Shown in pieces: positions 1-64,000 of a DNA stretch of 64,000 nt. The stretch comes from Coriobacteriales bacterium OH1046 (lineage in GTDB: Bacteria; Actinomycetota; Coriobacteriia; Coriobacteriales; Atopobiaceae). The notes beneath the pieces are model-generated. The model searched no databases, had not been told where the DNA came from, and saw only the letters and a program-made list of their open reading frames with translations. How positions within the stretch are numbered: the first letter of the stretch is position 1; every line of letters starts with the position of its first letter. The stretch lies in contig RQYE01000005.1 in NCBI GenBank assembly GCA_004010535.1, forward strand, positions 1-64,000, read 5' to 3'. The translations under genes and the position numbers were made by a program.

Positions 1-1
1 G

Positions 2-136
2 CTGGTAAAATACCAGGGGATAGCCAAGGAGGACTTCTACCTCCATCTCAAGGAATGCGAGTTCAGGTTCAACATGAGGGGGCGGGACATGTACAAGTTT
101 CTTCTCAAGGAGTTTCGGGAGAGACCCCTAAACTAG
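2..136 (+). mobile_element. C-terminal end of an IS1595-type transposase
   Basis: Reading from base 2, the frame encodes 44 residues ending at a TAG, with the segment FYLHLKECEFRFNMR followed by YKFLLKEFRERPLN. This matches the C-terminal end of IS1595/IS1016-family DDE transposases, where a Y-L-H-L-K-E-x-E-F-R-F-N stretch follows the last catalytic residue. The gene enters from beyond the left edge, so it cannot be told whether the copy is intact. Family assignment rests on memory of this motif; the inverted terminal repeat of the element was not identified. Confidence 0.72.
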
Positions 137-485
137 GCAAGCCCCTTTGCCATTTAACCCGCAGTTGGAGCGTGCTTCTGGGTGCGGGAACCATCTCAGA
201 GCCCGGTTCGCAGGCGAAGAGCCCACACAGCATCGAGTCTGTACTTTGCGATCTATGAGGATGCAAACTCGGCGCGGGTCGATCGACCGCCAACAGGGCG
301 AACGCGGGGCGATGCGCGCCGAGTTTGCGTCTCGCACTCACCCCGTTTCCATAAAACACAAACTCGATACCGGGAGCGCCCCCCGTCGGCCCGAGGAGCC
401 CCTCCATGGCCTCGGCGAGGCCCGCGCGCCAAGCTGAGCGCAGCGCACCTGCCTCCCCGTCCGCTCGCCCCGCCCAAGCGCACAG
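137..485. other. Non-coding stretch between transposase end and lipoprotein gene
   Basis: No credible gene is seen here. The frames that stay open have the arginine/proline-rich composition of GC-rich noise. The stretch contains the inverted repeat at 260-331 and a G/C-rich tail that runs into the 3' end of the convergent lipoprotein gene. Confidence 0.5.
260..331. repeat. 17-bp inverted repeat with long loop
   Basis: GATGCAAACTCGGCGCG at 260-276 is answered by CGCGCCGAGTTTGCGTC at 315-331, with 16 of 17 positions complementary and a 38-base loop. There is no T tract after either arm, so it is not a standard terminator. It lies just downstream of a transposase end and could be part of an insertion-element boundary or an intergenic repeat. 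Confidence 0.6.
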
Positions 486-2099
486 CTATCGGGGGCCGCC
501 GCCCATCATACCGCCCATGCCGCCGTAATTGAGGCCGTCCATCGTGATCCCCCTGGACGAGGAGCCCACGCGGAGGGTGTACGTGCCGCCTTGCTCGATG
601 CCGGGCGCGCTGATGACGATGCTGTCAAAGCCCTTGGGGGGTGCATAGCTCGCCAACACGGTGCCGTCGGCATCCTCGAGGGAGATGGCGGTGCCGGACT
701 CGCCGGTGGCGCTCGCCATGATGACGCCCTGTGCGCCGCCTGCGGTGATGCTCTGCACCATGCCCGCAGAACCCGCCGCGATGATGGTGCCGCCTGTGAT
801 GGTGCTCGTGCCCGCATAGTCCAAGGTGCCATTGCCGTCATCGGTGGGACCCGAGATGTAGGCCTCGCCGCCGGTCATGGTGAAGTCGCCGTTGGAATCG
901 ATGCCGTCGCCGAGCGCATCCAGGTAGATGATGCCGCCCGTGATGAGGATCCGGGCGGAGGAATCGTACTCCATGCCCCAGCCGATCATGCTGCCGGAAG
1001 AGCCGCTCGTGGCGTTGAGGCCGTCATCGGAAGCGGCCAGATCGGCGGTGCCGCCCGTCACCGTGATGGTCATGCCCTCATAGGCCTCGCCGCTCTTCTC
1101 AACGGTGACGGCACCGTCGTTCTGGACGAGGCTGCGGTCGGTATGCACACCGTCATCGTCTGCGGAGATCGCAATGGAACCCCCATCGATCTGAACAGCG
1201 GAGCTCGCGTCGATCCCATCATCTGCCGAGGAGATGGAGACGGTACCGCTGACGATGTAGACCCAGCCTTCCTCAACATCCTCGTCGTTTGCGGCGTGGA
1301 TGCCATCGGCGCCGGCGGAGAGGGAGAGTACGGCCTCGGCGATGCCCACGGAGTCGTTGGCTTGGATGGCATGGCCGGATGCGCTGACATCGATCGTGGC
1401 CGCGACGATCGTGAGGTCGTCCTTGCCGACGATGCCATGGCCGGCGGTGCAGCTCACCTCGAGCGTGCCGGTGCCGTTGATGGTGAGGTCATCTTTGGAG
1501 AAGATCGCGCCGTCGATGCCGGTGCCATCGGCGCCCGTGGTGGAAAGCGAGGACACGGTGCCGTCTGCAAGCGTGATGAAGACCTTGTCGGCATGCGCAA
1601 CGTAGATCGCGGCACCCGAGGAGTTGTCGATGGAAGCACCATCGAGCACGAGCCGGACTTTCTCGGTATCGAGCACATCGACCACGATCGTGCCGTCTGC
1701 AAGCGAGCCGGAGATGATATAGGTGCCTCCAGCGGAGATGGTGATGGTCGAGCCATCGACTACGGCGCCGGAGCCTTGGATCTCGGCACCGGAACCGGTC
1801 AGGGCGATGGCGGTTGCGGCAGCGGGATCATAGCCCCAGTCGAGATCACCTGCCGAGAAGGCATCCTCCGCCTCGACGGCATCGACGTAACCCGGTCCCT
1901 TCTCGATGGCAAAGCTCACGGAGCCGCCGTTTTCCACGGTCCCGGTCGTGCCGTCGTCCGCCGCCTCAGCGACGGATGTGGCCGGGGGCGTGCCCGCATC
2001 GATTTCCCCGCCCTGCATGCAGCCCGCAAGCGGCACGGCGGCAAGGACAAGGGCGAGCCCTGCGGATAGCGCGCATCCGGTAAGGTTAGAGCGTTTCAC
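486..2099 (-). CDS. Secreted Cthe_2159-type beta-helix lipoprotein
   Basis: The 537-residue product begins with a lipoprotein signal peptide (hydrophobic residues 8-23, lipobox LAGC, Cys27). The rest is a long run of short Gly/Ala/Asp-rich repeats of the type ITGGTxxxxASDDGI, in which each turn ends in D-D-G-[IVL]. That pattern is typical of carbohydrate-binding proteins of the Cthe_2159 family (right-handed beta-helix, reported to bind acidic or cellulosic polysaccharide). The tail is Gly/Met-rich (GGMGGMMGGG). The gene overlaps the upstream DUF4956 gene by 14 bases and is the last gene of a three-gene unit with the VTC-domain gene. It is predicted to be anchored outside the membrane; the ligand is unknown. 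Confidence 0.8.
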   Translation of the reverse strand: MKRSNLTGCALSAGLALVLAAVPLAGCMQGGEIDAGTPPATSVAEAADDGTTGTVENGGSVSFAIEKGPGYVDAVEAEDAFSAGDLDWGYDPAAATAIALTGSGAEIQGSGAVVDGSTITISAGGTYIISGSLADGTIVVDVLDTEKVRLVLDGASIDNSSGAAIYVAHADKVFITLADGTVSSLSTTGADGTGIDGAIFSKDDLTINGTGTLEVSCTAGHGIVGKDDLTIVAATIDVSASGHAIQANDSVGIAEAVLSLSAGADGIHAANDEDVEEGWVYIVSGTVSISSADDGIDASSAVQIDGGSIAISADDDGVHTDRSLVQNDGAVTVEKSGEAYEGMTITVTGGTADLAASDDGLNATSGSSGSMIGWGMEYDSSARILITGGIIYLDALGDGIDSNGDFTMTGGEAYISGPTDDGNGTLDYAGTSTITGGTIIAAGSAGMVQSITAGGAQGVIMASATGESGTAISLEDADGTVLASYAPPKGFDSIVISAPGIEQGGTYTLRVGSSSRGITMDGLNYGGMGGMMGGGPR

Positions 2100-2778
2100 G
2101 GCCTACCTCCTGACGGGTCAGGGCAACCTCGAGGTTGCCGTTACGGCAGCGGATCTCGTCGATCATGGACTTCTCGTCCGCCACATCGGCGACGCCTATC
2201 TCATAGCTCAGCTTGTAGAGGCTCCCCATATTGGAGGTCTTGACCGAGACGAGCTCGTGATAGGTGGTGTAGCTCGCGAAGATGTCGGTGAAGAGGCCGG
2301 CGTAGTCAAGATCCTCGGGAATGGTGATCTTGAGCAGGCGGTCGCGGAAATCGTTCTTCGCACCGAAGCCGGAGAACTGGTAGACGGCGAGCACCGCACC
2401 GAGGATGACGGTGATGATCGCCGCATAGAGCACGTAGCCCATGCCGCAGACCAAGCCCACGGCCATCGCGAGGAAGATGAAGCTGATATCGCGTGCGGAA
2501 CCGGGGGCGCTGCGGAAGCGCACGAGCGAGAACGCTCCGGCAACAGCCACGCCGGCACCGATATTGCCGTTGACCATCATGATGACCACGGCGACGATGG
2601 CGGGCAGCACCGCGAGCGCGATCACGAACGAGCGGGTCGCCCGGCTTCGGAACGAGTAGGCCCACGCGAGCACCAAACCGAGGCCGAGCGCCGAGGCGAT
2701 GCCCGCAAGCATCGGACCCACGCTGAGCGCCGAGCTTGTCGTGGTGGTCGGGAACAGGGATTCGAGCATAGCGATCAC
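2086..2778 (-). CDS. DUF4956 membrane protein
   Basis: The 230-residue product has a short N-terminus, four likely membrane segments between about residues 20 and 135, and a soluble C-terminal half. The segment GAFSLVRFRSAPGSARDI in the membrane part is typical of the DUF4956 family. The C-terminal region (YKLSYEIG and following) resembles the small regulatory-like domain of these proteins. It overlaps the VTC gene by four bases (ATGA) and the lipoprotein gene by 14, so the three are almost certainly co-translated. DUF4956 proteins often sit next to VTC-domain genes; their activity is not known. An alternative start three codons downstream (position 2769) is possible. Confidence 0.82.
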   Translation of the reverse strand: MIAMLESLFPTTTTSSALSVGPMLAGIASALGLGLVLAWAYSFRSRATRSFVIALAVLPAIVAVVIMMVNGNIGAGVAVAGAFSLVRFRSAPGSARDISFIFLAMAVGLVCGMGYVLYAAIITVILGAVLAVYQFSGFGAKNDFRDRLLKITIPEDLDYAGLFTDIFASYTTYHELVSVKTSNMGSLYKLSYEIGVADVADEKSMIDEIRCRNGNLEVALTRQEVGRETL

Positions 2779-3587
2779 TCCCCATCTATGTCATGCGCAC
2801 GGGGCCGTGCGGCGCTGCAGGCGGGTGCGGGCGGGACGGACGATCGGAGCGGCGAGAGCGGAGATCGCCGTGGGACAGGCGCAGGCAGGAGCTTGGGCTC
2901 CACGACGGCGCCGGAACGCTCCCAGGCGACGCCGTACTTCGAGAAGGAGGTCTTGTAAAGGTGCATCGCGGAGAGCTCGTGCACGAGCCACAGCGGCATG
3001 GCACCAGCACATTTGACCTCCATAAGGGAAAAGCCCGCCGCAAGCAGCCGCTCGCCGTCCGTATCCTCGGAAAGGCTCAGGCGCTCGGTGCGGAAGCGGA
3101 TACGACGGTCGAAGGTCATGCGGAAGCTGCGGTCATTCCGCGCGAAATACGCGCAGCGGTCGTAGGCGATATAGCATGACGGCACGAGCGTGCCGTAGCG
3201 CTCGACCGCATAGGCGATCTCCCGCTCGATCTGGTCGACGGGTTGCGAGGTGCCCGCCAGCATGCGCCGTGCCCCATCTTCGCTCGCGCGGGCACGGCGC
3301 TTGTACACCACGCCGTCGAACTTCTTCTTCAGCTCCACGAACAGCTCGCCGCCCGGGCGGTGGCGGCCATAAGAGCGCACGCGGACCTTCTCCTTGTAGA
3401 GCGGCTTCTCGATGGAGCGGCGGACGAGCAGATGCGAGGGCGTGTCGTAGTACACGTTGCAGATGGTTGACTCGCCATGCTCGTCTGCGACCATATGGGG
3501 CTCCATGGCGTGCTCGATGTAGGCGCGCTGCCCGTCGGAGACGAGGTACTTGACCTCGTGGCGCTTGAATACGAACTGGTTTTCCAT
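2775..3587 (-). CDS. VTC-domain polyphosphate polymerase-like protein
   Basis: The 270-residue soluble protein has the features of the VTC catalytic tunnel domain: an N-terminal FKRHEVKYLV, the basic strands KEKVRVRSYG and FVELKKKF, further Arg/Lys strands (DRRIRFRTE), and a late acidic strand with lysine (FSLMEVKC). In yeast Vtc4 this fold makes inorganic polyphosphate from ATP using paired basic residues and an acidic metal ligand. The bacterial copies are presumed to act likewise, but this is inference. The C-terminal 40 residues are Pro/Arg/Ser-rich and probably disordered. It is the first gene of the unit and follows a promoter with the conserved direct-repeat box. A Shine-Dalgarno AAAGGAGG precedes the ATG. 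Confidence 0.82.
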   Translation of the reverse strand: MENQFVFKRHEVKYLVSDGQRAYIEHAMEPHMVADEHGESTICNVYYDTPSHLLVRRSIEKPLYKEKVRVRSYGRHRPGGELFVELKKKFDGVVYKRRARASEDGARRMLAGTSQPVDQIEREIAYAVERYGTLVPSCYIAYDRCAYFARNDRSFRMTFDRRIRFRTERLSLSEDTDGERLLAAGFSLMEVKCAGAMPLWLVHELSAMHLYKTSFSKYGVAWERSGAVVEPKLLPAPVPRRSPLSPLRSSVPPAPACSAARPRAHDIDGE

Positions 3588-3616
3588 GCCGTCCGCCTCC
3601 TTTGCGTGTCGAGGAC

Positions 3617-3648
3617 ACTATACGGAGGCAACTTAAAGCAAACCTAAA
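3617..3648 (-). promoter_or_regulatory. Two-component-type direct-repeat operator and -10 of the VTC operon
   Basis: Read on the minus strand, TTTAGG (3643-3648), five bases, TTTAAG (3632-3637), nine bases, then TATAGT (3617-3622) as -10. The same arrangement with the same spacings occurs at 6263-6294 and 25947-25978. Tandem hexamers with an 11-base period, placed where the -35 should be, are the usual activator site of OmpR/PhoB-type response regulators. Confidence 0.7.
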
Positions 3649-3689
3649 GCCCTCGCAGGGCGGAAAGCGCGCGGCGGGCAACGCCGAGC

Positions 3690-5342
3690 TTACAGTTCGA
3701 CGATGATCTTCAGGGAGGCGCCATCCGCAGAGCAGGCGGAGACGCTGCCGTTATGCGCTTCGGCGATAGCCGAGACGACCGCAAGTCCGATCCCGTGCCC
3801 GCCCGAGGATGATCGGGCCTCGTCGGCGCGGTAGAAGCGCTCGAAGAGCTCGGAATGATCGCCCGCATCGATCTTCTCCACCGTATTCCATACGCTGATA
3901 CGGGCATGCCCACGACGCGCTCCGGCCTCGAGGCGCACCTCTCCCCCCTCGTTCGAATGCTTGAGGGCGTTGTCGAGCAGAAGCGAGATCGCCTGGTCCA
4001 CGAGCGCCTTATCGCCCCGGACGGTCATCGCAGGGGGGACGAGGGCCGCAAGCTTCTTGCCGCTTGCCACCGCCATGGGCTCGAACTCGCGCACGATCTC
4101 CTCGACAAGGGCCGTGAGGTTGAAATCGCCCACCTGCATGGCGGTGGTCCCCTCCTCCGCCTTGGTGAGGACGACCAGCTTGGCGGCGAGATCGGAGAGA
4201 CGGCCCACCTGGCGGCGGATGCTGTCCACCCACTCGCTCGCGCCGCTCTCGATCTCGATCACATCGGCGCTCGAGGAGATGATGGCGAGCGGCGTCTTGA
4301 GCTCGTGGCTCGCATCGGTCACGAACCGCCGCTGGCGCTCCTGGCTCTCCTCGAGAGGACGCACCACGATGGCGGAGACCGGCACGAGGATGGCGGCGAC
4401 GGCGAGGAGCCCGATGATGCTGGCCACGGCACTCGCAAGGGCAAACGACGCGAACGACGACAAGCCGCGCGAGGCGTCGACGAAGACGATAGCATCGTCG
4501 CCCTCGATCGCGCAGCGCAGGAAGCGGTAACCCGCGAGGAAACCGCGCTCGAGCCCCGTCCGCCACGCCTGCTCGCCCAAAGCGAGGGCGCGGGGCGCGT
4601 CGATCGATGCGATGTGGGATAGGTCTGCAACCGTTGCCCTGGCCCCGCCCTCGGCGGTGCCGGCGCTATCGTCAGAGACATCGGCGCGAGGGGCGCCATC
4701 ATCGGCATCGCCGTAGCCGCCGTCATCATCGGGGCTGTCCGTATCGTCGGCATCGGCGCGATCGCTGCCATCCCCCTCATCCGCAGGTTCCGTCTCGATC
4801 TCCTCGGCATCCGCCCCAATCTCATCGGCACCATCTGATCCGGGCCCTTCCTCCGCCTCGGCCTCGGGATCATCGGACTCGGGTTCGGACAGCTCGTCGG
4901 CATAGGCGATGCCGCCGAACCACGGTTGGATCAAGCCCCCGGCATAGGCGGCGCCATCGGATTCCGCCTCGGTCCCATCATCGTCGGTATCCACGGGCTC
5001 ATCAGCATCGTCCCCATCGTCGTCATCATCGATCCACACGACGAAGTAACGCGTGTCGAACGGCGCTTCCTCGCCGAGATCCTTGCGCGCTTCGCCCAGA
5101 TCGAACCTCCTGCGATCGGCAGGGTCCCGAGAATCCCCCGCCGCATGGGAATCGCCGATCGCGTCCCAGCCCAACTCGGAGAGCCGCCCATTCGCCAAGA
5201 CCACGAGGTCGGCGCGGGCATCCTCCTGCGCCAAGATCGAGATGTAGTTGGCGATGTTGATGCCGCCTACGATCACGAAAAGGACGAGGGCCATGCTCGC
5301 CAAGGCGATGGCGACGAACTTGCGGCGGAGACGATTGATCAT
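3690..5342 (-). CDS. Sensor histidine kinase with long acidic extracellular insert
   Basis: The 550-residue protein has two membrane segments (about 9-33 and 285-318), the H-box SHELKTPL, N-box LLLDNALKH and G-box GGHGIGLAVV, so it is a complete class I sensor kinase. The extracellular loop carries about 130 residues (roughly 105-235) dominated by Asp, Glu, Ala and Gly, including DDDDDGDD and a DTDDDG that resembles a calcium-loop start. Such a stretch could bind cations, but this is inference. The start is the ATG overlapping the response regulator stop by four bases; a frame extending 35 codons further lies inside that gene and is rejected. It is partnered with the adjacent regulator. Confidence 0.9.
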   Translation of the reverse strand: MINRLRRKFVAIALASMALVLFVIVGGINIANYISILAQEDARADLVVLANGRLSELGWDAIGDSHAAGDSRDPADRRRFDLGEARKDLGEEAPFDTRYFVVWIDDDDDGDDADEPVDTDDDGTEAESDGAAYAGGLIQPWFGGIAYADELSEPESDDPEAEAEEGPGSDGADEIGADAEEIETEPADEGDGSDRADADDTDSPDDDGGYGDADDGAPRADVSDDSAGTAEGGARATVADLSHIASIDAPRALALGEQAWRTGLERGFLAGYRFLRCAIEGDDAIVFVDASRGLSSFASFALASAVASIIGLLAVAAILVPVSAIVVRPLEESQERQRRFVTDASHELKTPLAIISSSADVIEIESGASEWVDSIRRQVGRLSDLAAKLVVLTKAEEGTTAMQVGDFNLTALVEEIVREFEPMAVASGKKLAALVPPAMTVRGDKALVDQAISLLLDNALKHSNEGGEVRLEAGARRGHARISVWNTVEKIDAGDHSELFERFYRADEARSSSGGHGIGLAVVSAIAEAHNGSVSACSADGASLKIIVEL

Positions 5343-6016
5343 CGCCCGTCCTCCTCGAGGTAGTAGCCCACCCCGCGCAGCGCCGCGATGCGCGACGCGG
5401 AGCCCGCTTGGGCGAGCTTCTTGCGCAGGTTCGAGAGGTTCACCCACACCACGCCCGTCTCGACATCGGAAAGGGAGCCCCAGATCTTGCGCATGAAACG
5501 CTCGGTCGGTATCTTGGCGCCCTTGGCGGTCACGAGCATCTCCATCATCTGGTACTCGCGCGCGGTGAGGTCCACGCGCGCGTCGCCGCAGACGAGCTGG
5601 GAGGCCTGCTCGTCGAGGAAGATATCGCCGAAGGAGAGCTCGCGCTTCCCAACGCCGGAACTCGTGCGCGTGAGGACGCGGATACGCGCGAGCAGCTCTT
5701 GGGCTGCGAACGGCTTGGTGAGATAGTCGTCGGCACCGGCATCGAGACCCGCCACGCGGTCGCGGATGCCGGACTTGGCCGTGAGCATGAGCACGGGGGT
5801 CGCGAGGCCCTTCTTGCGGGCAGTCGAGAGCACCGTGAGGCCGTCGACCTTGGGCATCAGGATGTCGAGGATGACGAGATCGTAGTCGTTGATGGCGAGG
5901 CTGTAGAGCGCCTCCTCGCCGTCGTAGACGGGATCGACCACATAGCCCGAGTGCTCGAGTATGGCGACAAGCGCACGGGAGAGTTCGCGCTCGTCCTCTG
6001 CGAGGAGAATCCTCAT
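5339..6016 (-). CDS. OmpR-family response regulator
   Basis: The 225-residue protein has a receiver domain (acidic pair DE near residue 8, phospho-acceptor Asp in DLVILDILMP, conserved Lys in YLTKPF) and a C-terminal winged helix ending in WVNLSNLRKKL and RGVGYYLEE. The start MRILLAEDE is the family N-terminus; a longer frame of 11 codons is unlikely. It is the first gene of a two-gene operon with the kinase, preceded by a leader of about 240 bases that contains the REP-like inverted repeat and by the direct-repeat operator at 6278-6294. That placement predicts autoregulation. Confidence 0.92.
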   Translation of the reverse strand: MRILLAEDERELSRALVAILEHSGYVVDPVYDGEEALYSLAINDYDLVILDILMPKVDGLTVLSTARKKGLATPVLMLTAKSGIRDRVAGLDAGADDYLTKPFAAQELLARIRVLTRTSSGVGKRELSFGDIFLDEQASQLVCGDARVDLTAREYQMMEMLVTAKGAKIPTERFMRKIWGSLSDVETGVVWVNLSNLRKKLAQAGSASRIAALRGVGYYLEEDGR

Positions 6017-6135
6017 GGCAACACCCCCAAGCCGTGCATGCAGCCTCATATCGGGAACCGGACCCGCTCCTATCCTACCAGCGACTGCGGCAAAAAGCCG
6101 CGACGAGGGAATGCGTGACGTGCCGTGACAGGGGT

Positions 6136-6230
6136 GCCGTGACAGGGGGACAGGTCATTTGTCACGCCTCTTGCAGCCGCTGTGGTATGGGAGGATCCGC
6201 GTGACAAATGACCTGTCCCCCTGTCACGGC
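6136..6230. repeat. REP-like perfect 32-bp inverted repeat, copy 1
   Basis: Bases 6136-6167 and 6199-6230 are exact reverse complements over 32 positions. The core GTGACAGGGGGACAGGTC is followed by ATTTGTCACGC. The loop is 31 bases. A partial third copy of the outer end (GCCGTGACAGGGG) lies just left, at 6122-6134. The element sits in the untranslated leader of the response regulator. A second copy of the same family lies at 44142-44214 inside metH. Confidence 0.9.
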
Positions 6231-6262
6231 ACTCGTCAGAATATCCTGCCACGATCTCGAAA

Positions 6263-6294
6263 AGGATACGGGATGAACCTTAAGCGAACCTAAA
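6263..6294 (-). promoter_or_regulatory. Direct-repeat operator and -10 of the response regulator/kinase operon
   Basis: On the minus strand: TTTAGG (6289-6294), five bases, TTAAGG (6278-6283), nine bases, TATCCT (6263-6268). It has the same spacings as the sites at 3617-3648 and 25947-25978. The upstream hexamer overlaps the stop codon of rsgA, so the promoter is embedded in the rsgA 3' end. Confidence 0.65.
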
Positions 6295-7384
6295 GCAGGA
6301 TATCAGGATCGAGGGAGGCGGCGTTGGCCCGCATCTCCGAGGCAAGGGCCGCATAGGCTTCGATCCGCCTCGGTGAGAAACCTCCCCCGCGCACGGCGCA
6401 GCCCGGCTCGTGCGTATGCGTGCAATCGCGGAACCTGCACGCGGAAGCCGCCTCGGCGATATCGGGGAAGACCTTCGCGAGACCGCGCTCGTGGCCCACG
6501 AGCGGGAGGCTGCGCAAGCCCGGCGCATCCACGATAACGCCGGCGTGCGGCAGCGCAACCATGCGGCGCGCCACCGTGGTGTGGCGTCCGGCATCGTCAC
6601 GCGCGCGCACCTCCCCGGTTTCGAGCGCCTCATGGCCGAGCAGGGCATTCAGCAGCGTGGATTTGCCCGCTCCGCTCTCCCCCAACAGGATGGCGATGGT
6701 CCCCGCCGGCACGAGGGAACGCAGCCCGTCGATGCCGGCGCCCGCCTCGGAAGACGTGACTGCGACGGCGATCTCGTCGCCGAGGAGCTGGCGGATCCCG
6801 GATACGGCGGCAGCGCGCGCCGGCGCGCCCACGCGGTCGGCCTTGGTGAGCACCACGGCAACCTCGGCGCCGCAGTCGCGTGCGATGACGGCCGAGCGCA
6901 CGATTCGTTCGGGACCGAATCCGTCGGCAAGCAGGGCTTGAACGACGATGACGGTATCGACGTTGGCGGCAAGGACCTGCTTCTCCCCGCGCGCCTTGCC
7001 CCGCCAACGGGCGATAGCGCTCGTACGCGGCAGGATCTCCTCGATAAGACCGCCTTCATGCCCCTCGGGACGGCATACGACCACCCAGTCGCCCACGGCC
7101 ACGCGGCTGTCGCCACCCTTCGTGAGCTTGGCCGCGAACTCGGCGCGGAAAAGCGCATCGGCGGTCACGAGGGCGGGGAACCCGCGATCGAGGCGTACCA
7201 CGCAGGCAAGCTCGGCATCCTCGCCCAAACGCGCACGCGTCCGCCCGTAGGCGGCGCGCTGCATCTCATGCACGCGCAGGTCAAGGAAGGATGGCACATC
7301 CGACAGATGCGAGAGCGCCGGCACGGCTGCAAAAGCCGTGCCGGCGCCTGTCGAAACGGCGCGCTTCGAAGCGCTCCGGACCAT
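6290..7384 (-). CDS. rsgA: Ribosome small subunit-dependent GTPase RsgA
   Basis: The order of GTPase motifs is circularly permuted (G4 LTKAD before G1 GESGAGKSTL before G3 DAPGLR), the signature of RsgA/YjeQ. An OB-fold domain precedes it, and a zinc-binding knuckle follows (Cys-x5-Cys-x-His-x5-Cys in CRFRDCTHTHEPGC). RsgA checks late maturation of the 30S subunit. The 364-residue frame starts three bases after the ATPase gene ends; no clear Shine-Dalgarno is seen, and a start at Met41 (7264) is possible. It is probably co-transcribed with the ATPase. Confidence 0.93.
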   Translation of the reverse strand: MVRSASKRAVSTGAGTAFAAVPALSHLSDVPSFLDLRVHEMQRAAYGRTRARLGEDAELACVVRLDRGFPALVTADALFRAEFAAKLTKGGDSRVAVGDWVVVCRPEGHEGGLIEEILPRTSAIARWRGKARGEKQVLAANVDTVIVVQALLADGFGPERIVRSAVIARDCGAEVAVVLTKADRVGAPARAAAVSGIRQLLGDEIAVAVTSSEAGAGIDGLRSLVPAGTIAILLGESGAGKSTLLNALLGHEALETGEVRARDDAGRHTTVARRMVALPHAGVIVDAPGLRSLPLVGHERGLAKVFPDIAEAASACRFRDCTHTHEPGCAVRGGGFSPRRIEAYAALASEMRANAASLDPDILL

Positions 7385-7387
7385 GCG

Positions 7388-10069
7388 CTAACGGCCCTTC
7401 TCGATGGCGCGCATGATGGCCTTCTCGACCTCGACGATCGGGATGATGAGGACGGCGAGCAGCATGGCGATCAGGTACTCATCCCATCCGATCTCGACAA
7501 AGCCGAACGCGGCGGAGAGCGGCGTCTCGATGACCACGAAGGTCAGGATGAGGGCCATGGCGAAGGCGCCCCAGAGCCACATGTTCTGGCCCTTCAGCTT
7601 GAAGAGGGACTCGCGGCGGCTGCGCATGTTGAGGGAGTGGAACATCTCGACCATGGACAAGGTCAGGAACGCCATGGTAATGCCTTCGCGTCCGGCGGAG
7701 GGATCGGCCAAGACCTGGGAGATGTCGGCGGTGCCGAACTCAAGGTAATGGCCCACGAAGTAGCTCACGAGCGTGAGGAGGGCGATGACCGTGCCCTGTA
7801 CCAGCGTATCGGCACCCAGGCCCCCGGAGAAGATGCCGTCGGTCGAGCTGCGGGGCTTGCGCCGCATGATATCGGGCTCGGCGCCCTCGGTCGACATGGC
7901 GAGGGCGGGCAGGGAATCGGTGATGAGGTTGATCCAGAGCAGGTGGGTGGGCTCGAGGATGGTGAAGCCGACCATGGATGCCACGAAGACGGAGATGACC
8001 TCCGCGAGGTTGGATGAGAGCAGGAACTGGATGCACTTGCGGATGTTGTCGTAGATACGGCGGCCTTCCTCGCATGCGTTGATGATCGTGGCGAAGTTAT
8101 CATCGGCGAGGACCATATCGGCGACGTTCTTGGTGACGTCGGTCCCGGTGATTCCCATGCCCACGCCGATATCGGCGCGTTTGATGGACGGGGCATCGTT
8201 CACGCCGTCGCCGGTCATGGCGACGACCTTGTCCTTCTTCTTCCATGCATCGACGATACGGGTCTTATGCTCGGGCTGAACGCGGGCGTACACGCCGATC
8301 TTCTCGACCTCGGCGGCGAGGTCATCGTCGGAGATGCGATCCAGCTCGGCACCGGTAATAGCTTGGCTGCGGTCGGAGATGATGCCCAGCTCGCGCGCGA
8401 TGGCAACGGCGGTATCGACATGATCGCCGGTGATCATGACCACGCGGATACCGGCCGAGTGCGCCTCGGCGATGGCGTCCTTGACCTCGGGCCGGACCGG
8501 ATCGATCATGCCGCAGAGGCCGCAGAAGCACATGTCGTGCTCGAGCGCCTCGGGCGAGAAGTCCGCAGGCGCCTGCTTGCCATGATTCACGCGGGCTGCG
8601 GCCATGACGCGCAGGGCGCCGTCGGCCATGTCCTTATTGGCTGCCATGATCCGGGCGCGCCACTCGTCGGTGAGGGGCACGTCGCCCTCTGCGGTGCGAA
8701 TCGTGGTGCAGCGGGCGAGCACCACATCGGGACCGCCCTTGGTGTGCTGTATGTAGTTGCCGTCGGGGGCCAGGTTGACCACCGACATCATCTTGCGGCC
8801 CGGGTCGAACGGGGCCTCGCCCACGCGGGGGTTGGCCGCATCGAGGTCATCGGAGGTGAAGCCGAGCGCTGCGGCATCGGCGACGAGCGCGGCCTCGGTG
8901 GGTTCGCCGACCGCGATCCCGCGCACGGCATCCCACTTGGCATCGGAGCACAGCGCCATGCAGCGGACAAGGCGGGCCTGGTCCTCGGAGAAGTGGCGGA
9001 CGACCGTCATCTTGTTCTGGGTGAGGGTGCCGGTCTTGTCGGAGCAGATGATCTGGGTGCAGCCGAGCGTCTCGACGGCGGAGAGCTTGCGGATGATGGC
9101 ATGCCGCTCGCTCATCCTAGTAACGCCCATAGAAAGCACGATGGTCACGACGGCGACCAGACCCTCGGGGATGGCGGCAACGGCGAGCGAGACGGCGATC
9201 ATGAAGGTATCGAGCACGAGGCCTATATCGGAGAGGAAGCCCGCGCCGTGCTTGAGGAAACCGGTTGCGAAGATGATCGCGGAGATGGCGATGACCAGGA
9301 TGGTCAGGATCCGGGAGAGCTCGGCGAGCTTCTTCTGGAGCGGCGTCTCCTCGTCCTCGGCCTGCGCGATCGCGTCGGCGATCTTGCCCATCTCGGTGTC
9401 CATGCCGGTGGCGACCACCACGGCGCGACCGCGGCCGTATACCACGATGGAGCCCATATAGCACATGTTCTTGCGGTCTCCGAGGGGAATCTCCCCGTCG
9501 GCACCGACCGCCTCGAGGGTATCGGCGGTCTTGTTTGCGGGGACGGACTCGCCGGTGAGGGCAGCCTCCTCGATCTTCATGCTGGCGCTCTCGAGGATGC
9601 GGCAGTCCGCCGGAACGGCATCGCCGGCCTCGAGGAGCACGATATCGCCCACGACGAGCTCGGCTGATGGCACGTTGACCATCACACCCCCGCGGATGAC
9701 CTTGGACTGGGCGGCAGCCATCTCCTGCAGCGCCGCCAACGCCTCCTCGCTCTTGGCTTCCTGCACGACGCCGAGCACGGAGTTGAGGATGACGACGAAC
9801 ATGATGATGATCACGTCGGCAAAGTCCGCCTCGCCTTGGACGATGCCGGTCACAGCCGAGATAACGGCCGCCACGATCAGCATGATGACCATCGGATCGG
9901 CCATCTGCTGGAAGAACCTGATGATGAGCGGCGTGCGCTCGGCTTCTTTGAGCTTGTTCGGCCCATCCTGTGCAAGGCGGGCGGCGGCACGATCCTGCGT
10001 GAGGCCCTGCTTGGCGTCTGCGCCGAGCTCGGCGAGGACCTCCTCGGCCGAAACGAGATATTCCTTCAT
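7388..10069 (-). CDS. Cation-translocating P-type ATPase (type II, calcium-like)
   Basis: The 893-residue protein has the complete P-type ATPase plan: an N-terminal cation-ATPase domain, TGES in the actuator domain, phosphorylation motif DKTGTLT, hinge TGDGVNDAPS, and ten likely membrane segments. PEGL in segment 4 (VAAIPEGLVAVV) and the C-terminal cluster FLLSSNLAEV / WINLITDSLPA are typical of SERCA/PMR1-type calcium pumps. The start follows GGAGGAG by six bases; a 24-codon upstream extension is rejected. A good -10 (TATAAT, minus strand, 10183-10188) lies about 110 bases upstream. It probably exports Ca2+, and Mn2+ is possible. Confidence 0.93.
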   Translation of the reverse strand: MKEYLVSAEEVLAELGADAKQGLTQDRAAARLAQDGPNKLKEAERTPLIIRFFQQMADPMVIMLIVAAVISAVTGIVQGEADFADVIIIMFVVILNSVLGVVQEAKSEEALAALQEMAAAQSKVIRGGVMVNVPSAELVVGDIVLLEAGDAVPADCRILESASMKIEEAALTGESVPANKTADTLEAVGADGEIPLGDRKNMCYMGSIVVYGRGRAVVVATGMDTEMGKIADAIAQAEDEETPLQKKLAELSRILTILVIAISAIIFATGFLKHGAGFLSDIGLVLDTFMIAVSLAVAAIPEGLVAVVTIVLSMGVTRMSERHAIIRKLSAVETLGCTQIICSDKTGTLTQNKMTVVRHFSEDQARLVRCMALCSDAKWDAVRGIAVGEPTEAALVADAAALGFTSDDLDAANPRVGEAPFDPGRKMMSVVNLAPDGNYIQHTKGGPDVVLARCTTIRTAEGDVPLTDEWRARIMAANKDMADGALRVMAAARVNHGKQAPADFSPEALEHDMCFCGLCGMIDPVRPEVKDAIAEAHSAGIRVVMITGDHVDTAVAIARELGIISDRSQAITGAELDRISDDDLAAEVEKIGVYARVQPEHKTRIVDAWKKKDKVVAMTGDGVNDAPSIKRADIGVGMGITGTDVTKNVADMVLADDNFATIINACEEGRRIYDNIRKCIQFLLSSNLAEVISVFVASMVGFTILEPTHLLWINLITDSLPALAMSTEGAEPDIMRRKPRSSTDGIFSGGLGADTLVQGTVIALLTLVSYFVGHYLEFGTADISQVLADPSAGREGITMAFLTLSMVEMFHSLNMRSRRESLFKLKGQNMWLWGAFAMALILTFVVIETPLSAAFGFVEIGWDEYLIAMLLAVLIIPIVEVEKAIMRAIEKGR

Positions 10070-10284
10070 AGGCACTCCTCCTGGGCTCCATGCTCGGCGG
10101 CTACGACTCGGTTCCCGATCATAATTCCCCAGGAGGGGCAAGGGCTCACCTTGATGCCAAGCTGGCTTTTCACGACACGAGCATTATACCCTCCATCTGA
10201 TACGGCATACGTGACATATCGGGTGTTCCCGTGCGCTACACTAGTCACAGCCAATGCCCGTCCCGAACGAGGAGGTACGCCATC

Positions 10285-11292
10285 ATGAGGATCCTGTTCT
10301 ACGGCACTGCGAGCTACGATAGGGAGTCCTTCGAGAAGGAGCTCCCCGCCTATCCCGGAATCACTATCGAATTCACCGAGACCAACCTCAGCCCGCTCAC
10401 CGCGACGCTCGCCCGCGGCTACGATGCCGTCTGCGCATTCGTGAACGCCAACGTGGGCGCCATGACCCTCGAGGTGCTGGCCGGCCTCGATGTGAAGCTC
10501 GTCCTCATGCGCTGCGCCGGCTACGATGCCGTGAACGTCGGCATGGCCAAATCGCTCGGCATCACCGTCACGCGCGTGCCCGCCTACAGCCCCGAGGCCA
10601 TCGCCGAGCATGCCATGGCGCTCGCCATGACGGCCAACCGCCGCATCCACAAGGGCTACATCCGCGTCCGCGAGAACAACTTCTCGCTCGGCGGCCTCGT
10701 GGGCGAGACCCTCTACGGCAAGACCGCGGGCATCATCGGCACCGGCCGCATCGGGGCGGCCCTCTGCCGCATCTGCAAGGGCTTCGGCATGACGGTCCTC
10801 GGCTCCGACCTCTATCCCAATATGAAGCTCGTCGAGGATGAGCACGTCATCGACGAGTACGTCGACTACGACGAGCTGTTCGCGCGCGCCGACCTCATCT
10901 CGCTCCACGCCTTCCTCAATAAGGACAGCTACCACATGATCAACGACGAGAGCATCGCCAAGATGAAGGACGGCGTCATCCTCGTCAACACGGGCAGGGG
11001 CGGCCTCGTAGATTCCAACGCCCTCATCCGCGGCATCAGGTCCGGTAAGATCGGCGCGGTGGGCCTCGACGTATACGAGGAGGAGAACGATAACGTCTAC
11101 CAAGACCGGGGCGACCAGATCCTCGGCACCTCGATCACCGCGCGCCTCTGCTCCTTCCCCAACGTCGTCATGACCAGCCATCAGGCCTTCTTCACCCGCG
11201 AGGCCCTGAGCCAGATCGCCCGGTGCACCCTCGATAACGCCCTCGCCTTCGAACAAGGTGGAGAATTCGTGCAGGGAAGTCAGGTCTGCTAA
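10285..11292 (+). CDS. D-2-hydroxyacid dehydrogenase (D-lactate dehydrogenase type)
   Basis: The 335-residue protein has the NAD-binding GTGRIG motif, the substrate Arg in NTGRGGLVD, and a His in the late catalytic loop (MTSHQAFFT). The MRILFYGTASYDRESF N-terminus is like that of LdhA-type fermentative D-lactate dehydrogenases, which reduce pyruvate to D-lactate with NADH. Its position next to pyruvate kinase fits a fermentative role. The start follows GAGGAGGT; a frame 18 codons longer is not favoured. Related dehydrogenases such as 2-hydroxyisocaproate dehydrogenase cannot be excluded. Confidence 0.88.
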   Translation: MRILFYGTASYDRESFEKELPAYPGITIEFTETNLSPLTATLARGYDAVCAFVNANVGAMTLEVLAGLDVKLVLMRCAGYDAVNVGMAKSLGITVTRVPAYSPEAIAEHAMALAMTANRRIHKGYIRVRENNFSLGGLVGETLYGKTAGIIGTGRIGAALCRICKGFGMTVLGSDLYPNMKLVEDEHVIDEYVDYDELFARADLISLHAFLNKDSYHMINDESIAKMKDGVILVNTGRGGLVDSNALIRGIRSGKIGAVGLDVYEEENDNVYQDRGDQILGTSITARLCSFPNVVMTSHQAFFTREALSQIARCTLDNALAFEQGGEFVQGSQVC

Positions 11293-11405
11293 GCTCTTCC
11301 GTTTGGTTTGCCACGGCCCGTGCGGCACAAGGGCATCCCAACCCTGCCGCCCCGTGGCGGAGAGGACAAACGACGGCAGCGCAAAGCTGCAGGAAGCTGG
11401 TTTGC

Positions 11406-12854
11406 ATGGCAACCAAGAAAACGAAGATCGTATGCACCATGGGTCCCGCCTGCGAGGATGATGAGGTGCTGCGCAAGCTCATCAGATGCGGCATGAACGT
11501 CGCGCGCTTCAACTTCTCCCATGGCACCCATGAGAGCCAGCGGGCGATGATGGAGCGCGTGCGCAGGATCTCCGCCGAGCTGGACATCCCCGTGGCCATC
11601 ATGCTCGACACCAAAGGCCCCGAGGTCCGCACGGGACTGCTCGAGTGCGGCCGCACGGGCCGCGTGACGCTCGAGGCGGGCGCCGAGGTCGTCGTCACCA
11701 CCGATGACGATGTGCTCGGCACCGCAGAGCGCTTCTCGCTCGACTACAAGAACCTCCCCCGCGAGCTCGAACCCGGCGCGACCATCCTCATCGACGATGG
11801 CCTCATCGAGCTCACCGTGATCCGCATCGAGGGCAACGACATCCACTGCCGCGTCATCAACGGCGGGGAGCTGGGCGAGCACAAAGGCGTCAACATCCCC
11901 GGCGTCGAGGTGGGCCTGCCGTCGGTGACCGAACAGGACCGCAAGGACATCACCTTCGGGTGCGAGCTGGGCATCGATGCCATCGCGGCCTCGTTCATCC
12001 GCAGCGCCGCCGCCGTGGGCGAGATCCGCGCCATCCTCGCCGAGCACGGCGCCAACCACATCAAGGTCTTCCCCAAGATCGAGAGCGTGCTGGGCGTGAC
12101 GAACTTCGATGAGATCCTCGCCGCCTCAGACGGCATCATGGTCGCGCGCGGCGATCTGGGTGTCGAGGTGCCGCCCGCGCAGGTACCCCACCTGCAGAAG
12201 ATGATCATCTCCAAGTGCAACGATGCCTATAAGACCGTCATCACGGCCACGCAGATGCTCAACTCCATGATCGAGAACCCGCGCCCCACGCGCGCCGAGA
12301 TCACCGACGTGGCGAACGCCATCTACGACGGCACCGACTGCGTCATGCTCTCCGGCGAGACCGCATCGGGCAAGTACCCCGTCGAGGCCGTCAAGACCAT
12401 GGCCGATATCTGCATCGAGACCGAGAAGTACCTGCCCGAGCGCACAGTCTACCGCGAGCGCGGCGGCCTCAAGAACGTGAACGGCTCCACCGGCTATGCG
12501 GCCGTCTTCATGGCCGAGCAGGTCGACGCCAAGGCGATCCTGTGCCCCACGCATACCGGCCGCACGGCGCGCCTCATCTCCGAGTACCGCTCCCAGCTGC
12601 CCGTATATGCGACCTCGCCCAGCGAGCAAGCCATCCGCGACTGCTGCTTCTTCTGGGGCGTCGAGGCGCACCTGACCGTCGAGCAGGGATCCCTGCAGAG
12701 CACCATCTACCATTCGCTGCAGGTGGCGAAGGAGCTCGGCCTCGTGGAGACGGGCGATATCGTGGTCATCACCGCAGGCGACCCGCAGACCTCCCCGCGC
12801 ATGGGCGATTACAGCACATCGACCAACATGGCGCTGATCGCCCAGGTGCAGTAG
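11406..12854 (+). CDS. pyk: Pyruvate kinase
   Basis: The 482-residue product starts KTKIVCTMGPA and contains NFSHG, the metal/phosphate region LDTKGPEVR, the catalytic lysine motif FPKIES, GIMVARGDLGVE and the signature ATQMLNSMIENPRPTRAE. It catalyses phosphoenolpyruvate + ADP to pyruvate + ATP. The C-terminal domain is of normal length, without the extra PEP-utiliser domain of some Gram-positive enzymes. It lies 113 bases after the dehydrogenase on the same strand, and a hairpin follows the gene. Confidence 0.97.
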   Translation: MATKKTKIVCTMGPACEDDEVLRKLIRCGMNVARFNFSHGTHESQRAMMERVRRISAELDIPVAIMLDTKGPEVRTGLLECGRTGRVTLEAGAEVVVTTDDDVLGTAERFSLDYKNLPRELEPGATILIDDGLIELTVIRIEGNDIHCRVINGGELGEHKGVNIPGVEVGLPSVTEQDRKDITFGCELGIDAIAASFIRSAAAVGEIRAILAEHGANHIKVFPKIESVLGVTNFDEILAASDGIMVARGDLGVEVPPAQVPHLQKMIISKCNDAYKTVITATQMLNSMIENPRPTRAEITDVANAIYDGTDCVMLSGETASGKYPVEAVKTMADICIETEKYLPERTVYRERGGLKNVNGSTGYAAVFMAEQVDAKAILCPTHTGRTARLISEYRSQLPVYATSPSEQAIRDCCFFWGVEAHLTVEQGSLQSTIYHSLQVAKELGLVETGDIVVITAGDPQTSPRMGDYSTSTNMALIAQVQ

Positions 12855-12880
12855 CGCTGTTCCGACAGGTTCTGCCGATT

Positions 12881-12906
12881 GCCGCCCCGGGACATCCCGA
12901 GGCGGC
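12881..12906 (+). terminator. Probable terminator after pyruvate kinase
   Basis: GCCGCC at 12881 pairs with GGCGGC ending at 12906, with an inner CGGG/CCCG step. The following bases (ATCATTTCC) are only partly T-rich, so termination strength is uncertain. Confidence 0.5.
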
Positions 12907-12952
12907 ATCATTTCCTCTTGAACAGGGGGCGGGGATCCGTTCAAGATTCTTG

Positions 12953-12981
12953 TTGACATGTTCGTATATATACGGTATATA
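12953..12981 (+). promoter_or_regulatory. Strong promoter with palindromic operator before the GntR-ABC operon
   Basis: TTGACA (12953-12958), a 17-base spacer and TATATA (12976-12981) form a near-consensus promoter. The spacer and -10 contain GTATATATACGGTATATAC (12964-12982), an AT-rich near-palindrome in a GC-rich genome. YtrA-type GntR repressors usually bind such a site over their own promoter, so this is the likely autoregulatory operator. Confidence 0.72.
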
Positions 12982-13017
12982 CAGTTATGTACTACGGCAC
13001 GGCATGGAGGGGATGGC

Positions 13018-13395
13018 GTGGAGATCGTCATACGCAACTCGTCGGACAAGCCCATCTACGAGCAGATCGCCTCGCAGATCCGCGATGATATCCTCACGGG
13101 CAAAATCACCCCCGGCGAGGCCCTGCCCTCCATCCGCTCGCTTGCGGCATCGCTGCGGATCAGCGCCATCACCACCAAACGCGCCTACTCGGACCTTGAA
13201 GCGCAGGGCTATATCGAGACGGTGCCCGGCAAGGGCTGCTTCGTCTCGGCGAACAACCTCGAGCTTCTGCGCGAGGATCGCCTGCGCCATGTGGAGGCAT
13301 CGCTTGCCCGCGTCATCGCCGATGCGCGCATAGCAGGGCTTTCCATGCAGGAACTGCATGAGATGCTCGATTTCCAGCTAGAGGAAGAGGAATGA
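13018..13395 (+). CDS. GntR-family regulator, YtrA type
   Basis: The 125-residue protein has only the winged-helix domain (PIYEQIASQIRDDI, ALPSIRSLAASLRI, TTKRAYSDLEAQGYIET) plus a short C-terminal tail, as in the YtrA subfamily, which lacks a large ligand domain. A GTG start preceded by GGAGGGG at 13006-13012 is chosen; the longer frame from 12958 would begin inside the promoter. It overlaps the ABC ATPase gene by four bases. YtrA regulators normally repress adjacent drug- or cell-envelope-related ABC exporters. Confidence 0.9.
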   Translation: MEIVIRNSSDKPIYEQIASQIRDDILTGKITPGEALPSIRSLAASLRISAITTKRAYSDLEAQGYIETVPGKGCFVSANNLELLREDRLRHVEASLARVIADARIAGLSMQELHEMLDFQLEEEE

Positions 13396-14288
13396 TGCAG
13401 CAGGTTTGCAACCTCCGCGTGCGCGGCGCGGGCAAGTCCTATGGCGATTTCTCGCTCAGGGATGTCTCGCTCGACGTGCCGGCAGGCACCATCGTGGGCC
13501 TTATCGGACAGAACGGCGCCGGCAAGACCACGCTCATGAAGGCCATCCTCGGCACGATCGCCTTGGAGCAGGGCTCGATCGAGCTCTTCGGACGCGCGAT
13601 GGAGGATATCACCGAGCGGGAGCTGCCCGAGATCAAGGGGCGTGTGGGCTATGTCAGCGCGGTTACCGCCTATCCTCAGGTCATGACGGTACGCGAGATC
13701 GCGCGTCTCTACGAGCTTGCCTACCCCCGCTTCGATCGCAGCGCCTTCGAGGAGCTGTGCTCGACGCTCGCCCTCGACACGTTGCGTAAGCCCATCAAGG
13801 ATCTCTCGCGCGGTATGGGCATGAAGGCGCAGCTCGCCTGCGTGCTCGCAAGCGGCGCCGATTTTCTCATCCTCGACGAACCCACGGCTGGCCTCGATCC
13901 CATCGTGCGCGATGAGGTGCTCGATGTGCTGCGAGGCTGGATGAAGGATGAGCAGCGCTCGATCCTCATCTCGAGCCACATCACCACGGATCTCGAGCAC
14001 CTTGCCGACACCATCGTGCTCATCGATAACGGCTCGGTGCTCCTGAACTGCACGGCCGACGAGATAGGGGCGATGGGCCTGGCTCACCTGCGCGCCGCAG
14101 AGCTCGAGGAGCTGCTCGCCGATAGCAGCTATGCACCGGGTTCCCTGCACGTGCTCAAACACGAGCTGAGCTATGCCGTGCTCATTCCCGATCGGCGGGC
14201 GTTCGCAAGGGCCTACCCCGCGTTTGCCCTCGATCCGGCAGGTATCGACGAGGTCATGACCCTTCTCGTGAAAGGCGAGGCGAGATAG
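13392..14288 (+). CDS. ABC transporter ATP-binding protein
   Basis: The 298-residue protein has Walker A GQNGAGKTT, Walker B FLILDEPTAGLD and a switch His in SSHITTDL. The signature motif is LSRGM rather than LSGGQ, as in many YtrB-like exporters. The C-terminal 80 residues are an extension seen in that group. It is translationally coupled to the GntR gene and directly followed by the permease gene, forming a regulator-ATPase-permease operon. The exported substrate cannot be read from sequence. Confidence 0.92.
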   Translation: MMQQVCNLRVRGAGKSYGDFSLRDVSLDVPAGTIVGLIGQNGAGKTTLMKAILGTIALEQGSIELFGRAMEDITERELPEIKGRVGYVSAVTAYPQVMTVREIARLYELAYPRFDRSAFEELCSTLALDTLRKPIKDLSRGMGMKAQLACVLASGADFLILDEPTAGLDPIVRDEVLDVLRGWMKDEQRSILISSHITTDLEHLADTIVLIDNGSVLLNCTADEIGAMGLAHLRAAELEELLADSSYAPGSLHVLKHELSYAVLIPDRRAFARAYPAFALDPAGIDEVMTLLVKGEAR

Positions 14289-15008
14289 ATGAAGGCGATC
14301 CTCTTTGCAGATTTGGTCACGCTCAAGAAGAGCCCCAAACAGTACCTGCTCTCGATAGGCATCATGTGCGCGATCTTCACCGCAACCGCACTGTTCGACG
14401 ATGAGATGGACGCAGAGCAGATCGTCGGCTTCTTCCAGGGCAGTATCACGGGCATGAGCACTGCCATGTCCTCGTTCTTCGCATTCTTCCAGCTCTTCGG
14501 GATGGATGAGCAGGCTGGCTGGCAGTCCGTCCGGTTATCGCTGCCCATCGCGCGCCGCGATATCGTCGTAAGCCGCTACATGATCCTCGCCGCCATGCTC
14601 GTGGTGATGCTCGCCGGATCGCTTCTGCTCGCCACGGCGCTCACGACCGTCATCACCCAAGTTGCCTTCGGAAGCGTGACGACCATGCCCGCATCGGATA
14701 TCCTGGCCCTCGCCATCGTCTACTTCGCTGCATTCCTCACCTATCTGACCATAGAGCTTCCCCTCTTCTTCAGGATGGGGCTCTCCAAGGCACGCGGGTA
14801 TTTCACCCTGCCGTTCATGGCTTGCATGCTCTTCATGCTGAAACCCGTTCAGGAGTTCGCGGGGAAAGTCGGCACCCAGCTGATGGGGGTCGTCGGAGCT
14901 ATCGGAAGTCCCTGGCCCCTCATACTCGGCGCGGCAGCCGCAGCGCTCGTACTCTATGCGCTCTCGGGCCTCATCTCGCTGCGCCTCTACAGCACCCGCG
15001 AGTTCTGA
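14289..15008 (+). CDS. ABC-2 type permease
   Basis: The 239-residue protein has about six hydrophobic segments and follows the ATPase stop without a gap. Its N-terminal cytoplasmic helix (ILFADLVTLKKSPKQY) and the exporter-like arrangement fit the ABC-2 permease family. It has no recognisable substrate site. It is predicted to form a dimeric exporter with the preceding ATPase. Confidence 0.85.
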   Translation: MKAILFADLVTLKKSPKQYLLSIGIMCAIFTATALFDDEMDAEQIVGFFQGSITGMSTAMSSFFAFFQLFGMDEQAGWQSVRLSLPIARRDIVVSRYMILAAMLVVMLAGSLLLATALTTVITQVAFGSVTTMPASDILALAIVYFAAFLTYLTIELPLFFRMGLSKARGYFTLPFMACMLFMLKPVQEFAGKVGTQLMGVVGAIGSPWPLILGAAAAALVLYALSGLISLRLYSTREF

Positions 15009-15307
15009 CGGGGCAAGGATGCAAGTGCCCAACAGAGGGGACTTGAAGCGGCTTCCCCCTTATCTCACTTCATAGCTTTTTTCTCATTCTCGCTTCCTTT
15101 CCCCGGCCTTTGCGCCATCCGAGAGTTCCCGCAAGGAGAACGCCGCCGCATAGTACCGACAGTCAGTCTCGATCGACCTAGGTTAAGGGTGTTACGATGC
15201 GCTGAGTATACGAAAAACGCACGCCGTTTTGTACAGCTATTCCTCTGTACTCTCAGCGATAATCGCTGGACCAGTTGCCAAGCTTTAAACGTCGAGCGCG
15301 CACCGGG
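15009..15307. other. Non-coding, relatively AT-rich stretch
   Basis: No gene is seen. It begins with a weak hairpin (GGGGACTTGAAGCGGCTTCCCC, 15038-15059 region) after the permease gene and a TTTTTT run about 20 bases later, possibly the operon terminator. Further right, CGCTGAGTA is partly answered by TACTCTCAGCG. Base composition is lower in GC than in the flanking genes, as often seen next to mobile elements. Confidence 0.4.
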
Positions 15308-15507
15308 CCGCTGTCACACGAAATCGTTCCGATGGCGAAATATCGCGGTTTTCAGCCGATTCGGGACATCGGTAAAGATGGGATTACATTTTCATGACTC
15401 TGACCTGTAAAGATAGGGGTGTCCTTTCCACCCGATGACGATTTGGGACTCGAATTCAGCAGAAAACCGCGATATTTCGCCATCAGCGCAAATCCGTGTG
15501 ACAGCGG
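15308..15507. mobile_element. MITE-like 200-bp inverted-repeat element
   Basis: The outer 13 bases (CCGCTGTCACACG, 15308-15320) and an inner 23-base block (15331-15353) are repeated exactly in inverse orientation at 15495-15507 and 15462-15484, separated on each side by 10 diverged bases. The central 80 bases hold no gene but contain two related strings, GGTAAAGATGGG and TGTAAAGATAGGGG. Size, terminal inverted repeats and lack of coding capacity fit a miniature transposable element. No clear target duplication is visible. Confidence 0.55.
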
Positions 15508-15525
15508 AGCGTGGCCTGGGAGGAT

Positions 15526-16236
15526 TCATCCCCCATGCGCTGCGCCGCGCGTGGGTTCAGGAGGCTTGCGGGCCCACATCCGAGCCGCAAGACCAAGCAG
15601 GCCCTCGCTGCAGGCACGGTCTGCAGCGGCGAACGCCTCCGCGAAGAACTCCGGCGTGAGCAGGGCGAGCGTCGGGAGCTCTTCGAGGAAGTGATCTTGG
15701 TTCTCGCCAACGAAGCCGTTCGCGGCATCCACAGCGGCACGCACATCCTCCTCGCAGATCGCATATTGGGGGAACGACGCCGCTTGGGCGATGAGCTCGG
15801 ACGTGGCCTCTACGCGGCGCGAGATGGACAGCGTATGCCCGAACGCATCGAAATCCCTCTGCTTGCCGATGCGGGTGATCTCTCCGGGCCTTACGCCCAC
15901 GCTCTTGATGTGGGCGCGCACGCGGGCATTGTAGATGCGGTCGCACATCAAGTGGCACCATGCGCCGAGCACCAGCTCGGGCGGATCCGTATAGGGCTCG
16001 ACGTAGCGGCGCCGGAAGCGTTGGCAGTCGGGCAGGGGGATATAGGCCTTGCGCGCGAGGTGGGTGTCCTTGTAATCGATCCAGCACGAGATGGGATCCA
16101 CGAGGTAGCCCACATAGATATCGGGCACGTAGTTGCCGAAGAGGAACGCGTTCTCATCGCGGATGCCGAGAGCCGCCGCACCGTGGTCGGCGAGCAGCTT
16201 CTCGGCATGCGCGCAATGTATATTCCAGCTCGGCAT
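15526..16236 (-). CDS. Zinc-dependent phospholipase C-like protein
   Basis: The 236-residue protein begins MPSWNIHCAHAEKLL and contains GNYVPDIYVGYLVD and HLMCDRIYN. These match the N-terminal histidine/aspartate layout of the Zn_dep_PLPC (bacterial phospholipase C/P1 nuclease-like) family found as stand-alone cytosolic proteins in Actinobacteria and Firmicutes. No signal peptide is seen, so it is unlikely to be a secreted toxin. It lies five bases after pheT and is probably the last gene of that operon. The substrate is unknown. Confidence 0.7.
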   Translation of the reverse strand: MPSWNIHCAHAEKLLADHGAAALGIRDENAFLFGNYVPDIYVGYLVDPISCWIDYKDTHLARKAYIPLPDCQRFRRRYVEPYTDPPELVLGAWCHLMCDRIYNARVRAHIKSVGVRPGEITRIGKQRDFDAFGHTLSISRRVEATSELIAQAASFPQYAICEEDVRAAVDAANGFVGENQDHFLEELPTLALLTPEFFAEAFAAADRACSEGLLGLAARMWARKPPEPTRGAAHGG

Positions 16237-16241
16237 GAGCG

Positions 16242-18698
16242 CTAGCTCCGCACTTCTCCCCCGGTCGAGGCGCAGACCTTCTTGACCAGCTTGGCATGGG
16301 CCGCCTCGGCCTCCTCGGAGGTGAGGGTGCGGTCGTCGGCGCGGTAGGTGAGCGAGAATGCCATGCTCTTCTTGCCTGCACCCACGCGCACGGGATCGCG
16401 GAACACATCGAAGAGGCGGGCATCCTTGAGGAGCTTGCCGCCCGCACTCGCGATGCGCTGCAGGAGGGTTTCGGCGGTGATGCCCTCGTCAACCACGATG
16501 GCGAGATCGACCGCGACACCTGGGAGCGTGGGAACGGGCGCATAGGGGAGCTCGCGCTTGGCGAGGCGCAGAAGCGCCGCTTGGGAGAGCTCGAAGGCGA
16601 TAACGGGCACATCTATGTCGAAGTTGGCGAGCGCTTCGGGATGGACGTTGCCCACCCAGCCTATGACCTCGCCCTGCGCGAGCACTTCGGCGGCACGCCC
16701 CGGCTGGAGCCAACTGTAGGCCTGTGCGTCGATCGGCTTGAAACGAACCTTGATGATACGCAGCGTCTCGAGCAGCTGCTCGACAACGCCCTTTGCGTCG
16801 AAGAAGTCGAGCTTGGGATATTTGGCATTCCACTCGTCGTCCTTCCAAGCACCGCACATGACACCCGCGACGAAGCAGGGCTCGTCGGGTTGGCTCTTGC
16901 CGGCGCGCGCATAGAACACGCGGCCGATCTCGTAGAGGGCGACGTTGGCGACGCCATGATCGAGGTTGTAGGCCACGGAACGCAAAAGTCCGGGGAGCAT
17001 GGAGCGTCGCATCTGGTTCTCGTCGGCGACGAGCGGGCGCAGGATCTCCACGGGGATGCCCCTCCCCTCATCGGGCATGCCCAGCTTCTCGAGATCGCCG
17101 CCTGCGGCGAAGCAGTAGGTGGATGTCTCGCTCATGCCAGCGGCGCGCAACGTCGCGCCCACCCTGCGCACGCCCCGCTGGTCCACCGTGAGCCCGCCCG
17201 CGTGGTTGCGCGCGGCGGGCAGTGTGGGCTCGACCTCGGCCATACCCCACAGGCGCAGGATCTCCTCGATGAGGTCGGCCTCGCGGGTGAGGTCGGGTCG
17301 GTTGGAGGGCGTGGTAACGGCGAGCTCGGCCTCGGCGCGCTCGACCGTGCAGCCCAAGCGCATGAGACAGCGGACCATGAAGTCCTCTTCCACATCCGCA
17401 CCGATAAGGGCGCGGACGCGGGCGGGGCGCAGGGTGAGCGTGGGCGGGATAACGGGTACGGGATAGGCATCGACTGCGCCCGGGCAGACCGTGGCTCCGC
17501 AGCAGCTCTCGAAGAGGGCTGCGGCGATATCGGCCATGCGGGCGCAGCCCTCGGCGTCGACCTGGCGCTCGAAGCGGATGGACGCCTCGCTCATGAGATC
17601 GAGGTTGCGGCTCGTCCGCGAGATATGGCCGGGATCGAAGCAGGCGCTCTCGAGCAGGACGTCGTGCGTATCCCCATCGATCTCGGAATTGGCGCCGCCC
17701 ATGACGCCGGCAAGCGCCACGCCGCGGCCACCATCATCGGTGATGAGGGCCATGTCGGAGGTAAGCGTGCGCTCCTGATCATCGAGGGTCGTGAGCTTCT
17801 CGCCGTCGGCGGCGGCGCGCACGACGATGCGGCGCTTGCCGTCGCGCTTGGTGAGCTTGCCCAGATCGAAGGCGTGGAGCGGTTGGCCGGTGAGGTACAT
17901 CACGTAGTTCGTGACGTCGACGACGTTGTTGATGGTGCGGCTACCGGCCGCGATGACGCGCTTGGCGAGCCAGTCGGGGCTGGGGCCGATCTTCACGCCG
18001 CGCACCACGCGCGCCACGTAGCGCGTGCAGAGGCTCGTGTCGGCGATCTCGACCGACACGAGGTCGGCGGTATCGGGGCCCTCCTCGTGCCGGACCTGCG
18101 GGAGCTCGATATGGGTGTCCTCGTCGAGGATGGCCCCCACCTCGGTTGCCATGCCGATCATGGAGAGGCAGTCGGGACGGTTGGGGGTGATCTCGCAATC
18201 GATCACGGTATCGGAGAGGCCCCGGTAATCGCAGAAATCCACACCGATAGGAGCATCGGGCGGGAGGATCATGATGCCCTCGTGGTCGCCGCCGAGCCCC
18301 AGCTCGCGCTCGGAGCAGTTCATGCCGCATGATTCGACACCGCGCAGCTTGCTCTTCTTGATTGCGAAACCACCGGGCAGCACCGCGCCGACCAAAGCCA
18401 CCACGACGTGATCGCCGACATTGAAATTCTGGGCACCGCAGACGATCTGCAGCGGCTCAGGCCTGCCATCCGGTCCGAGATTGCGCTTGCCCACGTCGAC
18501 CTTGGTGAGCCACAGGTGATCGGAATCGGGATGGGGATCCTTGGAGATGATCTGGCCGGTGACCACGTGCTCGAGATTCGCGCCGACCTTCTCGACCGCC
18601 TCGACCTCGGTGCCGGTGCGGACGAATCCGGCGATCAGCTCGGCTGGATCGTCGGGGACATCGACCATGGTCTTGAGCCACTCGTATGAGATGCGCAT
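16242..18698 (-). CDS. pheT: Phenylalanyl-tRNA synthetase beta subunit
   Basis: The 818-residue protein starts MRISYEWLKTMVDV, then has the tRNA-binding OB domain (VVTGQIISKDPHPDSD to KKSKLRGVESCGMNCSE), the B3/B4 editing domain, the B5 domain and a C-terminal ferredoxin-like anticodon-binding domain (LPGVAVDLAIVVDE to FSLTYRADDRTLTSEE). It forms the heterotetramer with PheS that charges tRNA-Phe. The start eight codons inside the longest frame is chosen from the family N-terminus. It lies 30 bases after pheS. Confidence 0.97.
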   Translation of the reverse strand: MRISYEWLKTMVDVPDDPAELIAGFVRTGTEVEAVEKVGANLEHVVTGQIISKDPHPDSDHLWLTKVDVGKRNLGPDGRPEPLQIVCGAQNFNVGDHVVVALVGAVLPGGFAIKKSKLRGVESCGMNCSERELGLGGDHEGIMILPPDAPIGVDFCDYRGLSDTVIDCEITPNRPDCLSMIGMATEVGAILDEDTHIELPQVRHEEGPDTADLVSVEIADTSLCTRYVARVVRGVKIGPSPDWLAKRVIAAGSRTINNVVDVTNYVMYLTGQPLHAFDLGKLTKRDGKRRIVVRAAADGEKLTTLDDQERTLTSDMALITDDGGRGVALAGVMGGANSEIDGDTHDVLLESACFDPGHISRTSRNLDLMSEASIRFERQVDAEGCARMADIAAALFESCCGATVCPGAVDAYPVPVIPPTLTLRPARVRALIGADVEEDFMVRCLMRLGCTVERAEAELAVTTPSNRPDLTREADLIEEILRLWGMAEVEPTLPAARNHAGGLTVDQRGVRRVGATLRAAGMSETSTYCFAAGGDLEKLGMPDEGRGIPVEILRPLVADENQMRRSMLPGLLRSVAYNLDHGVANVALYEIGRVFYARAGKSQPDEPCFVAGVMCGAWKDDEWNAKYPKLDFFDAKGVVEQLLETLRIIKVRFKPIDAQAYSWLQPGRAAEVLAQGEVIGWVGNVHPEALANFDIDVPVIAFELSQAALLRLAKRELPYAPVPTLPGVAVDLAIVVDEGITAETLLQRIASAGGKLLKDARLFDVFRDPVRVGAGKKSMAFSLTYRADDRTLTSEEAEAAHAKLVKKVCASTGGEVRS

Positions 18699-18728
18699 GG
18701 TGTTCTCGCTTTCTTCTCGCACACGGGA

Positions 18729-19796
18729 TTAGAACTGACGGAGGAAGCGCATATCGCCGGTCATGAGCATGCGCAGGTCGGGCAGGTCGTAGCGAAGCGC
18801 CGCAACGCGCTCCACGCCGATCCCGAAGGCGAATCCCGTGTACCGCTCGGGATCGATGCCGCAGAACTGGAAGACGTTGGGGTCGACCATGCCGCAGCCC
18901 AGGATCTCGAGCCATCCGGTGTTCTTGCAGAAGCGGCAGCCCGCGCCGTGGCACACGCCGCAGGATACATCCACCTCGCAGCTGGGTTCGGTGAAGGGGA
19001 AGAAGTGCGGACGGTAGCGCGTGGCGCGCTCCGCACCGAAGATCTCGCGGCAGAAGTGGTCGAGCGTGCCCTTGAGGTCGCCGAACGTGATGCCCTCATC
19101 CACCACAAGGCCCTCTACCTGCGTGAACTGCGACAGGTGGTTGGCATCTGCGGTATCGGGGCGGAAGACCGTACCCGGGCAGATCATGTAGATGGGGGGC
19201 TTCTTCTCCTCCATGGTATGCACCTGCACGCCCGAGGTCTGGGTGCGCAGCAGCACGTCGGACTCGCCGAGCACATGCCCCTCCTTGCCCTCCGGGGCGT
19301 TATCGACCACGTAGAAGGTATCCTTGGAGGAGCGGCTGGGATGGTCCTCGGGGGCATTCAGGGCTGTGAAGTTGTACCAAGTCGTCTCCACATAGGGACC
19401 GTCCTCGACGGTATAGCCGAGGCTGACGAAGATATCCTCGATCTCCTCGCGGATCTGGTTGATGAGGTGCTGGGTACCCTGGGGGAGGTAGCGTCCGGGA
19501 AGGGTGACGTCCACGGCCTCCGCATCGATGCGGGCGGCGAGCTTTGCCTTCTCGAGCTCGAGCTTGCGGGTGGCGAGCGCGGCCTCGACGTTGGCGCGCA
19601 CCTCGTTGGCGAGCTTGCCTACAACAGGACGCTCCTCGGGGACGAGCCGGCCCATCATCTTCATGGCTGCGGTGAGCGAGCCCCTCTTGCCCGTGATGGC
19701 GATACGGATCTGCTCGAGCGTCTCGAGCGAGTCTGCATTCTCGAGGTCGATCAGCGCCTGTTCCTCGATAGCCTTGAGATCGTCGAGTAGCGACAT
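18729..19796 (-). CDS. pheS: Phenylalanyl-tRNA synthetase alpha subunit
   Basis: The 355-residue protein has an N-terminal coiled-coil tRNA arm (about 1-85) and the class II catalytic core: HLINQIREEIEDIFVSLG, motif 2 around FRPDTADANHLSQF, and motif 3 with GFAFGIGVERVAALRY. A cysteine-containing loop (CGVCHGAGCRFCKNTGW) lies between motifs 2 and 3. It activates phenylalanine with ATP. The start follows GAGGGG; the longer frame runs into the T-box terminator and is rejected. Confidence 0.97.
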   Translation of the reverse strand: MSLLDDLKAIEEQALIDLENADSLETLEQIRIAITGKRGSLTAAMKMMGRLVPEERPVVGKLANEVRANVEAALATRKLELEKAKLAARIDAEAVDVTLPGRYLPQGTQHLINQIREEIEDIFVSLGYTVEDGPYVETTWYNFTALNAPEDHPSRSSKDTFYVVDNAPEGKEGHVLGESDVLLRTQTSGVQVHTMEEKKPPIYMICPGTVFRPDTADANHLSQFTQVEGLVVDEGITFGDLKGTLDHFCREIFGAERATRYRPHFFPFTEPSCEVDVSCGVCHGAGCRFCKNTGWLEILGCGMVDPNVFQFCGIDPERYTGFAFGIGVERVAALRYDLPDLRMLMTGDMRFLRQF

Positions 19797-19831
19797 GTTC
19801 CCCTCTTCCCTTCCGCCGCGTGTGCGGCAAC

Positions 19832-20095
19832 AAAAAACCGTCCTTGGCCTGCTTGCCAAGGACGGAATCGATCCGCGGTACCACCTTGCTTGCCGCTGCG
19901 CGTTGTCTCCCGCGAGCGGCCACTCGTTGGGCCCCGTGCCGTGGGGCTGACGGCTTCCCTACTGGCACCGTCGCGCGGCCGTTCAGGTTGCAGCTGGTGG
20001 AGTGAACTCGTGCTCTCGGGTGCGTGGGCATCTCTCAACCGGTGGATGCCCTCTCTGTCCGCCGCCCACGCGAGCGCACGACCTCTCCGTCATAG
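19832..20095 (-). ncRNA. T-box leader of pheST, Phe specifier
   Basis: Minus-strand RNA with the T-box sequence GGTGGTACCGCGG (within 19871-19890) followed by a terminator stem CCGTCCTTGG/CCAAGGACGG (19838-19865) and a run of six T. Stem I contains a GGAGAGG element, and the specifier loop shows TTC (Phe codon, plus-strand bases 20004-20006) in the context GAGTTCACTC. Uncharged tRNA-Phe is expected to stabilise the antiterminator and switch on pheS, pheT and perhaps the phospholipase-like gene. The 5' end near 20095 is an estimate. Confidence 0.92.
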
Positions 20096-20328
20096 CCTAA
20101 AAAGGAATGATAGCACGTAGCCGTGAGAATAGCGATATCCGAGCACAGCATCGCGTTACCTCCAACATCATGATCTTCTTACGAAACCCTATGCAGACCT
20201 GCGAATGGGATGCCGTTTTCCCAGCCCAAATGCACCGTGCATGCCTTAGGACCCCTGGAGGCGCGTTGAAAGGCCGACCCGCGGGGTAAACTGTGCTTGG
20301 ATGCGTTGTCCATGAGGAAGGACGCTCT
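20096..20328. other. Intergenic region between the T-box leader and the surface protein gene
   Basis: No gene is seen. It should hold the divergent promoters for pheST and for the plus-strand surface protein. A possible plus-strand promoter is TTGAAA with TAAACT 15 bases further on (about 20268-20294); the spacing is short and the call is weak. Confidence 0.35.
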
Positions 20329-22032
20329 ATGAAACGCCTCCCCCGACTCCTACTGCTCTTGGTCCTCGCCGCCATCGCTCTCTTCCCGAGCCGGGCGCTC
20401 GCGGAAACCGTCGAGGAGGTCCCGCTCCGGATATCCGGCATCGACCGGAGCTGGGGGTTCGACCATTGGGAGAGGACCGGCGCCGAGGCCGTCCCAAGCT
20501 ACCAGAATCCCTATTGCCCCACGATCGCCGATGAGTCGGGCTCCATCTGCTACCACACCGTCCTCGAACCTCACGTGCACGGGAACATCGAATACCATGC
20601 CTACGAATATCCCACGTGCTGCTCGCCCGGCACGGAGGAATACTACTACTGCGGAGATTGCGGCCGGTACTGCTCCGACTCCGACATGACCGACGAGATA
20701 GGGGATCCGGCAGATCTGACGGTACCGCCGGATCCTTCCGCCCACGAGCTGGAACCGCAGGATTTCCAGTATCCGACCTGCACGGAAGACGGTCAGATCG
20801 AGCACGTTGCCTGCACCCTCTGCGGAAAGCATGTAGCTCCCGACGGCGTGACCGAGCTCTCCGAGTCCGAATGGCGCCTTCCTGCAGTCGGGCATACCCT
20901 CACGACCCACCCGTATGTGGCGCCGACCTGTACGGTACCGGGAGCGGAGGCGTACTGGGAATGCACCGGGTGCCACAGGCTGTTCCTCGATGAGGCAGGA
21001 GCGCATGAGTTCGGCGACATCATGGACATCTGCCTGGATCCCATCGACCATATCTGGGAAACGCCCGGCACGGAGATCCAGCCCGCCACTACAGAGCAGG
21101 AGGGCGTATACGAGTTCACCTGCTCGGTATGCGGGGCAACGAAGACGGAGCATACCCCCAAACTCGAGAAGAGCTTTGCTGTAGGGGCCTCTGCAGACCC
21201 CGCCCACGGCGGCGCCGTCGCCGGAGACGGGGCATACGTGGGGTCCTCGGACTGCACCGTCACGGCAACGGCAGCTTCGGGCTATGCATTCGTCCATTGG
21301 ATCGACGCAAGCAGCGGAACGATCCTATCATCCGACAACCCGTGGACCTTCACGGTCTGGGAGAAGACGGAGGTCGTCGCCGTCTTCGAGCATGCCCATA
21401 CCTGGAAGGAGGTGCCGTACAAGGCACCCACCTGCATCGGGAAGGGCAGCGAGGCCTATGCGATCTGCACCGGCTGCGGCGCGATCGTCGAAAGCGCCTC
21501 CAGCATGAACGCGCTCGGCGAGATTCCCGAGATATCCGCCAGCGGCCATATCTGGAGCGCTTGGCAGGTCACGGTAGCTCCCGCCTGCATACGGAGCGGC
21601 GTAGAGACCCGCGTCTGCATGCACGACAGCTCGCACGTGGAAACCCGCACGATACCCGCAACAGGGCATGATTGGGATGAGGGCGAGGCGACGGTCGAGC
21701 CCAGCGAGACCTCTGCGGGCGTGCGCGTGCATCGCTGCAAGAACGATCCCACGCACACGTGGAACGAGCCCGTTCCCAAGCTCGGCAAGAAGACCGGACC
21801 AGGCGACGGCGCGGCAGACGGGTCGGATTCCGGCTCCGGCACGGACGGCACGCAGGGCAGCTCTAATATCGGTGCCGGTACGCAGGCCGCCAACACCACG
21901 CCTGCACCCGAGCAGATCGACGGTCCTAGCTTCCCGTGGCCGATCGCTGGGGCAGGTGTGGTGGGAGTCCTCGCGGCGATCGGGTTGATCGGGGTGTTTG
22001 TCGCTAAGAAGCAGGAGGAAATCGACGGCTAG
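20329..22032 (+). CDS. Membrane-anchored surface protein with CxxC repeats and an InlB-type B-repeat
   Basis: The 567-residue protein has a signal peptide (hydrophobic residues 6-24, ALAE cleavage region), several copies of a H-x(n)-P-T-C-x-x-x-G-x-x-x-x-C-x-x-C-G motif (for example APTCTVPGAEAYWECTGC), one divergent InlB B-repeat-like segment (GYAFVHWIDASSGT to KTEVVAVFEH), a Gly/Ser/Asp-rich linker and a C-terminal membrane helix (residues about 535-557) followed by KKQEEIDG. It is predicted to display its repeats outside the cell. No LPxTG is present. Possible roles are adhesion or cell-wall attachment; nothing in the sequence proves either. The start follows GAAGGA. Confidence 0.8.
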   Translation: MKRLPRLLLLLVLAAIALFPSRALAETVEEVPLRISGIDRSWGFDHWERTGAEAVPSYQNPYCPTIADESGSICYHTVLEPHVHGNIEYHAYEYPTCCSPGTEEYYYCGDCGRYCSDSDMTDEIGDPADLTVPPDPSAHELEPQDFQYPTCTEDGQIEHVACTLCGKHVAPDGVTELSESEWRLPAVGHTLTTHPYVAPTCTVPGAEAYWECTGCHRLFLDEAGAHEFGDIMDICLDPIDHIWETPGTEIQPATTEQEGVYEFTCSVCGATKTEHTPKLEKSFAVGASADPAHGGAVAGDGAYVGSSDCTVTATAASGYAFVHWIDASSGTILSSDNPWTFTVWEKTEVVAVFEHAHTWKEVPYKAPTCIGKGSEAYAICTGCGAIVESASSMNALGEIPEISASGHIWSAWQVTVAPACIRSGVETRVCMHDSSHVETRTIPATGHDWDEGEATVEPSETSAGVRVHRCKNDPTHTWNEPVPKLGKKTGPGDGAADGSDSGSGTDGTQGSSNIGAGTQAANTTPAPEQIDGPSFPWPIAGAGVVGVLAAIGLIGVFVAKKQEEIDG

Positions 22033-22186
22033 CACGGTGGCGGCGATCGGGGTTTCCAACTATGGCTGCATGAAGGGAAGGGGGAACGCTCATCCCCGCC
22101 CACTGCTCGCGAACCGTACGGTTTTTTTCAATCTGTTTCGCGAAACGTGCTTTTCTATCCCGCCGTTCCCGCAGCAAGGATCCCGG

Positions 22187-22200
22187 CGACTGTACAGTCG
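22187..22200. repeat. 14-bp perfect palindrome
   Basis: CGACTGTACAGTCG is fully self-complementary. It lies about 190 bases upstream of the small membrane protein/HTH pair. It may be an operator, but no regulator can be assigned. Confidence 0.4.
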
Positions 22201-22294
22201 ATAGGGCTCTTGCTGGGGAGACGCATAGCGGAAAGGCGCACGTGAGTAGAAGGAGGGCGTCTCCTCCTGCTCGATCGAGTCGGTATACCATGTA

Positions 22295-22358
22295 ATGTAA
22301 AAGGTTCTTGATATTCCTCTTCTCCCCAGTATACTGAGATGTAAAGAGCTCTTGACAT
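22295..22358 (+). promoter_or_regulatory. Promoter with two 20-bp direct repeats
   Basis: TTGATA (22308-22313), 16 bases, TATACT (22330-22335) form a promoter. ATGTAAAAGGTTCTTGATAT (22295-22314) overlaps the -35, and ATGTAAAGAGCTCTTGACAT (22339-22358) lies at the expected transcription start; the two agree at 16 of 20 positions, 44 bases apart. They are likely binding sites for the HTH protein encoded at 22721-22915. Confidence 0.55.
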
Positions 22359-22384
22359 ATTGAATATGCTCCGGGAGGCGGGAC

Positions 22385-22714
22385 ATGAAACACAGCGATG
22401 AGATGGACAGATCCATTCAGCTGCGGTCGGAGGAGATAGGATACAAGACGGCGCTGGCCGCGTTGAGCTTGTGGACGCTTTACAACATCTGGCAGACGCT
22501 TGCAGGCGGAGAACGGTTCAACATCTTGCCCGTGCTTATCTCATGCGCTTCCATCTGTGCGCAGAGTTTTGCGCAAGCTGCCATGAAGCAGAGGATGGTC
22601 GCAGGTGACGAAGAGTATCGGACGCCCAATACGGTCTTCCGAATGATCGTGCTCGCCGTCGCGGTTGCCGGAATAACGGTGGCCCTCGGCTCGTACTTCC
22701 TGATGAAACGGTAA
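22385..22714 (+). CDS. Small four-helix membrane protein (DUF6773-like)
   Basis: The 109-residue protein has a charged N-terminus (MKHSDEMDRSIQLRSEEIGYK) and three or four membrane segments. Its size, its N-terminus and its position directly before a small XRE regulator fit the DUF6773-type proteins found as pairs with such regulators in gut Firmicutes and Actinobacteria. Its function is unknown. The start follows GGGAGGCGGGAC. It lies six bases before the HTH gene. Confidence 0.7.
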   Translation: MKHSDEMDRSIQLRSEEIGYKTALAALSLWTLYNIWQTLAGGERFNILPVLISCASICAQSFAQAAMKQRMVAGDEEYRTPNTVFRMIVLAVAVAGITVALGSYFLMKR

Positions 22715-22720
22715 TTCCCC

Positions 22721-22915
22721 ATGAGGAATATGATCAAGGCATTGAGGAAGCAGGCCGGGTACCGCCAAGAGGACATGGCACGGGAGCTGGGCGTCAGCCG
22801 GCAAACGATCATAGCGATCGAAAACGACAAGTACAACCCGACGCTTGAGCTCGCCATGAAGATGGCACGGCTGCTCAACCGCCGGGTGGAGGACATCTTC
22901 TTCTTGGACGGTTAG
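22721..22915 (+). CDS. Small XRE-family regulator
   Basis: The 64-residue protein consists only of an XRE helix-turn-helix domain (ALRKQAGYRQEDMAREL, SRQTIIAIENDKYNP, LAMKMARLL). It belongs to the group of about 65-residue regulators encoded with small membrane proteins and ending in F-x-L. A start at Met4 (22730), three codons in, has a better-placed GAGG. It is predicted to repress its own operon through the direct repeats upstream. Confidence 0.88.
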   Translation: MRNMIKALRKQAGYRQEDMARELGVSRQTIIAIENDKYNPTLELAMKMARLLNRRVEDIFFLDG

Positions 22916-22952
22916 GCCAGAGGCGGTACCCGCAGCTGTCCGCACCCCGATC

Positions 22953-24131
22953 CTACCCGAGACGGGCCGCACCGCTCGCACGGGCCGCCTCGGCTACAGC
23001 CTCGGCCACGCGATAGGCGATCCCCTCCTCGAAGGGGCCGGGGATGATGTAGCCGGGTGCAAGCCGCTCCCCCACCGCATCGGCGATGGCATGGGCCGCT
23101 GCGATGAGCATCTCCTCGTTGATGTCGTTCGCACGCACATCGAGCGCGCCTCGGAAGATGCCCGGGAACGCGAGCACGTTGTTGATCTGGTTGGGATAGT
23201 CCGAACGCCCCGTTGCGGCCACGGCGGCACCTGCGGCACGCGCCTCGTCGGGCATGATCTCGGGCACGGGGTTCGCGCACGCGAACACGATGGGATCGGC
23301 GGCCATGCGTGCGACCATCTCACCCGTCACGGTTCCCGGTGCGGACACGCCCACGAAGACATCGGCCCCCGTGAGCGCATCGGAAAGCGTGCCCCCGCGC
23401 TTCCCGCGATTGGTCCAAGCGGCGAGCTCGGTCTTGACCGCACTCAGGCCCGCACGACCCTCGTAGATGGAGCCCGCACGATCGCACACGACGATGTCGC
23501 GCACGCCCATCTTCACCATGAGGCGCGCGATGGAGGTACCCGCAGCGCCCGCACCGGATATGACCACGCGGATGCTGCGGAGGTCGCGGCCCGTGAGTTT
23601 GCAGGCGTTGACGAGCGCTGCGGTGGAGACGACCGCAGTGCCGTGCTGGTCGTCGTGGAAGACGGGGATGTCGCAGGCCTGTTTCAGGCGCCGCTCGATT
23701 TCGAAGCAGCGCGGCGCGGAGATGTCCTCGAGGTTGATGCCGCCGAACGAGCCCTGGAGCAGTTCGACCGTGCGCACGATCTCGTCCACGTCGTGGCTGC
23801 GGATGCAGAGGGGAAAGGCATCCACGCCGCCGAAGGTCTTGAACAGGGCACATTTGCCCTCCATGACGGGCATGCCCGCCTCGGGGCCGATATCGCCGAG
23901 CCCGAGCACCGCCGAACCGTCCGTCACCACCGCCACGAGGTTCCACCGACGCGTGTAGACATAGGAGAGCTGCGGATTCTCGGCGATCTCCAAGCAGGGC
24001 TCCGCGACTCCGGGCGTATAGGCTACGGCGAGCTCCGCAGGGTTGGTGATGGCCGCCCTGCTCACGACCTCTATCTTGCCCGCCCACGATGCATGCGCAT
24101 CGAGAGCCTGCTGCTTCCTGCTGACTGGCAT
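22953..24131 (-). CDS. NAD(P)-dependent malic enzyme
   Basis: The 392-residue protein has the short bacterial malic enzyme plan: TNPAELAVAYTPGVA with the catalytic Tyr, the lysine-containing GKCALFKTFGG, the metal-binding ED (NLEDISAPRCFEIE), FHDDQHGTAVV and the Rossmann motif GAGAAGTS. It decarboxylates malate to pyruvate with reduction of NAD(P)+. It lacks the C-terminal phosphotransacetylase-like domain of MaeB. The start follows AGGAGGATAAG; a nine-codon longer frame is rejected. It converges on the HTH gene. Confidence 0.95.
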   Translation of the reverse strand: MPVSRKQQALDAHASWAGKIEVVSRAAITNPAELAVAYTPGVAEPCLEIAENPQLSYVYTRRWNLVAVVTDGSAVLGLGDIGPEAGMPVMEGKCALFKTFGGVDAFPLCIRSHDVDEIVRTVELLQGSFGGINLEDISAPRCFEIERRLKQACDIPVFHDDQHGTAVVSTAALVNACKLTGRDLRSIRVVISGAGAAGTSIARLMVKMGVRDIVVCDRAGSIYEGRAGLSAVKTELAAWTNRGKRGGTLSDALTGADVFVGVSAPGTVTGEMVARMAADPIVFACANPVPEIMPDEARAAGAAVAATGRSDYPNQINNVLAFPGIFRGALDVRANDINEEMLIAAAHAIADAVGERLAPGYIIPGPFEEGIAYRVAEAVAEAARASGAARLG

Positions 24132-24347
24132 CTTATCCTCCTTTGCGGATAGGCGCATATCCCCTAGCGCCTAATCGGCATACCGCCAACGCGGGGCGCA
24201 CCTCCTGCCCGGGAAGTGCCCCTCCGATTGTACCTATCCCGGCCTGCGTGCACGGGCCCCTTTCGTTTCCCGGAACACGGGGGGAGCCCCGCACAGGGAA
24301 AGCCCGGCGCACGGCCGGAACTCCCCAGAAGATCCTCGGACAGGAGG
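24132..24347. other. Intergenic region upstream of malic enzyme
   Basis: About 215 bases without a gene. It contains GC-rich inverted strings (for example CGGGGGGAGCCCCG near 24280-24295) but no clear promoter or terminator. Confidence 0.3.
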
Positions 24348-25292
24348 CTAGCCTCTCAAGCGCAGGGCCTCGTAGGCGCAACCGTACATGGCGGCCTGGT
24401 TACCCAGGCTCGCGGCCTCGATGCGTGCGCCCTGGCAGCCCTTGAGCGCATATTTGGCGAAGCAGGTGCGCAGATCCGGCGCGAAGGTTGCGAAACCGCC
24501 TGCCACGCCACCGCCGATGAGGTAGAGCGCAGGGTCGCACACGCACGAGACCTGCGACATGGCAAGGCCCAGATACTCGCACATCTGGTGGATGGCGAGA
24601 CGCGCGCAGTCATCGCCCTCGGCGAGCGCCCTGAATACCGTGAGCGTATCGGTGGCATGCCCCACGGCCGCCGGCGTGACGCCGCGAGCGGCGCATTCCT
24701 CGAGGTAGAGGCGGACGATTCCTTTGGCGGAGGCATACTGCTCGAGGCAGCCCCTGCGACCGCAGCCGCAGGTGCGCGTCTCGTCGAGGTTGATGGTGAT
24801 GTGGCCTATCTCGCCGCCGGCGCCGAACGCGCCCGCCACGAGGCGCCCGTTGGATACCACGCCGGCACCCACGCCGGTACCGAGGGCGATGAGCACGAAG
24901 TCGGAGACGCCGCGGGCCGCACCCTGCCACATCTCGCCCAGCGCCGCCGCATTGGCGTCGTTGACGCAGGCCACCTGGGCGACCGGGAGCGCGTCCGCGA
25001 GGGCGTGAACGAGGCCGTCGGGGTCGAGCTCGACATTGGCCGTCATGCTGACCGAGCCGTCGGCCGCAACGGGAGCGGGGATATCCAAGCCGCAGGCGAT
25101 GACATCGTGGGCGGACGCGTCATGGCTCTCGAGGATGCGCGTGAGCCCGCCGACCACCGTGGTGAACCCCGCCTCATCGACAAGCGCGGGCGTGGGGATC
25201 TTGCGCTCCTCCAAGAGCTCCCCCGCAGGCGTGAAGAGTCCTGCCTTGATGCTGGTTCCCCCGACATCGATGCCCAAAACGACTTCTGTCAT
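24348..25292 (-). CDS. ROK-family glucokinase
   Basis: The 314-residue protein starts LGIDVGGTSIKAGLF (phosphate-1 motif), has the catalytic Asp in CVNDANAAALGE, the ROK zinc motif CGCGRRGCLEQYAS with a preceding His (EIGHITI), and a C-terminal GGGVAGG. It phosphorylates glucose, or possibly another hexose, with ATP. The start is chosen at the ATG giving the family N-terminus; the frame extending 58 codons upstream overlaps nikR and has no ribosome-binding site. Confidence 0.92.
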   Translation of the reverse strand: MTEVVLGIDVGGTSIKAGLFTPAGELLEERKIPTPALVDEAGFTTVVGGLTRILESHDASAHDVIACGLDIPAPVAADGSVSMTANVELDPDGLVHALADALPVAQVACVNDANAAALGEMWQGAARGVSDFVLIALGTGVGAGVVSNGRLVAGAFGAGGEIGHITINLDETRTCGCGRRGCLEQYASAKGIVRLYLEECAARGVTPAAVGHATDTLTVFRALAEGDDCARLAIHQMCEYLGLAMSQVSCVCDPALYLIGGGVAGGFATFAPDLRTCFAKYALKGCQGARIEAASLGNQAAMYGCAYEALRLRG

Positions 25293-25434
25293 GGCCCCTA
25301 TCCTCTCATCTATGCGGATGGATGCTGAAGTGGCGACGGTATCGACCGAATCTATTCTATAGGCCCCGCATGCCGTCGGCACGGGAAAACCCGTTCCCGT
25401 TCGCCGAGCGATGCTCCTGACGACGCGACCTGCC

Positions 25435-25848
25435 TCAATGCGCCGCCACGCACACGAGCTTTCCATGGCGCACGCCCTTCACGCCCAAGAGCTGGTCGGA
25501 AAGATCGTGCACCTGGGCGCTCGACCCGCGCACGGCTATGGTCTCAAGGCACAGGCCGTGGTCGAGATGCACGTGCATCTTCGAGACCACCACATCGAGG
25601 TGCTCGTGCTGGATCTCATCGAGGCGCTGCGTGAGCCCGGCCCGATGGTGGTCGTAGACCATCGTGATGGAACCCATGACCTCCGCATCGGGGTCGCCGA
25701 CAACCTCCCCGACGAGACGCTCGCGGACGAGATCGCGTATGGCCTCGGAGCGGTTCGGAGAGAGCCCGCGCCGTGCGGAGAACGCATCGAGCCGATCGAG
25801 CAGATCGCACGGCATCGCCACCGAGATCCTGACGAGATCGCTTGCCAT
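25435..25848 (-). CDS. nikR: Nickel-responsive regulator NikR
   Basis: The 137-residue protein has an N-terminal ribbon-helix-helix (VRISVAMPCDLLDRLDAF, NRSEAIRDLVRE) and a C-terminal ACT-like nickel domain with the ligands in HEHLDVV, MHVHLDHGLCLE (HxH and Cys). It should bind DNA palindromes when Ni-loaded and repress nickel uptake. The start MASDLV is taken after GGGAGGCAGG; a start four codons upstream is possible. A likely target is the Ni/Co transporter at 31099, which has a fitting palindrome. Confidence 0.94.
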   Translation of the reverse strand: MASDLVRISVAMPCDLLDRLDAFSARRGLSPNRSEAIRDLVRERLVGEVVGDPDAEVMGSITMVYDHHRAGLTQRLDEIQHEHLDVVVSKMHVHLDHGLCLETIAVRGSSAQVHDLSDQLLGVKGVRHGKLVCVAAH

Positions 25849-25946
25849 CCTGCCTCCCATCTATCGCCGATGCAAGGCCATTGTCCCACTTCTCGCCCGT
25901 GCGGGGGGGCGGCGCTGCCAGACGCCTCGCCTTCCGGCGCGATCGC

Positions 25947-25978
25947 TTTAGGTTGCCTTTAGGTTCTGCGCCTAGGAT
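25947..25978 (+). promoter_or_regulatory. Direct-repeat operator and -10 of the second beta-helix lipoprotein gene
   Basis: TTTAGG (25947-25952), five bases, TTTAGG (25958-25963), nine bases, TAGGAT (25973-25978). Spacings are identical to the sites at 3617-3648 and 6263-6294. The gene start is 30 bases further on, with AAAGGGGG as Shine-Dalgarno. Confidence 0.68.
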
Positions 25979-26008
25979 GGCTCCGGTATCAAACGAAAGG
26001 GGGTTGCC

Positions 26009-27426
26009 ATGAAGCATCTGAGAACAGGTATCGCCGCATGCGCCGTCGCCGTAGCACTCGCCGTGGGCGGATGCACCGGCCAAGCAGACGAGACGACCTC
26101 CGGCACTGCCGAGCAGGGAACCGCCCTCGATCAGGCAGGGGAAACCGAGAGGAGCGCAGAGGAGCCCTTCTCGCTCACGCGTGATGAGCTCGTCATCGAC
26201 GAGACCATCACCGATGATGCGGATGAGAGCCATGCCATCATCGCCGACGGGACCACCGAGAGCTACCGCAGCATCGAGGTTGTGAAGACCGGCGATGCAG
26301 ACGGCGACGGGGCCGACTTCTACGGTACCAACGCGGCGGTCCTCGCTACGAACGGTGCCTCACTCGACCTCGCCGATTCGATCGTCACGAGCGATGGCAC
26401 GCACGCCAACGCGGTCTTCTCCTACGGGGAGGGCACCGTTGTGAACATCGCGCATTCGATCATCGAGACGACCGGCGATTGCTCGGGCGGCATCATGGTC
26501 ACCGGCGGAGGCACTTTGAACGCCACCGACCTCTACGTCCACACCACCGGCAACTCCTCGGCAGCCATCCGCAGCGATCGCGGCGGCGGGACCGAGAATA
26601 TCTCCGGCGGCACCTACATCACCGACGGGATCGGTTCGCCCGTGATCTACTCCACCGCCGACGTCACCGTGAGCGACGCCACGCTCGAATCCACCGCCTC
26701 CCAAGGCGTCGTCGTGGAGGGGAAGAACTCCGTCACGCTCGTCGACTGCAATCTCATCGCCTCGAACACCGCCAAGAACAGCGACAAGTCCGATTGGTAC
26801 CAAGCCGTCATGATCTACCAATCGATGTCGGGCGACGCCGCCGAGGGCGAGGCCTTCTTCACCATGGAGGGGGCAGCCTCATCAATAGGAACGGCGACAT
26901 TTTCTTCGTGAACAACACCGTGACCACCATCTCGCTCGACGGTGCGACCATCGTCAACGAGGATGAGGCGGGTGTGCTGCTCCGTGCGGCAGCAGCCGGC
27001 TGGGGCAGCGACGGATCCAACGGCGCCCACGTGACCTTCAAGCTCGCCGACGAGGAGATCGAAGGCGATATCGTGGTCGACGGCATCTCCGAACTCAACA
27101 TGTACCTCTCGGATGGCACAGACTACACCGGCGCGATCAACGCAGACGACGGGGGCGCGGTCTATGTCGAGATCGAATCCGGCTCCACCTGGACGCTCAC
27201 CGGCGACTCCCACGTCAGCTCGCTCAGCTGCGCTATGGGTGCCATCGATCTCAACGGCCACACGCTCTACGTGGATGGCATCGCCTACGAGGAGGGCAGC
27301 GCGAGCACGGGTTCCGCGATCGAGTTCGCTATCTCGTCGGGCAGCGGCGTCATGGGCATGGGCGATCCCTCCTCGGGCAATCCCGGAGGCAACGGGGGCG
27401 AGCCTCCCGCACAACCCGGTACCTAA
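26009..27426 (+). pseudogene. Secreted beta-helix-like lipoprotein, frameshifted at a G tract
   Basis: The first frame (26009-26911) encodes a lipoprotein signal peptide (GGCT, Cys22) and a Thr/Ser/Gly-rich repetitive body of beta-solenoid type (GGTYITDGIGSPVIYSTADVT is one turn). It then loses homology after the word TMEG and stops at 26911. A second frame takes over from about 26874 and continues the same repeat style (NNTVTTISLDGATIVNEDEAG and so on) to a Gly/Pro-rich end at 27426. Adding one G to the five-G run at 26869-26873 restores one protein of about 472 residues. This is either phase variation, a recent mutation or a sequencing error. It resembles the lipoprotein at 486-2099 in architecture and shares its promoter box. 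Confidence 0.75.
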
Positions 27427-27459
27427 AACCCCCGCTTCTCCCATGAGCCCTTCCTTCCC

Positions 27460-27491
27460 AGCGGGAACGCCCCTCCCGGGGCGTTCCCGCT
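27460..27491. terminator. Bidirectional hairpin between convergent genes
   Basis: AGCGGGAACGCCCC at 27460-27473 pairs perfectly with 27478-27491 around a four-base loop. There is no T tract on either side, but the position between convergent genes suggests transcription termination for both strands. Confidence 0.55.
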
Positions 27492-27544
27492 GATGGGGTA
27501 TGCTGTCCGCATCTCCCCCGGCACCCAGCCGCCTCCGGTATCCA

Positions 27545-28339
27545 TCAACCGAGCAGGATGAGAGCGGCAACGTAGAGCGCCATCGATGCGAGGGCGACCC
27601 AATCGCGCATCTTCATGTGGAGCGGATGCCAATGGCTCCGCGCGGCCCCACCCTCGTAGCAGCGTGCATCGAGCGCGCGCGACAGATCCTCGGCATGGCG
27701 CAGGCTACCCGCAAGCAGCGCCGCGACCACCGGGACGACAGAGCGTATCCGCTTGACGAGCGGCCCTTCGGCAAGGCCCCCTCCGCGGGCGGTCTGGGCG
27801 TCGATGACAGCCGACGCGTCATCTGCCAGCGTGGGCACGAAGCGGAGCATAAGCGAGAAAACCATGGCCAGCTCATGGCCGGGCAGGCCGAGGCGCGAAA
27901 GCGGTGCCAGGGCCGCATCGAAGGCATCGGTAAGCTCCGTGGGCGTGGTGGTGAGCAGAAGCAGCGCTGCTGCGATGACGGCAACCACGAGCCTGAGCGA
28001 GTAGAGCATGGCAGCCCGCACGCCACCCGATGTGATGGTGACGATACCGCACGACACGAGCACCTCGCCGCTCCTCACGAGCAGCAGGTTGCAGACGCTG
28101 AGCAGCGTGAGCATGAGGAGGGCGGCGCGCACGGATCCGAGCACCTTCCCTGCGGGCACACGCGAGAGCGCCACCAGCGCCAGCGCGACCGCCCAGCCCA
28201 ACGCCAAACGGGGAAGCGTGTCCACGAAGAAGACCGAGGCCATGATGACAAGCGCGCCGCCCACCTTGGTACGCGGGTCGAGATGGTGGAGGATGGACTC
28301 CGAGGGCCAATACTGGCCGAGCGAGAGCTTGAACGCCAT
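27545..28339 (-). CDS. ecfT: ECF transporter transmembrane subunit EcfT
   Basis: The 264-residue membrane protein has about five membrane helices and the two coupling motifs of EcfT (A-R-G in DAQTARGG and A-x-x-A-R in RALDARCYEGG), which contact the ATPases. It starts at the ATG sharing one base with the stop of the fused ATPase gene. It is the last gene of a riboswitch-ribU-ecfA-ecfT operon, so it belongs to a dedicated riboflavin transporter, although EcfT can also serve other S subunits. Confidence 0.9.
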   Translation of the reverse strand: MAFKLSLGQYWPSESILHHLDPRTKVGGALVIMASVFFVDTLPRLALGWAVALALVALSRVPAGKVLGSVRAALLMLTLLSVCNLLLVRSGEVLVSCGIVTITSGGVRAAMLYSLRLVVAVIAAALLLLTTTPTELTDAFDAALAPLSRLGLPGHELAMVFSLMLRFVPTLADDASAVIDAQTARGGGLAEGPLVKRIRSVVPVVAALLAGSLRHAEDLSRALDARCYEGGAARSHWHPLHMKMRDWVALASMALYVAALILLG

Positions 28340-30102
28340 CAGACCGCCTCCCCGACAAGGCAATCGACCAGCGCCTCCATGGTGAGGGGCTCGGCCTGAA
28401 GGCCCAGCGCCATAGCCCAGCGCAGCGCCGTGGGCAGGCCGAGGCCGGTATCGCGGAGGACGTTCTCGTAAGCGGGGGCGAAGACCTCCTCGGGCGTGCC
28501 CCGCATGAGCACGCGGGCCTCGGAGAGCACGATGACCTGCTCGGCACGGGCGGCGGCGTCGATGGAATGCGTCACGCGGACGATGGTCGTCCCACTCCTG
28601 CGGATATCGTCGAGGATACGCTCGATCTGCTCGCGCCCGCGCGGGTCGAGGCCTGCGGTGGGCTCGTCGAGCACGAGGATGCCGGGCTGCATCGCCAGCA
28701 CCCCTGCGATAGCGCAGAGGCGCTGCTGGCCGCCGGAGAGCCGGAAGGGAGAGGCGTCCTCCCTGCCCTCAAGGCCCACGAGCTTGAGCGCGCGGGCGCA
28801 GCGCTCCTGCACCTCATCGTCGGAAAGCCCCCTGTTGGCCGGCCCATAGGCCACGTCCTCGAGCACCGTCTCGGCAAAGAGCTGCCGCTCGGGATGCTGC
28901 ATGACATAGCCCACCGCCCCGTGAAGCCTGCGACGGTCGCGCTTGCCGGAGGTATCGATCCCGTTGACCACGATACGTCCCCGGTCGGGTGCCTCGAGCG
29001 CGCAGAGCAGGCGGACAAGCGTCGATTTGCCCGAGCCGGTCTGGCCGATGAGGGCGACCGACGCCCCGCGCGCCACATCGAACGACACGTCCTCGAGCGC
29101 CCTGCGCCCATCCGCGCCATGATAGGAATACGAGACGCGATCGACGCGTGCGGCGGCGTCGCCGCAGTGGCTGGTAGCGGGTGCGCGGGGCCCTCCCCCA
29201 GCGGCGGCCGCCCGCGCCGCAAGAGGCGCGAGCGCAGCGCGCAGCTCGCCCTCATCGCAGGTCCACGGCACGCAGGCATCGCGCTCGCGGAGCGCACGGG
29301 CGAGACGCGCCGTGAAGGGCAGCTCGAGGCCGCGTGCCGCAAGTTCGTCGCCCTGCGAGAAGACCTGCTCGGGCGCACCGTCAAGGACCACGCGACCGCA
29401 GTCCATCACGATCACGCGGTCGGCGGCGAGGCCCTCGTCCACGAAGTGCGTGATGTGGATGACGGTAGTGCCCGCCTCCTTGAGCTGCTCCATCACGCGC
29501 ATGATGCCGCAGCGCCCGCGCACATCGAGCAGGGCGCCCGGCTCATCGAGGACGAGCACGCGCGGCTCCATGGCCATGGCGCCGGCGATGGCGACGAGCT
29601 GGCGCTGACCGCCGGAGAGGCGCGCGGGGTCGGAGCGGGCATAGCCGCTCATCGCAACGCGCCCGAGCTCGCGGGCGACGCGGATGCCGATCTCCTCCGA
29701 CGGAAGCCCGAGATTCTCGGGACCGAAGGCCACGTCCTCCTCGACTATCGAGGTGACGATCTGGTCCTCGGGATTCTGGAACACCAAGCCGATCCGGCGG
29801 CGCGCGCGCCGGTAGGCATTGAGATCGGCGCCGTTCGGCCCCATGGCCCGCTCGCCCGCAAGCACGACCTCGCCCTCGTCGGGCGCGAGCAGGCCGCAGA
29901 TGACCGACGCCAGCGTGGACTTGCCCGAACCGTTGGCGCCGAGGATGCAGATGCGCTCGCCGCTGCGCACGCGAAGCGTCACGTCATCGAGCGCCGTGAC
30001 CGCGCCCGGCCCGCTGCCGTAGCACAGCGTCACATGGCGGAGGGACACGGCGTCTTCCGCCGCAGCCTCCCTAGAAGCCGACCTGTTATCCGGACTGGGC
30101 AC
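28339..30102 (-). CDS. Fused EcfA-EcfA' ATPase of an ECF transporter
   Basis: The 587-residue protein has two complete ABC cassettes: Walker A GANGSGKST, Q-loop FQNPEDQI, signature LSGGQRQ, Walker B VLVLDEP in the first half, and GQTGSGKST, MQHPERQL, LSGGQQR, ILVLDEPTAGLD in the second. The first half has Gly-Ala (LDEPGALLD) where Thr-Ala/Ser-Gly is usual. The GTG start shares one G with the ribU stop (TAGTG), so translation is coupled. A frame open much further upstream is an antisense-like artefact over ribU. The tandem fusion replaces the usual separate EcfA1 and EcfA2. Confidence 0.92.
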   Translation of the reverse strand: MPSPDNRSASREAAAEDAVSLRHVTLCYGSGPGAVTALDDVTLRVRSGERICILGANGSGKSTLASVICGLLAPDEGEVVLAGERAMGPNGADLNAYRRARRRIGLVFQNPEDQIVTSIVEEDVAFGPENLGLPSEEIGIRVARELGRVAMSGYARSDPARLSGGQRQLVAIAGAMAMEPRVLVLDEPGALLDVRGRCGIMRVMEQLKEAGTTVIHITHFVDEGLAADRVIVMDCGRVVLDGAPEQVFSQGDELAARGLELPFTARLARALRERDACVPWTCDEGELRAALAPLAARAAAAGGGPRAPATSHCGDAAARVDRVSYSYHGADGRRALEDVSFDVARGASVALIGQTGSGKSTLVRLLCALEAPDRGRIVVNGIDTSGKRDRRRLHGAVGYVMQHPERQLFAETVLEDVAYGPANRGLSDDEVQERCARALKLVGLEGREDASPFRLSGGQQRLCAIAGVLAMQPGILVLDEPTAGLDPRGREQIERILDDIRRSGTTIVRVTHSIDAAARAEQVIVLSEARVLMRGTPEEVFAPAYENVLRDTGLGLPTALRWAMALGLQAEPLTMEALVDCLVGEAV

Positions 30103-30683
30103 TAGTTTTCGAGCGCCTTGGAGACGGGCTTGTAGACAAGGGCTGCAACCACGCAGTTGATGATGATCTTGAACAGGTTGAACGGCAGGAGGATGGGCAC
30201 GATCATCTCGATGACCGCCTCGCGCGGGGCGCCCATGTAGATGGGCGTCACCACGATGTTGGCAAGGATGCAGCACGCAAGGCAGACGACGGCACCCACC
30301 GCGAGGCCCATGACGGCCCCGCGGATGGTGGCATCCCGCCGGTGGACGATCGAGGCGGGAAGCACGAGCGAGAGCGTGGCGATGATGGCCATGACCGTGC
30401 CGTATATCCCGCTCTGGGTGGCGATGTGCACGAGGTTGGGAAGGATCGAGACGACGGCCCCGGTAGCCGGCCCAAATGCGAAGCCTGCGATCAGCGCCGG
30501 GATGGCGGACGGATCGTATTTGAGGAAGGTCACGCCCGGCAGGATGGGGAACTCGATGAAGAGCGTGCAGATGGTGGCCACCGCGCAGAAAAGCGCCGTG
30601 ATGGCGATGCGCTTGGTCGACCATCCACCTACCGCGGCGGTGGTGGAATGAGTATCGTGACGTGCGTCGGGATGAGCGGCCAT
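30102..30683 (-). CDS. ribU: Riboflavin ECF transporter S component
   Basis: The 193-residue protein has six membrane segments. Its N-terminal helix (TKRIAITALFCAVATICTL) and the loop FLKYDPSAIPALIAGFAFGP are typical of RibU. The FMN riboswitch immediately upstream confirms the vitamin. The start at 30683 follows GGAGG by eight bases; longer frames run through the riboswitch. Confidence 0.94.
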   Translation of the reverse strand: MAAHPDARHDTHSTTAAVGGWSTKRIAITALFCAVATICTLFIEFPILPGVTFLKYDPSAIPALIAGFAFGPATGAVVSILPNLVHIATQSGIYGTVMAIIATLSLVLPASIVHRRDATIRGAVMGLAVGAVVCLACCILANIVVTPIYMGAPREAVIEMIVPILLPFNLFKIIINCVVAALVYKPVSKALEN

Positions 30684-30698
30684 GATGGCGTCCTCCGT

Positions 30699-30820
30699 TT
30701 CTTCCATCCGGACTGTAACCGTTGGCCCTGGATTCTCACCAGATCGACCGCTCGTGCGGCTCGCGGGCTCCGGGTCCCGCCCGTCACCGCCAGTGGGGAA
30801 TCGCACCCCGCCCTGAAACT
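30699..30820 (-). ncRNA. FMN riboswitch (RFN element) controlling ribU
   Basis: Minus-strand RNA containing GGGCGGGGTGCGATTCCCC, CTGGCGGTGACGGGC, GTGAGAATCCAGG, CCAACGGTTACAGTCCGGAT, all conserved FMN aptamer blocks in the right order. P1 appears to be GTTTC (30816-30820) with GAAAC (30697-30701). The ribU Shine-Dalgarno GGAGG (30692-30696) follows after one base, leaving no room for a terminator, so control of translation is likely. Confidence 0.96.
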
Positions 30821-30832
30821 GCATGCGGATAG

Positions 30833-30861
30833 AGGATAGCCGTTAAGCGCCTCCAAAACAA
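30833..30861 (-). promoter_or_regulatory. Promoter of the riboflavin transporter operon
   Basis: On the minus strand TTGTTT (30856-30861), 17 bases, TATCCT (30833-30838). It would start transcription about 10 bases before the FMN aptamer, the expected place. Confidence 0.6.
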
Positions 30862-30869
30862 GCGCCCGT

Positions 30870-31045
30870 AGCAGGTACGGTGGAGGGAAAGCATCTCTGC
30901 CGGGCGGCGTACCCGCCCCAACGGATCCGTTGGAGGATGCCTCGTGGAACAGCTGCGAACACCGGCCCACCGGCAATGCGGCTGTCTCCGACCCGGAGAA
31001 GGGCGGAAGGGGCGGCCTTTGAGCCGTGCCTCGCTACGGCAGTCT
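30870..31045. ncRNA. Structured intergenic region, possible metal or cobalamin leader
   Basis: Several nested stems can be drawn on the plus strand: GCATC (30891) with GATGC (30936), GGGCGG with CCGCCC (30902-30918), the palindrome AACGGATCCGTT (30920-30931), ACAGC (30949) with GCTGT (30981), and CTCCG with CGGAG. It lies directly upstream of a Ni/Co transporter gene. Parts such as CACCGGCCCACCGGCAA faintly resemble the cobalamin aptamer, but the conserved B12 box is not convincing. The NikR-like site at 31050 overlaps a possible -10, which would put this stretch upstream of the transcript. Class not assigned. Confidence 0.35.
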
Positions 31046-31049
31046 TGTA

Positions 31050-31076
31050 GTATGATGAATTCCAAATTCGTAATAC
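31050..31076 (+). promoter_or_regulatory. Candidate NikR operator
   Basis: GTATGATGAATT (31050-31061), CCA, AATTCGTAATAC (31065-31076) form a 12-3-12 imperfect palindrome with 10 of 12 pairs matching. The outer GTAT...ATAC ends fit NikR-type operators. It overlaps a possible -10 (TATGAT, 31051-31056) and lies 22 bases before the first gene of a Ni/Co transporter. Confidence 0.6.
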
Positions 31077-31098
31077 CACACCGACAGAAGCAGGCCGT

Positions 31099-32085
31099 AT
31101 GCACATTCCCGAGAACTACCTCAGCCCATCCACCTGCGCCATCCTCGACGTCGCGATGATCCCCATCTGGGGGCACGCCGTCAAAAAGGTCCGCGAGACC
31201 GTGCCGCGCGATAAGATGCCCCTCGTCGGCATCGCCGCCGCATTCTGCTTCCTCTCGATGATGTTCAACATCCCGCTGCCCGGCGGCACCACCGGCCACG
31301 CGGTCTGCGGCACTCTCATCGCCATCCTCTTCGGTCCGTGGACCGCCTGCCTCGCGGTGAGCATCGCCCTCATCATCCAGGCGGTCTTCTTCGGCGACGG
31401 CGGCATCCTCGCCATCGGCGCCAACTGCTTCAACATGGCGTTCGTGCTCCCCTTGGTGGGGTATGCCGTCTATCGGGCCGTCAGCGGGCGCATCGAGGGG
31501 CGGCGCGGCGAGCTCGTCGGTGCCGCCGTGGGCTCCTACCTCGGCCTCAATGCGGCGGCGCTGCTCGCCGCCATCGAGTTCGGCATCCAGCCCCTGCTCT
31601 TCAGCGATGCGTCGGGCGCGGCGCTCTACTGCCCCTACCCGCTTTCGGTCTCCATCCCCGCGATGATGCTCGGCCACCTCACCGTGGCCGGCATCGCCGA
31701 GGCCGGCTTCACCGTGGGCATCCTCGCGTTCCTGCGCAATGCAGCCCCCAGCTTCGGCATCGAGACGACCGAGGCCGACAGCGCATCCGCACCGGTGATC
31801 GGCCTTGTGGTCGCCCTCATCGCAGCCACACCGCTCGGGCTTCTCGCCACGGGCGATGCCTGGGGCGAGTGGGGACTCGAGGATCTTGCCCAGATGGTCG
31901 GTTACGAGCCCGCAGGCCTCAGCTCCGGTTGGGAATGGTCGGCGCTGATGCCCGACTATACCGTGGGCGTGCTTCCCGAATGGTTCGGCTACCTCATCTC
32001 GGCCATCATCGGCGTGGCATTGCTCGTGATCATCTTCCGTCTTGCCTCGGGCGCGATGAGGCCATCCGTCGACTTCGACGCCTAG
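31099..32085 (+). CDS. Ni/Co ECF transporter substrate component, fused NikM/CbiM and N-type domain
   Basis: The 328-residue membrane protein begins MHIPENYLSPSTC; the N-terminal Met-His is the metal-binding end of CbiM/NikM. The first about 225 residues are the seven-helix M domain. The C-terminal 100 residues add two helices flanking an extracellular loop (LEDLAQMVGYEPAG), as in fused NikN/PDGLE-type subunits. That replaces a separate CbiN. Nickel is more likely than cobalt given the upstream NikR-like box and nearby nikR, but specificity cannot be read directly. Confidence 0.9.
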   Translation: MHIPENYLSPSTCAILDVAMIPIWGHAVKKVRETVPRDKMPLVGIAAAFCFLSMMFNIPLPGGTTGHAVCGTLIAILFGPWTACLAVSIALIIQAVFFGDGGILAIGANCFNMAFVLPLVGYAVYRAVSGRIEGRRGELVGAAVGSYLGLNAAALLAAIEFGIQPLLFSDASGAALYCPYPLSVSIPAMMLGHLTVAGIAEAGFTVGILAFLRNAAPSFGIETTEADSASAPVIGLVVALIAATPLGLLATGDAWGEWGLEDLAQMVGYEPAGLSSGWEWSALMPDYTVGVLPEWFGYLISAIIGVALLVIIFRLASGAMRPSVDFDA

Positions 32086-32087
32086 GC

Positions 32088-32903
32088 ATGCCGGACGCCG
32101 CCAAGATACCCGGCTGGCTCGCAGTCCCTCAAGATTACGAGCCGCGCTCCGACCGCAGCTCCTTCATCGCGAAAAGCATGCTCTCGGTAGCATCCGTCCT
32201 CCGGCAGCTGCGTCTCGATGGCGGGCGCTCGGGGCGCTTCTCTCCCACCGCGCCCGTGAAACTCGTGCTGTCCCTCGGTGCCATCATCGTGAACTCGCTC
32301 GCAACCAATCTCATGACAACGCTCGTGCTGCTCGCCTTCGTGCTGGTACGGGCGGCATTCCTACCGAGACCTGCCCTTGCGCACGTGGCAGCGATGGCGG
32401 GGGCGGCGGCGCTGCTCGCCTTCGTGCTGATGCTGCCTGCCGTCGTTCTCGGCCAGCCAGCCTCCGCAGTCAGGCTGGCCGTGAAGGCGCTCGTCTCGAC
32501 GGGAATCGTGATGGAGGTCGCGCTCACCACGCCCGCAGGGGAGCTTACCGGCGCGCTCCGGACATTCCACATCTCCAATCTCGTCATCATGACCATCGAT
32601 TTGGCGCTGCGCGCGATCGTGCGCCTTGGGGAATGCGCCCTCGAGACGCTCATCGCCCTCGACCTGCGCAGCGTGGGCCGCGATCACGGCAAGCGCACCT
32701 CGATGGGTGGCGTAGGCGGTGCGCTGCTCGTGCGGGCATCCGTCGCGGCGGGCGATACCCACGATGCGATGCGGTGCCGCGGATTCGAGGGTACGTATGA
32801 TGGCGGGGCACGTAGTATGTCGCCCCGAGCGGCAGACGCCCTCTTGATCGCGGCGTTCGGCCTGCTCATCGCCCTATCGCTGTATTTGGAAGGTGTCCTC
32901 TAG
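32088..32903 (+). CDS. Ni/Co ECF transporter T component (CbiQ/NikQ)
   Basis: The 271-residue protein has about five membrane segments and the coupling motifs of CbiQ (TIDLALRAIVRLGEC region and AMRCRGFEGTY near residue 225). It starts two bases after the M component stop. It should form the membrane scaffold between the M subunit and the ATPase encoded next. No Shine-Dalgarno is visible, consistent with translational coupling. Confidence 0.87.
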   Translation: MPDAAKIPGWLAVPQDYEPRSDRSSFIAKSMLSVASVLRQLRLDGGRSGRFSPTAPVKLVLSLGAIIVNSLATNLMTTLVLLAFVLVRAAFLPRPALAHVAAMAGAAALLAFVLMLPAVVLGQPASAVRLAVKALVSTGIVMEVALTTPAGELTGALRTFHISNLVIMTIDLALRAIVRLGECALETLIALDLRSVGRDHGKRTSMGGVGGALLVRASVAAGDTHDAMRCRGFEGTYDGGARSMSPRAADALLIAAFGLLIALSLYLEGVL

Positions 32904-32904
32904 C

Positions 32905-33660
32905 ATGCCCCATGGCCACGCTGCAGCCGCGCTCCACATCCCGTATGGCGCATCAGCCGGAAGCAGCACCCTCATCAGCTTCGACGGCTTCTGCTTCGCC
33001 TACGACGATGAGCCCGTGCTGCGCCATATCACCCTGAGCGTCGATACGGGCGCATGCGTGGTGCTCATGGGCGACAACGGCTCGGGGAAATCCACGCTCC
33101 TGAAGGCTATCTGCGGCCTCGTCCACCCCCAGCAGGGAAGCTACCGCTTCGACGGCACGCTCGTCGATGAGACGAGCATGCGCGACGCGATCTTCGCGAA
33201 ACGGCTGCACGCACGTGTGGGATTTATCTTCCAAGACAGCGACGCCCAGCTCTTCTGCGCAAGCGTCGAGGACGAGATCGCCTTCGGACCGCGCCAGATG
33301 GGCCTCTCGGATGAGGAGATCGCACGGCGCGTTGGCGACACGTTGGCACTGCTCGGCATCGAGGGTTTGCGCACACGCGCACCTTGGACGCTCTCGGGCG
33401 GCGAGAAGAAGCGTGTGGCCATCGCCTGCGTGCTCTCCATGAACCCCGACGTCTACTGCTTCGACGAGCCGCTATCCGGACTCGATGCCAAGACGCGCGA
33501 TTGGCTGCTCGGCTTCCTGAAGCAGCTCAAGGCGGCTGGCAAGACGCTCATCATCGCCACGCACGACCAGTCGCTCGCCGACGAGGTAGCCGATTGGTTC
33601 GCCTACATGGGCGAGTACCACGGCTACGAGGACCGCCCTCACACCCACATCAACCTCTAA
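32905..33660 (+). CDS. Ni/Co ECF transporter ATPase (CbiO/NikO)
   Basis: The 251-residue ABC ATPase has Walker A GDNGSGKST, Q-loop FQDSDAQLF, signature LSGGEKK, Walker B DVYCFDEPLSG and switch ATHDQ. The FQDSDAQLF string is typical of CbiO-type ECF ATPases. It starts one base after cbiQ and completes an M(N)-Q-O transporter operon. An alternative GTG start four codons upstream has its Shine-Dalgarno too close. Confidence 0.92.
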   Translation: MPHGHAAAALHIPYGASAGSSTLISFDGFCFAYDDEPVLRHITLSVDTGACVVLMGDNGSGKSTLLKAICGLVHPQQGSYRFDGTLVDETSMRDAIFAKRLHARVGFIFQDSDAQLFCASVEDEIAFGPRQMGLSDEEIARRVGDTLALLGIEGLRTRAPWTLSGGEKKRVAIACVLSMNPDVYCFDEPLSGLDAKTRDWLLGFLKQLKAAGKTLIIATHDQSLADEVADWFAYMGEYHGYEDRPHTHINL

Positions 33661-33863
33661 TGCATCTGCATTCGGGAACGGCCCCGTTTTTATAGGTTTT
33701 ACTGCATGCGGAAACGGGGCTATCGGAGCTATTCGCCACATTTCCGCCTGCATCGAATCTTTGATGAACCGCTGGCCTGCGCAAACGGAAATCCCGTCAA
33801 AGAGCCCGTCCTTTCGATGGGAACGATGGGACGGCGCGTTACCCGCCCCCATTGCCCGAGGCG
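33661..33863. other. Intergenic region with inverted repeat between convergent genes
   Basis: No gene is seen. GCCCCGTTT (about 33681-33689) pairs with AAACGGGGC (about 33712-33720) across a 22-base loop; a TTTTT run lies in the left part of the loop, so it may act as a terminator for the Ni/Co transporter operon. Two related strings, CTGCATTCGGGAACGG and CTGCATGCGGAAACGG, form an imperfect direct repeat. Confidence 0.4.
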
Positions 33864-34208
33864 CTATGCAACGGACATCTCGGCCTTGGGAGCGAACTCC
33901 TCATCGGTGGGGTGGTACTTGCCCACCTTATGCTCGGTCGACATGACGTCGCCCTCGGCACGGTAGTCGATCTTGACGTAGGCCATCATGTGGCCGCACC
34001 CGGCCTTGGCACCTACGAGCTGGCAATTCTTGACGATATCCATGCACGTGCCGTAATCGCCCTCGATGGTGGTCTCGAACGGCCCCACGTAATAATCGGC
34101 ACCCGTCGAGTCGATATAGGCGATGACCTCGTCGACGATGCGGCAGACCTCGCCATCATCATCGCCAGCATCCATCGGTAGGAATTGGATCGCAACCGCG
34201 CAGTTCAT
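33864..34208 (-). CDS. Thiamine-binding protein of the MTH1187/YkoF-like family
   Basis: The 114-residue protein has the core of the thiamine-binding (MTH1187/YqgV) family: VAIQFLPM near the start, VIAYIDSTGADYYVGPFETTIEGDY and MAYVKIDYRAEGD. It is a small cytosolic ferredoxin-like fold that binds thiamine or its pyrimidine part in related proteins. It is monocistronic and converges on the Ni/Co transporter. No riboswitch is seen. Confidence 0.82.
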   Translation of the reverse strand: MNCAVAIQFLPMDAGDDDGEVCRIVDEVIAYIDSTGADYYVGPFETTIEGDYGTCMDIVKNCQLVGAKAGCGHMMAYVKIDYRAEGDVMSTEHKVGKYHPTDEEFAPKAEMSVA

Positions 34209-34392
34209 GTTCGTCTCCTATTCCAGGCAGGTTCTCGCATCAAGGATCTTGGCCGCGCACGTGGCTCTTATACAGCTTGCCTTAGTACGAAGCTGCTCGG
34301 CGCGTGCTCCCAAACCCGGAAGGCGCGGATTCGAGCTTGAAATCGAGGCGTACATCGGGCCGGTTGGTCATCGGCATCGCATATCCCGCCCC

Positions 34393-35853
34393 CTACTGCC
34401 GGTAGTACGAGAGGAAATCGGCGAGCTTGTCGAGCGCCTCGCCCAAGACCGCGCGCCGGGGCAGGTAGACGATGCGGAAATAGCCCGGCGTCTCCCAATT
34501 GAAGCCCTTGCCGGGCACGATGAGGACCTTCTTATCCCGCAGCAGGTCGAGGGCGAACTGGTCGTCATCGTGGATGTTGAACTTCTTGGGATCGAGCCGA
34601 GGGAAGATGTAGAACGCCGCCTTGGGCTTGGCCGCAGTGACGCCGTCGATCTCGCGCAGGCGCTCGTAGACGAAGTCGCGCTGCCTGCACACGCGTCCCT
34701 CGGGCACCACGTAGGTCCTCACGCTCTGGTGGCCGCCGAGCGCGGTCTGGACGATGGATTGGGCGGGGACGTTCGAGCAGAGGCGCATGTTCGACATCAT
34801 GTTGAAGCCCTCGATGAGACCCCTGCCCAAGCGCTTGTTGCCCGAAAGGGACATCCAGCCGATGCGCCAGCCGGCGATCATATGGCTCTTGGAGAGGCCG
34901 TTCAACGTGATGCAGAAGAGATCCGGTGCCAGGCTCGCGATGGAGATGTGCTCCTCCCCGTCCATGACCAGGCGGTCGTAGATCTCATCGGCGAGGATGA
35001 TGAGCTGGTGCTCGCGCGCCACCTCCACGATCTCCTCGAGCACGTCCCTCGGATAGAGGGCGCCCGTGGGATTGTTGGGGTTGATGACGACGATCGCCTT
35101 GGTGGCGGGGGTGATCTTCGAGCGGATATCGGCAAGGTCGGGCAGCCAGCCGGCTTGCTCGTCGCAGAGGTAGTGGACGGCCGCGCCGCCCGCGAGCGTG
35201 ACGCATGCGGTCCAGAGCGGGTAATCGGGGCTCGGCACGAGGATCTCATCGCCCGTATCGACCATGGCCTGCATGATGAGGTTGATGAGCTCGGAGACGC
35301 CGTTACCCGTGTAGACATCGTTCATCTGCACGCCGGGGATGCCCTTGAGCTGGTCGTACTGCATGATGGCCTTGCGCGCCGAGAAGAGGCCCCTGCTGTC
35401 GGAGTAGCCCTCCGTCTCGGTGAGCTGGGACGCCATGTCCTGCACCACCTCGTCGGGGGTGCGGAAGCCGAAGGGGGCCGGGTTTCCGATGTTGAGCTTC
35501 AGGATATGGATGCCGTTCTCCTCCATGCGCAGGGCCTCGTCGAGCACGGGACCGCGCACGTCGTAGGACACGTGCTCGAGCTTGCTGGATTTATCGAAGG
35601 TACGCACGGGGGCTGCCTCCTGGACGGTTGCGGGATCTGAGGCGGATTCAAGTTCAAGATCTGCTCCGAGAGCGGTGGAGAGGAATGCGAGCATGTCGCG
35701 GCGGGGCGCGGTCTTACCCGAGAGATACTGGGAAAGCTGGGATTTTCCGAGCTTGACGCCCTGTTCGGAAGCTAGGCGGACAAGATCGACCTGCTTGAGG
35801 CCGCGTGCTGCCATAGCTGCCCCGAGCTGTTCTGCAAAGGTATGATCCGCCAT
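34393..35853 (-). CDS. Class I aminotransferase fused to an N-terminal XRE helix-turn-helix
   Basis: Residues about 8-72 form an XRE DNA-binding domain (QVDLVRLASEQGVKLGKSQLSQYLSGK), followed by a linker and a complete class I/II PLP aminotransferase (about 95-486) with NIGNPAPFGF, NPNNPTGALY, the PLP lysine in GLSKSHMIAGWRIGW and a late Arg in YFRIVYLP. The catalytic half resembles AlaA-type glutamate-pyruvate transaminases. Unlike MocR proteins, which are GntR fusions, the DNA-binding part is XRE. It may act as an enzyme that also regulates its own promoter; repeated GTTCAGATT boxes lie upstream. Divergent or co-operonic partners are absent. Confidence 0.9.
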   Translation of the reverse strand: MADHTFAEQLGAAMAARGLKQVDLVRLASEQGVKLGKSQLSQYLSGKTAPRRDMLAFLSTALGADLELESASDPATVQEAAPVRTFDKSSKLEHVSYDVRGPVLDEALRMEENGIHILKLNIGNPAPFGFRTPDEVVQDMASQLTETEGYSDSRGLFSARKAIMQYDQLKGIPGVQMNDVYTGNGVSELINLIMQAMVDTGDEILVPSPDYPLWTACVTLAGGAAVHYLCDEQAGWLPDLADIRSKITPATKAIVVINPNNPTGALYPRDVLEEIVEVAREHQLIILADEIYDRLVMDGEEHISIASLAPDLFCITLNGLSKSHMIAGWRIGWMSLSGNKRLGRGLIEGFNMMSNMRLCSNVPAQSIVQTALGGHQSVRTYVVPEGRVCRQRDFVYERLREIDGVTAAKPKAAFYIFPRLDPKKFNIHDDDQFALDLLRDKKVLIVPGKGFNWETPGYFRIVYLPRRAVLGEALDKLADFLSYYRQ

Positions 35854-35869
35854 GCCCGCCTCTCAGAAA

Positions 35870-35927
35870 GTTCAATTCTCGAACAATTTATAGTGTAGGT
35901 TCAGATTATAGACATAAAGTTCAGATT
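35870..35927 (-). promoter_or_regulatory. Repeated GTTCA boxes upstream of the HTH-aminotransferase gene
   Basis: GTTCAGATT occurs at 35899-35907 and again at 35919-35927 (period 20), and GTTCAATTCTCGAAC at 35870-35884 is a palindrome-like element with the same GTTC end. The stretch is AT-rich and holds possible minus-strand -10 sequences (TATAAT around 35905-35910, TATAAA around 35888-35893). The boxes are likely binding sites for a self-regulating XRE domain. Confidence 0.5.
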
Positions 35928-36091
35928 CAATGAGTGCGGAATTTGATTATTTTTGAACCATTCGATACAGGCAGGGGTGAAAAGGCCCGTTGCGAACATG
36001 TGTTCTTATATGATATGCTCTAGTCGCTGTATGCATCATGCGGCATTCATCCCGCACGGGCTTGTCGCACTATGCCCAAAAGGAGGACGCT

Positions 36092-36187
36092 GTGTCTGCT
36101 ACCGAGATCGTTCTGTTCGATCGAGATGCCAGGACAATCGGCAAGCACATCGACAATGCGCCCAAGGGGAGCTGTTCGAGCAGGTGA
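36092..36187 (+). pseudogene. Possible RhuM-like remnant
   Basis: A GTG with a good Shine-Dalgarno (AGGAGG) opens 31 codons containing ATEIVLFDRDARTIGKHIDN. The string LFDRDxxxIxKHIxN is typical of the N-terminal helix-turn-helix of RhuM/virulence-associated proteins. The frame stops after a likely frameshift (the next frame reads ELFEQ), and no downstream homology is seen. It is probably a decayed gene fragment; chance resemblance is possible. Confidence 0.35.
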
Positions 36188-36561
36188 GATTTCGTCGTGA
36201 AGAACCGCAGCTTCCTCGGCGGCAACGAGCGCCGCGCATGCAGGGCGCTCGGATCGATGGGCCAAACCAGCAGGGCGATCCACTCTGAGGGGGCGGCTCG
36301 AGAGCGCCCCTGCCCACGCAGAAGTCGGCATCAGAGGGTCCGCACCCATGAAGAACGTATGGACACAGACCCTCTTGCAGCATGGACCAGCGGGACACCC
36401 GCGAACAGGCGCATGCTGGTGCCGTGCGCTGCCCTACGGTATGGGGAGGCGTGGCCAATCGTCGAACAGCCCGTTTTCGGCGCTCCGCACGGCGCTGACA
36501 AGCTAAACTCGAAAGGGTACATCCTTTGGGCAGCATTCCAGGCACATGAAAGGACGGCAAG
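36188..36561. other. Non-coding stretch before the carboxypeptidase gene
   Basis: No gene, RNA or clear promoter is recognised. Open frames here have no protein-like pattern. It may be part of the same decayed region as the RhuM-like fragment. Confidence 0.35.
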
Positions 36562-38193
36562 ATGGACAAGACGAGGAAAAACGAGCGCGCCCTCGAGCAC
36601 GAAGCCGCAGTTGCCGAGGCTGATGACACCGCTACGGGCATCGACGAGCCGGCGGCACCGGCTGCGGGCACCCTCAATGCCGCCCTTCTCAACCCCAAGG
36701 CGGATATCGCCGTGCTCGACGCGCTCGAGAACGAGCTCTTCGCTCTCGGCTACACCCTAGGCGAGATCATCAGCTTCGCCGACGTCATCGACCCCGACGG
36801 CGCCACCGAGGATCGCGGGGAAGCGCTCGCCTACCTCGTACAGAAACGCCAAGAGGCCCTCTGCGCGCCCGAGATCGGCGCCGTGCTCGACCGCCTCGAA
36901 GCCAACCCCGCCATCCTCAACGAGAAGCAGGCCGCCGAGGTCAAGATCTTGAAGCGCGATCGCGCCCAGCTCGTCGATGTGCCCGTGGAGGAGCAGGCCG
37001 CCCTGAGCAGGCTCCAAAACGAGTCGAGCGCCGTCTGGCACAAGGCCAAGCTCGCCGATGACTGGGCCAGCTTCGAGCCCTACCTCGATCAGATCGTCGA
37101 GGCCCAGATCCGCATCGCAGGCTACAAGAACGCCGGGAAGGATCCCTACGATGTATGGCTCGACGAGTACGAGCACGGCACCGACCGCACCTTCTACGAC
37201 GAGTTCTTCACCGAGCTCAAAGATACCGTCGTGCCGCTTTTGGCAGATGTCGTAGCCGCCGACCAACCCACCGAGGCGGTCGAGGGGACCTTCGGCGAGG
37301 GCCGCCAATGGGCACTCGCGCGCGAGCTTGTGAAACTCGAAGGCCTCGATATGGACCGTCTCTGGTTGGGTGCCACCGAGCACCCCTTCACGGGCGGCCC
37401 TGGCCGCAACTTCGTCATCGTGACCGGCCACGCGCACGAGGATGACGTGCTCTCGAACGTCTACTCCATCCTCCACGAGGGCGGCCATGCCCTCTACGAG
37501 CAGAACGTCGACGAGAAGCTCAACCGCACCTGCCTGTGCAGCGGCACCTCGTGCGGCATGCACGAGGCCCAGTCGCGCTTCTTCGAGAACTACATCGGCC
37601 GCTCCAAGGCCTTCGCGCGACCGCTTCTCGAGATCATGAAGCGCCACTTCCCCGGACCGCTCGGGCGCCTCACGCCCAACCAGCTCTACATCGCCGCCAA
37701 CCGCGCCGAGCCCTCGCTCATCCGCACCGAAGCCGACGAACTCACCTACCCCCTCCACATCATCGTGCGCTACGAGATCGAGCAGCTGCTCTTCTCGGGC
37801 GAGGCCAAGGCCGCCGATGTGCCCCGGCTCTGGAAGGAGAGATACAAGAGCTATCTCGGCGTGGATGTGCCCGACTACCAGCGCGGCCCGCTCCAAGACG
37901 TGCATTGGTCGCAGGGAAGTTTCGGCTATTTCCCCACCTATGCGCTCGGAAGCGCCTACGGGGCCCAGCTCAAGTACAAGATGGTCGAGGATGGTGTGGA
38001 CTTCGACGGCGCATGCGGCTCAGGCGATCTCGCACCCATCCGCGCATGGCTCGGACACGCCATCTGGCGCCACGGCCGCTCCAAGGATTCCGCAGAACTC
38101 ATCCAAGGTGCCTGCGGCGAACCCTTCTCGGCACATTACTTCTGCGACTACCTGCGCGAGAAGTTCTCGTCCCTCTACCGTCTGAAAGCCTAG
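36562..38193 (+). CDS. Carboxypeptidase M32 family
   Basis: The 543-residue metallopeptidase has the zinc motif HEGGHALYEQ (about residue 310), the downstream Glu in GMHEAQSRFFENYIGRS, and the family signatures HIIVRYEIEQLL and FGYFPTYALGSAYGAQL. It removes C-terminal residues (not Pro) from peptides in the cytoplasm. The first about 45 residues are a charged, Ala-rich extension not usual for the family; an internal start is possible, but AAAGGACGGCAAG precedes the chosen ATG. It is followed after six bases by dtd. Confidence 0.93.
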   Translation: MDKTRKNERALEHEAAVAEADDTATGIDEPAAPAAGTLNAALLNPKADIAVLDALENELFALGYTLGEIISFADVIDPDGATEDRGEALAYLVQKRQEALCAPEIGAVLDRLEANPAILNEKQAAEVKILKRDRAQLVDVPVEEQAALSRLQNESSAVWHKAKLADDWASFEPYLDQIVEAQIRIAGYKNAGKDPYDVWLDEYEHGTDRTFYDEFFTELKDTVVPLLADVVAADQPTEAVEGTFGEGRQWALARELVKLEGLDMDRLWLGATEHPFTGGPGRNFVIVTGHAHEDDVLSNVYSILHEGGHALYEQNVDEKLNRTCLCSGTSCGMHEAQSRFFENYIGRSKAFARPLLEIMKRHFPGPLGRLTPNQLYIAANRAEPSLIRTEADELTYPLHIIVRYEIEQLLFSGEAKAADVPRLWKERYKSYLGVDVPDYQRGPLQDVHWSQGSFGYFPTYALGSAYGAQLKYKMVEDGVDFDGACGSGDLAPIRAWLGHAIWRHGRSKDSAELIQGACGEPFSAHYFCDYLREKFSSLYRLKA

Positions 38194-38199
38194 GAGCAT

Positions 38200-38652
38200 A
38201 TGCGCGCCCTCATACAGCGCGTCGAGCGTGCGCAGGTCGAGGTCGGAGGCGTGGTGGTCGGTTCCTGCGGGAAGGGCTGCCTCGTCTTCCTGGGCGTCGG
38301 CCGTGCAGATACCGAGGTGGTCGCCGAGAAGCTCTGGAAGAAGATCTCCAACCTGCGCATCTTCGCCGATGCCGCAGGCAAGGCCAACCGCTCGCTCGCG
38401 GATGTGGGAGGCGCGGTGCTCGTCGTCTCCCAATTCACGCTGTTCGCAGATGCACGCCGAGGAAACCGCCCCTCGTTCACCGAGGCGGCAGGACCGGAGC
38501 TCGCAAGCTCCCTCTACGAGTACCTGTGCTCCCTTGCAGAACGTGACCTCGGGGCAGGGCGCGTGGGCCGGGGCATCTTCGGTGCGGACATGCGCGTCTC
38601 GCTCGTGAACGACGGCCCCTTCACCGTGGTGCTCGACACCGACGCGCTCTAA
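38200..38652 (+). CDS. dtd: D-aminoacyl-tRNA deacylase
   Basis: The 150-residue protein starts MRALIQRVERAQVEV and has both active-site signatures, SQFTLFAD and the C-terminal cis-Gly-Pro in NDGPFTVVLD (family usually NxGPVT). It removes D-amino acids wrongly attached to tRNA. It lies six bases after the M32 peptidase gene and is likely co-transcribed. Confidence 0.95.
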   Translation: MRALIQRVERAQVEVGGVVVGSCGKGCLVFLGVGRADTEVVAEKLWKKISNLRIFADAAGKANRSLADVGGAVLVVSQFTLFADARRGNRPSFTEAAGPELASSLYEYLCSLAERDLGAGRVGRGIFGADMRVSLVNDGPFTVVLDTDAL

Positions 38653-38672
38653 GGGTCGGGGAGCCGATCGGC

Positions 38673-39134
38673 CTATCGGCGGGTATTCAGCCCGACCAAG
38701 CGGTTGATAAGCTTGCCTCGGGCAGCCTTCTGCTGTTCGTCGCGGTTCCCGGCGGCAAACGATGAGAGCTCGAACTGGATTCTCGCATCGCCCATCTCGA
38801 CGATGAGCACCTTGCCGATGATGAGGCCGTTCCTCGCCTCGACGCGCGTGATCGCGGACAGCGGGATCGAGAAACGGTCCATGATCTGGCTGGTCCTGTA
38901 GGAGTTCACCACCACGAGGTTCAGGTGCCGGGCAGTGAGCCCCACGTAGGCGTACGTATGTGCGAGCGGCATCATGTTGGGCTTGGAACCGGGCAGATCG
39001 GAGAGCTCGGCGAGGATGATGCGCGACTTCGAGTTGGCCGCGAAGATGGACCAGAGCATGCAGCTATACCGCTCGCCTTCGGCGAGGATCCCGTCGAGCA
39101 TCGTCTCCATATCACGCTGGTTCATCGACGCCAT
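38673..39134 (-). CDS. Hypothetical PH-like protein
   Basis: The 153-residue cytosolic protein has a strand-rich middle (YVGLTARHLNLVVVNSYR, FSIPLSAITRVEARNGLIIGKVLIVE) that suggests a bacterial PH-like fold with a basic C-terminal helix. No catalytic motif is seen. The start follows GGAAGGGGGAAG; a frame eight codons longer is possible. It lies convergent to dtd and divergent to mscL. Confidence 0.65.
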   Translation of the reverse strand: MASMNQRDMETMLDGILAEGERYSCMLWSIFAANSKSRIILAELSDLPGSKPNMMPLAHTYAYVGLTARHLNLVVVNSYRTSQIMDRFSIPLSAITRVEARNGLIIGKVLIVEMGDARIQFELSSFAAGNRDEQQKAARGKLINRLVGLNTRR

Positions 39135-39292
39135 GTAACTTCCCCCTTCCGGAAACACGGGAAAAAGGATACCCTGTATACGGCAAAGATGCCATGCTGC
39201 GCTCTTCGCGGAAAACGATCGGCACAGCAGCTTGCAGGATCATCCGCAGAAGTATTCCCATCCTATGACGACGGGAATGAGAGGAGTTTCAC

Positions 39293-39712
39293 ATGAAAGG
39301 ATTCATGAGGGAGTTCAAGGAGTTCATCGCGCAGGGCAACGCCATGGACATGGCCATCGGCGTCATCATCGGCGGCGCGTTCACGGCCATCGTCAACGCG
39401 CTGGTCGGCAACATCATCCAGCCGCTCATCACGCTCATCACGGGCGGCGCCGAGGGCGTGAGCGGGCTGAGGATCCCCGTGAACGCCGAGACCGCCATCG
39501 ACTTCGGCGCGCTCATCTCGGCCATCATCAACTTCCTCATCGTCGCCTTCATCGTATTCCTCATGGTCAAGAGCCTCAACAAGATGATGTCTTTGACCAA
39601 GAACGGCAAGGAGGAGTCTTCCGAGGAGGCTGCCCCCGTTTGCCCGCACTGCCTCGAGGAGATCAAGGCCGGTGCCACCAAGTGCCCGCACTGCGGCAGC
39701 GCCATCCAGTAA
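39293..39712 (+). CDS. mscL: Large-conductance mechanosensitive channel with C-terminal zinc ribbon
   Basis: The 139-residue protein has the MscL N-terminal helix and TM1 (FKEFIAQGNAMDMAIGVIIGGAF, IVNALVGNIIQP) and TM2 (LISAIINFLIVAFIVFLMVKSLNK). It opens under membrane tension to relieve osmotic shock. In place of the usual bundle-only tail it ends with a four-cysteine zinc ribbon, CPHC-x11-CPHC. The start follows GAGAGGAG. A terminator follows. Confidence 0.95.
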   Translation: MKGFMREFKEFIAQGNAMDMAIGVIIGGAFTAIVNALVGNIIQPLITLITGGAEGVSGLRIPVNAETAIDFGALISAIINFLIVAFIVFLMVKSLNKMMSLTKNGKEESSEEAAPVCPHCLEEIKAGATKCPHCGSAIQ

Positions 39713-39727
39713 CCTCAGCACCCATCC

Positions 39728-39761
39728 GTGCGGTCCTCTCGTGACCGCACGACCTTGTTTT
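39728..39761 (+). terminator. Intrinsic terminator after mscL
   Basis: GTGCGGTC (39728-39735) pairs with GACCGCAC (39743-39750), followed by GACCTTGTTTT. Confidence 0.75.
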
Positions 39762-39775
39762 AGATCTGCAAGGTG

Positions 39776-39815
39776 GAGAAGGGGAGCTCCACGGTGACGT
39801 GGAGCTCCCCTTCTC
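39776..39815. repeat. 17-bp perfect hairpin
   Basis: GAGAAGGGGAGCTCCAC (39776-39792), six-base loop, exact complement at 39799-39815. No T tract. It may be a bidirectional terminator or transcription roadblock between mscL and the lipase operon. Confidence 0.6.
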
Positions 39816-40078
39816 TCCATGCCCACCGCACGCGCCCGGCTTCTGCGACACTACCGCTCGCGCATTGCCATAAGCTCACCGGGCTCGGGAGGTCTTCCCG
39901 GAATGGTGGATTCTCGCTTCCGGCCCCCGAGAAAGCGCGGCGAGTTCGAAGGTGCCGTGAGCGAGAAATGCCACAGGCATGGGCAGCGCTACCGTTTGTG
40001 CGAAATCCGGGACTCATGAGCCATATTCGGCTCCCCGACTGGGATACTTGTCTTGTCCCTGCGTGCGGAAGGAAAGCC
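39816..40078. other. Intergenic region upstream of the lipase gene
   Basis: No gene is seen. The longest frame extends upstream from the lipase through this stretch, but its composition is not protein-like. It should contain the promoter for the lipase-glycerol kinase operon; none is obvious. Confidence 0.35.
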
Positions 40079-41014
40079 ATGGCCGGCATCACCAAAGAAC
40101 CCCTCTTGTTCGCAAGCGCAGACCGCACCTCGCAGATCAAGGGCTGGCTCTGGCTTCCCGAGGGCACGCCGAAAGGTGTCGTCCAGCTCACGCACGGGAT
40201 GGCGGAGCATATCGAGCGCTATGACGAATTCGCCCGCTTCCTCGCAGGGCGCGGCTTCGCCGTTTGCGGCCACGATCAGATCGGGCATGGTGCGAGCGCG
40301 CCTCTCGGCAAGCATGGGTGCCTCCCTGCGGCACATGGAGCCGCCGTCCTCATCGCCGACGTGGATACCCTACGCCATCTCATGCAGACGCGCATGGGCA
40401 TCGAGACGCCGTACTTCCTCTTCGGCCACTCGCTCGGTAGCTTCATCACACGCGCCTACATCTCCCGCCATGGGACGGGGCTCGCCGGCGCGATCATCTG
40501 CGGCACGGGCCATGTCCCAACGGCGACATCCAAGGCCGGCAATGCGGTCTGCCGCCTCATCTGCCGTCTCAAGGGCGAGGATGCGGTATCCGGCCTTCTG
40601 AACAGCATGGGAGTGGGTGCCTACGCCAAGGCCATCAAGGATGCTGCGGGACCGCTTGACTGGCTCTCCTACAACCGGGAGAATATCAGGCGCTACGAGG
40701 CCGATCCCCTCTGCGGCTTCCCGTTCTCGGCCGGCGGCTATGCCGTTGTCACGGCACTCACAGGCGAGGCCTGCGCCCCGGCGTGCTTCGCGCGCATCCC
40801 GCACGACCTGCCGCTCCTCTTCATCTCGGGCGATGGGGATCCGGTGGGCTCCTGCGGCGAGGGCGTGCGCACGGCGTTCCAGATGGCGCGCGACGCCGGA
40901 TCGGTCGATGCCTATTGCATCATCTACGAGCATATGCGCCATGAGATCCTGAACGAGGACGGGCGCGGACAGGTCATGGAGGATATCGCCACGTGGTTGG
41001 AGGAACGCCTATGA
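40079..41014 (+). CDS. Alpha/beta hydrolase, monoacylglycerol lipase type
   Basis: The 311-residue protein has [22 protein letters not shown] and the nucleophile elbow GHSLG, an acid in SGDGDPVG and a late His in [11 protein letters not shown], the complete MAGL/lysophospholipase triad. No signal peptide, so it acts on imported or intracellular monoacylglycerol or lysophospholipid. The start follows GGAAGGAAAGCC; a start at 40020 is possible. It overlaps glpK by four bases, so the glycerol released would be phosphorylated by the co-translated kinase. Confidence 0.88.
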
Positions 41015-42501
41015 GCGGGAGGTATATCATCGCGCTCGATCAGGGGACCACCTCGTCGCGCGCCATCCTCGTCGATCATGAGGGCACGATGATCGATGCT
41101 GTGCAGCGCGAATTCGAGCAGATCTATCCCAAGCCGGGGTGGGTGGAGCACAACCCCCAGGACATCCTCTTCTCACAGCTCGGATCCCTCGCCGAGCTGG
41201 TGACCCGCCATGGGCTCACGGCCGATGACATCGTGGCCATCGGCATCGATAACCAGCGCGAGACCACCATCGTCTGGGATCCCACCACCGGCGAGCCCAT
41301 CGCCAATGCCATCGTGTGGCAGTGCCGCCGCACAGCCGGTCTCGTGGACAGGCTGTGCGGTAGCGCCGAGGTGGCGGCCCAGATACGGGCACGCACGGGC
41401 CTCATGCCCGATGCCTACTTCTCGGCGAGCAAGCTGCGCTGGCTGCTCGACAACGTGGCAGGCGCGCGGGCGCGGGCGGAGGCGGGAGAGCTGCTCTTCG
41501 GAACGGTCGACAGCTATCTGGTATGGGTCCTGACGGGTGGCCTCGTGCATGCGACCGACGTCACCAATGCGAGCCGCACCATGCTCTACAACATCCACGA
41601 GAGCCGCTGGGATCCTTGGCTTCTGGAGCTCTTCGGCATCCCCGCAGGCATGCTTCCCGAGGTACGGGCCTCGAGCGGCTTCTTCGGCGAGACGAGCTAT
41701 CCGGGACTTCCCGCCGGCATCCCCATCGCGGGCGTCGCCGGCGACCAGCAGGCCGCCCTCTTCGGCCAGTGCTGCTTCGAGGCGGGACAGGCCAAGAACA
41801 CCTACGGTACCGGCTGCTTCATGCTGCTCCACACCGGCCACGAAGCCGTCGAGAGCAAAAACAGCCTGGTCACGACCATCGTCGCCTCTCCTCCGGGAAC
41901 CGAGGGCGTCGAATACGCGCTCGAGGGATCGGTCTTCGTAGGCGGTGCCGTGGTGCAGTGGCTGCGCGACGAGCTCGGCATCGTACGCACGGCAGCCGAG
42001 ACCGAATATCTCGCCGCAGGCGTGGAAGATACGGGCGGGGTCTACATCGTGCCGGCCTTCACGGGATTGGGGGCCCCTTGGTGGGCGCCCGATGCGCGCG
42101 GCACCATCACCGGCATCACGCGCGGGACGGGTCGGGCGCAGCTGGCACGCGCGGCCCTCGAGGCCATCGCCTATCAGGTCTCCGACCTCGCCGTCGCCAT
42201 GGAGGCCGATGCCGGAACGCCCATCGAGGTACTCAATGTGGACGGCGGTGCGGCAGCCAACGACTTCCTCATGCAGTTCGAGAGCGATATCCTGGACCGC
42301 ACGCTGCATCGCCCGCAGAACCGCGAGACCACGGCCATGGGGGCGGCCTATCTCGCCGGGCTCGCCACCGGATTCTGGAGCGGCGTGGACGAGCTGCGGA
42401 GGCTTCGGGATACCGATGACGTGTTCACGTCTCGGATGGATCCCGTGCGCCGGGCAGAGCTGCTTGCAGGCTGGCATGAAGCCGTCAGGAGGACGGTCTG
42501 A
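41011..42501 (+). CDS. glpK: Glycerol kinase
   Basis: The 496-residue FGGY kinase starts [18 protein letters not shown] and has [24 protein letters not shown], the [12 protein letters not shown]-type segment (here [13 protein letters not shown]), [13 protein letters not shown] and [13 protein letters not shown]. It makes glycerol-3-phosphate. No regulator His motif of Gram-positive PTS control was seen with confidence. ATGA overlap with the lipase gene indicates coupling. Confidence 0.96.
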
Positions 42502-42570
42502 GGATCGGAGTCCCGGTCGCATCCGTCGGGATGCATCGGCCAGACCAGCCTGAGGGTTCGGAGCCCGTTT

Positions 42571-45090
42571 TTATCCCAGGATCTCTCGGGCGATCTTCGC
42601 GCTTTCGGTGGCGTCCTTGGCGTAGTAATCGGCTCCCACCATCTGCGCGTATTCGGGGTTGAGCACCGCCCCGCCCACCATCACCTTCGCAGCAGGCGCC
42701 TGCTTGCGCAAAAGCCTGATGGTATCGGCCATGCCCGCAACCGTCGTGGTCATGAGCGCGGAGAGGCCCACGAGACGGGCATCGTGGGCGAGCACCGCAT
42801 CGACGACCGCCTGCGGATCGACATCGCGACCGAGATCGATCACATCGAAGCCATAGTTCTCGAGCAGCATACGCACGATGTTCTTGCCGATATCGTGGAT
42901 GTCGCCACGCACCGTGCAGAGCACGATCTTGCCTTTGTCCGCAGGGACGGGCGCGGAGCCGCCGCGGGCGCGGAGCACCTCGAAACCCGCTTTGGCCGCC
43001 TCGGCCGAGGCCATGAGCTGCGGCAGGAAGAAGGCGCCTCGCTCGAAACGCTCCCCCACCTCGTCGAGCGCGGGTATCAGGACCTCGTTGATGACCGAGA
43101 GGGTATCGGAACCGTTCTCCAACAGCTCCTCGACCTGCTGCGGCACAGGATCCTTGCGGCCGGAGAGGATGGCCGCGTGGATGCGCTGCTCGATGGTCTG
43201 ATCTTCATGGGCGGGGTATCCCGCAGCAGCGTTCTCTGCAACGCGGATGCTCGGCGACGATTCCGGCGCGGCAACCGCCGCCGCATCCGGGCGGTTCGCA
43301 TACTCTGCCACGAATTCCTGCGCGGACGCGTCCTCGCCCGAGAGCACGCGCCACGAGTTGACGACGTCCATCATGCGCGGATCGAGCGGATTGATGATCG
43401 CCAGATCCAAGCCCGCCGCGAAAGCCGCCGCGAGGAACGTGGCATTCACGAGGGGGCGGAACGGCAGTCCGAAGCTGATATTGGAGACGCCGAGCACCGT
43501 GCGCACGCCCGGCAGATCGCGTTTGACGAGCGCGATACCGTCGAGGATGGCGCGCGGGGCGCTCTGATCGGTGGAGGCCGCCATGGTGAGGCAGTCGATG
43601 GCGATGTCGCAGCGGGGGATGCCGAGCTTTTCGGCGGCCCCGACGATGCGCCGCGCGATGGCGAGACGGCCCTGGGCGTCTTGGGGGATGCCCTGCTCGT
43701 CGAGGGTGAGCCCTACGACGGCGCAGCCGTAATGGGCGGCAAGCGGCAGCACCGCGTCGAGCACCTCCCGCTTGCCGTTGCAGGAGTTGATGAGGGCCTT
43801 GCCGGGGTAGCTGCGCACGGCGGCCTCGATCACGGCGGGGTCTGCGGAGTCGATCTGCAGGGGCAGCGTGGTCACCCCGGAGAGCTCCGTGCATAGACGG
43901 AGCATCGTCCGGCGCTCGTCGATCTCGGGAAGGCCCGCGTTGACGTCGAGGATCTGCGCCCCCGCCTCGGCCTGCTTGATGGCCTCGCCCATGACATAGT
44001 CGAGCTCGCCCGCGCGCAGCGCCTCCTTCAAGCGCTTCTTGCCGGTGGGATTGATGCGCTCGCCGATGACCCCCACGGAACCCGGCGCGAGGGCGACGTG
44101 GCTCTGGGCGCTCGTCACCGTGAACACGTCACCGGCGTGACGGGCGTGACGGGGGGACAGGTCGCTTGTCACGCTGTCAAAGCGTGACAAGCGACCTGTC
44201 CCCCCGTCACGCCCCCTGTCGCAAAGCAGGCGCCTCTCGGCGGCCGTGTAGGCGGGATCCGTGCCGCAGCATCCGCCGATGATCGTGACGCCGGCATCGA
44301 CCATCTCGGCAACGGCCGCGACATAGGCATCGGGACCGATATCGTAGGCGGTCGCGCCGTCCTCCACGCGCGGGAGGCCGGCATTGGCCTGCACCATCAC
44401 CGGGCAGTCCGCATACGGGATCATGCGCTTGGCAAGGGGAACCAGCGCTGCGGGCCCCAAACTGCAATTGATGCCGAGCGCATCGACGCCGAGAGCCGAG
44501 AGCGTGATGGCGGCGACCTCGGGCGTGGTGCCCAAGAAGGTGCGCCCATCCTCGGCGAAGGTCATCGTGCAGAAGATGGGCAGATCGGAGTTCTCCTTCG
44601 CGGCGAGCACGGCGGCCTTGGCCTCGGCGAGATCTGCCATGGTCTCGATGATGAGCAGATCCGCACCGGCGGCATCGGCAGCTCTGACCTGCTCGGCGAA
44701 GAGCGTGTAGGCCTCGTCGAACGAGCAGGTCCCCAAGGGCGCCAGGAGCTGCCCGGTGGGTCCGATATCTGCTGCCACGTATGCGGCCCCGCTCGCCTTG
44801 GCGCAGGCGATGGCCGCAGAGAAGACCTGCTCGACCGTGGCGGCATCGCCCAGCTTGGCGGCATTGGCGCCGAAGGTGTTCGTGGTCACGGCATCCGCAC
44901 CGGCAGCGACGTAGGCCCCATGGATCGCGCGGATCCCATCGGGATCCGTGAGGCACAGGAGCTCCGGCAGCTCGCCTGCGGCAAGGCCGCGGGCTTGGAG
45001 CTGGGTCCCCATGGCGCCATCGAAGAGCAGACACTCCTCTTGTGCGAGCACGGCGGCGAGGCGGGCGTCTTTCACGCGGAGGTTGCGCAT
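42571..45090 (-). CDS. metH: Cobalamin-dependent methionine synthase lacking the activation domain
   Basis: The 839-residue protein has a homocysteine-binding domain (about 15-285; zinc ligands in GINCSLGP and GGCCGTDP), a pterin/methyltetrahydrofolate domain (about 325-600; VIGERINPTGKKRLKEAL, DVNAGLPEID, GVSNISFGLP), a cap and a cobalamin domain (about 640-839) with the B12 ligand motif DIHDIGKN. The C-terminal AdoMet activation domain is missing; it is supplied by the adjacent gene at 45105. The linker (about residues 293-316) is encoded by a REP-like palindrome and has a sequence unlike its surroundings (RDGGTGRLSRFDSVTSD). It is third in an operon after metF. Confidence 0.95.
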   Translation of the reverse strand: MRNLRVKDARLAAVLAQEECLLFDGAMGTQLQARGLAAGELPELLCLTDPDGIRAIHGAYVAAGADAVTTNTFGANAAKLGDAATVEQVFSAAIACAKASGAAYVAADIGPTGQLLAPLGTCSFDEAYTLFAEQVRAADAAGADLLIIETMADLAEAKAAVLAAKENSDLPIFCTMTFAEDGRTFLGTTPEVAAITLSALGVDALGINCSLGPAALVPLAKRMIPYADCPVMVQANAGLPRVEDGATAYDIGPDAYVAAVAEMVDAGVTIIGGCCGTDPAYTAAERRLLCDRGRDGGTGRLSRFDSVTSDLSPRHARHAGDVFTVTSAQSHVALAPGSVGVIGERINPTGKKRLKEALRAGELDYVMGEAIKQAEAGAQILDVNAGLPEIDERRTMLRLCTELSGVTTLPLQIDSADPAVIEAAVRSYPGKALINSCNGKREVLDAVLPLAAHYGCAVVGLTLDEQGIPQDAQGRLAIARRIVGAAEKLGIPRCDIAIDCLTMAASTDQSAPRAILDGIALVKRDLPGVRTVLGVSNISFGLPFRPLVNATFLAAAFAAGLDLAIINPLDPRMMDVVNSWRVLSGEDASAQEFVAEYANRPDAAAVAAPESSPSIRVAENAAAGYPAHEDQTIEQRIHAAILSGRKDPVPQQVEELLENGSDTLSVINEVLIPALDEVGERFERGAFFLPQLMASAEAAKAGFEVLRARGGSAPVPADKGKIVLCTVRGDIHDIGKNIVRMLLENYGFDVIDLGRDVDPQAVVDAVLAHDARLVGLSALMTTTVAGMADTIRLLRKQAPAAKVMVGGAVLNPEYAQMVGADYYAKDATESAKIAREILG
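44142..44214. repeat. REP-like perfect 34-bp inverted repeat, copy 2, inside metH
   Basis: Bases 44142-44175 and 44181-44214 are exact reverse complements with a five-base loop. The core GTGACGGGGGGACAGGTC and TTGTCACGC match copy 1 at 6136-6230 closely. The insertion keeps the metH frame open and lies in the linker between homocysteine and pterin domains. Confidence 0.92.
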
Positions 45091-45104
45091 GGCATATCTC
45101 CCAT

Positions 45105-45773
45105 CTACGCAAGCGAACCCGACATGAGCTCGGAGCGGCGGGCTGCACGGGAGGTCTCGAAGATCCCCATGACGGCGGTGATGCTCTTCGTGGGCACCAT
45201 GAGGAGCGTGTCGGTGAGGGCGATGCCCAAGCGACGCTGGGCATCCACGCTGGCAAGCAGGACGGGCTGCACGGCAAGCGGCAGATCCCCGTATCCCGGC
45301 GAGAAGCGGGCATTGGCATGGAGCCCACGGGCTGCAGCCTCGGCGATGATGCTTTTCTGACAGGCTGCCGCAGCCTCCTCCACGGCAACGCTCGCCGCCG
45401 CATCGAAGATCACGCTCGCCACGCTATCGGTAGCGGAAAGGCGCTTGAGCTCGCGCTCCACATCCATACCCACCGTGACGGCCATGACGGCGCAGGCTAC
45501 GGCACCGTCCATATGCGTCGCGATCGACGAGCCCATGAGGGTGAGCGCCGTACCGGCAAGATGGGTCTCGGATGTGCCGTCATCGCGTGCAGACCGTCCG
45601 GCAACGTCGAAGACCGCCCACGAGGAGCGCGGGTGCGCGAGCTCGAGCACGCGCGCCACGAACCTATCGATGCGCGCATCGATCTCGGATGCGATCTCCT
45701 GCCCGCGATAACCCAGGTAACGCAGCACTGCGCGCCGTGGGAGGGAGGAGAGGCTGTAGCTCTCTATCGGCAT
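45105..45773 (-). CDS. Stand-alone MetH activation-domain-like protein
   Basis: The 222-residue protein begins YSLSSLPRRAVLRYLGYRG, has a middle part with HMDGAVACAVMAVTVGMDVE, and ends with RFSPGYGDLPLAVQPVLLASVDAQRRLGIALTDTLLMVPTKSITAVMG. R-x-S-P-G-Y-G-D-x-P and the SITAVMG ending are the signature of the AdoMet-dependent reactivation domain of MetH. It is expected to re-methylate cob(II)alamin for the truncated MetH. It lies one base after metF and 14 before metH. The start is chosen at the ATG after the metF stop. Confidence 0.88.
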   Translation of the reverse strand: MPIESYSLSSLPRRAVLRYLGYRGQEIASEIDARIDRFVARVLELAHPRSSWAVFDVAGRSARDDGTSETHLAGTALTLMGSSIATHMDGAVACAVMAVTVGMDVERELKRLSATDSVASVIFDAAASVAVEEAAAACQKSIIAEAAARGLHANARFSPGYGDLPLAVQPVLLASVDAQRRLGIALTDTLLMVPTKSITAVMGIFETSRAARRSELMSGSLA

Positions 45774-45774
45774 G

Positions 45775-46644
45775 CTAGTCCTCGAGATACCCGCAGGCGA
45801 GCAGGGCATCGTAGGCCGCATCGCCGATCTCGTGCCGGTTCATCGTGTAGATATGGATGCCGTCCACGCCGTTCGCTGCAAGATCGGCGATCTGCTCGAG
45901 GGCGTACTCGAGACCGGCCCTCGCCTGATCGGCAGGGTCATCGCCCGCCGAGACGATACGCTTGATGACGGCCGCGGGAATGGTGGCTCCGCAGGTGAAG
46001 GCCATGCGCTGGATCTGCTTGGCGCTCGTGAACGGCATGATGCCCGCGACGATGGGGATCTTGATGCGATGCCGCGTGCACGCCTCGCGGAAGGTGTAGA
46101 AGAGCTCGTTGTCGAAGAAGAGCTGGGTCACGAAGAAATCGGCCCCCGCCTGCTGCTTGGCATAGAGATGGCGCATGGACAGCTCGAAGTCCTCGCATTC
46201 GACATGGCCCTCGGGATAGCAGGCCGCGCCTATGCAGAACTCGGGTGCGACGTGTTTGATATAGGCGATGAGGTTCGACGCATAGGCGAAATCCGCAACC
46301 TCGCGACCGGGAATGCGATCGCCGCGCAGGGCGAGCACGTTCGAGATGCCCGCTGCCGCGAGCGCCGCGAGATACGCGTCGATATCCGCACGTTCGGAAC
46401 CCATGCAGGTGAGGTGCGCGAGCGGCTCGATCGCGCACCTCTTCAGCAGCTCGCCCGCAACGGCCAGCGTATTGGCGCTGTTACCGCTGCCGCCTGCTGA
46501 GAATGTGACGGAGATCCAGTCGGGCTTATCGGCGGCGAGGGCACCGGCCACAGCGAGCGCCTGATCGATGGGCAAGTCGCCTTTGGGCGGGAAGATCTCG
46601 AACGAGAAGGTCTGCTTGGCGGCGAGGCGTTCGCTGATACGCAT
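45775..46644 (-). CDS. metF: 5,10-methylenetetrahydrofolate reductase
   Basis: The 289-residue flavoprotein has SFEIFPPKGD near the start, LAHLTCMGSERADI, NVLALRGDRIPG, IGAACYPEGH and DFFVTQLFFDNELF, all MetF signatures. It makes 5-methyl-THF for MetH. The start follows GTAAGGAGC. It leads the metF-activation-metH operon. No SAM or cobalamin riboswitch is seen in the 77 bases upstream. Confidence 0.95.
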   Translation of the reverse strand: MRISERLAAKQTFSFEIFPPKGDLPIDQALAVAGALAADKPDWISVTFSAGGSGNSANTLAVAGELLKRCAIEPLAHLTCMGSERADIDAYLAALAAAGISNVLALRGDRIPGREVADFAYASNLIAYIKHVAPEFCIGAACYPEGHVECEDFELSMRHLYAKQQAGADFFVTQLFFDNELFYTFREACTRHRIKIPIVAGIMPFTSAKQIQRMAFTCGATIPAAVIKRIVSAGDDPADQARAGLEYALEQIADLAANGVDGIHIYTMNRHEIGDAAYDALLACGYLED

Positions 46645-46721
46645 GGCTGCTCCTTACCGGGAACGATTGGCATCATCTTACCCTCTTTACGAATGCACCC
46701 GGGCCTGCCGTCACAGGCTTG

Positions 46722-47282
46722 TCATAGAGAGAATGCGTCATGCAGGAAGACGACCGTGATAGCCGCGACCGCTATGTAGGGGGCGAACGCGAAGGCGTCG
46801 GCCTCGGGCTTCCCGAAACGGGGGATAAGGCGATGCGCGAGCATCAGCGCGCAGGAAAGCCCCGCGATGAGAAGGCCCGCCTCCCAGCCGAAGCAGAAGC
46901 CGAGGGTACCGAGGAGCTTCACATCTCCCCCGCCGACACCCGCAGAGCCCGTCCTGCGTTCCATGAGGCATGCCGTGGTGAGAAGGACGGCGAGCACCGC
47001 AGCGGCACCCGCGAGCGATGCGGCAGACGCATCGAGCGCGCCGCGCACGTCCGAAACGGCGAGCGCTCCGAGTTCCGCAAGCCTCAGGGTCGCGAGCGCG
47101 GCGACCACCCCGTTGGGGATGATGCGCGTCTTCGCATCGTGAGCCGCAGCATAGACGAGCAGCACGGCCATCGCGGCATGGACGGCCCCCTGCGCGGGAC
47201 GCTCCCACAGGGGGAGCGAGAGCATGAGGGCGGCTGACGCCGCCCCCAGACCGGTCCAGATGATACGGGAGCGTCCCTGCAC
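46722..47282 (-). CDS. Small prepilin peptidase, A24A type without methylase domain
   Basis: The 186-residue membrane protein has the two catalytic aspartates in AHDAKTRIIPNGVV and GVGGGDVKLLG, as in type IV leader peptidases, with about six hydrophobic segments. The N-terminal cytoplasmic methylase domain is absent, as in CpaA/TadV. The GTG start shares a base with the stop of the L,D-transpeptidase gene (TAGTG). No pilin or tad gene is in the window. Confidence 0.82.
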   Translation of the reverse strand: MQGRSRIIWTGLGAASAALMLSLPLWERPAQGAVHAAMAVLLVYAAAHDAKTRIIPNGVVAALATLRLAELGALAVSDVRGALDASAASLAGAAAVLAVLLTTACLMERRTGSAGVGGGDVKLLGTLGFCFGWEAGLLIAGLSCALMLAHRLIPRFGKPEADAFAFAPYIAVAAITVVFLHDAFSL

Positions 47283-50011
47283 TAGTTGTAGCTCACGATC
47301 TTCGTGCTGTGGGGAACGTAGTCGTAGATGTACTTGGCATTGTCGATGTGGAGGCGCACGCATCCGTTGGAGAGGTGCATGCCCAGGCGGCTGTCGAGGT
47401 GGTAGAACGAGTAGGGCTGGTAGAGTGTGGAATGGAACAGATAGTCGCCGTAGATCTGGGTGTACCAGTAGCAGGCATGGCCCTGATCGGAACCGAAGGT
47501 ATAGCCTTTCGCACCCACGTAGTAGGTACCGCGCACGGTGGGCGTGGACCCTTTGCCGTTCGAGCAGCGGAAGTAGCGTTCCATGAGCCAGCGGCCGCCC
47601 TCGTATTTGAAGACGCCGACCCAGCATGCATCGTTATCGATGAGGATCAGCCAGTCGGTGGGGGAGCTGTAGCCCTGGGCGCGCTTGTACATGGCGAGCT
47701 GGGAGTCCGACATGGTGAGCGTACCATACGCGTAGTCCGTGGACTCGAAGATGAAGCGCTGGCCATCGTTCGAGACGTTGCTCTGGATATCGGCGTTGGC
47801 GGAGTTGGAGGGCACGCCCCCCGCGATGGAGAGCACCACGCTGCTGTCGAGGGCGCTCGCGATGCTGAAGGAGCCGTCGTGGTTATAGACGAGATTCCAC
47901 CTCTGGGCGGCGGAGGAGCTGGCGGAGGCCTGTTCGACGTTCGTGCCGGGGACGGCAGAGGCGCCCGCAACGGCAAGCGGCAGCTCGGAGTGGGCGTTCA
48001 GGATCTTGTAGGTGCCGTCGGATTGACGCTGGAAATACCATTTCTGGTTGCCGCCCGCGTTGTTGGTGTAGGAGATGACGTTACCGCCGCTCCCGGTGGC
48101 CTTGCCGGACACATCGAGCACCAGATCGGCATTGGCCTCGAACTCGATGTAGTAATAGCCGTTCCCTATCGGACGGGTCCTCGCGAGCGAGAAGCTCTGC
48201 GCCGAGGTGCCGTTAGCCGTCCAGATCTCGATGTTGGTACCGGCCTTGGCACCGCAGCCCGTGACGTCGAGCATCATGCCGGAGGCCACATTCTGGAACA
48301 TGACCCGGCCGCCGGAGTAGGAGGGGACCCACTGGGCGGCGGCATTGCCGGCATCGATCGCCCGCTGGCTGACATTGGCACCCTTACCGGTGCCCTCGGC
48401 AGCCAGATAGGCGCCGGACATGACGGCTTGGATGGTATAGGTATTCTGCTTGCCCGCAACCAGCATGATGTCCCATTTCTGGTTCTGGCCGCCGTTATCG
48501 GTCCAAATGGCGACATTGGCGCCGTTGTCGCGCGACTGGCCGGATACGTCGAGGCGCATCTGCGAGTTGGTCGCGGGCGTGATCTCGTAGAGGCCCTCGG
48601 TGAGCAGATCGATCCTCCGGATGAGCTTGAACTGCTGGGTGGTGCCGCCTGTGACGGCATCGCCATAGACGTTGGCACCCTTCCCGGAGCCGGCCACGGT
48701 CATGACGAGGCCGGAGGCCACGTTGGTGAGGGTGTAGGAGCCATTCGGGTTCTGGGTGACCGAGAAGAGCGAGCTCTTGGCACCTGCGACCGTGCCGGCC
48801 TGCTGGATGTTGGCACCGGGGATGGGGCAGCCCTCGGCCACATCGAGGGATCTCTCGGAGTGGACGGCTGTGAGGCGGTGGTAGCCGCCCTCCACCGTCA
48901 CCCTGAAGAGCTGGTTGGTGCCATCGTTCGACGTCCAAACGACGGCATTGGCACCATCTGCGACGGATTGGCCGGAGATGTCGAGGATATGCGCGGAGGC
49001 CTTGGATTGGAGAGTGTAATAACCCTCCTCGATGATGGCCGTTGAGGGCGCGACCTCGGGCGTCGCATCGATGAGCTGGAAGACCTGATTCCTATTCGCA
49101 TCGGTGCCGTTGGGGGTCCAAACCTCGACATTGGTGCCGTTCTGGGAGGTGTAGCCCGTGAGGTCGAGAACCAGGTTGGGCGAGAGCGCAGAGGTGATGG
49201 TATAGCCCCTCCCCTCCGCATCCTGCTCGATGATCCATTTCTGCGCCCGTGCGGCACTGCCGGCGAGATCGGCCTGCTGGTTGACGTTGGCACCGCTCTT
49301 CGTGCCATCGACGGTGAGCAGGAGGCCGGAGAGCACCGACCTCAGCGAGACGTAGCCGATCGCATCGTGGGCGACCTCCCACTCCTGGTTCTCCCCGCCA
49401 TTCCAATTCCAGGCGATGGCGTTGCCGCCTTCATCCACGGACAAGCCCGACACATCGACGACCTGCTGATCGCCCATGATGGAGCGGATGCAGTACGTGT
49501 CATCGGCGATAAGGCCGGCAGCAGCCGAGGCACGGGTATCGAGCTCATCCTGCGGAGCGAGGTCGCGGAGCGCGAGAGCGGCAGGGGCATCTGACTCTGC
49601 AGCGGAGTCGGCAGCGGGATCCTCCGCGGACTGCTCAGCAGGCGCGGCAGCGGGATCCTCCGCGGAATCCTCAGCAGGCGCGGCAGCGGGATCCTCCGCG
49701 GACTCCGCGCCGGAATCGGAAGGGGACCCCGCAGCGGGATCCGCGTCAGGCGTATCCGCGGGCTCTGCAGCGGGATCGGCGGCGAGATCTCCCGAGACAG
49801 CGCCGATACCGTCATCGACGGCGCCGACGTCGCCCGCAGGAGCATCCGAAGCGATACCGATCCCCTCATCGCCGGGAAGCTCCTCGGCGATCTCGATCGC
49901 CTGCTCGGGAATCGCGTCGCCAACTCCGGACTCCTCGGCACCGGCCGATGCGGGGAAGGCCACCGCCAACGCGCATGCGGCGAACAGCACGAGCAACCTT
50001 TGCTTGAACAT
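47282..50011 (-). CDS. Secreted L,D-transpeptidase with twelve ricin-type repeats
   Basis: The 909-residue protein has a signal peptide (LLVLFAACALAVAFPASAGA), an acidic low-complexity segment with DPAA repeats (about 30-140), about twelve beta-trefoil sub-repeats (LDVSGxSxDxGxNVxxW...NQxW pattern; roughly residues 150-720, i.e. four RICIN_2-like trefoils) and a C-terminal YkuD catalytic domain ending in MHLSNGCVRLH, with the catalytic Cys and Arg. It is predicted to cross-link or modify peptidoglycan while binding glycans. It is co-translated with the prepilin peptidase. Confidence 0.9.
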   Translation of the reverse strand: MFKQRLLVLFAACALAVAFPASAGAEESGVGDAIPEQAIEIAEELPGDEGIGIASDAPAGDVGAVDDGIGAVSGDLAADPAAEPADTPDADPAAGSPSDSGAESAEDPAAAPAEDSAEDPAAAPAEQSAEDPAADSAAESDAPAALALRDLAPQDELDTRASAAAGLIADDTYCIRSIMGDQQVVDVSGLSVDEGGNAIAWNWNGGENQEWEVAHDAIGYVSLRSVLSGLLLTVDGTKSGANVNQQADLAGSAARAQKWIIEQDAEGRGYTITSALSPNLVLDLTGYTSQNGTNVEVWTPNGTDANRNQVFQLIDATPEVAPSTAIIEEGYYTLQSKASAHILDISGQSVADGANAVVWTSNDGTNQLFRVTVEGGYHRLTAVHSERSLDVAEGCPIPGANIQQAGTVAGAKSSLFSVTQNPNGSYTLTNVASGLVMTVAGSGKGANVYGDAVTGGTTQQFKLIRRIDLLTEGLYEITPATNSQMRLDVSGQSRDNGANVAIWTDNGGQNQKWDIMLVAGKQNTYTIQAVMSGAYLAAEGTGKGANVSQRAIDAGNAAAQWVPSYSGGRVMFQNVASGMMLDVTGCGAKAGTNIEIWTANGTSAQSFSLARTRPIGNGYYYIEFEANADLVLDVSGKATGSGGNVISYTNNAGGNQKWYFQRQSDGTYKILNAHSELPLAVAGASAVPGTNVEQASASSSAAQRWNLVYNHDGSFSIASALDSSVVLSIAGGVPSNSANADIQSNVSNDGQRFIFESTDYAYGTLTMSDSQLAMYKRAQGYSSPTDWLILIDNDACWVGVFKYEGGRWLMERYFRCSNGKGSTPTVRGTYYVGAKGYTFGSDQGHACYWYTQIYGDYLFHSTLYQPYSFYHLDSRLGMHLSNGCVRLHIDNAKYIYDYVPHSTKIVSYN
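49609..49709. repeat. Three 36-bp tandem repeats inside the L,D-transpeptidase gene
   Basis: CGGCAGCGGGATCCTCCGCG begins at 49609, 49645 and 49681, period 36 (12 codons), encoding AEDPAAAPAE-type units in the acidic N-terminal segment. The repeats may vary in number between strains. Confidence 0.85.
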
Positions 50012-50186
50012 ATGCAGCTCCTCGTATGGCAGATACGGACGCTCGATCGGGGGGGATGATCGCCGACGTCCGGCCATCATCACTACGGATAATCCAACAT
50101 TACAGTATCATAAGCCGACAGGGTGGCTCGAAACAGGTTTTAACGCCATTTTCTAACGGCTTCACTGTCCTCTTTGGGAAGGTGCC
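50012..50186. other. Divergent intergenic region of L,D-transpeptidase and pth2
   Basis: About 175 bases without a gene; promoters for both strands are expected. Some AT-rich stretches (for example TCCAACATTACAGTATCATAAG) are present, but no good promoter pair was identified. Confidence 0.35.
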
Positions 50187-50621
50187 ATGGCAGAGATCGG
50201 CTACAAGGCGAAGCAATTGATCGTGATGCGCCGCGATCTGCACATGCGCAAGGGAAAAATCGCAGCTCAGGCAGGCCACGCCTGTCTGGAGGCAACGCTC
50301 ATGGCCCTTGTGCGCGAGCGGCGGTTGGACAAGGTGCGCACGAATGGCTCCTGGATCAGCCTCGACCACGACGAGGACGACCGTACCCCCCTCACCGACT
50401 GGTTCGATGCCGGCATCGCCAAAGTATGCGTCTACGTGGACTCCGAGGAGGAGCTCCTCGCTATCGCCATGCAGGGACGCGAGCGGGGCTTCGCCGTTGC
50501 CCTCATCCGCGATGCGGGCATGACCGAATTCCACGGCGAGTCCACCTACACCTGCCTCGCCTTCGAACCGCTCTATCCCGAGCAGATCGACCCCATCACA
50601 GGCGAGCTTCCCCTTTTCTAA
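50187..50621 (+). CDS. pth2: Peptidyl-tRNA hydrolase, Pth2 (archaeal/eukaryotic type)
   Basis: The 144-residue protein starts AKQLIVMRRDLHMRKGKIAAQAGHACLEA, the Pth2 signature with the catalytic Lys/Lys-Gly-Lys region and Q-A-x-H-A. It hydrolyses peptidyl-tRNA. Pth2 is rare in bacteria except some Actinobacteria. The acidic loop DHDEDDRTP is a variation in the middle. The start follows GGGAAGG. Confidence 0.88.
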   Translation: MAEIGYKAKQLIVMRRDLHMRKGKIAAQAGHACLEATLMALVRERRLDKVRTNGSWISLDHDEDDRTPLTDWFDAGIAKVCVYVDSEEELLAIAMQGRERGFAVALIRDAGMTEFHGESTYTCLAFEPLYPEQIDPITGELPLF

Positions 50622-50684
50622 ACAGGGAGCGGGGGCGTCTAAGCCCCCATCTCGGCTTTGCCTTCGGGCTGAAGGAAGGTCCCC

Positions 50685-50999
50685 TCAGACGGTGCTGTTG
50701 AAGTAGATGATCCCGAAGATGACCGCGATGATCACGAGCAGCAGGGCGATGATCGGCAGGGATTGGATCACGCGGGAATTCCTGCGCATGATGTTGCGAC
50801 GCATGGCCTGTTCCTGCTTGCTCGCACTCATGAGCTGGGGGACGCGCGCGGAAGCGGGCGATCCCGAACGCCTCATCCGACGGGCATGGCTGCGCTCGCG
50901 GGCAAACGAGCCCGTATCCGAACGTGCGTGCGGCGCGCGTGGAGGACGCGACCTCAGGCGCGCGCGTGCGCTGTTGCTTGTCCCGTTGCGATTCTCCAT
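50685..50999 (-). CDS. Small single-pass membrane protein
   Basis: The 104-residue product has a basic N-terminal 75 residues (many Arg and Ser, probably disordered) and one C-terminal membrane helix (SLPIIALLLVIIAVIFGIIYF) ending NSTV. No family was recognised, and no Shine-Dalgarno is clear; an internal start such as the Met at residue 57 is possible. It precedes no other gene in the same direction. Confidence 0.5.
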   Translation of the reverse strand: MENRNGTSNSARARLRSRPPRAPHARSDTGSFARERSHARRMRRSGSPASARVPQLMSASKQEQAMRRNIMRRNSRVIQSLPIIALLLVIIAVIFGIIYFNSTV

Positions 51000-51058
51000 G
51001 CGTAGATTCTACCATGGGCGGGGTTCCCGCAGGAGAGGCTGCCCCCTATCCGCCATAA

Positions 51059-51562
51059 CTAAGCGCAGCCGTGGTCCTGCCCGCCTTGGGCGCGCGAGGC
51101 ACGCAGGAGCTCCAACCCGTGCGGCAGGGCGGCGATGACGGCGCCGAGGCTCTCGATAGCCGCCTTGGGGCTCCCGGGAACATTCACGATGAGCGTGCGC
51201 CCGCAGATGCCCGCCTGCGCGCGCGAGAGGACCGCATGGGGCGTGATGGCGCGCGAGGCCGCCCGCATGGCCTCGGGGATTCCGGGCGCAAGGCGCTCGC
51301 ACACGGCGCACGTCGCCTCGGGCGTGACATCACGGGGCGAGAAGCCCGTGCCGCCCGTGGTCACGACGAGGGCGATATCCTCTTCCGCGAAGGTTCGGAG
51401 CGCAGCCTCGATCTGATCCCGCTCGTCGGGGACGAGCCGGGCCTCGACGAACTCGAAGCCCCTCGCGGCAAGGAATGCCGCGAGCGCGGGACCGCTCGCA
51501 TCCTCGTAGATGCCCTGGAATACACGATCGCTCACGGTGAGCACTGCTGCGGTGTCCGACAT
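51059..51562 (-). CDS. Molybdopterin adenylyltransferase-like protein (MogA/MoaB type)
   Basis: The 167-residue protein has AVLTVSDRVFQGIYEDASGP, VVTTGGTGFSPRDVTPEA and NVPGSPKAA, the MPT-binding signature. It adenylylates molybdopterin before metal insertion. It is the last gene of a 14-gene selenium/molybdenum operon. The start is the ATG giving MSDTAAVL, eight bases after the preceding gene. Confidence 0.9.
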   Translation of the reverse strand: MSDTAAVLTVSDRVFQGIYEDASGPALAAFLAARGFEFVEARLVPDERDQIEAALRTFAEEDIALVVTTGGTGFSPRDVTPEATCAVCERLAPGIPEAMRAASRAITPHAVLSRAQAGICGRTLIVNVPGSPKAAIESLGAVIAALPHGLELLRASRAQGGQDHGCA

Positions 51563-51570
51563 GGCGCTCC

Positions 51571-52590
51571 TCACGTCCCGAAGGGGCATTGCGGAAAGGT
51601 GCAGGGGGTGCAGCCCAGGCAGAGCCCACCCTCGCCCATGGCCGTGATGTCGCGCTTCTCGAGCTCGATGCCTGCGGCAATACGGGGGAGTACCAGGTCG
51701 AAGACGGTCGCCTTGGCATACATCGCGCAGCCGGGCAGCCCCAAGATGGGCGTCCCGTCGGGGAAATAACCGAGAAGGAGCATCGCCCCGGGCAGCACCG
51801 GGGCACCGTAGGACACGATGCGGGCACCGGATGACTTGATGGCGCTTGGCGTGTTGTCATCGGGATCCACGCTCATGCCGCCCGTGCAGACGATGAGGTC
51901 GGCACCGCGCGCGCGGGCGAGCGCGATGGCTGCGGCGACCGCCTGCGGCTCGTCGCCCGGCTTGGCGCGGTACGTGCAGACGATGCCGAACCCCTCGAGC
52001 TTGGCCTCCACGACCGGTGTGAAGGCGTCCTCGATGCGCCCGCTCGCCACCTCGGAGCCCGTGGCGATGATGGCGGCGGTCTTAAGGCGAAACGGTGCGA
52101 CGCGCATCAAGGGTCCATCTCCGGCGGCAGCCTCGGCAACGCGCAAGCGCTCCTCGGCGACCACGAGCGGGATCACCCGCATACCGGCAAGCTTGTCTCC
52201 TTCCTGCACTGCGGAACCGCCTTTGCGGGTGGCGATCATCAGCTCATCGGTCGCATTCACCGCCATGAGACGGTCGGCGTCGACGAGAAACACGCCGCCG
52301 CAGGCCGCCGTGAGCTCGATCTTGCCCTCGGAGGGCCCGCTGGCCACCATATTCTCGCTTCCGCAGAGCGCAGCGAGCCGGCCTGCGGCATCGTTCTCAT
52401 GGAGCATACCCTCTTCGAGCTCGTACACGTAGAGTTGGGTCTTGCCCATATCGAGCAGGACGGGTATATCCTCGACGGCGACCACGTGCCCCTTCTTGAA
52501 GCGCGGCCCTTTTGAGACGCCGGGTATGATCTGGGTCATATCGTGGCAGAGCACGTGTCCCACCGCATCCTCGGTACGTAGGCGCCTCAC
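51571..52590 (-). CDS. MoeA-like molybdopterin-binding protein with C-terminal cysteine cluster
   Basis: The 339-residue protein starts LRTEDAVGHVLCHDMTQIIPG (MoeA N-terminal sequence) and contains a MoCF-biosynthesis domain (ATGSEVASGRIEDAFTPVV, VCTGGMSVDPDDNTPSAI, LPGAMLLLGYF, GLPGCAMYA). It is shorter than MoeA and ends in CLGCTPCTFPQCPFG, a possible metal site. Such proteins accompany selenium-dependent molybdenum hydroxylase genes. The GTG start overlaps the MOSC-gene stop. Confidence 0.85.
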   Translation of the reverse strand: MRRLRTEDAVGHVLCHDMTQIIPGVSKGPRFKKGHVVAVEDIPVLLDMGKTQLYVYELEEGMLHENDAAGRLAALCGSENMVASGPSEGKIELTAACGGVFLVDADRLMAVNATDELMIATRKGGSAVQEGDKLAGMRVIPLVVAEERLRVAEAAAGDGPLMRVAPFRLKTAAIIATGSEVASGRIEDAFTPVVEAKLEGFGIVCTYRAKPGDEPQAVAAAIALARARGADLIVCTGGMSVDPDDNTPSAIKSSGARIVSYGAPVLPGAMLLLGYFPDGTPILGLPGCAMYAKATVFDLVLPRIAAGIELEKRDITAMGEGGLCLGCTPCTFPQCPFGT

Positions 52591-53033
52591 AGGAGCTCCC
52601 CCTCCCCGATCGCGCTGATGGGATCGCCGGCGCGCACGCAGCCGCCGCGCAGCACCACGCAGAAGATGCCGCAGGTGGGCATGACGCACATGCCCGCCCG
52701 GCGCTTGATCTCGCAGTCGCCATGGCACTCCTTGCCGATCTGGGTGACGGCCAGAAGGCACTCCCCCACGGCAAGCACGCTACCCACGGGGAGGACGGGC
52801 AGGTCGATGCCGCGCGTCAGGATGTTCTCGGCGAAATCACCCGCCGCAAGCGCGATGCCGCGCTCCCGCAGCGCATCCACCGCCTCGTCGGCCAGAAGGC
52901 TCACCTGGCGATGCCAGGCTCCGGCATGGGCATCGCCCTCTATGCCGTGACCCACGCGCAGGACGATCTCGTCCTGCGCGATCTTGCGCTCGCCTGTGCG
53001 CGCGCTGGTGCAGACGGCGACGACTTCGGACAT
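52587..53033 (-). CDS. MOSC-domain protein (YiiM-like)
   Basis: The 148-residue protein has the MOSC core (GIEGDAHAGAWHRQVSLLADEAVDAL, DFAENILTRGIDL, AVTQIGKECHGDCEI). It has six cysteines within 35 residues near the C-terminus (CHGDC, MCVMPTCGIFC). MOSC domains handle sulfur transfer or sulfurated molybdenum cofactor. It overlaps both neighbours, so a role in cofactor sulfuration or selenation is plausible. Confidence 0.88.
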   Translation of the reverse strand: MSEVVAVCTSARTGERKIAQDEIVLRVGHGIEGDAHAGAWHRQVSLLADEAVDALRERGIALAAGDFAENILTRGIDLPVLPVGSVLAVGECLLAVTQIGKECHGDCEIKRRAGMCVMPTCGIFCVVLRGGCVRAGDPISAIGEGELL

Positions 53034-53509
53034 CAGAGCCCCTCCCTCATGAAGCGGCCGCTCGCGCCGCCGTCCTTCTCGAGCAGGAAGATCTGGTCGA
53101 TCTCGATGTCGCGTTGGACGGCCTTGCACATGTCGTACACGGTGAGGGCCGCCGTGCCCGCAGCGACCAGCGCCTCCATCTCAACGCCCGTCTCGCCCAT
53201 GCAGCGCACGCAGGACTCGATCTCGACACGATCCTCTCCAAGCGAGAACGAGATATCGCACGCGGTGAGGGCGATGGGATGGCAGAGCGGGATGAGCTCG
53301 GAGGTGCGCTTTGCCGCCATGATGCCGGCGACCTGCGCGATCGCGAGCACATCGCCTTTCCTCATGCCGCCCGTTCCGATAAGCTCCGCCGTCTCGGGAC
53401 GCATGCGGACGCGTGCGTGGGCGCGGGCCATGCGGTGGCCGGCGGGCTTCCCGCCCACGTCGACCATACGGGCGCGCCCCTCATCGTTGATATGGGTAAG
53501 GTCGTCCAT
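53033..53509 (-). CDS. moaC: Cyclic pyranopterin monophosphate synthase
   Basis: The 158-residue protein starts LTHINDEGRARMVDVGGKPA and has KRTSELIPLCHPI and MEALVAAGTAALTVYDMCKAV, both MoaC signatures. It completes cPMP formation with MoaA. The ATG start one base after moaA and TGATG overlap with the MOSC gene indicate a tight operon. Confidence 0.96.
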   Translation of the reverse strand: MDDLTHINDEGRARMVDVGGKPAGHRMARAHARVRMRPETAELIGTGGMRKGDVLAIAQVAGIMAAKRTSELIPLCHPIALTACDISFSLGEDRVEIESCVRCMGETGVEMEALVAAGTAALTVYDMCKAVQRDIEIDQIFLLEKDGGASGRFMREGL

Positions 53510-53510
53510 G

Positions 53511-54368
53511 TCATCCTCCGATTTCCGACATGATGCGCAGGGAGCGGCTGCCTGCATCTGCAAGCGTATGGGCCTTCGGCTTGGCGAGGATCCCCGCACG
53601 CACTGCCTCGACGAGCTCGACGCCGGAAAGCCCCCTCAAGGATAGCTCCTCGCCTGAATGCAGGCAGGGCTTGAGATAACCGTCGGCGGTCACGCGGATG
53701 CGGTTGCATGTCGAGCAGAACGGCCGCGAGATCGGGGCGATGACGTGTCCTTTCGCCGTGCCTGCGGGCACGAAGCGCTCGCGCGGCCAATCGGCGCACA
53801 CGCCGAGGGGCATGAGCTCGATGAAACGGACCTCCACGCCCTGCTCGGCGGCAAAGGAGTCGAACGCATCCACCTCGCCATCGTTCACACCGCCTATGAG
53901 CACGCAGTTCACCTTGGTGTTCTCGAAGCCCGCAGCTTTGCAGGCGGCAAGGCCGGCAAGGGCATCGTCGAGCGAGCCGCCGCGGGTGATCGCACGATAG
54001 CGCTCGGGTATAAGCGAATCGATGCTGATGTTCACACGGGAGAGCCCCATCGCACGGAGCTCCCCCGCCATCGGCGCGAGAAGCGTGCCGTTGGTGGTGA
54101 GGCAGACCTCCTCGATGCCGGAAGTCGCCGCGATCTTACCGACGAGCTCGGGAAGATCACCCCGGATGCAGGGTTCGCCTCCCGTTATACGCACCTTCGT
54201 GATGCCGACCTCCGCAGCCGCCTCGACGATCTCGGCAGGCGATGGAGCGCGGCAGGGGGACGGGCAGCTTACCTCGCCGGCAGGGCGGCAGTAGATGCAA
54301 CGCAGGTTGCAACCGCCCGTCACCGAGAGCCTCAGGTAGTCGATCCTGCGTCCGAAGCTATCGCGCAT
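53511..54368 (-). CDS. moaA: GTP 3',8-cyclase MoaA (short form)
   Basis: The 285-residue radical SAM protein has the N-terminal cluster motif CNLRCIYC, the GGEPC segment, and the C-terminal second-cluster motif CSTC-x13-C. It ends in Gly-Gly, required for activity. It is about 40 residues shorter than typical MoaA; the shortness is mainly around residues 35-45 and 205-225. The start overlaps modC by 11 bases. Confidence 0.92.
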   Translation of the reverse strand: MRDSFGRRIDYLRLSVTGGCNLRCIYCRPAGEVSCPSPCRAPSPAEIVEAAAEVGITKVRITGGEPCIRGDLPELVGKIAATSGIEEVCLTTNGTLLAPMAGELRAMGLSRVNISIDSLIPERYRAITRGGSLDDALAGLAACKAAGFENTKVNCVLIGGVNDGEVDAFDSFAAEQGVEVRFIELMPLGVCADWPRERFVPAGTAKGHVIAPISRPFCSTCNRIRVTADGYLKPCLHSGEELSLRGLSGVELVEAVRAGILAKPKAHTLADAGSRSLRIMSEIGG

Positions 54369-54999
54369 GGCCGTCCCGAATCTCCACGATGGAGCTGCAG
54401 AGCCGCTCCACCTCGGGCCGGTCGTGCGACACGAGGATGCAGGGGCCCGGAAATGCCGAGAGAAGCTCCAGGAGCTCGCCCTCGAGGATGGCCTTGAGCT
54501 CCTCATCGACCGCCGAGAAGGGCTCGTCGAGAAGCAGCGCCTCCGGATCGTTCGCGAGGCAGCGCGCAAGCGCGGCACGCTGCTGCTCGCCGCCGGAGAG
54601 CTGATGCGGCCTGCGCTTCTCGAGGCCCGACAGATGGAACGTCCGGATCTTCTCGGCCACGCGGGCGTCACGTTCCGCACGGCCGCGCATGCGCATACCG
54701 CAGGCTATGTTCTGCTCGACCGTCATCGTGGGGAAGAGCGCGTAGCTCTGGAAGAGGTAGCCCACGTTCCGTTCGCGGGCCGGGAGGTCTATTCCCCGGG
54801 TACCGTCGTAGAGCACGCGCCCGCCGAGTTCGATGCGTCCCCCATCGGGATGCACGAGCCCGGCGATGGCCTTGAGCGTCATCGATTTGCCCGCACCCGA
54901 CGGACCCACGAGCGCCGTCATCGCGCCCGCGCCCTCGGCGGAAAGGGACACATCGAGCTGAAAGGATCCCAGCTGCTTGTCAATCCGGACATCCAGCAC
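54358..54999 (-). CDS. modC: Molybdate ABC transporter ATPase, without Mop domain
   Basis: The 213-residue ABC ATPase has Walker A GPSGAGKSM, Q-loop LFQSYALFP, signature LSGGEQQRAALAR, Walker B ALLLDEPFSAVD and VSHDRPE. The ModC C-terminal molybdate-binding Mop domain is missing. A GTG start after GGAGGCGGTGACG is chosen. The ATPase is short but complete. Confidence 0.9.
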   Translation of the reverse strand: MLDVRIDKQLGSFQLDVSLSAEGAGAMTALVGPSGAGKSMTLKAIAGLVHPDGGRIELGGRVLYDGTRGIDLPARERNVGYLFQSYALFPTMTVEQNIACGMRMRGRAERDARVAEKIRTFHLSGLEKRRPHQLSGGEQQRAALARCLANDPEALLLDEPFSAVDEELKAILEGELLELLSAFPGPCILVSHDRPEVERLCSSIVEIRDGHAR

Positions 55000-55001
55000 C
55001 G

Positions 55002-55673
55002 TCACCGCCTCCTTTCCGCGCGATCGCGCGCCTCGAGGTGGTTCAGCACGAAGAGCGCGAGGGCCGAGATGGCGATGTTGACCAGCACCCAACGCAGGGC
55101 CAGCCCATCGTCGCCGATCTGCCAGAGCTGGTAGACCGTGGTCGAGACCGTCGCCGTGACATGCGGGGTGTAACCCGCCACCATCGATGTTGCGCCGTAT
55201 TCCCCGAGCGCGCGGGCGAAGGCCAGCACGGCTCCCGCGATGATGGACGTGCGGCACGCGGGGAGCTTCACCCGCCAGAAGATCCAAGACTCCGATTTTC
55301 CCAGCGTACGCGCCGCATCGGCAAGGGTCTCGTCGAAGTTCTCGAACGCCCCGCGCGCGGTGCGGTACATGAGCGGGAATGCCACCACGACGCTCGCGAA
55401 GACCGCCGCATACCACACCATGGTGAGGCGCACGCCGAAAGACCCGAGCACGAGGGAGCCGAGCGGCCTGCGCGGGCCGAGCAGCATGAGCAGCAGGAAG
55501 CCCACCACGGTGGGCGGCAGCACGAGCGGCAGCGTCAAGGCCACGTCGGCGAGCGCCTTGAGCGCCGGGGGCAGCTTGGCCACCCCATCGGCGAGCCAAA
55601 TGCCCAGGACGTAGACGGCCGCAGTCGAGAGCGCGGCTATGCGGAGCGAATTTGCAAGCGGGAACCAGTCCAC
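55002..55673 (-). CDS. modB: Molybdate ABC transporter permease
   Basis: The 223-residue permease has about five membrane helices and the coupling EAA loop (DAARTLGKSESWIFWRVKLPA), with LPLVLPPTVVGFLLL typical of ModB. It lies between modA and modC. Confidence 0.93.
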   Translation of the reverse strand: MDWFPLANSLRIAALSTAAVYVLGIWLADGVAKLPPALKALADVALTLPLVLPPTVVGFLLLMLLGPRRPLGSLVLGSFGVRLTMVWYAAVFASVVVAFPLMYRTARGAFENFDETLADAARTLGKSESWIFWRVKLPACRTSIIAGAVLAFARALGEYGATSMVAGYTPHVTATVSTTVYQLWQIGDDGLALRWVLVNIAISALALFVLNHLEARDRAERRR

Positions 55674-55685
55674 AGCATCCCCCCA

Positions 55686-56471
55686 TCAGGACAAGGGCGT
55701 GAAGCCCACGCGCTCGAAGGCGGCACGGCCTACCTCGCCGCAGAGGAATTCGAGATAGGAGACGGCGAGCCCGCCCTGCTCGGAGGCGGCGAGCACCGCA
55801 GCGGGATAGACGACCTTGCCGCACATCACCTCGGTCGCCTCGTCCACGGGCTCGAGCCCGGCGGAGTAGGCATCGGAGGCGTAGATAACGCCCGCATCCA
55901 CCGTTGCCTCAGCGACCTGCGCGGTCACCTCTTTGACAGTGCCGCCATAGGTGATGACGCCGCGCGCTGCGAGATCGGCCTCGCGGAGGCCGAGGTATTC
56001 GAGGATCTTCAAGGTATAGGTGCCCACCGGCACCTCCTCGTTGCCCATGGCGAAGAGGATATCGCCGGCCAAAAGATGCGTGGCCAGATCCTCGAAGCTC
56101 TCGATGCCCTGGGGATTTCCCTCGGGAACCACGAGCACGACCTTGTTCTCGAGGATGTCGAAGCGGCTCGCCTCATCGATAAGGCCTTCTCCGGCCAGGT
56201 CGTCCATCTGCCGCTGCGCTGCGGAGATGAAGACATCGGCCTGCGCGCCCTCTTCGATCTGATCGCGGAGCTTGCCCGAAGAATCGAGCGTGAGCAGCAC
56301 CTCGGCCTGCTCGAACCGAGGCGAGGCCTCCTCGAGCGCCTCGGTGAGCGAGGCTGCAGCGAAAACGGAGAGCGGGGGCCGTCCGGCATCCGCCGAGCCG
56401 CCGGTCCCCGAGCACGCTGCGAGCGAGAGCACCGCCGCTCCAGCCACGAAGGCCCTGCGGTCGATGCTCAT
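55686..56471 (-). CDS. modA: Molybdate-binding lipoprotein
   Basis: The 261-residue protein has a signal peptide with lipobox LAAC (Cys20) and an RR pair before the hydrophobic part. It has the ModA segments LSVFAAASLTEALEEASPRFE and LTLDSSGKLRDQIEEGAQADVFISA. It binds molybdate or tungstate outside the membrane. It overlaps xdhC by four bases. Confidence 0.95.
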   Translation of the reverse strand: MSIDRRAFVAGAAVLSLAACSGTGGSADAGRPPLSVFAAASLTEALEEASPRFEQAEVLLTLDSSGKLRDQIEEGAQADVFISAAQRQMDDLAGEGLIDEASRFDILENKVVLVVPEGNPQGIESFEDLATHLLAGDILFAMGNEEVPVGTYTLKILEYLGLREADLAARGVITYGGTVKEVTAQVAEATVDAGVIYASDAYSAGLEPVDEATEVMCGKVVYPAAVLAASEQGGLAVSYLEFLCGEVGRAAFERVGFTPLS

Positions 56472-57274
56472 GATAGCCCCCTCCCTGCCCGTCCATGGGG
56501 CTTCACAGACCTCATGCCGGCACGCACCCTGATCATCTGGGCGGCGATGGAGACCGCGATCTCAGCCGGAGTTACGGCGAGGATACCCTCGCCAATGGGA
56601 AGATGGATGGAACCGACCAGATCACGGCCATGACCGCGCGAAACGAGCTCGTCGCGGGCGATCGCAGCCTTGCGCCGGCTGCCGATGCATCCCACATAGG
56701 CAGGGCGGCGCGGCAGCAGCTGATCGAGGACATCGACGTCTGCCGCGTGGCCATGGGTGAGCACCACGGCGAAGTCCCGGCCATCCGGGAGCGCGTTGAG
56801 GGCGGCGAGATCCCGATAGCTGCCGCAGACGATGCGCGCGGCATCGGGCAGGCGCTCGGGCACGGCCATCCCGGAGCGGTCGTCCACCACGACGGGATCG
56901 AAATCAAGGCGGGCAAGCAGATGCACGAGCTCGGCGCCCACATGCCCCGCGCCGTAGACGAAGGCGCGGAGCCTATCCGCTTCCGCCCCGGCGAGAAGGC
57001 TCTCCATCTCGCCTTCCCCTGCGCGGTGGATATCGACACGGGCATCTCCTCCGCAGGCCATGCCGGTGAGCTCCTTGGTATACCAGACGACGGAGGCCTC
57101 CTCCTCGCCGGCAAGCACGCGACGGCAGCGCTCGAGCACCAGGTGCTCGATCGAGCCGCCGCCGATGGTGCCGATGATCCGGCCGCTTTCGAAGAGCGCA
57201 AGCCAAGCGCCCTCCCTGCGGGGCATCGAGGCGCGCGTCTCGATGATCTTCGCGATAACCGCACGCTCCGCCAT
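56468..57274 (-). CDS. XdhC-family protein
   Basis: The 268-residue protein has an N-terminal XdhC/CoxI domain with GTIGGGSIEHLV and GMACGGDARV, and a Rossmann-like second domain (FVYGAGHVGAELV and GCIGSRRK). XdhC inserts or sulfurates molybdenum cofactor in hydroxylases. In the selenium-dependent group it is placed with YqeB and SelD. The start follows GGGGGGAGTGACC. Confidence 0.93.
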   Translation of the reverse strand: MAERAVIAKIIETRASMPRREGAWLALFESGRIIGTIGGGSIEHLVLERCRRVLAGEEEASVVWYTKELTGMACGGDARVDIHRAGEGEMESLLAGAEADRLRAFVYGAGHVGAELVHLLARLDFDPVVVDDRSGMAVPERLPDAARIVCGSYRDLAALNALPDGRDFAVVLTHGHAADVDVLDQLLPRRPAYVGCIGSRRKAAIARDELVSRGHGRDLVGSIHLPIGEGILAVTPAEIAVSIAAQMIRVRAGMRSVKPHGRAGRGLS

Positions 57275-57276
57275 GG

Positions 57277-58323
57277 TCACTCCCCCCTCACGCGGATGCG
57301 CTTTCCGCCCTCGTAGGCACGCACGCGGCCCACCGCAGCTGCACAGGGCACACGCCCATCCGCGCGCAGATCGGCGATGAGGGCATCGGCATCCTCGGCG
57401 GAAACGGCGACGAGAAGGCCGCCCGAAGTCTCCGGACAGAAGAGCACATCGATAAGATCGCGGGGTACATCCCCGTCATCGACCTCGCTCTCGGCAAAGT
57501 GCCGGTTACGGTACATGCCCGCAGGCAGGATGCCCAGGCGGGCCGCCTCGCGGGCACCATCCAGCAACGGGAAGGCGCATGCGTCGAGTTCCACGGCGAC
57601 ATCGGCTCCCCGCGCCATCTCGAGCATATGCCCCAGCACGCCGAAGCCGGTCGCATCGGTGGCGGCATGGCACTCATGGGCCACCATGATGTCGCGGGCA
57701 TAGCGGTTGAGCGTCATCATCGATGCCTCTGCGGCCGCAACCTGCCCCTCGGTGGCCAGACCGCCCTTCGCGGCCGTGGTCACGCAACCGCTGCCGAGCT
57801 TCTTGGTGAAGACGAGCACATCTCCCGGGCGTGCGCCTGCATTGGCGAGCATGCGGCGGGGATCCACAAGGCCCGTCACCGCGAGGCCGTACTTGGGTTC
57901 TTTATCGTAGATGGAGTGCCCGCCTGCGATGGAAGCACCCGCCTCGGCGGCCTTCTCGTATCCGCCGCGCAGGATCTCATGCACGACCGCCTTGTCCATA
58001 TCCTCGGGCACCGCCATGATGTTCAGGGCGATCCTGGGCTCGCCGCCCATGGCGTATATGTCGGAGAGGGCGTTCGCTGCGGCAATGGCCCCGAACGTAT
58101 AGGGGTCATCTGCGATGGGTGGGAAGAAATCGCAGGTCATAACCATGGCAAGGTCATCGGACAGCTTGTAGACCGCCGCATCATCGCTTGTGTCGAAGCC
58201 CACGATGAGGTTGGGATCATGTCGGGAGGGCAGATCGGATAGGAGCTGGGCCAAGGCACCGGCGCCCACCTTCGCCCCGCATCCCGCGCATTCGGATAAT
58301 TTGGTCAGTTTGACGTTACCCAT
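57277..58323 (-). CDS. selD: Selenide, water dikinase
   Basis: The 348-residue protein starts MGNVKLTKLSECAGCGAKVG; the catalytic residue is a Cys (in GCGAK), not selenocysteine. It has DDAAVY, the GGxxAGGHS-type segment ASIAGGHSIYDKEPKYG and DVLFCPETSGGLL. It makes selenophosphate from selenide and ATP. It overlaps yqeB by eight bases. The start at the second of two adjacent ATGs is chosen; either may be used. Confidence 0.96.
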   Translation of the reverse strand: MGNVKLTKLSECAGCGAKVGAGALAQLLSDLPSRHDPNLIVGFDTSDDAAVYKLSDDLAMVMTCDFFPPIADDPYTFGAIAAANALSDIYAMGGEPRIALNIMAVPEDMDKAVVHEILRGGYEKAAEAGASIAGGHSIYDKEPKYGLAVTGLVDPRRMLANAGARPGDVLVFTKKLGSGCVTTAAKGGLATEGQVAAAEASMMTLNRYARDIMVAHECHAATDATGFGVLGHMLEMARGADVAVELDACAFPLLDGAREAARLGILPAGMYRNRHFAESEVDDGDVPRDLIDVLFCPETSGGLLVAVSAEDADALIADLRADGRVPCAAAVGRVRAYEGGKRIRVRGE

Positions 58324-59131
58324 CATCCCTCCCCGATACGACCGGATGCAGCTCCGAGAAATGGCAGATCGCCTCGAGCACGCCGCCGCCCACCGCAAGC
58401 GCCTTATCGGAAGACGTGCGGATATAATCGGGCACGCAGCGCGGGTCGACATCGCCCGCTTTCATGCCCGCGTGCACGACGACGCCATCGGCGAGCAGGC
58501 CGCGCACCACCCCGTCGATAGTGGAGCGCATAGGAAGGCCCGCGACCTGCCCGCAGATATCCCCTGCGGCAACGGTATCGCCGATGGACACGAAGCCCGT
58601 GAAAACGCCGTCTGCGGGCGCGCGCATGACGCGTTCGCCGGCAAAGCCGCCGATGAGTCCGGGAATGCCGGTATCGGCGATGGGAGAACCCTCATAGTAA
58701 ACGCGCCCGAGGTGGTGGCCGCGCATGGTCTCCACGGCGGCATGGCAGTCGGCACCCGCCGTGAAACCGGGGCCGACGCCGATCACGATCGGCGCCATAT
58801 CGATACGTGTTCCGAGGTTCTCTTTGGCGAGGATGGCATCCACGAGCACGTCCGGTGCAAGCTCGCACGAGCGCGATGCGTCGGGATCGACGATCACCGC
58901 GACCTCGCCTCGGGCGAGGACGGCATGTGCGGCGGCGGCATCGGGTACGAGGACTGCGTGCACGTCTTCGACCTCGCAGGCGCCCGAACGCACGGCCTCG
59001 GAGAAGCATACGGTACGGCGGATAGAGGTGGGATGAGCACGCTCGCACATCGCGCAGGAGAGCCCCGCGCGAAAAAGACGAAGCGCGATACCGGTCGCCA
59101 TGTCGCCCGCTCCGCGGATAAGAACCAGCAT
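58316..59131 (-). CDS. yqeB: Selenium-dependent molybdenum hydroxylase accessory protein YqeB
   Basis: The 271-residue protein starts LVLIRGAGDMATGIALRLFRAG and contains GPGFTAGADCHAAVETMRGHHLG and APADGVFTGFVSIGD. These are signatures of YqeB/EF2563, found only with selenium-dependent molybdenum hydroxylases. The start follows AGGAGGACGG. Confidence 0.93.
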   Translation of the reverse strand: MLVLIRGAGDMATGIALRLFRAGLSCAMCERAHPTSIRRTVCFSEAVRSGACEVEDVHAVLVPDAAAAHAVLARGEVAVIVDPDASRSCELAPDVLVDAILAKENLGTRIDMAPIVIGVGPGFTAGADCHAAVETMRGHHLGRVYYEGSPIADTGIPGLIGGFAGERVMRAPADGVFTGFVSIGDTVAAGDICGQVAGLPMRSTIDGVVRGLLADGVVVHAGMKAGDVDPRCVPDYIRTSSDKALAVGGGVLEAICHFSELHPVVSGRDDG

Positions 59132-59139
59132 CCGTCCTC

Positions 59140-59376
59140 CTAGCAGCGTTCCATATCGAACAGGTCCTCGTATGCCAGACCCGCCAAGGCCTGTGCTAAC
59201 GCGTCTTTGAACGACGCAGGGCTCCTCCATGCCAGGCCGCACTCGGAGCTGACGGTGGTCGGCGTGGGAATGAGGCGCCCCTCGATGCCCTGCCCGCCCA
59301 AGGTCTTCTCGGCCGCAAGGGCATCATGGGTCGAGGCGAAGGTCACCAGCAGGCTGTGCTCGCGTGCATGCGCCAT
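59140..59376 (-). CDS. DUF3343 putative selenium/sulfur carrier
   Basis: The 78-residue protein has LLVTFASTHDALAAEKTL and LIPTPTTVSSECGLAWRS, the DUF3343 pattern with one conserved Cys, and ends in Cys. It is proposed to carry sulfur or selenium in this pathway, together with the aminotransferase. It shares one base with the aminotransferase stop. Confidence 0.85.
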   Translation of the reverse strand: MAHAREHSLLVTFASTHDALAAEKTLGGQGIEGRLIPTPTTVSSECGLAWRSPASFKDALAQALAGLAYEDLFDMERC

Positions 59377-60512
59377 CAAAGCCCCGCAATCTCGCGGAGT
59401 GCCGCGCAGGATGCATCGATATCGTCCTCGCTCGTGAACCAGCCGAACGAGAAGCGCACGGCCCCGCGCGACCGCGTGCCGAGCGCCCCGTGCATACGCG
59501 GCGCGCAGTGCAGGCCGGCGCGGGTGGAGATGCCGTAGTCCTCGCAGAGCATATCCGCAAGCTCGTACGCGTCCCTCCCGCGCAGGTTGAGGGATACGAT
59601 CGCACCGTGCGTTCCCCCGAAGCTGCCGTAGCGCTCGAGGCCCTCGATGCCATCGGTGCCTGCGAGGAAGCGCTCGAGCAGCACCTGCTCGCGGGCATGG
59701 ATACGCTCGACGCCCATCTCAGCGAGCCACTCCAGCGCAGCTCCGAGGCCGGCGATGCCATGGATGTTCAGGGTCCCCGCCTCGAGGCGCTCGGGCCAGA
59801 CGTCCGGCTGGCGGGGTTCGGCCGAGCGCACGCCGGTGCCCCCCTCGACAAGCGGGGCGAGATCGATGCCCGGCGCGACGAGGATCGCGCCCGTGCCGGT
59901 GGGTCCCATGAGGGCCTTGTGGCCGGTTACGCAGACCACGTCCGCACCGAGTCCCTCCATCGAGAAAGGCAGGCACCCGGCAGTCTGTGCCGCATCGAGC
60001 ACCACGGGAACGCCCTTCCCATGCGCGAGCGCGATGATGCCGGCTGCATCGCAGACCATGCCGGTCACGTTCGAGGCATGCGTGCACACGAGGAAATCGG
60101 CGGGTTCGCCGAGCAGGCTCGCGAGCGCTTCCCTATCGATCCCGCCCCCGCCATCCGCAGGCACGAGATCCACGCGCACATCCCGCTCATCGGCAAGGCG
60201 GGCAAGCGGGCGGAGCACCGCATTGTGATCCCATGCCGTTGCGATCACACGTCCGTGGATGCGGGGCAACCCCCTGATGGCGGTGTTGAGCGCAGCGGTG
60301 GCCCCGCTTGTGAAACACACGCGGTCGGGGTGCGAGAAGCCCAGTATGCGGGCCAGCTTCTCGCGCGTCGAGAAAACCATGCGCGCAGCGTCGAGGTCGG
60401 CGCTTCCGGCACCGCGGCCATACGAGCCGCAGGCGCCCATGGCACGCATGACGGCCTCGCCCACGCAGGCGGGCCGCTGCCGGGATGTGGCTGCGCAGTT
60501 GAGGTAGATCAT
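59376..60512 (-). CDS. Aminotransferase class V, cysteine desulfurase-like
   Basis: The 378-residue PLP enzyme has FTSGATAALNTAI, HASNVTG, the PLP lysine in CVTGHKALMGPTGTG and the cysteine loop RAGLHCAPRMHG. It resembles selenocysteine lyase/cysteine desulfurase and is a regular member of the selenium-dependent molybdenum hydroxylase cluster. It probably supplies sulfur or selenium. Confidence 0.92.
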   Translation of the reverse strand: MIYLNCAATSRQRPACVGEAVMRAMGACGSYGRGAGSADLDAARMVFSTREKLARILGFSHPDRVCFTSGATAALNTAIRGLPRIHGRVIATAWDHNAVLRPLARLADERDVRVDLVPADGGGGIDREALASLLGEPADFLVCTHASNVTGMVCDAAGIIALAHGKGVPVVLDAAQTAGCLPFSMEGLGADVVCVTGHKALMGPTGTGAILVAPGIDLAPLVEGGTGVRSAEPRQPDVWPERLEAGTLNIHGIAGLGAALEWLAEMGVERIHAREQVLLERFLAGTDGIEGLERYGSFGGTHGAIVSLNLRGRDAYELADMLCEDYGISTRAGLHCAPRMHGALGTRSRGAVRFSFGWFTSEDDIDASCAALREIAGL

Positions 60513-60531
60513 CGCACGAACGCCCCTGCTG

Positions 60532-61143
60532 CTAGATCGACGTCACGATGGGCTCGGAGGCGATGATCTCCGCGATGGTATAGAGGTTGGTCACCCCGCC
60601 CACGCCGAGCTTCTCGCGGATGCCGTAGAAATCGAGGCAGGTACCGCAGGTGAGGACCTCGGTGCCGCGTCTCTCGAGTGAGCGGATATCGTCGAGCGAC
60701 TCGCTCCCCGCGCAGGTGAGATACGCGCCCGCATTGAAGAAGAGCATGGTCTTGGGAACCGCTTCCCGATGCGCAAGGGCATAGATGAGCCCCTTGACGA
60801 GTATCCTGCCCAGCTCGTCGGAGCCTCGGCCCATCGTATCCGAGCCTATGGCCACGACGGTTTGGCCGATACCCGGCGCGGCGCAGCTCTCGGGCACCCC
60901 GGCCTCGGCGGATGCGTCCGCCGCACCCGCAGTGCGCGGCACGAGGGTCATCGAGGTGCAGCCGTCCTTCTCGGCAACGAGCAGCTCGCAGCCCTTCTCC
61001 TCGGCAAGGCGGGTGAGGTTGCCCACAGCGACCTCGTCGTTGACGAGAATCTCGAGGAACTCCTCCGGACCGAGCTTGGACAGGGCCTCGAGGGCCAGCA
61101 CGACGGGTTTGGGACAGGTCTGGCCGCGAGCATCGATCTGCAT
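60532..61143 (-). CDS. yedF: YedF sulfurtransferase-like selenium metabolism protein
   Basis: The 203-residue protein has an N-terminal TusA-like domain (DARGQTCPKPVVLALEAL with the conserved Cys-Pro) and a C-terminal DsrE-like domain (MGRGSDELGRILVKGLIYAL, TCGTCLDFYGI). The fusion is typical of selenium-metabolism YedF. It is the first gene of the operon, directly downstream of the palindrome at 61157. Confidence 0.92.
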   Translation of the reverse strand: MQIDARGQTCPKPVVLALEALSKLGPEEFLEILVNDEVAVGNLTRLAEEKGCELLVAEKDGCTSMTLVPRTAGAADASAEAGVPESCAAPGIGQTVVAIGSDTMGRGSDELGRILVKGLIYALAHREAVPKTMLFFNAGAYLTCAGSESLDDIRSLERRGTEVLTCGTCLDFYGIREKLGVGGVTNLYTIAEIIASEPIVTSI

Positions 61144-61156
61144 GGAGCGCCCCTTT

Positions 61157-61194
61157 CGCACAGCGTTATACTCAGAAGAGTATAACGCTGTGCG
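61157..61194 (-). promoter_or_regulatory. Perfect 17-bp palindrome with ModE-box spacing before the selenium/molybdenum operon
   Basis: CGCACAGCGTTATACTC (61157-61173) and its complement (61178-61194) are separated by four bases. Inside is CGTTAT, 12 bases, ATAACG, the spacing of the molybdate-responsive ModE operator as I remember it from the E. coli modA promoter. TATACT in the left arm (minus strand reads the same) could be the -10. No T tract follows, so it is not an intrinsic terminator. Confidence 0.6.
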
Positions 61195-61223
61195 CATCCC
61201 GCATGCGCCCTTTCGCCGGAAAG

Positions 61224-61388
61224 CTACATCATGCCGAGCGCCTTCAGGATCAGGGAGCCGATAAGCAGGATCGCGATGAGGGTGATGGCGATGCCGACCG
61301 CTTTCTTGACCACGGCGGCACCGATGGCCACCACGAGGATGGGGCCTAGGATCGCCAGCAGTGCATCCAGATCGAGATCGAAGCCCAT
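61224..61388 (-). CDS. Small hydrophobic protein
   Basis: The 54-residue protein is an almost continuous hydrophobic helix pair (ILVVAIGAAVVKKAVGIAIT, LIAILLIGSLILKALGMM). A good Shine-Dalgarno (GGAGGG, eight bases before ATG) supports the start. It lies between yqeC (divergent) and yedF. Function unknown. Confidence 0.6.
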   Translation of the reverse strand: MGFDLDLDALLAILGPILVVAIGAAVVKKAVGIAITLIAILLIGSLILKALGMM

Positions 61389-61514
61389 GGTCTGCGCCCT
61401 CCGCTTGCCGTTGCTATTCCTATGGTACCCTTTCGGAACCGGAGGACGCTGACGATCCGCGGCGAAGGCATATAGCGGGTCCCGGTATCCCGGTAGGAGG
61501 AAACGGGCCGATCT

Positions 61515-62192
61515 ATGGGCATGCGCGAAGAGCTCTGCATAACCGACGGGATCACCTCCGTCATCGGCAGCGGCGGGAAGACCGCGCTGCTGATTCTGCT
61601 TGCCCGCGAGCTCGAGGGGCGCGTGGTGCTCGCGACCACCACGCGCATCCTCCCCTTCCCCGACATCCCCACCGTAGAGCGCACGCCGCTGCCCGCACGC
61701 GTGAGCTGCGTTGCGAGCAGGAACGGCTCCCCCAAGCTGGGTGCCCCGCGCGAGGGCTTCGCCGCACTTGCCGAAGCGGCCCGCTACGTCTTGGTGGAGG
61801 CGGACGGATCGAAGAGGCTGCCGCTCAAAGCGCATGCAGCCTACGAGCCGGTCATTCCTGCGGGCTCGAACCAGACCGTCCTCGTGGTCGGCGCCTCGGG
61901 CTTTGGGAAGCCCGTGCGCGAGGCGGTCCATCGCCCCGGGATCTTCTGCTCCCTCACCGGCTGCACAGCTTATGACGCCGCAACACCCGAGCTGGTCGCA
62001 CGTGCCATCCTCGCCGAGAATCTCGCCGATCGCCTGATCGTGAACCAAGCGGACACGCCCGAGTTGCTCGACGCCGGCCGAGAGCTCGCAGATCTTGTGG
62101 GGCTCCCGGCTTGGGTCGGCTCGCTCGATGCAACTGCCCGCACAGCGGATTCCCTCTCCCCGCGCGCGGGATCGCACAGGGTTGGCGCCTAG
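61515..62192 (+). CDS. yqeC: Selenium cofactor biosynthesis protein YqeC
   Basis: The 225-residue protein has a P-loop-like VIGSGGKTALLILLAREL near the start, TTTRILPFP, VLVEADGSKRLPLKAHAAYEPVIP and RPGIFCSLTG. These are YqeC signatures, found with YqeB and SelD in the selenium-dependent molybdenum hydroxylase trait. The nearest GGAGG is 15 bases upstream of the ATG; a start two codons downstream is possible. It is divergent from the rest of the cluster. Confidence 0.87.
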   Translation: MGMREELCITDGITSVIGSGGKTALLILLARELEGRVVLATTTRILPFPDIPTVERTPLPARVSCVASRNGSPKLGAPREGFAALAEAARYVLVEADGSKRLPLKAHAAYEPVIPAGSNQTVLVVGASGFGKPVREAVHRPGIFCSLTGCTAYDAATPELVARAILAENLADRLIVNQADTPELLDAGRELADLVGLPAWVGSLDATARTADSLSPRAGSHRVGA

Positions 62193-62431
62193 CCGGGGCC
62201 TTGAAGCCATCCGCGCAGGGCAGGTGCCGCCGCTTCGCACCGTCCGCTGCGGAGTGGTCGCAGGATCAGCAGGCCCGCGCGCTTCGAGAATCCCTGTTCA
62301 GGGAGAACCCTCCCGAATGTGACACCTCGATAAACGGACGCCCGGAGGCATGCATCGCAGGACCGCCCATCGTTACGATGGGTATATTGGAATCGTCCCG
62401 GAACGGGACGCGGATTCACGGGAAGGGCACC
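62193..62431. other. Intergenic region with small palindrome
   Basis: No gene is seen. CCCATCGTTACGATGGG (62366-62382) is a palindrome overlapping a possible -10 TATATT (62384-62389) for the following ligase gene; no clear -35. It could be an operator. Confidence 0.4.
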
Positions 62432-63739
62432 ATGAAGAAGCCCCAGGACATCCTCGCCATGCCCCATGACCAGCTGGAAGCCCTCCAACTCGCGGGCATC
62501 AAGAAGACCGTGGCCGCCTGCTATGAGAACGTGCCCTTCTACCATGATCTCTTCGATGCGGCCGGCTTCGATCCCTACGCGGTCGAGACCCTCGACGATC
62601 TCAAGGCGGCCCCCTTCACCACCAAGCAGGATCTGCGCGACAACTACCCCTACGGCTTCTTCGCCGTTCCCAAGCGCGAGATCCGCGAGATCCACATGTC
62701 CTCCGGCACCACCGGCATCGCAACCGTGGGCGGCTACACCGAGCACGACCTCGATATCTGGGGCGACTGCTTCGCGCGCGGCATCTGGTACGCCGATGGC
62801 GGCGAGGACGACATCGCCCAGATCTGCTACGGCTACGGCCTCTTCACCGGCGGCCTCGGCGCCCATTACGGCTGCGAGAAGGCCGGATGCATGACCATCC
62901 CCATCAGCGCGGGCAACACCGAGCGCCAGATCCGGGTGCTGCGCGAGATGGGCTCCACCATCCTCTGCTGCACGCCCTCGTATGCGATGTACATAGCCGA
63001 CACGGCCCTCGCGATGGGCCTCGACCCCAAACGGGACTTCTCGCTGCGCGCCGGCATCCACGGCGCCGAGGCCTTCTCCGATAACTTCCGCGCCGAGCTG
63101 GAGGAGAAGCTCGACTACAAGGTGCTCGACATCTACGGCCTCACCGAGACCATGGGGCCGGGCGTGGCCATCGAGTGCATGGAACAGCAGGGGCTGCACC
63201 TAGCGGAGGACCACTTCTTCGCCGAGATCATCGATCCCGATACCGGCGAGGTCCTGCCGGACGGCGCGTGGGGCGAGCTCGTGCTCACCACCATCGACCG
63301 CGAGGCCACCCCCGTCGTGCGCTACCGCACGCGCGACATCACGCGCATCATCCCGGACGCCTGCCCCTGCGGTCGCACGCACCGCCGCATCGACCGCCTG
63401 CACGGGCGCACCGACGACATGCTCATCATCCGCGGGGTCAATGTCTTCCCGAGCCAGATCGAGGATGTCATGAAGACGTTCCCGCAGATCGCCTCGTGGT
63501 ACCAGATCGAGCTCGCGCGCAAAAACCACCTCGATGCGGTCACGCTCAAGGTCGAGGTCAACCCCGATTTCGATTTCGACCAGATGAGCGCCATCGAGAA
63601 GCTCCAGAAGGATATCTCCTCCAGGCTCAAGACGGCCCTCTCCGTGGGCATCCGCGTCAGGCTCGTGGAGCCCAGATCCATCCCCCGCTCCGAGGGCAAG
63701 GCGAAGCGCGTCATCGACCTGAGAGGAGACGATGCTTAA
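62432..63739 (+). CDS. Phenylacetate-CoA ligase-type AMP-forming ligase
   Basis: The 435-residue protein has the AMP-binding MSSGTTGIATVGGYT, IYGLTETMGPG, RYRTRDIT, the cysteine pair CPCGRTH and DMLIIRGVNVFPSQIE, all PaaK signatures. It activates an aryl acid such as phenylacetate or indoleacetate with CoA. The start follows GGGAAGG. It overlaps the next ACT gene closely (the ATG begins one base after the stop). In gut anaerobes this pair is often linked to aromatic amino acid metabolism. Confidence 0.93.
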   Translation: MKKPQDILAMPHDQLEALQLAGIKKTVAACYENVPFYHDLFDAAGFDPYAVETLDDLKAAPFTTKQDLRDNYPYGFFAVPKREIREIHMSSGTTGIATVGGYTEHDLDIWGDCFARGIWYADGGEDDIAQICYGYGLFTGGLGAHYGCEKAGCMTIPISAGNTERQIRVLREMGSTILCCTPSYAMYIADTALAMGLDPKRDFSLRAGIHGAEAFSDNFRAELEEKLDYKVLDIYGLTETMGPGVAIECMEQQGLHLAEDHFFAEIIDPDTGEVLPDGAWGELVLTTIDREATPVVRYRTRDITRIIPDACPCGRTHRRIDRLHGRTDDMLIIRGVNVFPSQIEDVMKTFPQIASWYQIELARKNHLDAVTLKVEVNPDFDFDQMSAIEKLQKDISSRLKTALSVGIRVRLVEPRSIPRSEGKAKRVIDLRGDDA

Positions 63740-64000
63740 ATGATCATGCAGCTCACGGTATTCCTCGAGAACTCCGAGGGTCGGCTCGCCGCGCTCTGCC
63801 GTACCTTGGCGGATGCGAACATCAACATGAGCGCCCTCACCATCGCCGAGACATCGGACTATGGCGTCGTGCGCATCATCTGCAACGACGTGTTCCGCGC
63901 GGTGGACGTGCTCGAGGATGCGGGATTCCGCGCCGCCAAGACCAAGGTGCTGGCCGTCGAGCTTCCCGACCGGCCCGGTGCGCTGGCGGAGCTCCTCGAG
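63740..64000 (+). CDS. ACT-domain protein, partial
   Basis: From ATG at 63740 the frame is open to the end of the window (87 codons). It reads LTVFLENSEGRLAALCRTLADANIN and then VLAVELPDRPGALAELLE, i.e. one full ACT domain and the start of a second. Tandem ACT proteins of this type accompany PaaK genes. The 3' end lies outside the window. Confidence 0.9.
   Translation, partial: MIMQLTVFLENSEGRLAALCRTLADANINMSALTIAETSDYGVVRIICNDVFRAVDVLEDAGFRAAKTKVLAVELPDRPGALAELLE

Follow-up and report, generated by a model that had tools for sequence, protein, structure and literature searches.

In-frame palindromic repeats

REPINs and RAYTs are established in Pseudomonas fluorescens SBW25, where, of 1067 of the most abundant 16-mers, only 14 overlap a gene (PMC3116915). 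Palindromic repeats that are translated as part of a protein are also known: a 2013 survey covered intragenic REPs encoding 20–30 residues in Opitutus terrae, Rickettsia conorii and further hosts (PMC3733652), and Rickettsia offers the classic examples of in-frame palindromes (see the review PMC10969869).

Here we describe a REPIN that lies in frame within a metH-like gene of Coriobacteriales bacterium OH1046 (G000 below), an Atopobiaceae-related member of the Coriobacteriales which we take to be a gut actinobacterium. Its genome is a 2.38-Mb draft in 19 contigs, and the window referred to throughout is the stretch of 64,000 nt of contig RQYE01000005.1 that was analysed. In common with SBW25, G000 has short REPs with palindromic cores, inverted pairs separated by a spacer, dispersed copies and matching repeats beside a RAYT-type gene (PMC3116915), but it is an actinobacterium and has fewer copies; against the SBW25 figure above, two of about 55 loci are wholly intragenic in G000, with more in its congeners. 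The intragenic GTAG/CGTC REPs likewise form dimers within ORFs and add 20–30 residues in frame (PMC3733652), whereas the G000 unit is untagged, its host genes code for metabolic enzymes, and congeners that carry different REP families have insertions in the same linkers. The likeness to the Rickettsia elements (RPEs) is one of behaviour: in both cases a mobile palindrome is translated in frame as part of unrelated proteins that are presumably functional (PMC10969869). RPEs, however, measure about 150 bp, and almost half of the first ones described were intragenic; the G000 elements measure about 70 bp, are linked to a RAYT and lie mostly between genes.

Whilst there is thus precedent for intragenic REPs and for the in-frame palindromes of Rickettsia, a REPIN system in the Coriobacteriales, and the RAYT-linked turnover that the sequences suggest at linkers common to congeners, are new as far as our searches show; the literature search turned up no paper on REPINs in Coriobacteria. 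We favour, at a probability of roughly 80%, a reading in which the metH element is a REPIN of one RAYT-maintained population, tolerated in frame in a disordered linker at a site older than the species split, the present copy having probably been rewritten. Intragenic REPs are usually taken as rare accidents. Here a few intragenic sites are common to congeners with different RAYT/REP families, making it possible to test random REPIN insertion against preference for existing REP hairpins and against persistence by overwriting. Selfish DNA of this kind would offer a simple route to longer linkers in conserved enzymes outside Rickettsia.

A REPIN in the metH interdomain linker

The metH element comprises two inverted copies of CGTGACRRGGGGACAGGTCRYTTGTCACGC, and its arms are complementary at 34 of 34 positions (100%), as in the original prediction (Table 1). 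Pfam places S-methyl_trans (PF02574) at residues 21–284 and Pterin_bind (PF00809) at 343–567, so that the residues encoded by the REPIN sit in the linker that joins the homocysteine domain to the folate domain, again in agreement with that prediction. B12-binding_2 (PF02607, 634–706) and B12-binding (PF02310, 720–828) are also present, giving the homocysteine, folate and two B12-binding domains by which we identify MetH. About 24 residues had been expected to be added without a stop. The frame is indeed open and the repeat itself is 73 nt long, or about 24 codons; in net terms, however, the linker is only 60 nt (20 codons) longer than is usual in the family and 51 nt (17 codons) longer than in the sister species.

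Table 1. Positions in the window of the metH REPIN, its component units, its host gene and the second REPIN
Feature	Position	Strand	Remarks
REPIN in metH, perfect inverted repeat	44142–44214	.	arms 44142–44175 and 44181–44214, 5-nt spacer
First REP unit, CGTGACGGGGGGACAGGTCGCTTGTCACGC	44145–44174	+	30-nt REP model R1, E 6.2e-9
Second REP unit, inverted, same sequence as first	44182–44211	-	30-nt REP model R1, E 6.2e-9
metH-like methionine synthase, 839 aa	42571–45090	-	ORF open across REPIN; REPIN codes residues 293–317
Second REPIN, same family, intergenic	6134–6232	.	between response-regulator gene and RsgA-like gene; perfect 34-nt arms

An AlphaFold2 model of MetH, built from a 33-sequence alignment, has a mean pLDDT of 86. 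The flanking domains are mostly above 90 and residues 294–318 fall below 50, thus the insert looks like a disordered extension of the linker; on this model it would amount to a longer flexible linker and be close to neutral. The protein lacks an activation domain. Two ORFs lie just upstream on the same strand (45105–45821 and 45775–46644), namely a B12-synthase activation-domain ORF, matched at 27.0 bits against a cut-off of 25, and a metF-like ORF, and with these the locus would appear to encode a methionine synthase that is split but functional.

The RNA fold of the hairpin is very stable (z = -8.9), raising the question of whether it is kept for a role in metH mRNA, for example by delaying ribosomes as they pass from one domain to the next or by offering RNase III a place to cut. 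RNase III cutting has been reported for other palindromic repeats (PMC10969869), and the arms are perfectly matched even though about 11% of the residues encoded by the gene have diverged from the sister. The hairpin is, however, absent from most relatives and effectively from the sister as well, and the intergenic copies of the family are just as perfect, making symmetry a property of the family; we consider an mRNA role unlikely. At the metH site Rfam finds no known RNA, and the metH segment, searched against phages, gave no more than two partial matches, both outside the insert. The sole Rfam match in the window, on the minus strand at 30692–30824, is an FMN riboswitch that precedes the gene called at 30102–30707.

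The REP family and its RAYT

When up to two mismatches are allowed, GGGGACAGGTCNNTTGTCACG occurs at 94 half-sites in G000 and the reversed control at none, which together with the RNA fold excludes chance. A 30-nt sequence model yields 110 matches, nearly all at GGGGACAGGTCNNTTGTCACG loci, indicating a homogeneous family with few decayed copies. These results bear on the most sceptical reading, that the element has no biological meaning, being an assembly artefact, a damaged gene or a chance palindrome in an otherwise ordinary linker. Long perfect palindromes can be misassembled, and this genome is a draft, but the metH ORF is intact and aligns end to end with that of the sister at 87–89% identity, both flanks match the orthologue and the genome-wide family rules out chance. 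We therefore give this reading hardly any weight.

The REP unit is 30 nt long with an imperfect palindromic core, GTGACA...TGTCAC, and its consensus lacks a GTAG or CGTC end tag. Most of the loci in G000 are intergenic; according to gene calls made around the REP sites with a codon-usage model built for this analysis, the two wholly intragenic ones are those in metH and in a U32-peptidase gene. In a few further genes the frame ends within a repeat: the RAYT gene, a TlyA/FtsJ-like gene (C1:454015–454788) and the gene for a FAD-dependent protein (C12:64234–65910). Inverted pairs (REPINs) are found at 30 loci, 25 of them with identical 21-nt arms. Dealing the right arms at random gave about 9 identical pairs and never more than 16, implying that variants are common to both arms of an element. 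The family thus shows the structural features that define REPINs, namely a unit with a palindromic core, inverted pairs with a spacer, dispersal mainly outside genes (to which the metH copy is an exception) and REPs flanking a RAYT gene.

The second REPIN in the window, first reported at 6136–6230, is a genuine member of the family, with the limits given in Table 1 and an extra 14-nt half repeat adjoining it at 6120–6133. At two other REPINs, G000:C1:453990–454042 (L084) and G000:C16:5105–5157 (L104), perfect symmetry continues into the non-REP flank, as if the element lay within an older hairpin or the flank had been copied inverted on insertion. Elsewhere in the window, between two convergent genes at 15308–15507, there is a 52-nt inverted repeat (85% complementary, 96-nt spacer) that is unlike any REP unit seen here and possibly represents another repeat family.

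The original prediction also raised the possibility of a Y1-type (RAYT) transposase elsewhere in the genome, and one strong candidate was found. Pfam Y1_Tnp has a single match in G000, a 256-aa protein encoded at C12:120296–121066 (53.0 bits against a cut-off of 23) with an HUH-type HFH motif in GNHFHLLIR. The gene lies between two REPs, C12:120287(+) and 121173(-), and its last residues, R-D-K, and TGA stop codon fall inside the adjoining REP (L031 1081–1101). In the sister species (G001) the RAYT gene likewise overlaps a REP, by 12 nt (L135; G001:C112:8806–8826). The only NCBIfam match of the C12 protein is to NF047646 (REP_Tyr_transpos), at 54.6 bits against a curated cut-off of 80; a search of the PDB by sequence found no RAYT relative, and a weaker protein similarity is present at C1:61103.

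Among 60 genomes compared, G000 included and some of them incomplete drafts, G001, with 34 half-sites, is the sole other genome in which the family is numerous and the only one with a 95%-identical RAYT. A congener, G002, has its own REP variant around its own 54%-identical RAYT. It is most likely, judging from this co-distribution and from the near-identical copies, that the G000 population is copied and maintained by the single strong RAYT on C12, and we infer from the same evidence that REPINs are transposed by it.

History of the metH site

Measured between the same query boundaries in every genome, the homocysteine–folate linker is 111 nt long in most relatives but 171 nt in G000, 120 nt in G001, 180 nt in G002 and 162 nt in G003, all the lengths within the genus being multiples of three. 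A long stem is present in G000 alone, the longest elsewhere being 12. The G001 linker contains AGCGAGCTGTCCCCTTG, which matches 16 of 17 bases of the REP arm, the best among the linkers compared and a score reached by none of 2000 shuffles. This is a decayed REP in a frame that is still open, pointing to occupation of the site in the common ancestor unless two insertions struck one linker; the metH site thus probably held a REP before G000 and its sister split. The G002 linker carries a single REP of that genome's other family, GGGGACGGTTCC (C53:167–188).

Had every relative carried the insert and no other copies existed, an ordinary linker would have been indicated; instead, most linkers are short and the repeat is found genome-wide. 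Alignment with related metH genes was expected to reveal an empty site and does so in that most relatives lack the insert, but the sister's linker, with its REP remnant, had to be discarded as a clean example. The view that the insert belongs to a mobile REP family is supported, but the G001 remnant makes the site older than a simple new insertion would be.

A likely relative of the present copy lies at C1:371973, between iorB-like and paaK-like genes (named from a reading of the proteins). Both this REPIN and that in metH have the unusual CGTGACGG arms, and their 9-nt loops are identical though oppositely oriented; a single paired A/G change separates the two elements. The identity of loop and arms suggests that the metH copy was probably rewritten from the C1:371973 REPIN or from a common source. 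The orthologous site in G001 also has degenerate REPs, so that both sites look old in G001 and fresh in G000. More widely, at least 19 of the 55 REP loci have both flanks matching REP-bearing stretches of G001. The loops are the same, with a matched change in both arms, at C1:426616 and G001:C15:14824, but differ between C12:213516 and G001:C87:6860, a mixture that makes rewriting of REPINs, or correction of their arms, plausible.

On our favoured reading, the element is a REPIN, a non-autonomous hairpin built from an inverted pair of REP units, most likely copied by a RAYT-type (HUH/Y1) transposase and able to land in many places. Intragenic copies would survive only where the frame stays open and the protein tolerates the 20–30 encoded residues, which in metH means the disordered stretch that links the homocysteine domain to the folate domain. 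This site would have been occupied by a REP before the split from the sister and then overwritten by the present perfect copy.

In-frame REPs in other genes of the genus

The insertion in metH was originally presented as unusual. Insertions into coding regions are rare in REP families generally, but they recur in this genus and are known elsewhere (PMC3733652, PMC10969869), and metH is not a singular case even in G000. The second in-frame REPIN is a 52-bp perfect stem at G000:C1:536061–536112 (L113), in a U32-peptidase/TrhP-like gene of 835 codons (G000:C1:535235–537739). In relatives, the same linker carries a REPIN of the G002 variant in G002 and a GGGGACGGTTCC-family repeat in G003, the insert being in frame in all three genomes, and in G001 it contains nothing recognisable as a REP. 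In moaA, the GGGGACGGTTCC family is present in frame in G002 and G003, with the right arm and its flank (GGAACCGTCCCCAATTGCAGGTCATCGCGCC) in common, and G004 has its own repeat, GGGACAGTAACCGGACAGG, also in frame and with five further copies in that genome; at this place G000 moaA (window 53514–54368) has no insert. In a gene for a xanthine-dehydrogenase-like fusion, G002 has a REPIN and G003 a single REP of a different kind; further REPs of G002 lie in genes for an L-aspartate-oxidase-like protein and a molybdopterin-dehydrogenase FAD subunit. With the exception of the moaA cases, all the intragenic REPs lie between domains recognised by Pfam. One candidate, G003:C14:109939, was counted as intergenic, the true gene start being apparently downstream.

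The host genes coincide far more often than expected by chance. All three of those in G003 and both of those in G000 are among the six in G002, with probabilities near 1.5e-8 and 7.5e-6, respectively, if about 2000 genes are assumed to be equally likely targets; as linkers differ in tolerance, these values reject randomness but not hot spots. Such sharing suggests either inherited sites with later overwriting by REPs or strong hot spots. The first possibility, that the linkers in metH, the U32 gene, moaA and the xanthine-dehydrogenase-like gene are inherited intragenic REP sites at which the RAYT of each lineage keeps overwriting the resident REP with the frame preserved, is one we advance tentatively, at somewhat below even odds. 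If true, linker peptides in conserved enzymes are being altered all the time as a genomic parasite turns over.

Alternatively, the same accessible or tolerant linkers may have been struck independently in each species, with neither an inherited site nor overwriting. That the REP families at a given linker differ between species, that insertion points are off by a few bases and that inserts are tolerated in linkers would all fit such independent hits. The moaA right arm and flank common to G002 and G003 point instead to one old insertion, and the same-family remnant in G001 metH and the loci that G000 and G001 have in common also argue against independent hits, which we regard as a real possibility but well short of probable. 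As regards the xanthine-dehydrogenase-like linker, a decayed REP is suspected in G000, and in G004 (L303; G004:C91:1501–4308) an in-frame inverted repeat, GGGGAAGCTCTTCCC ... GGGGAGAGCTTCCCC, can be seen by eye and is perhaps a further REP family.
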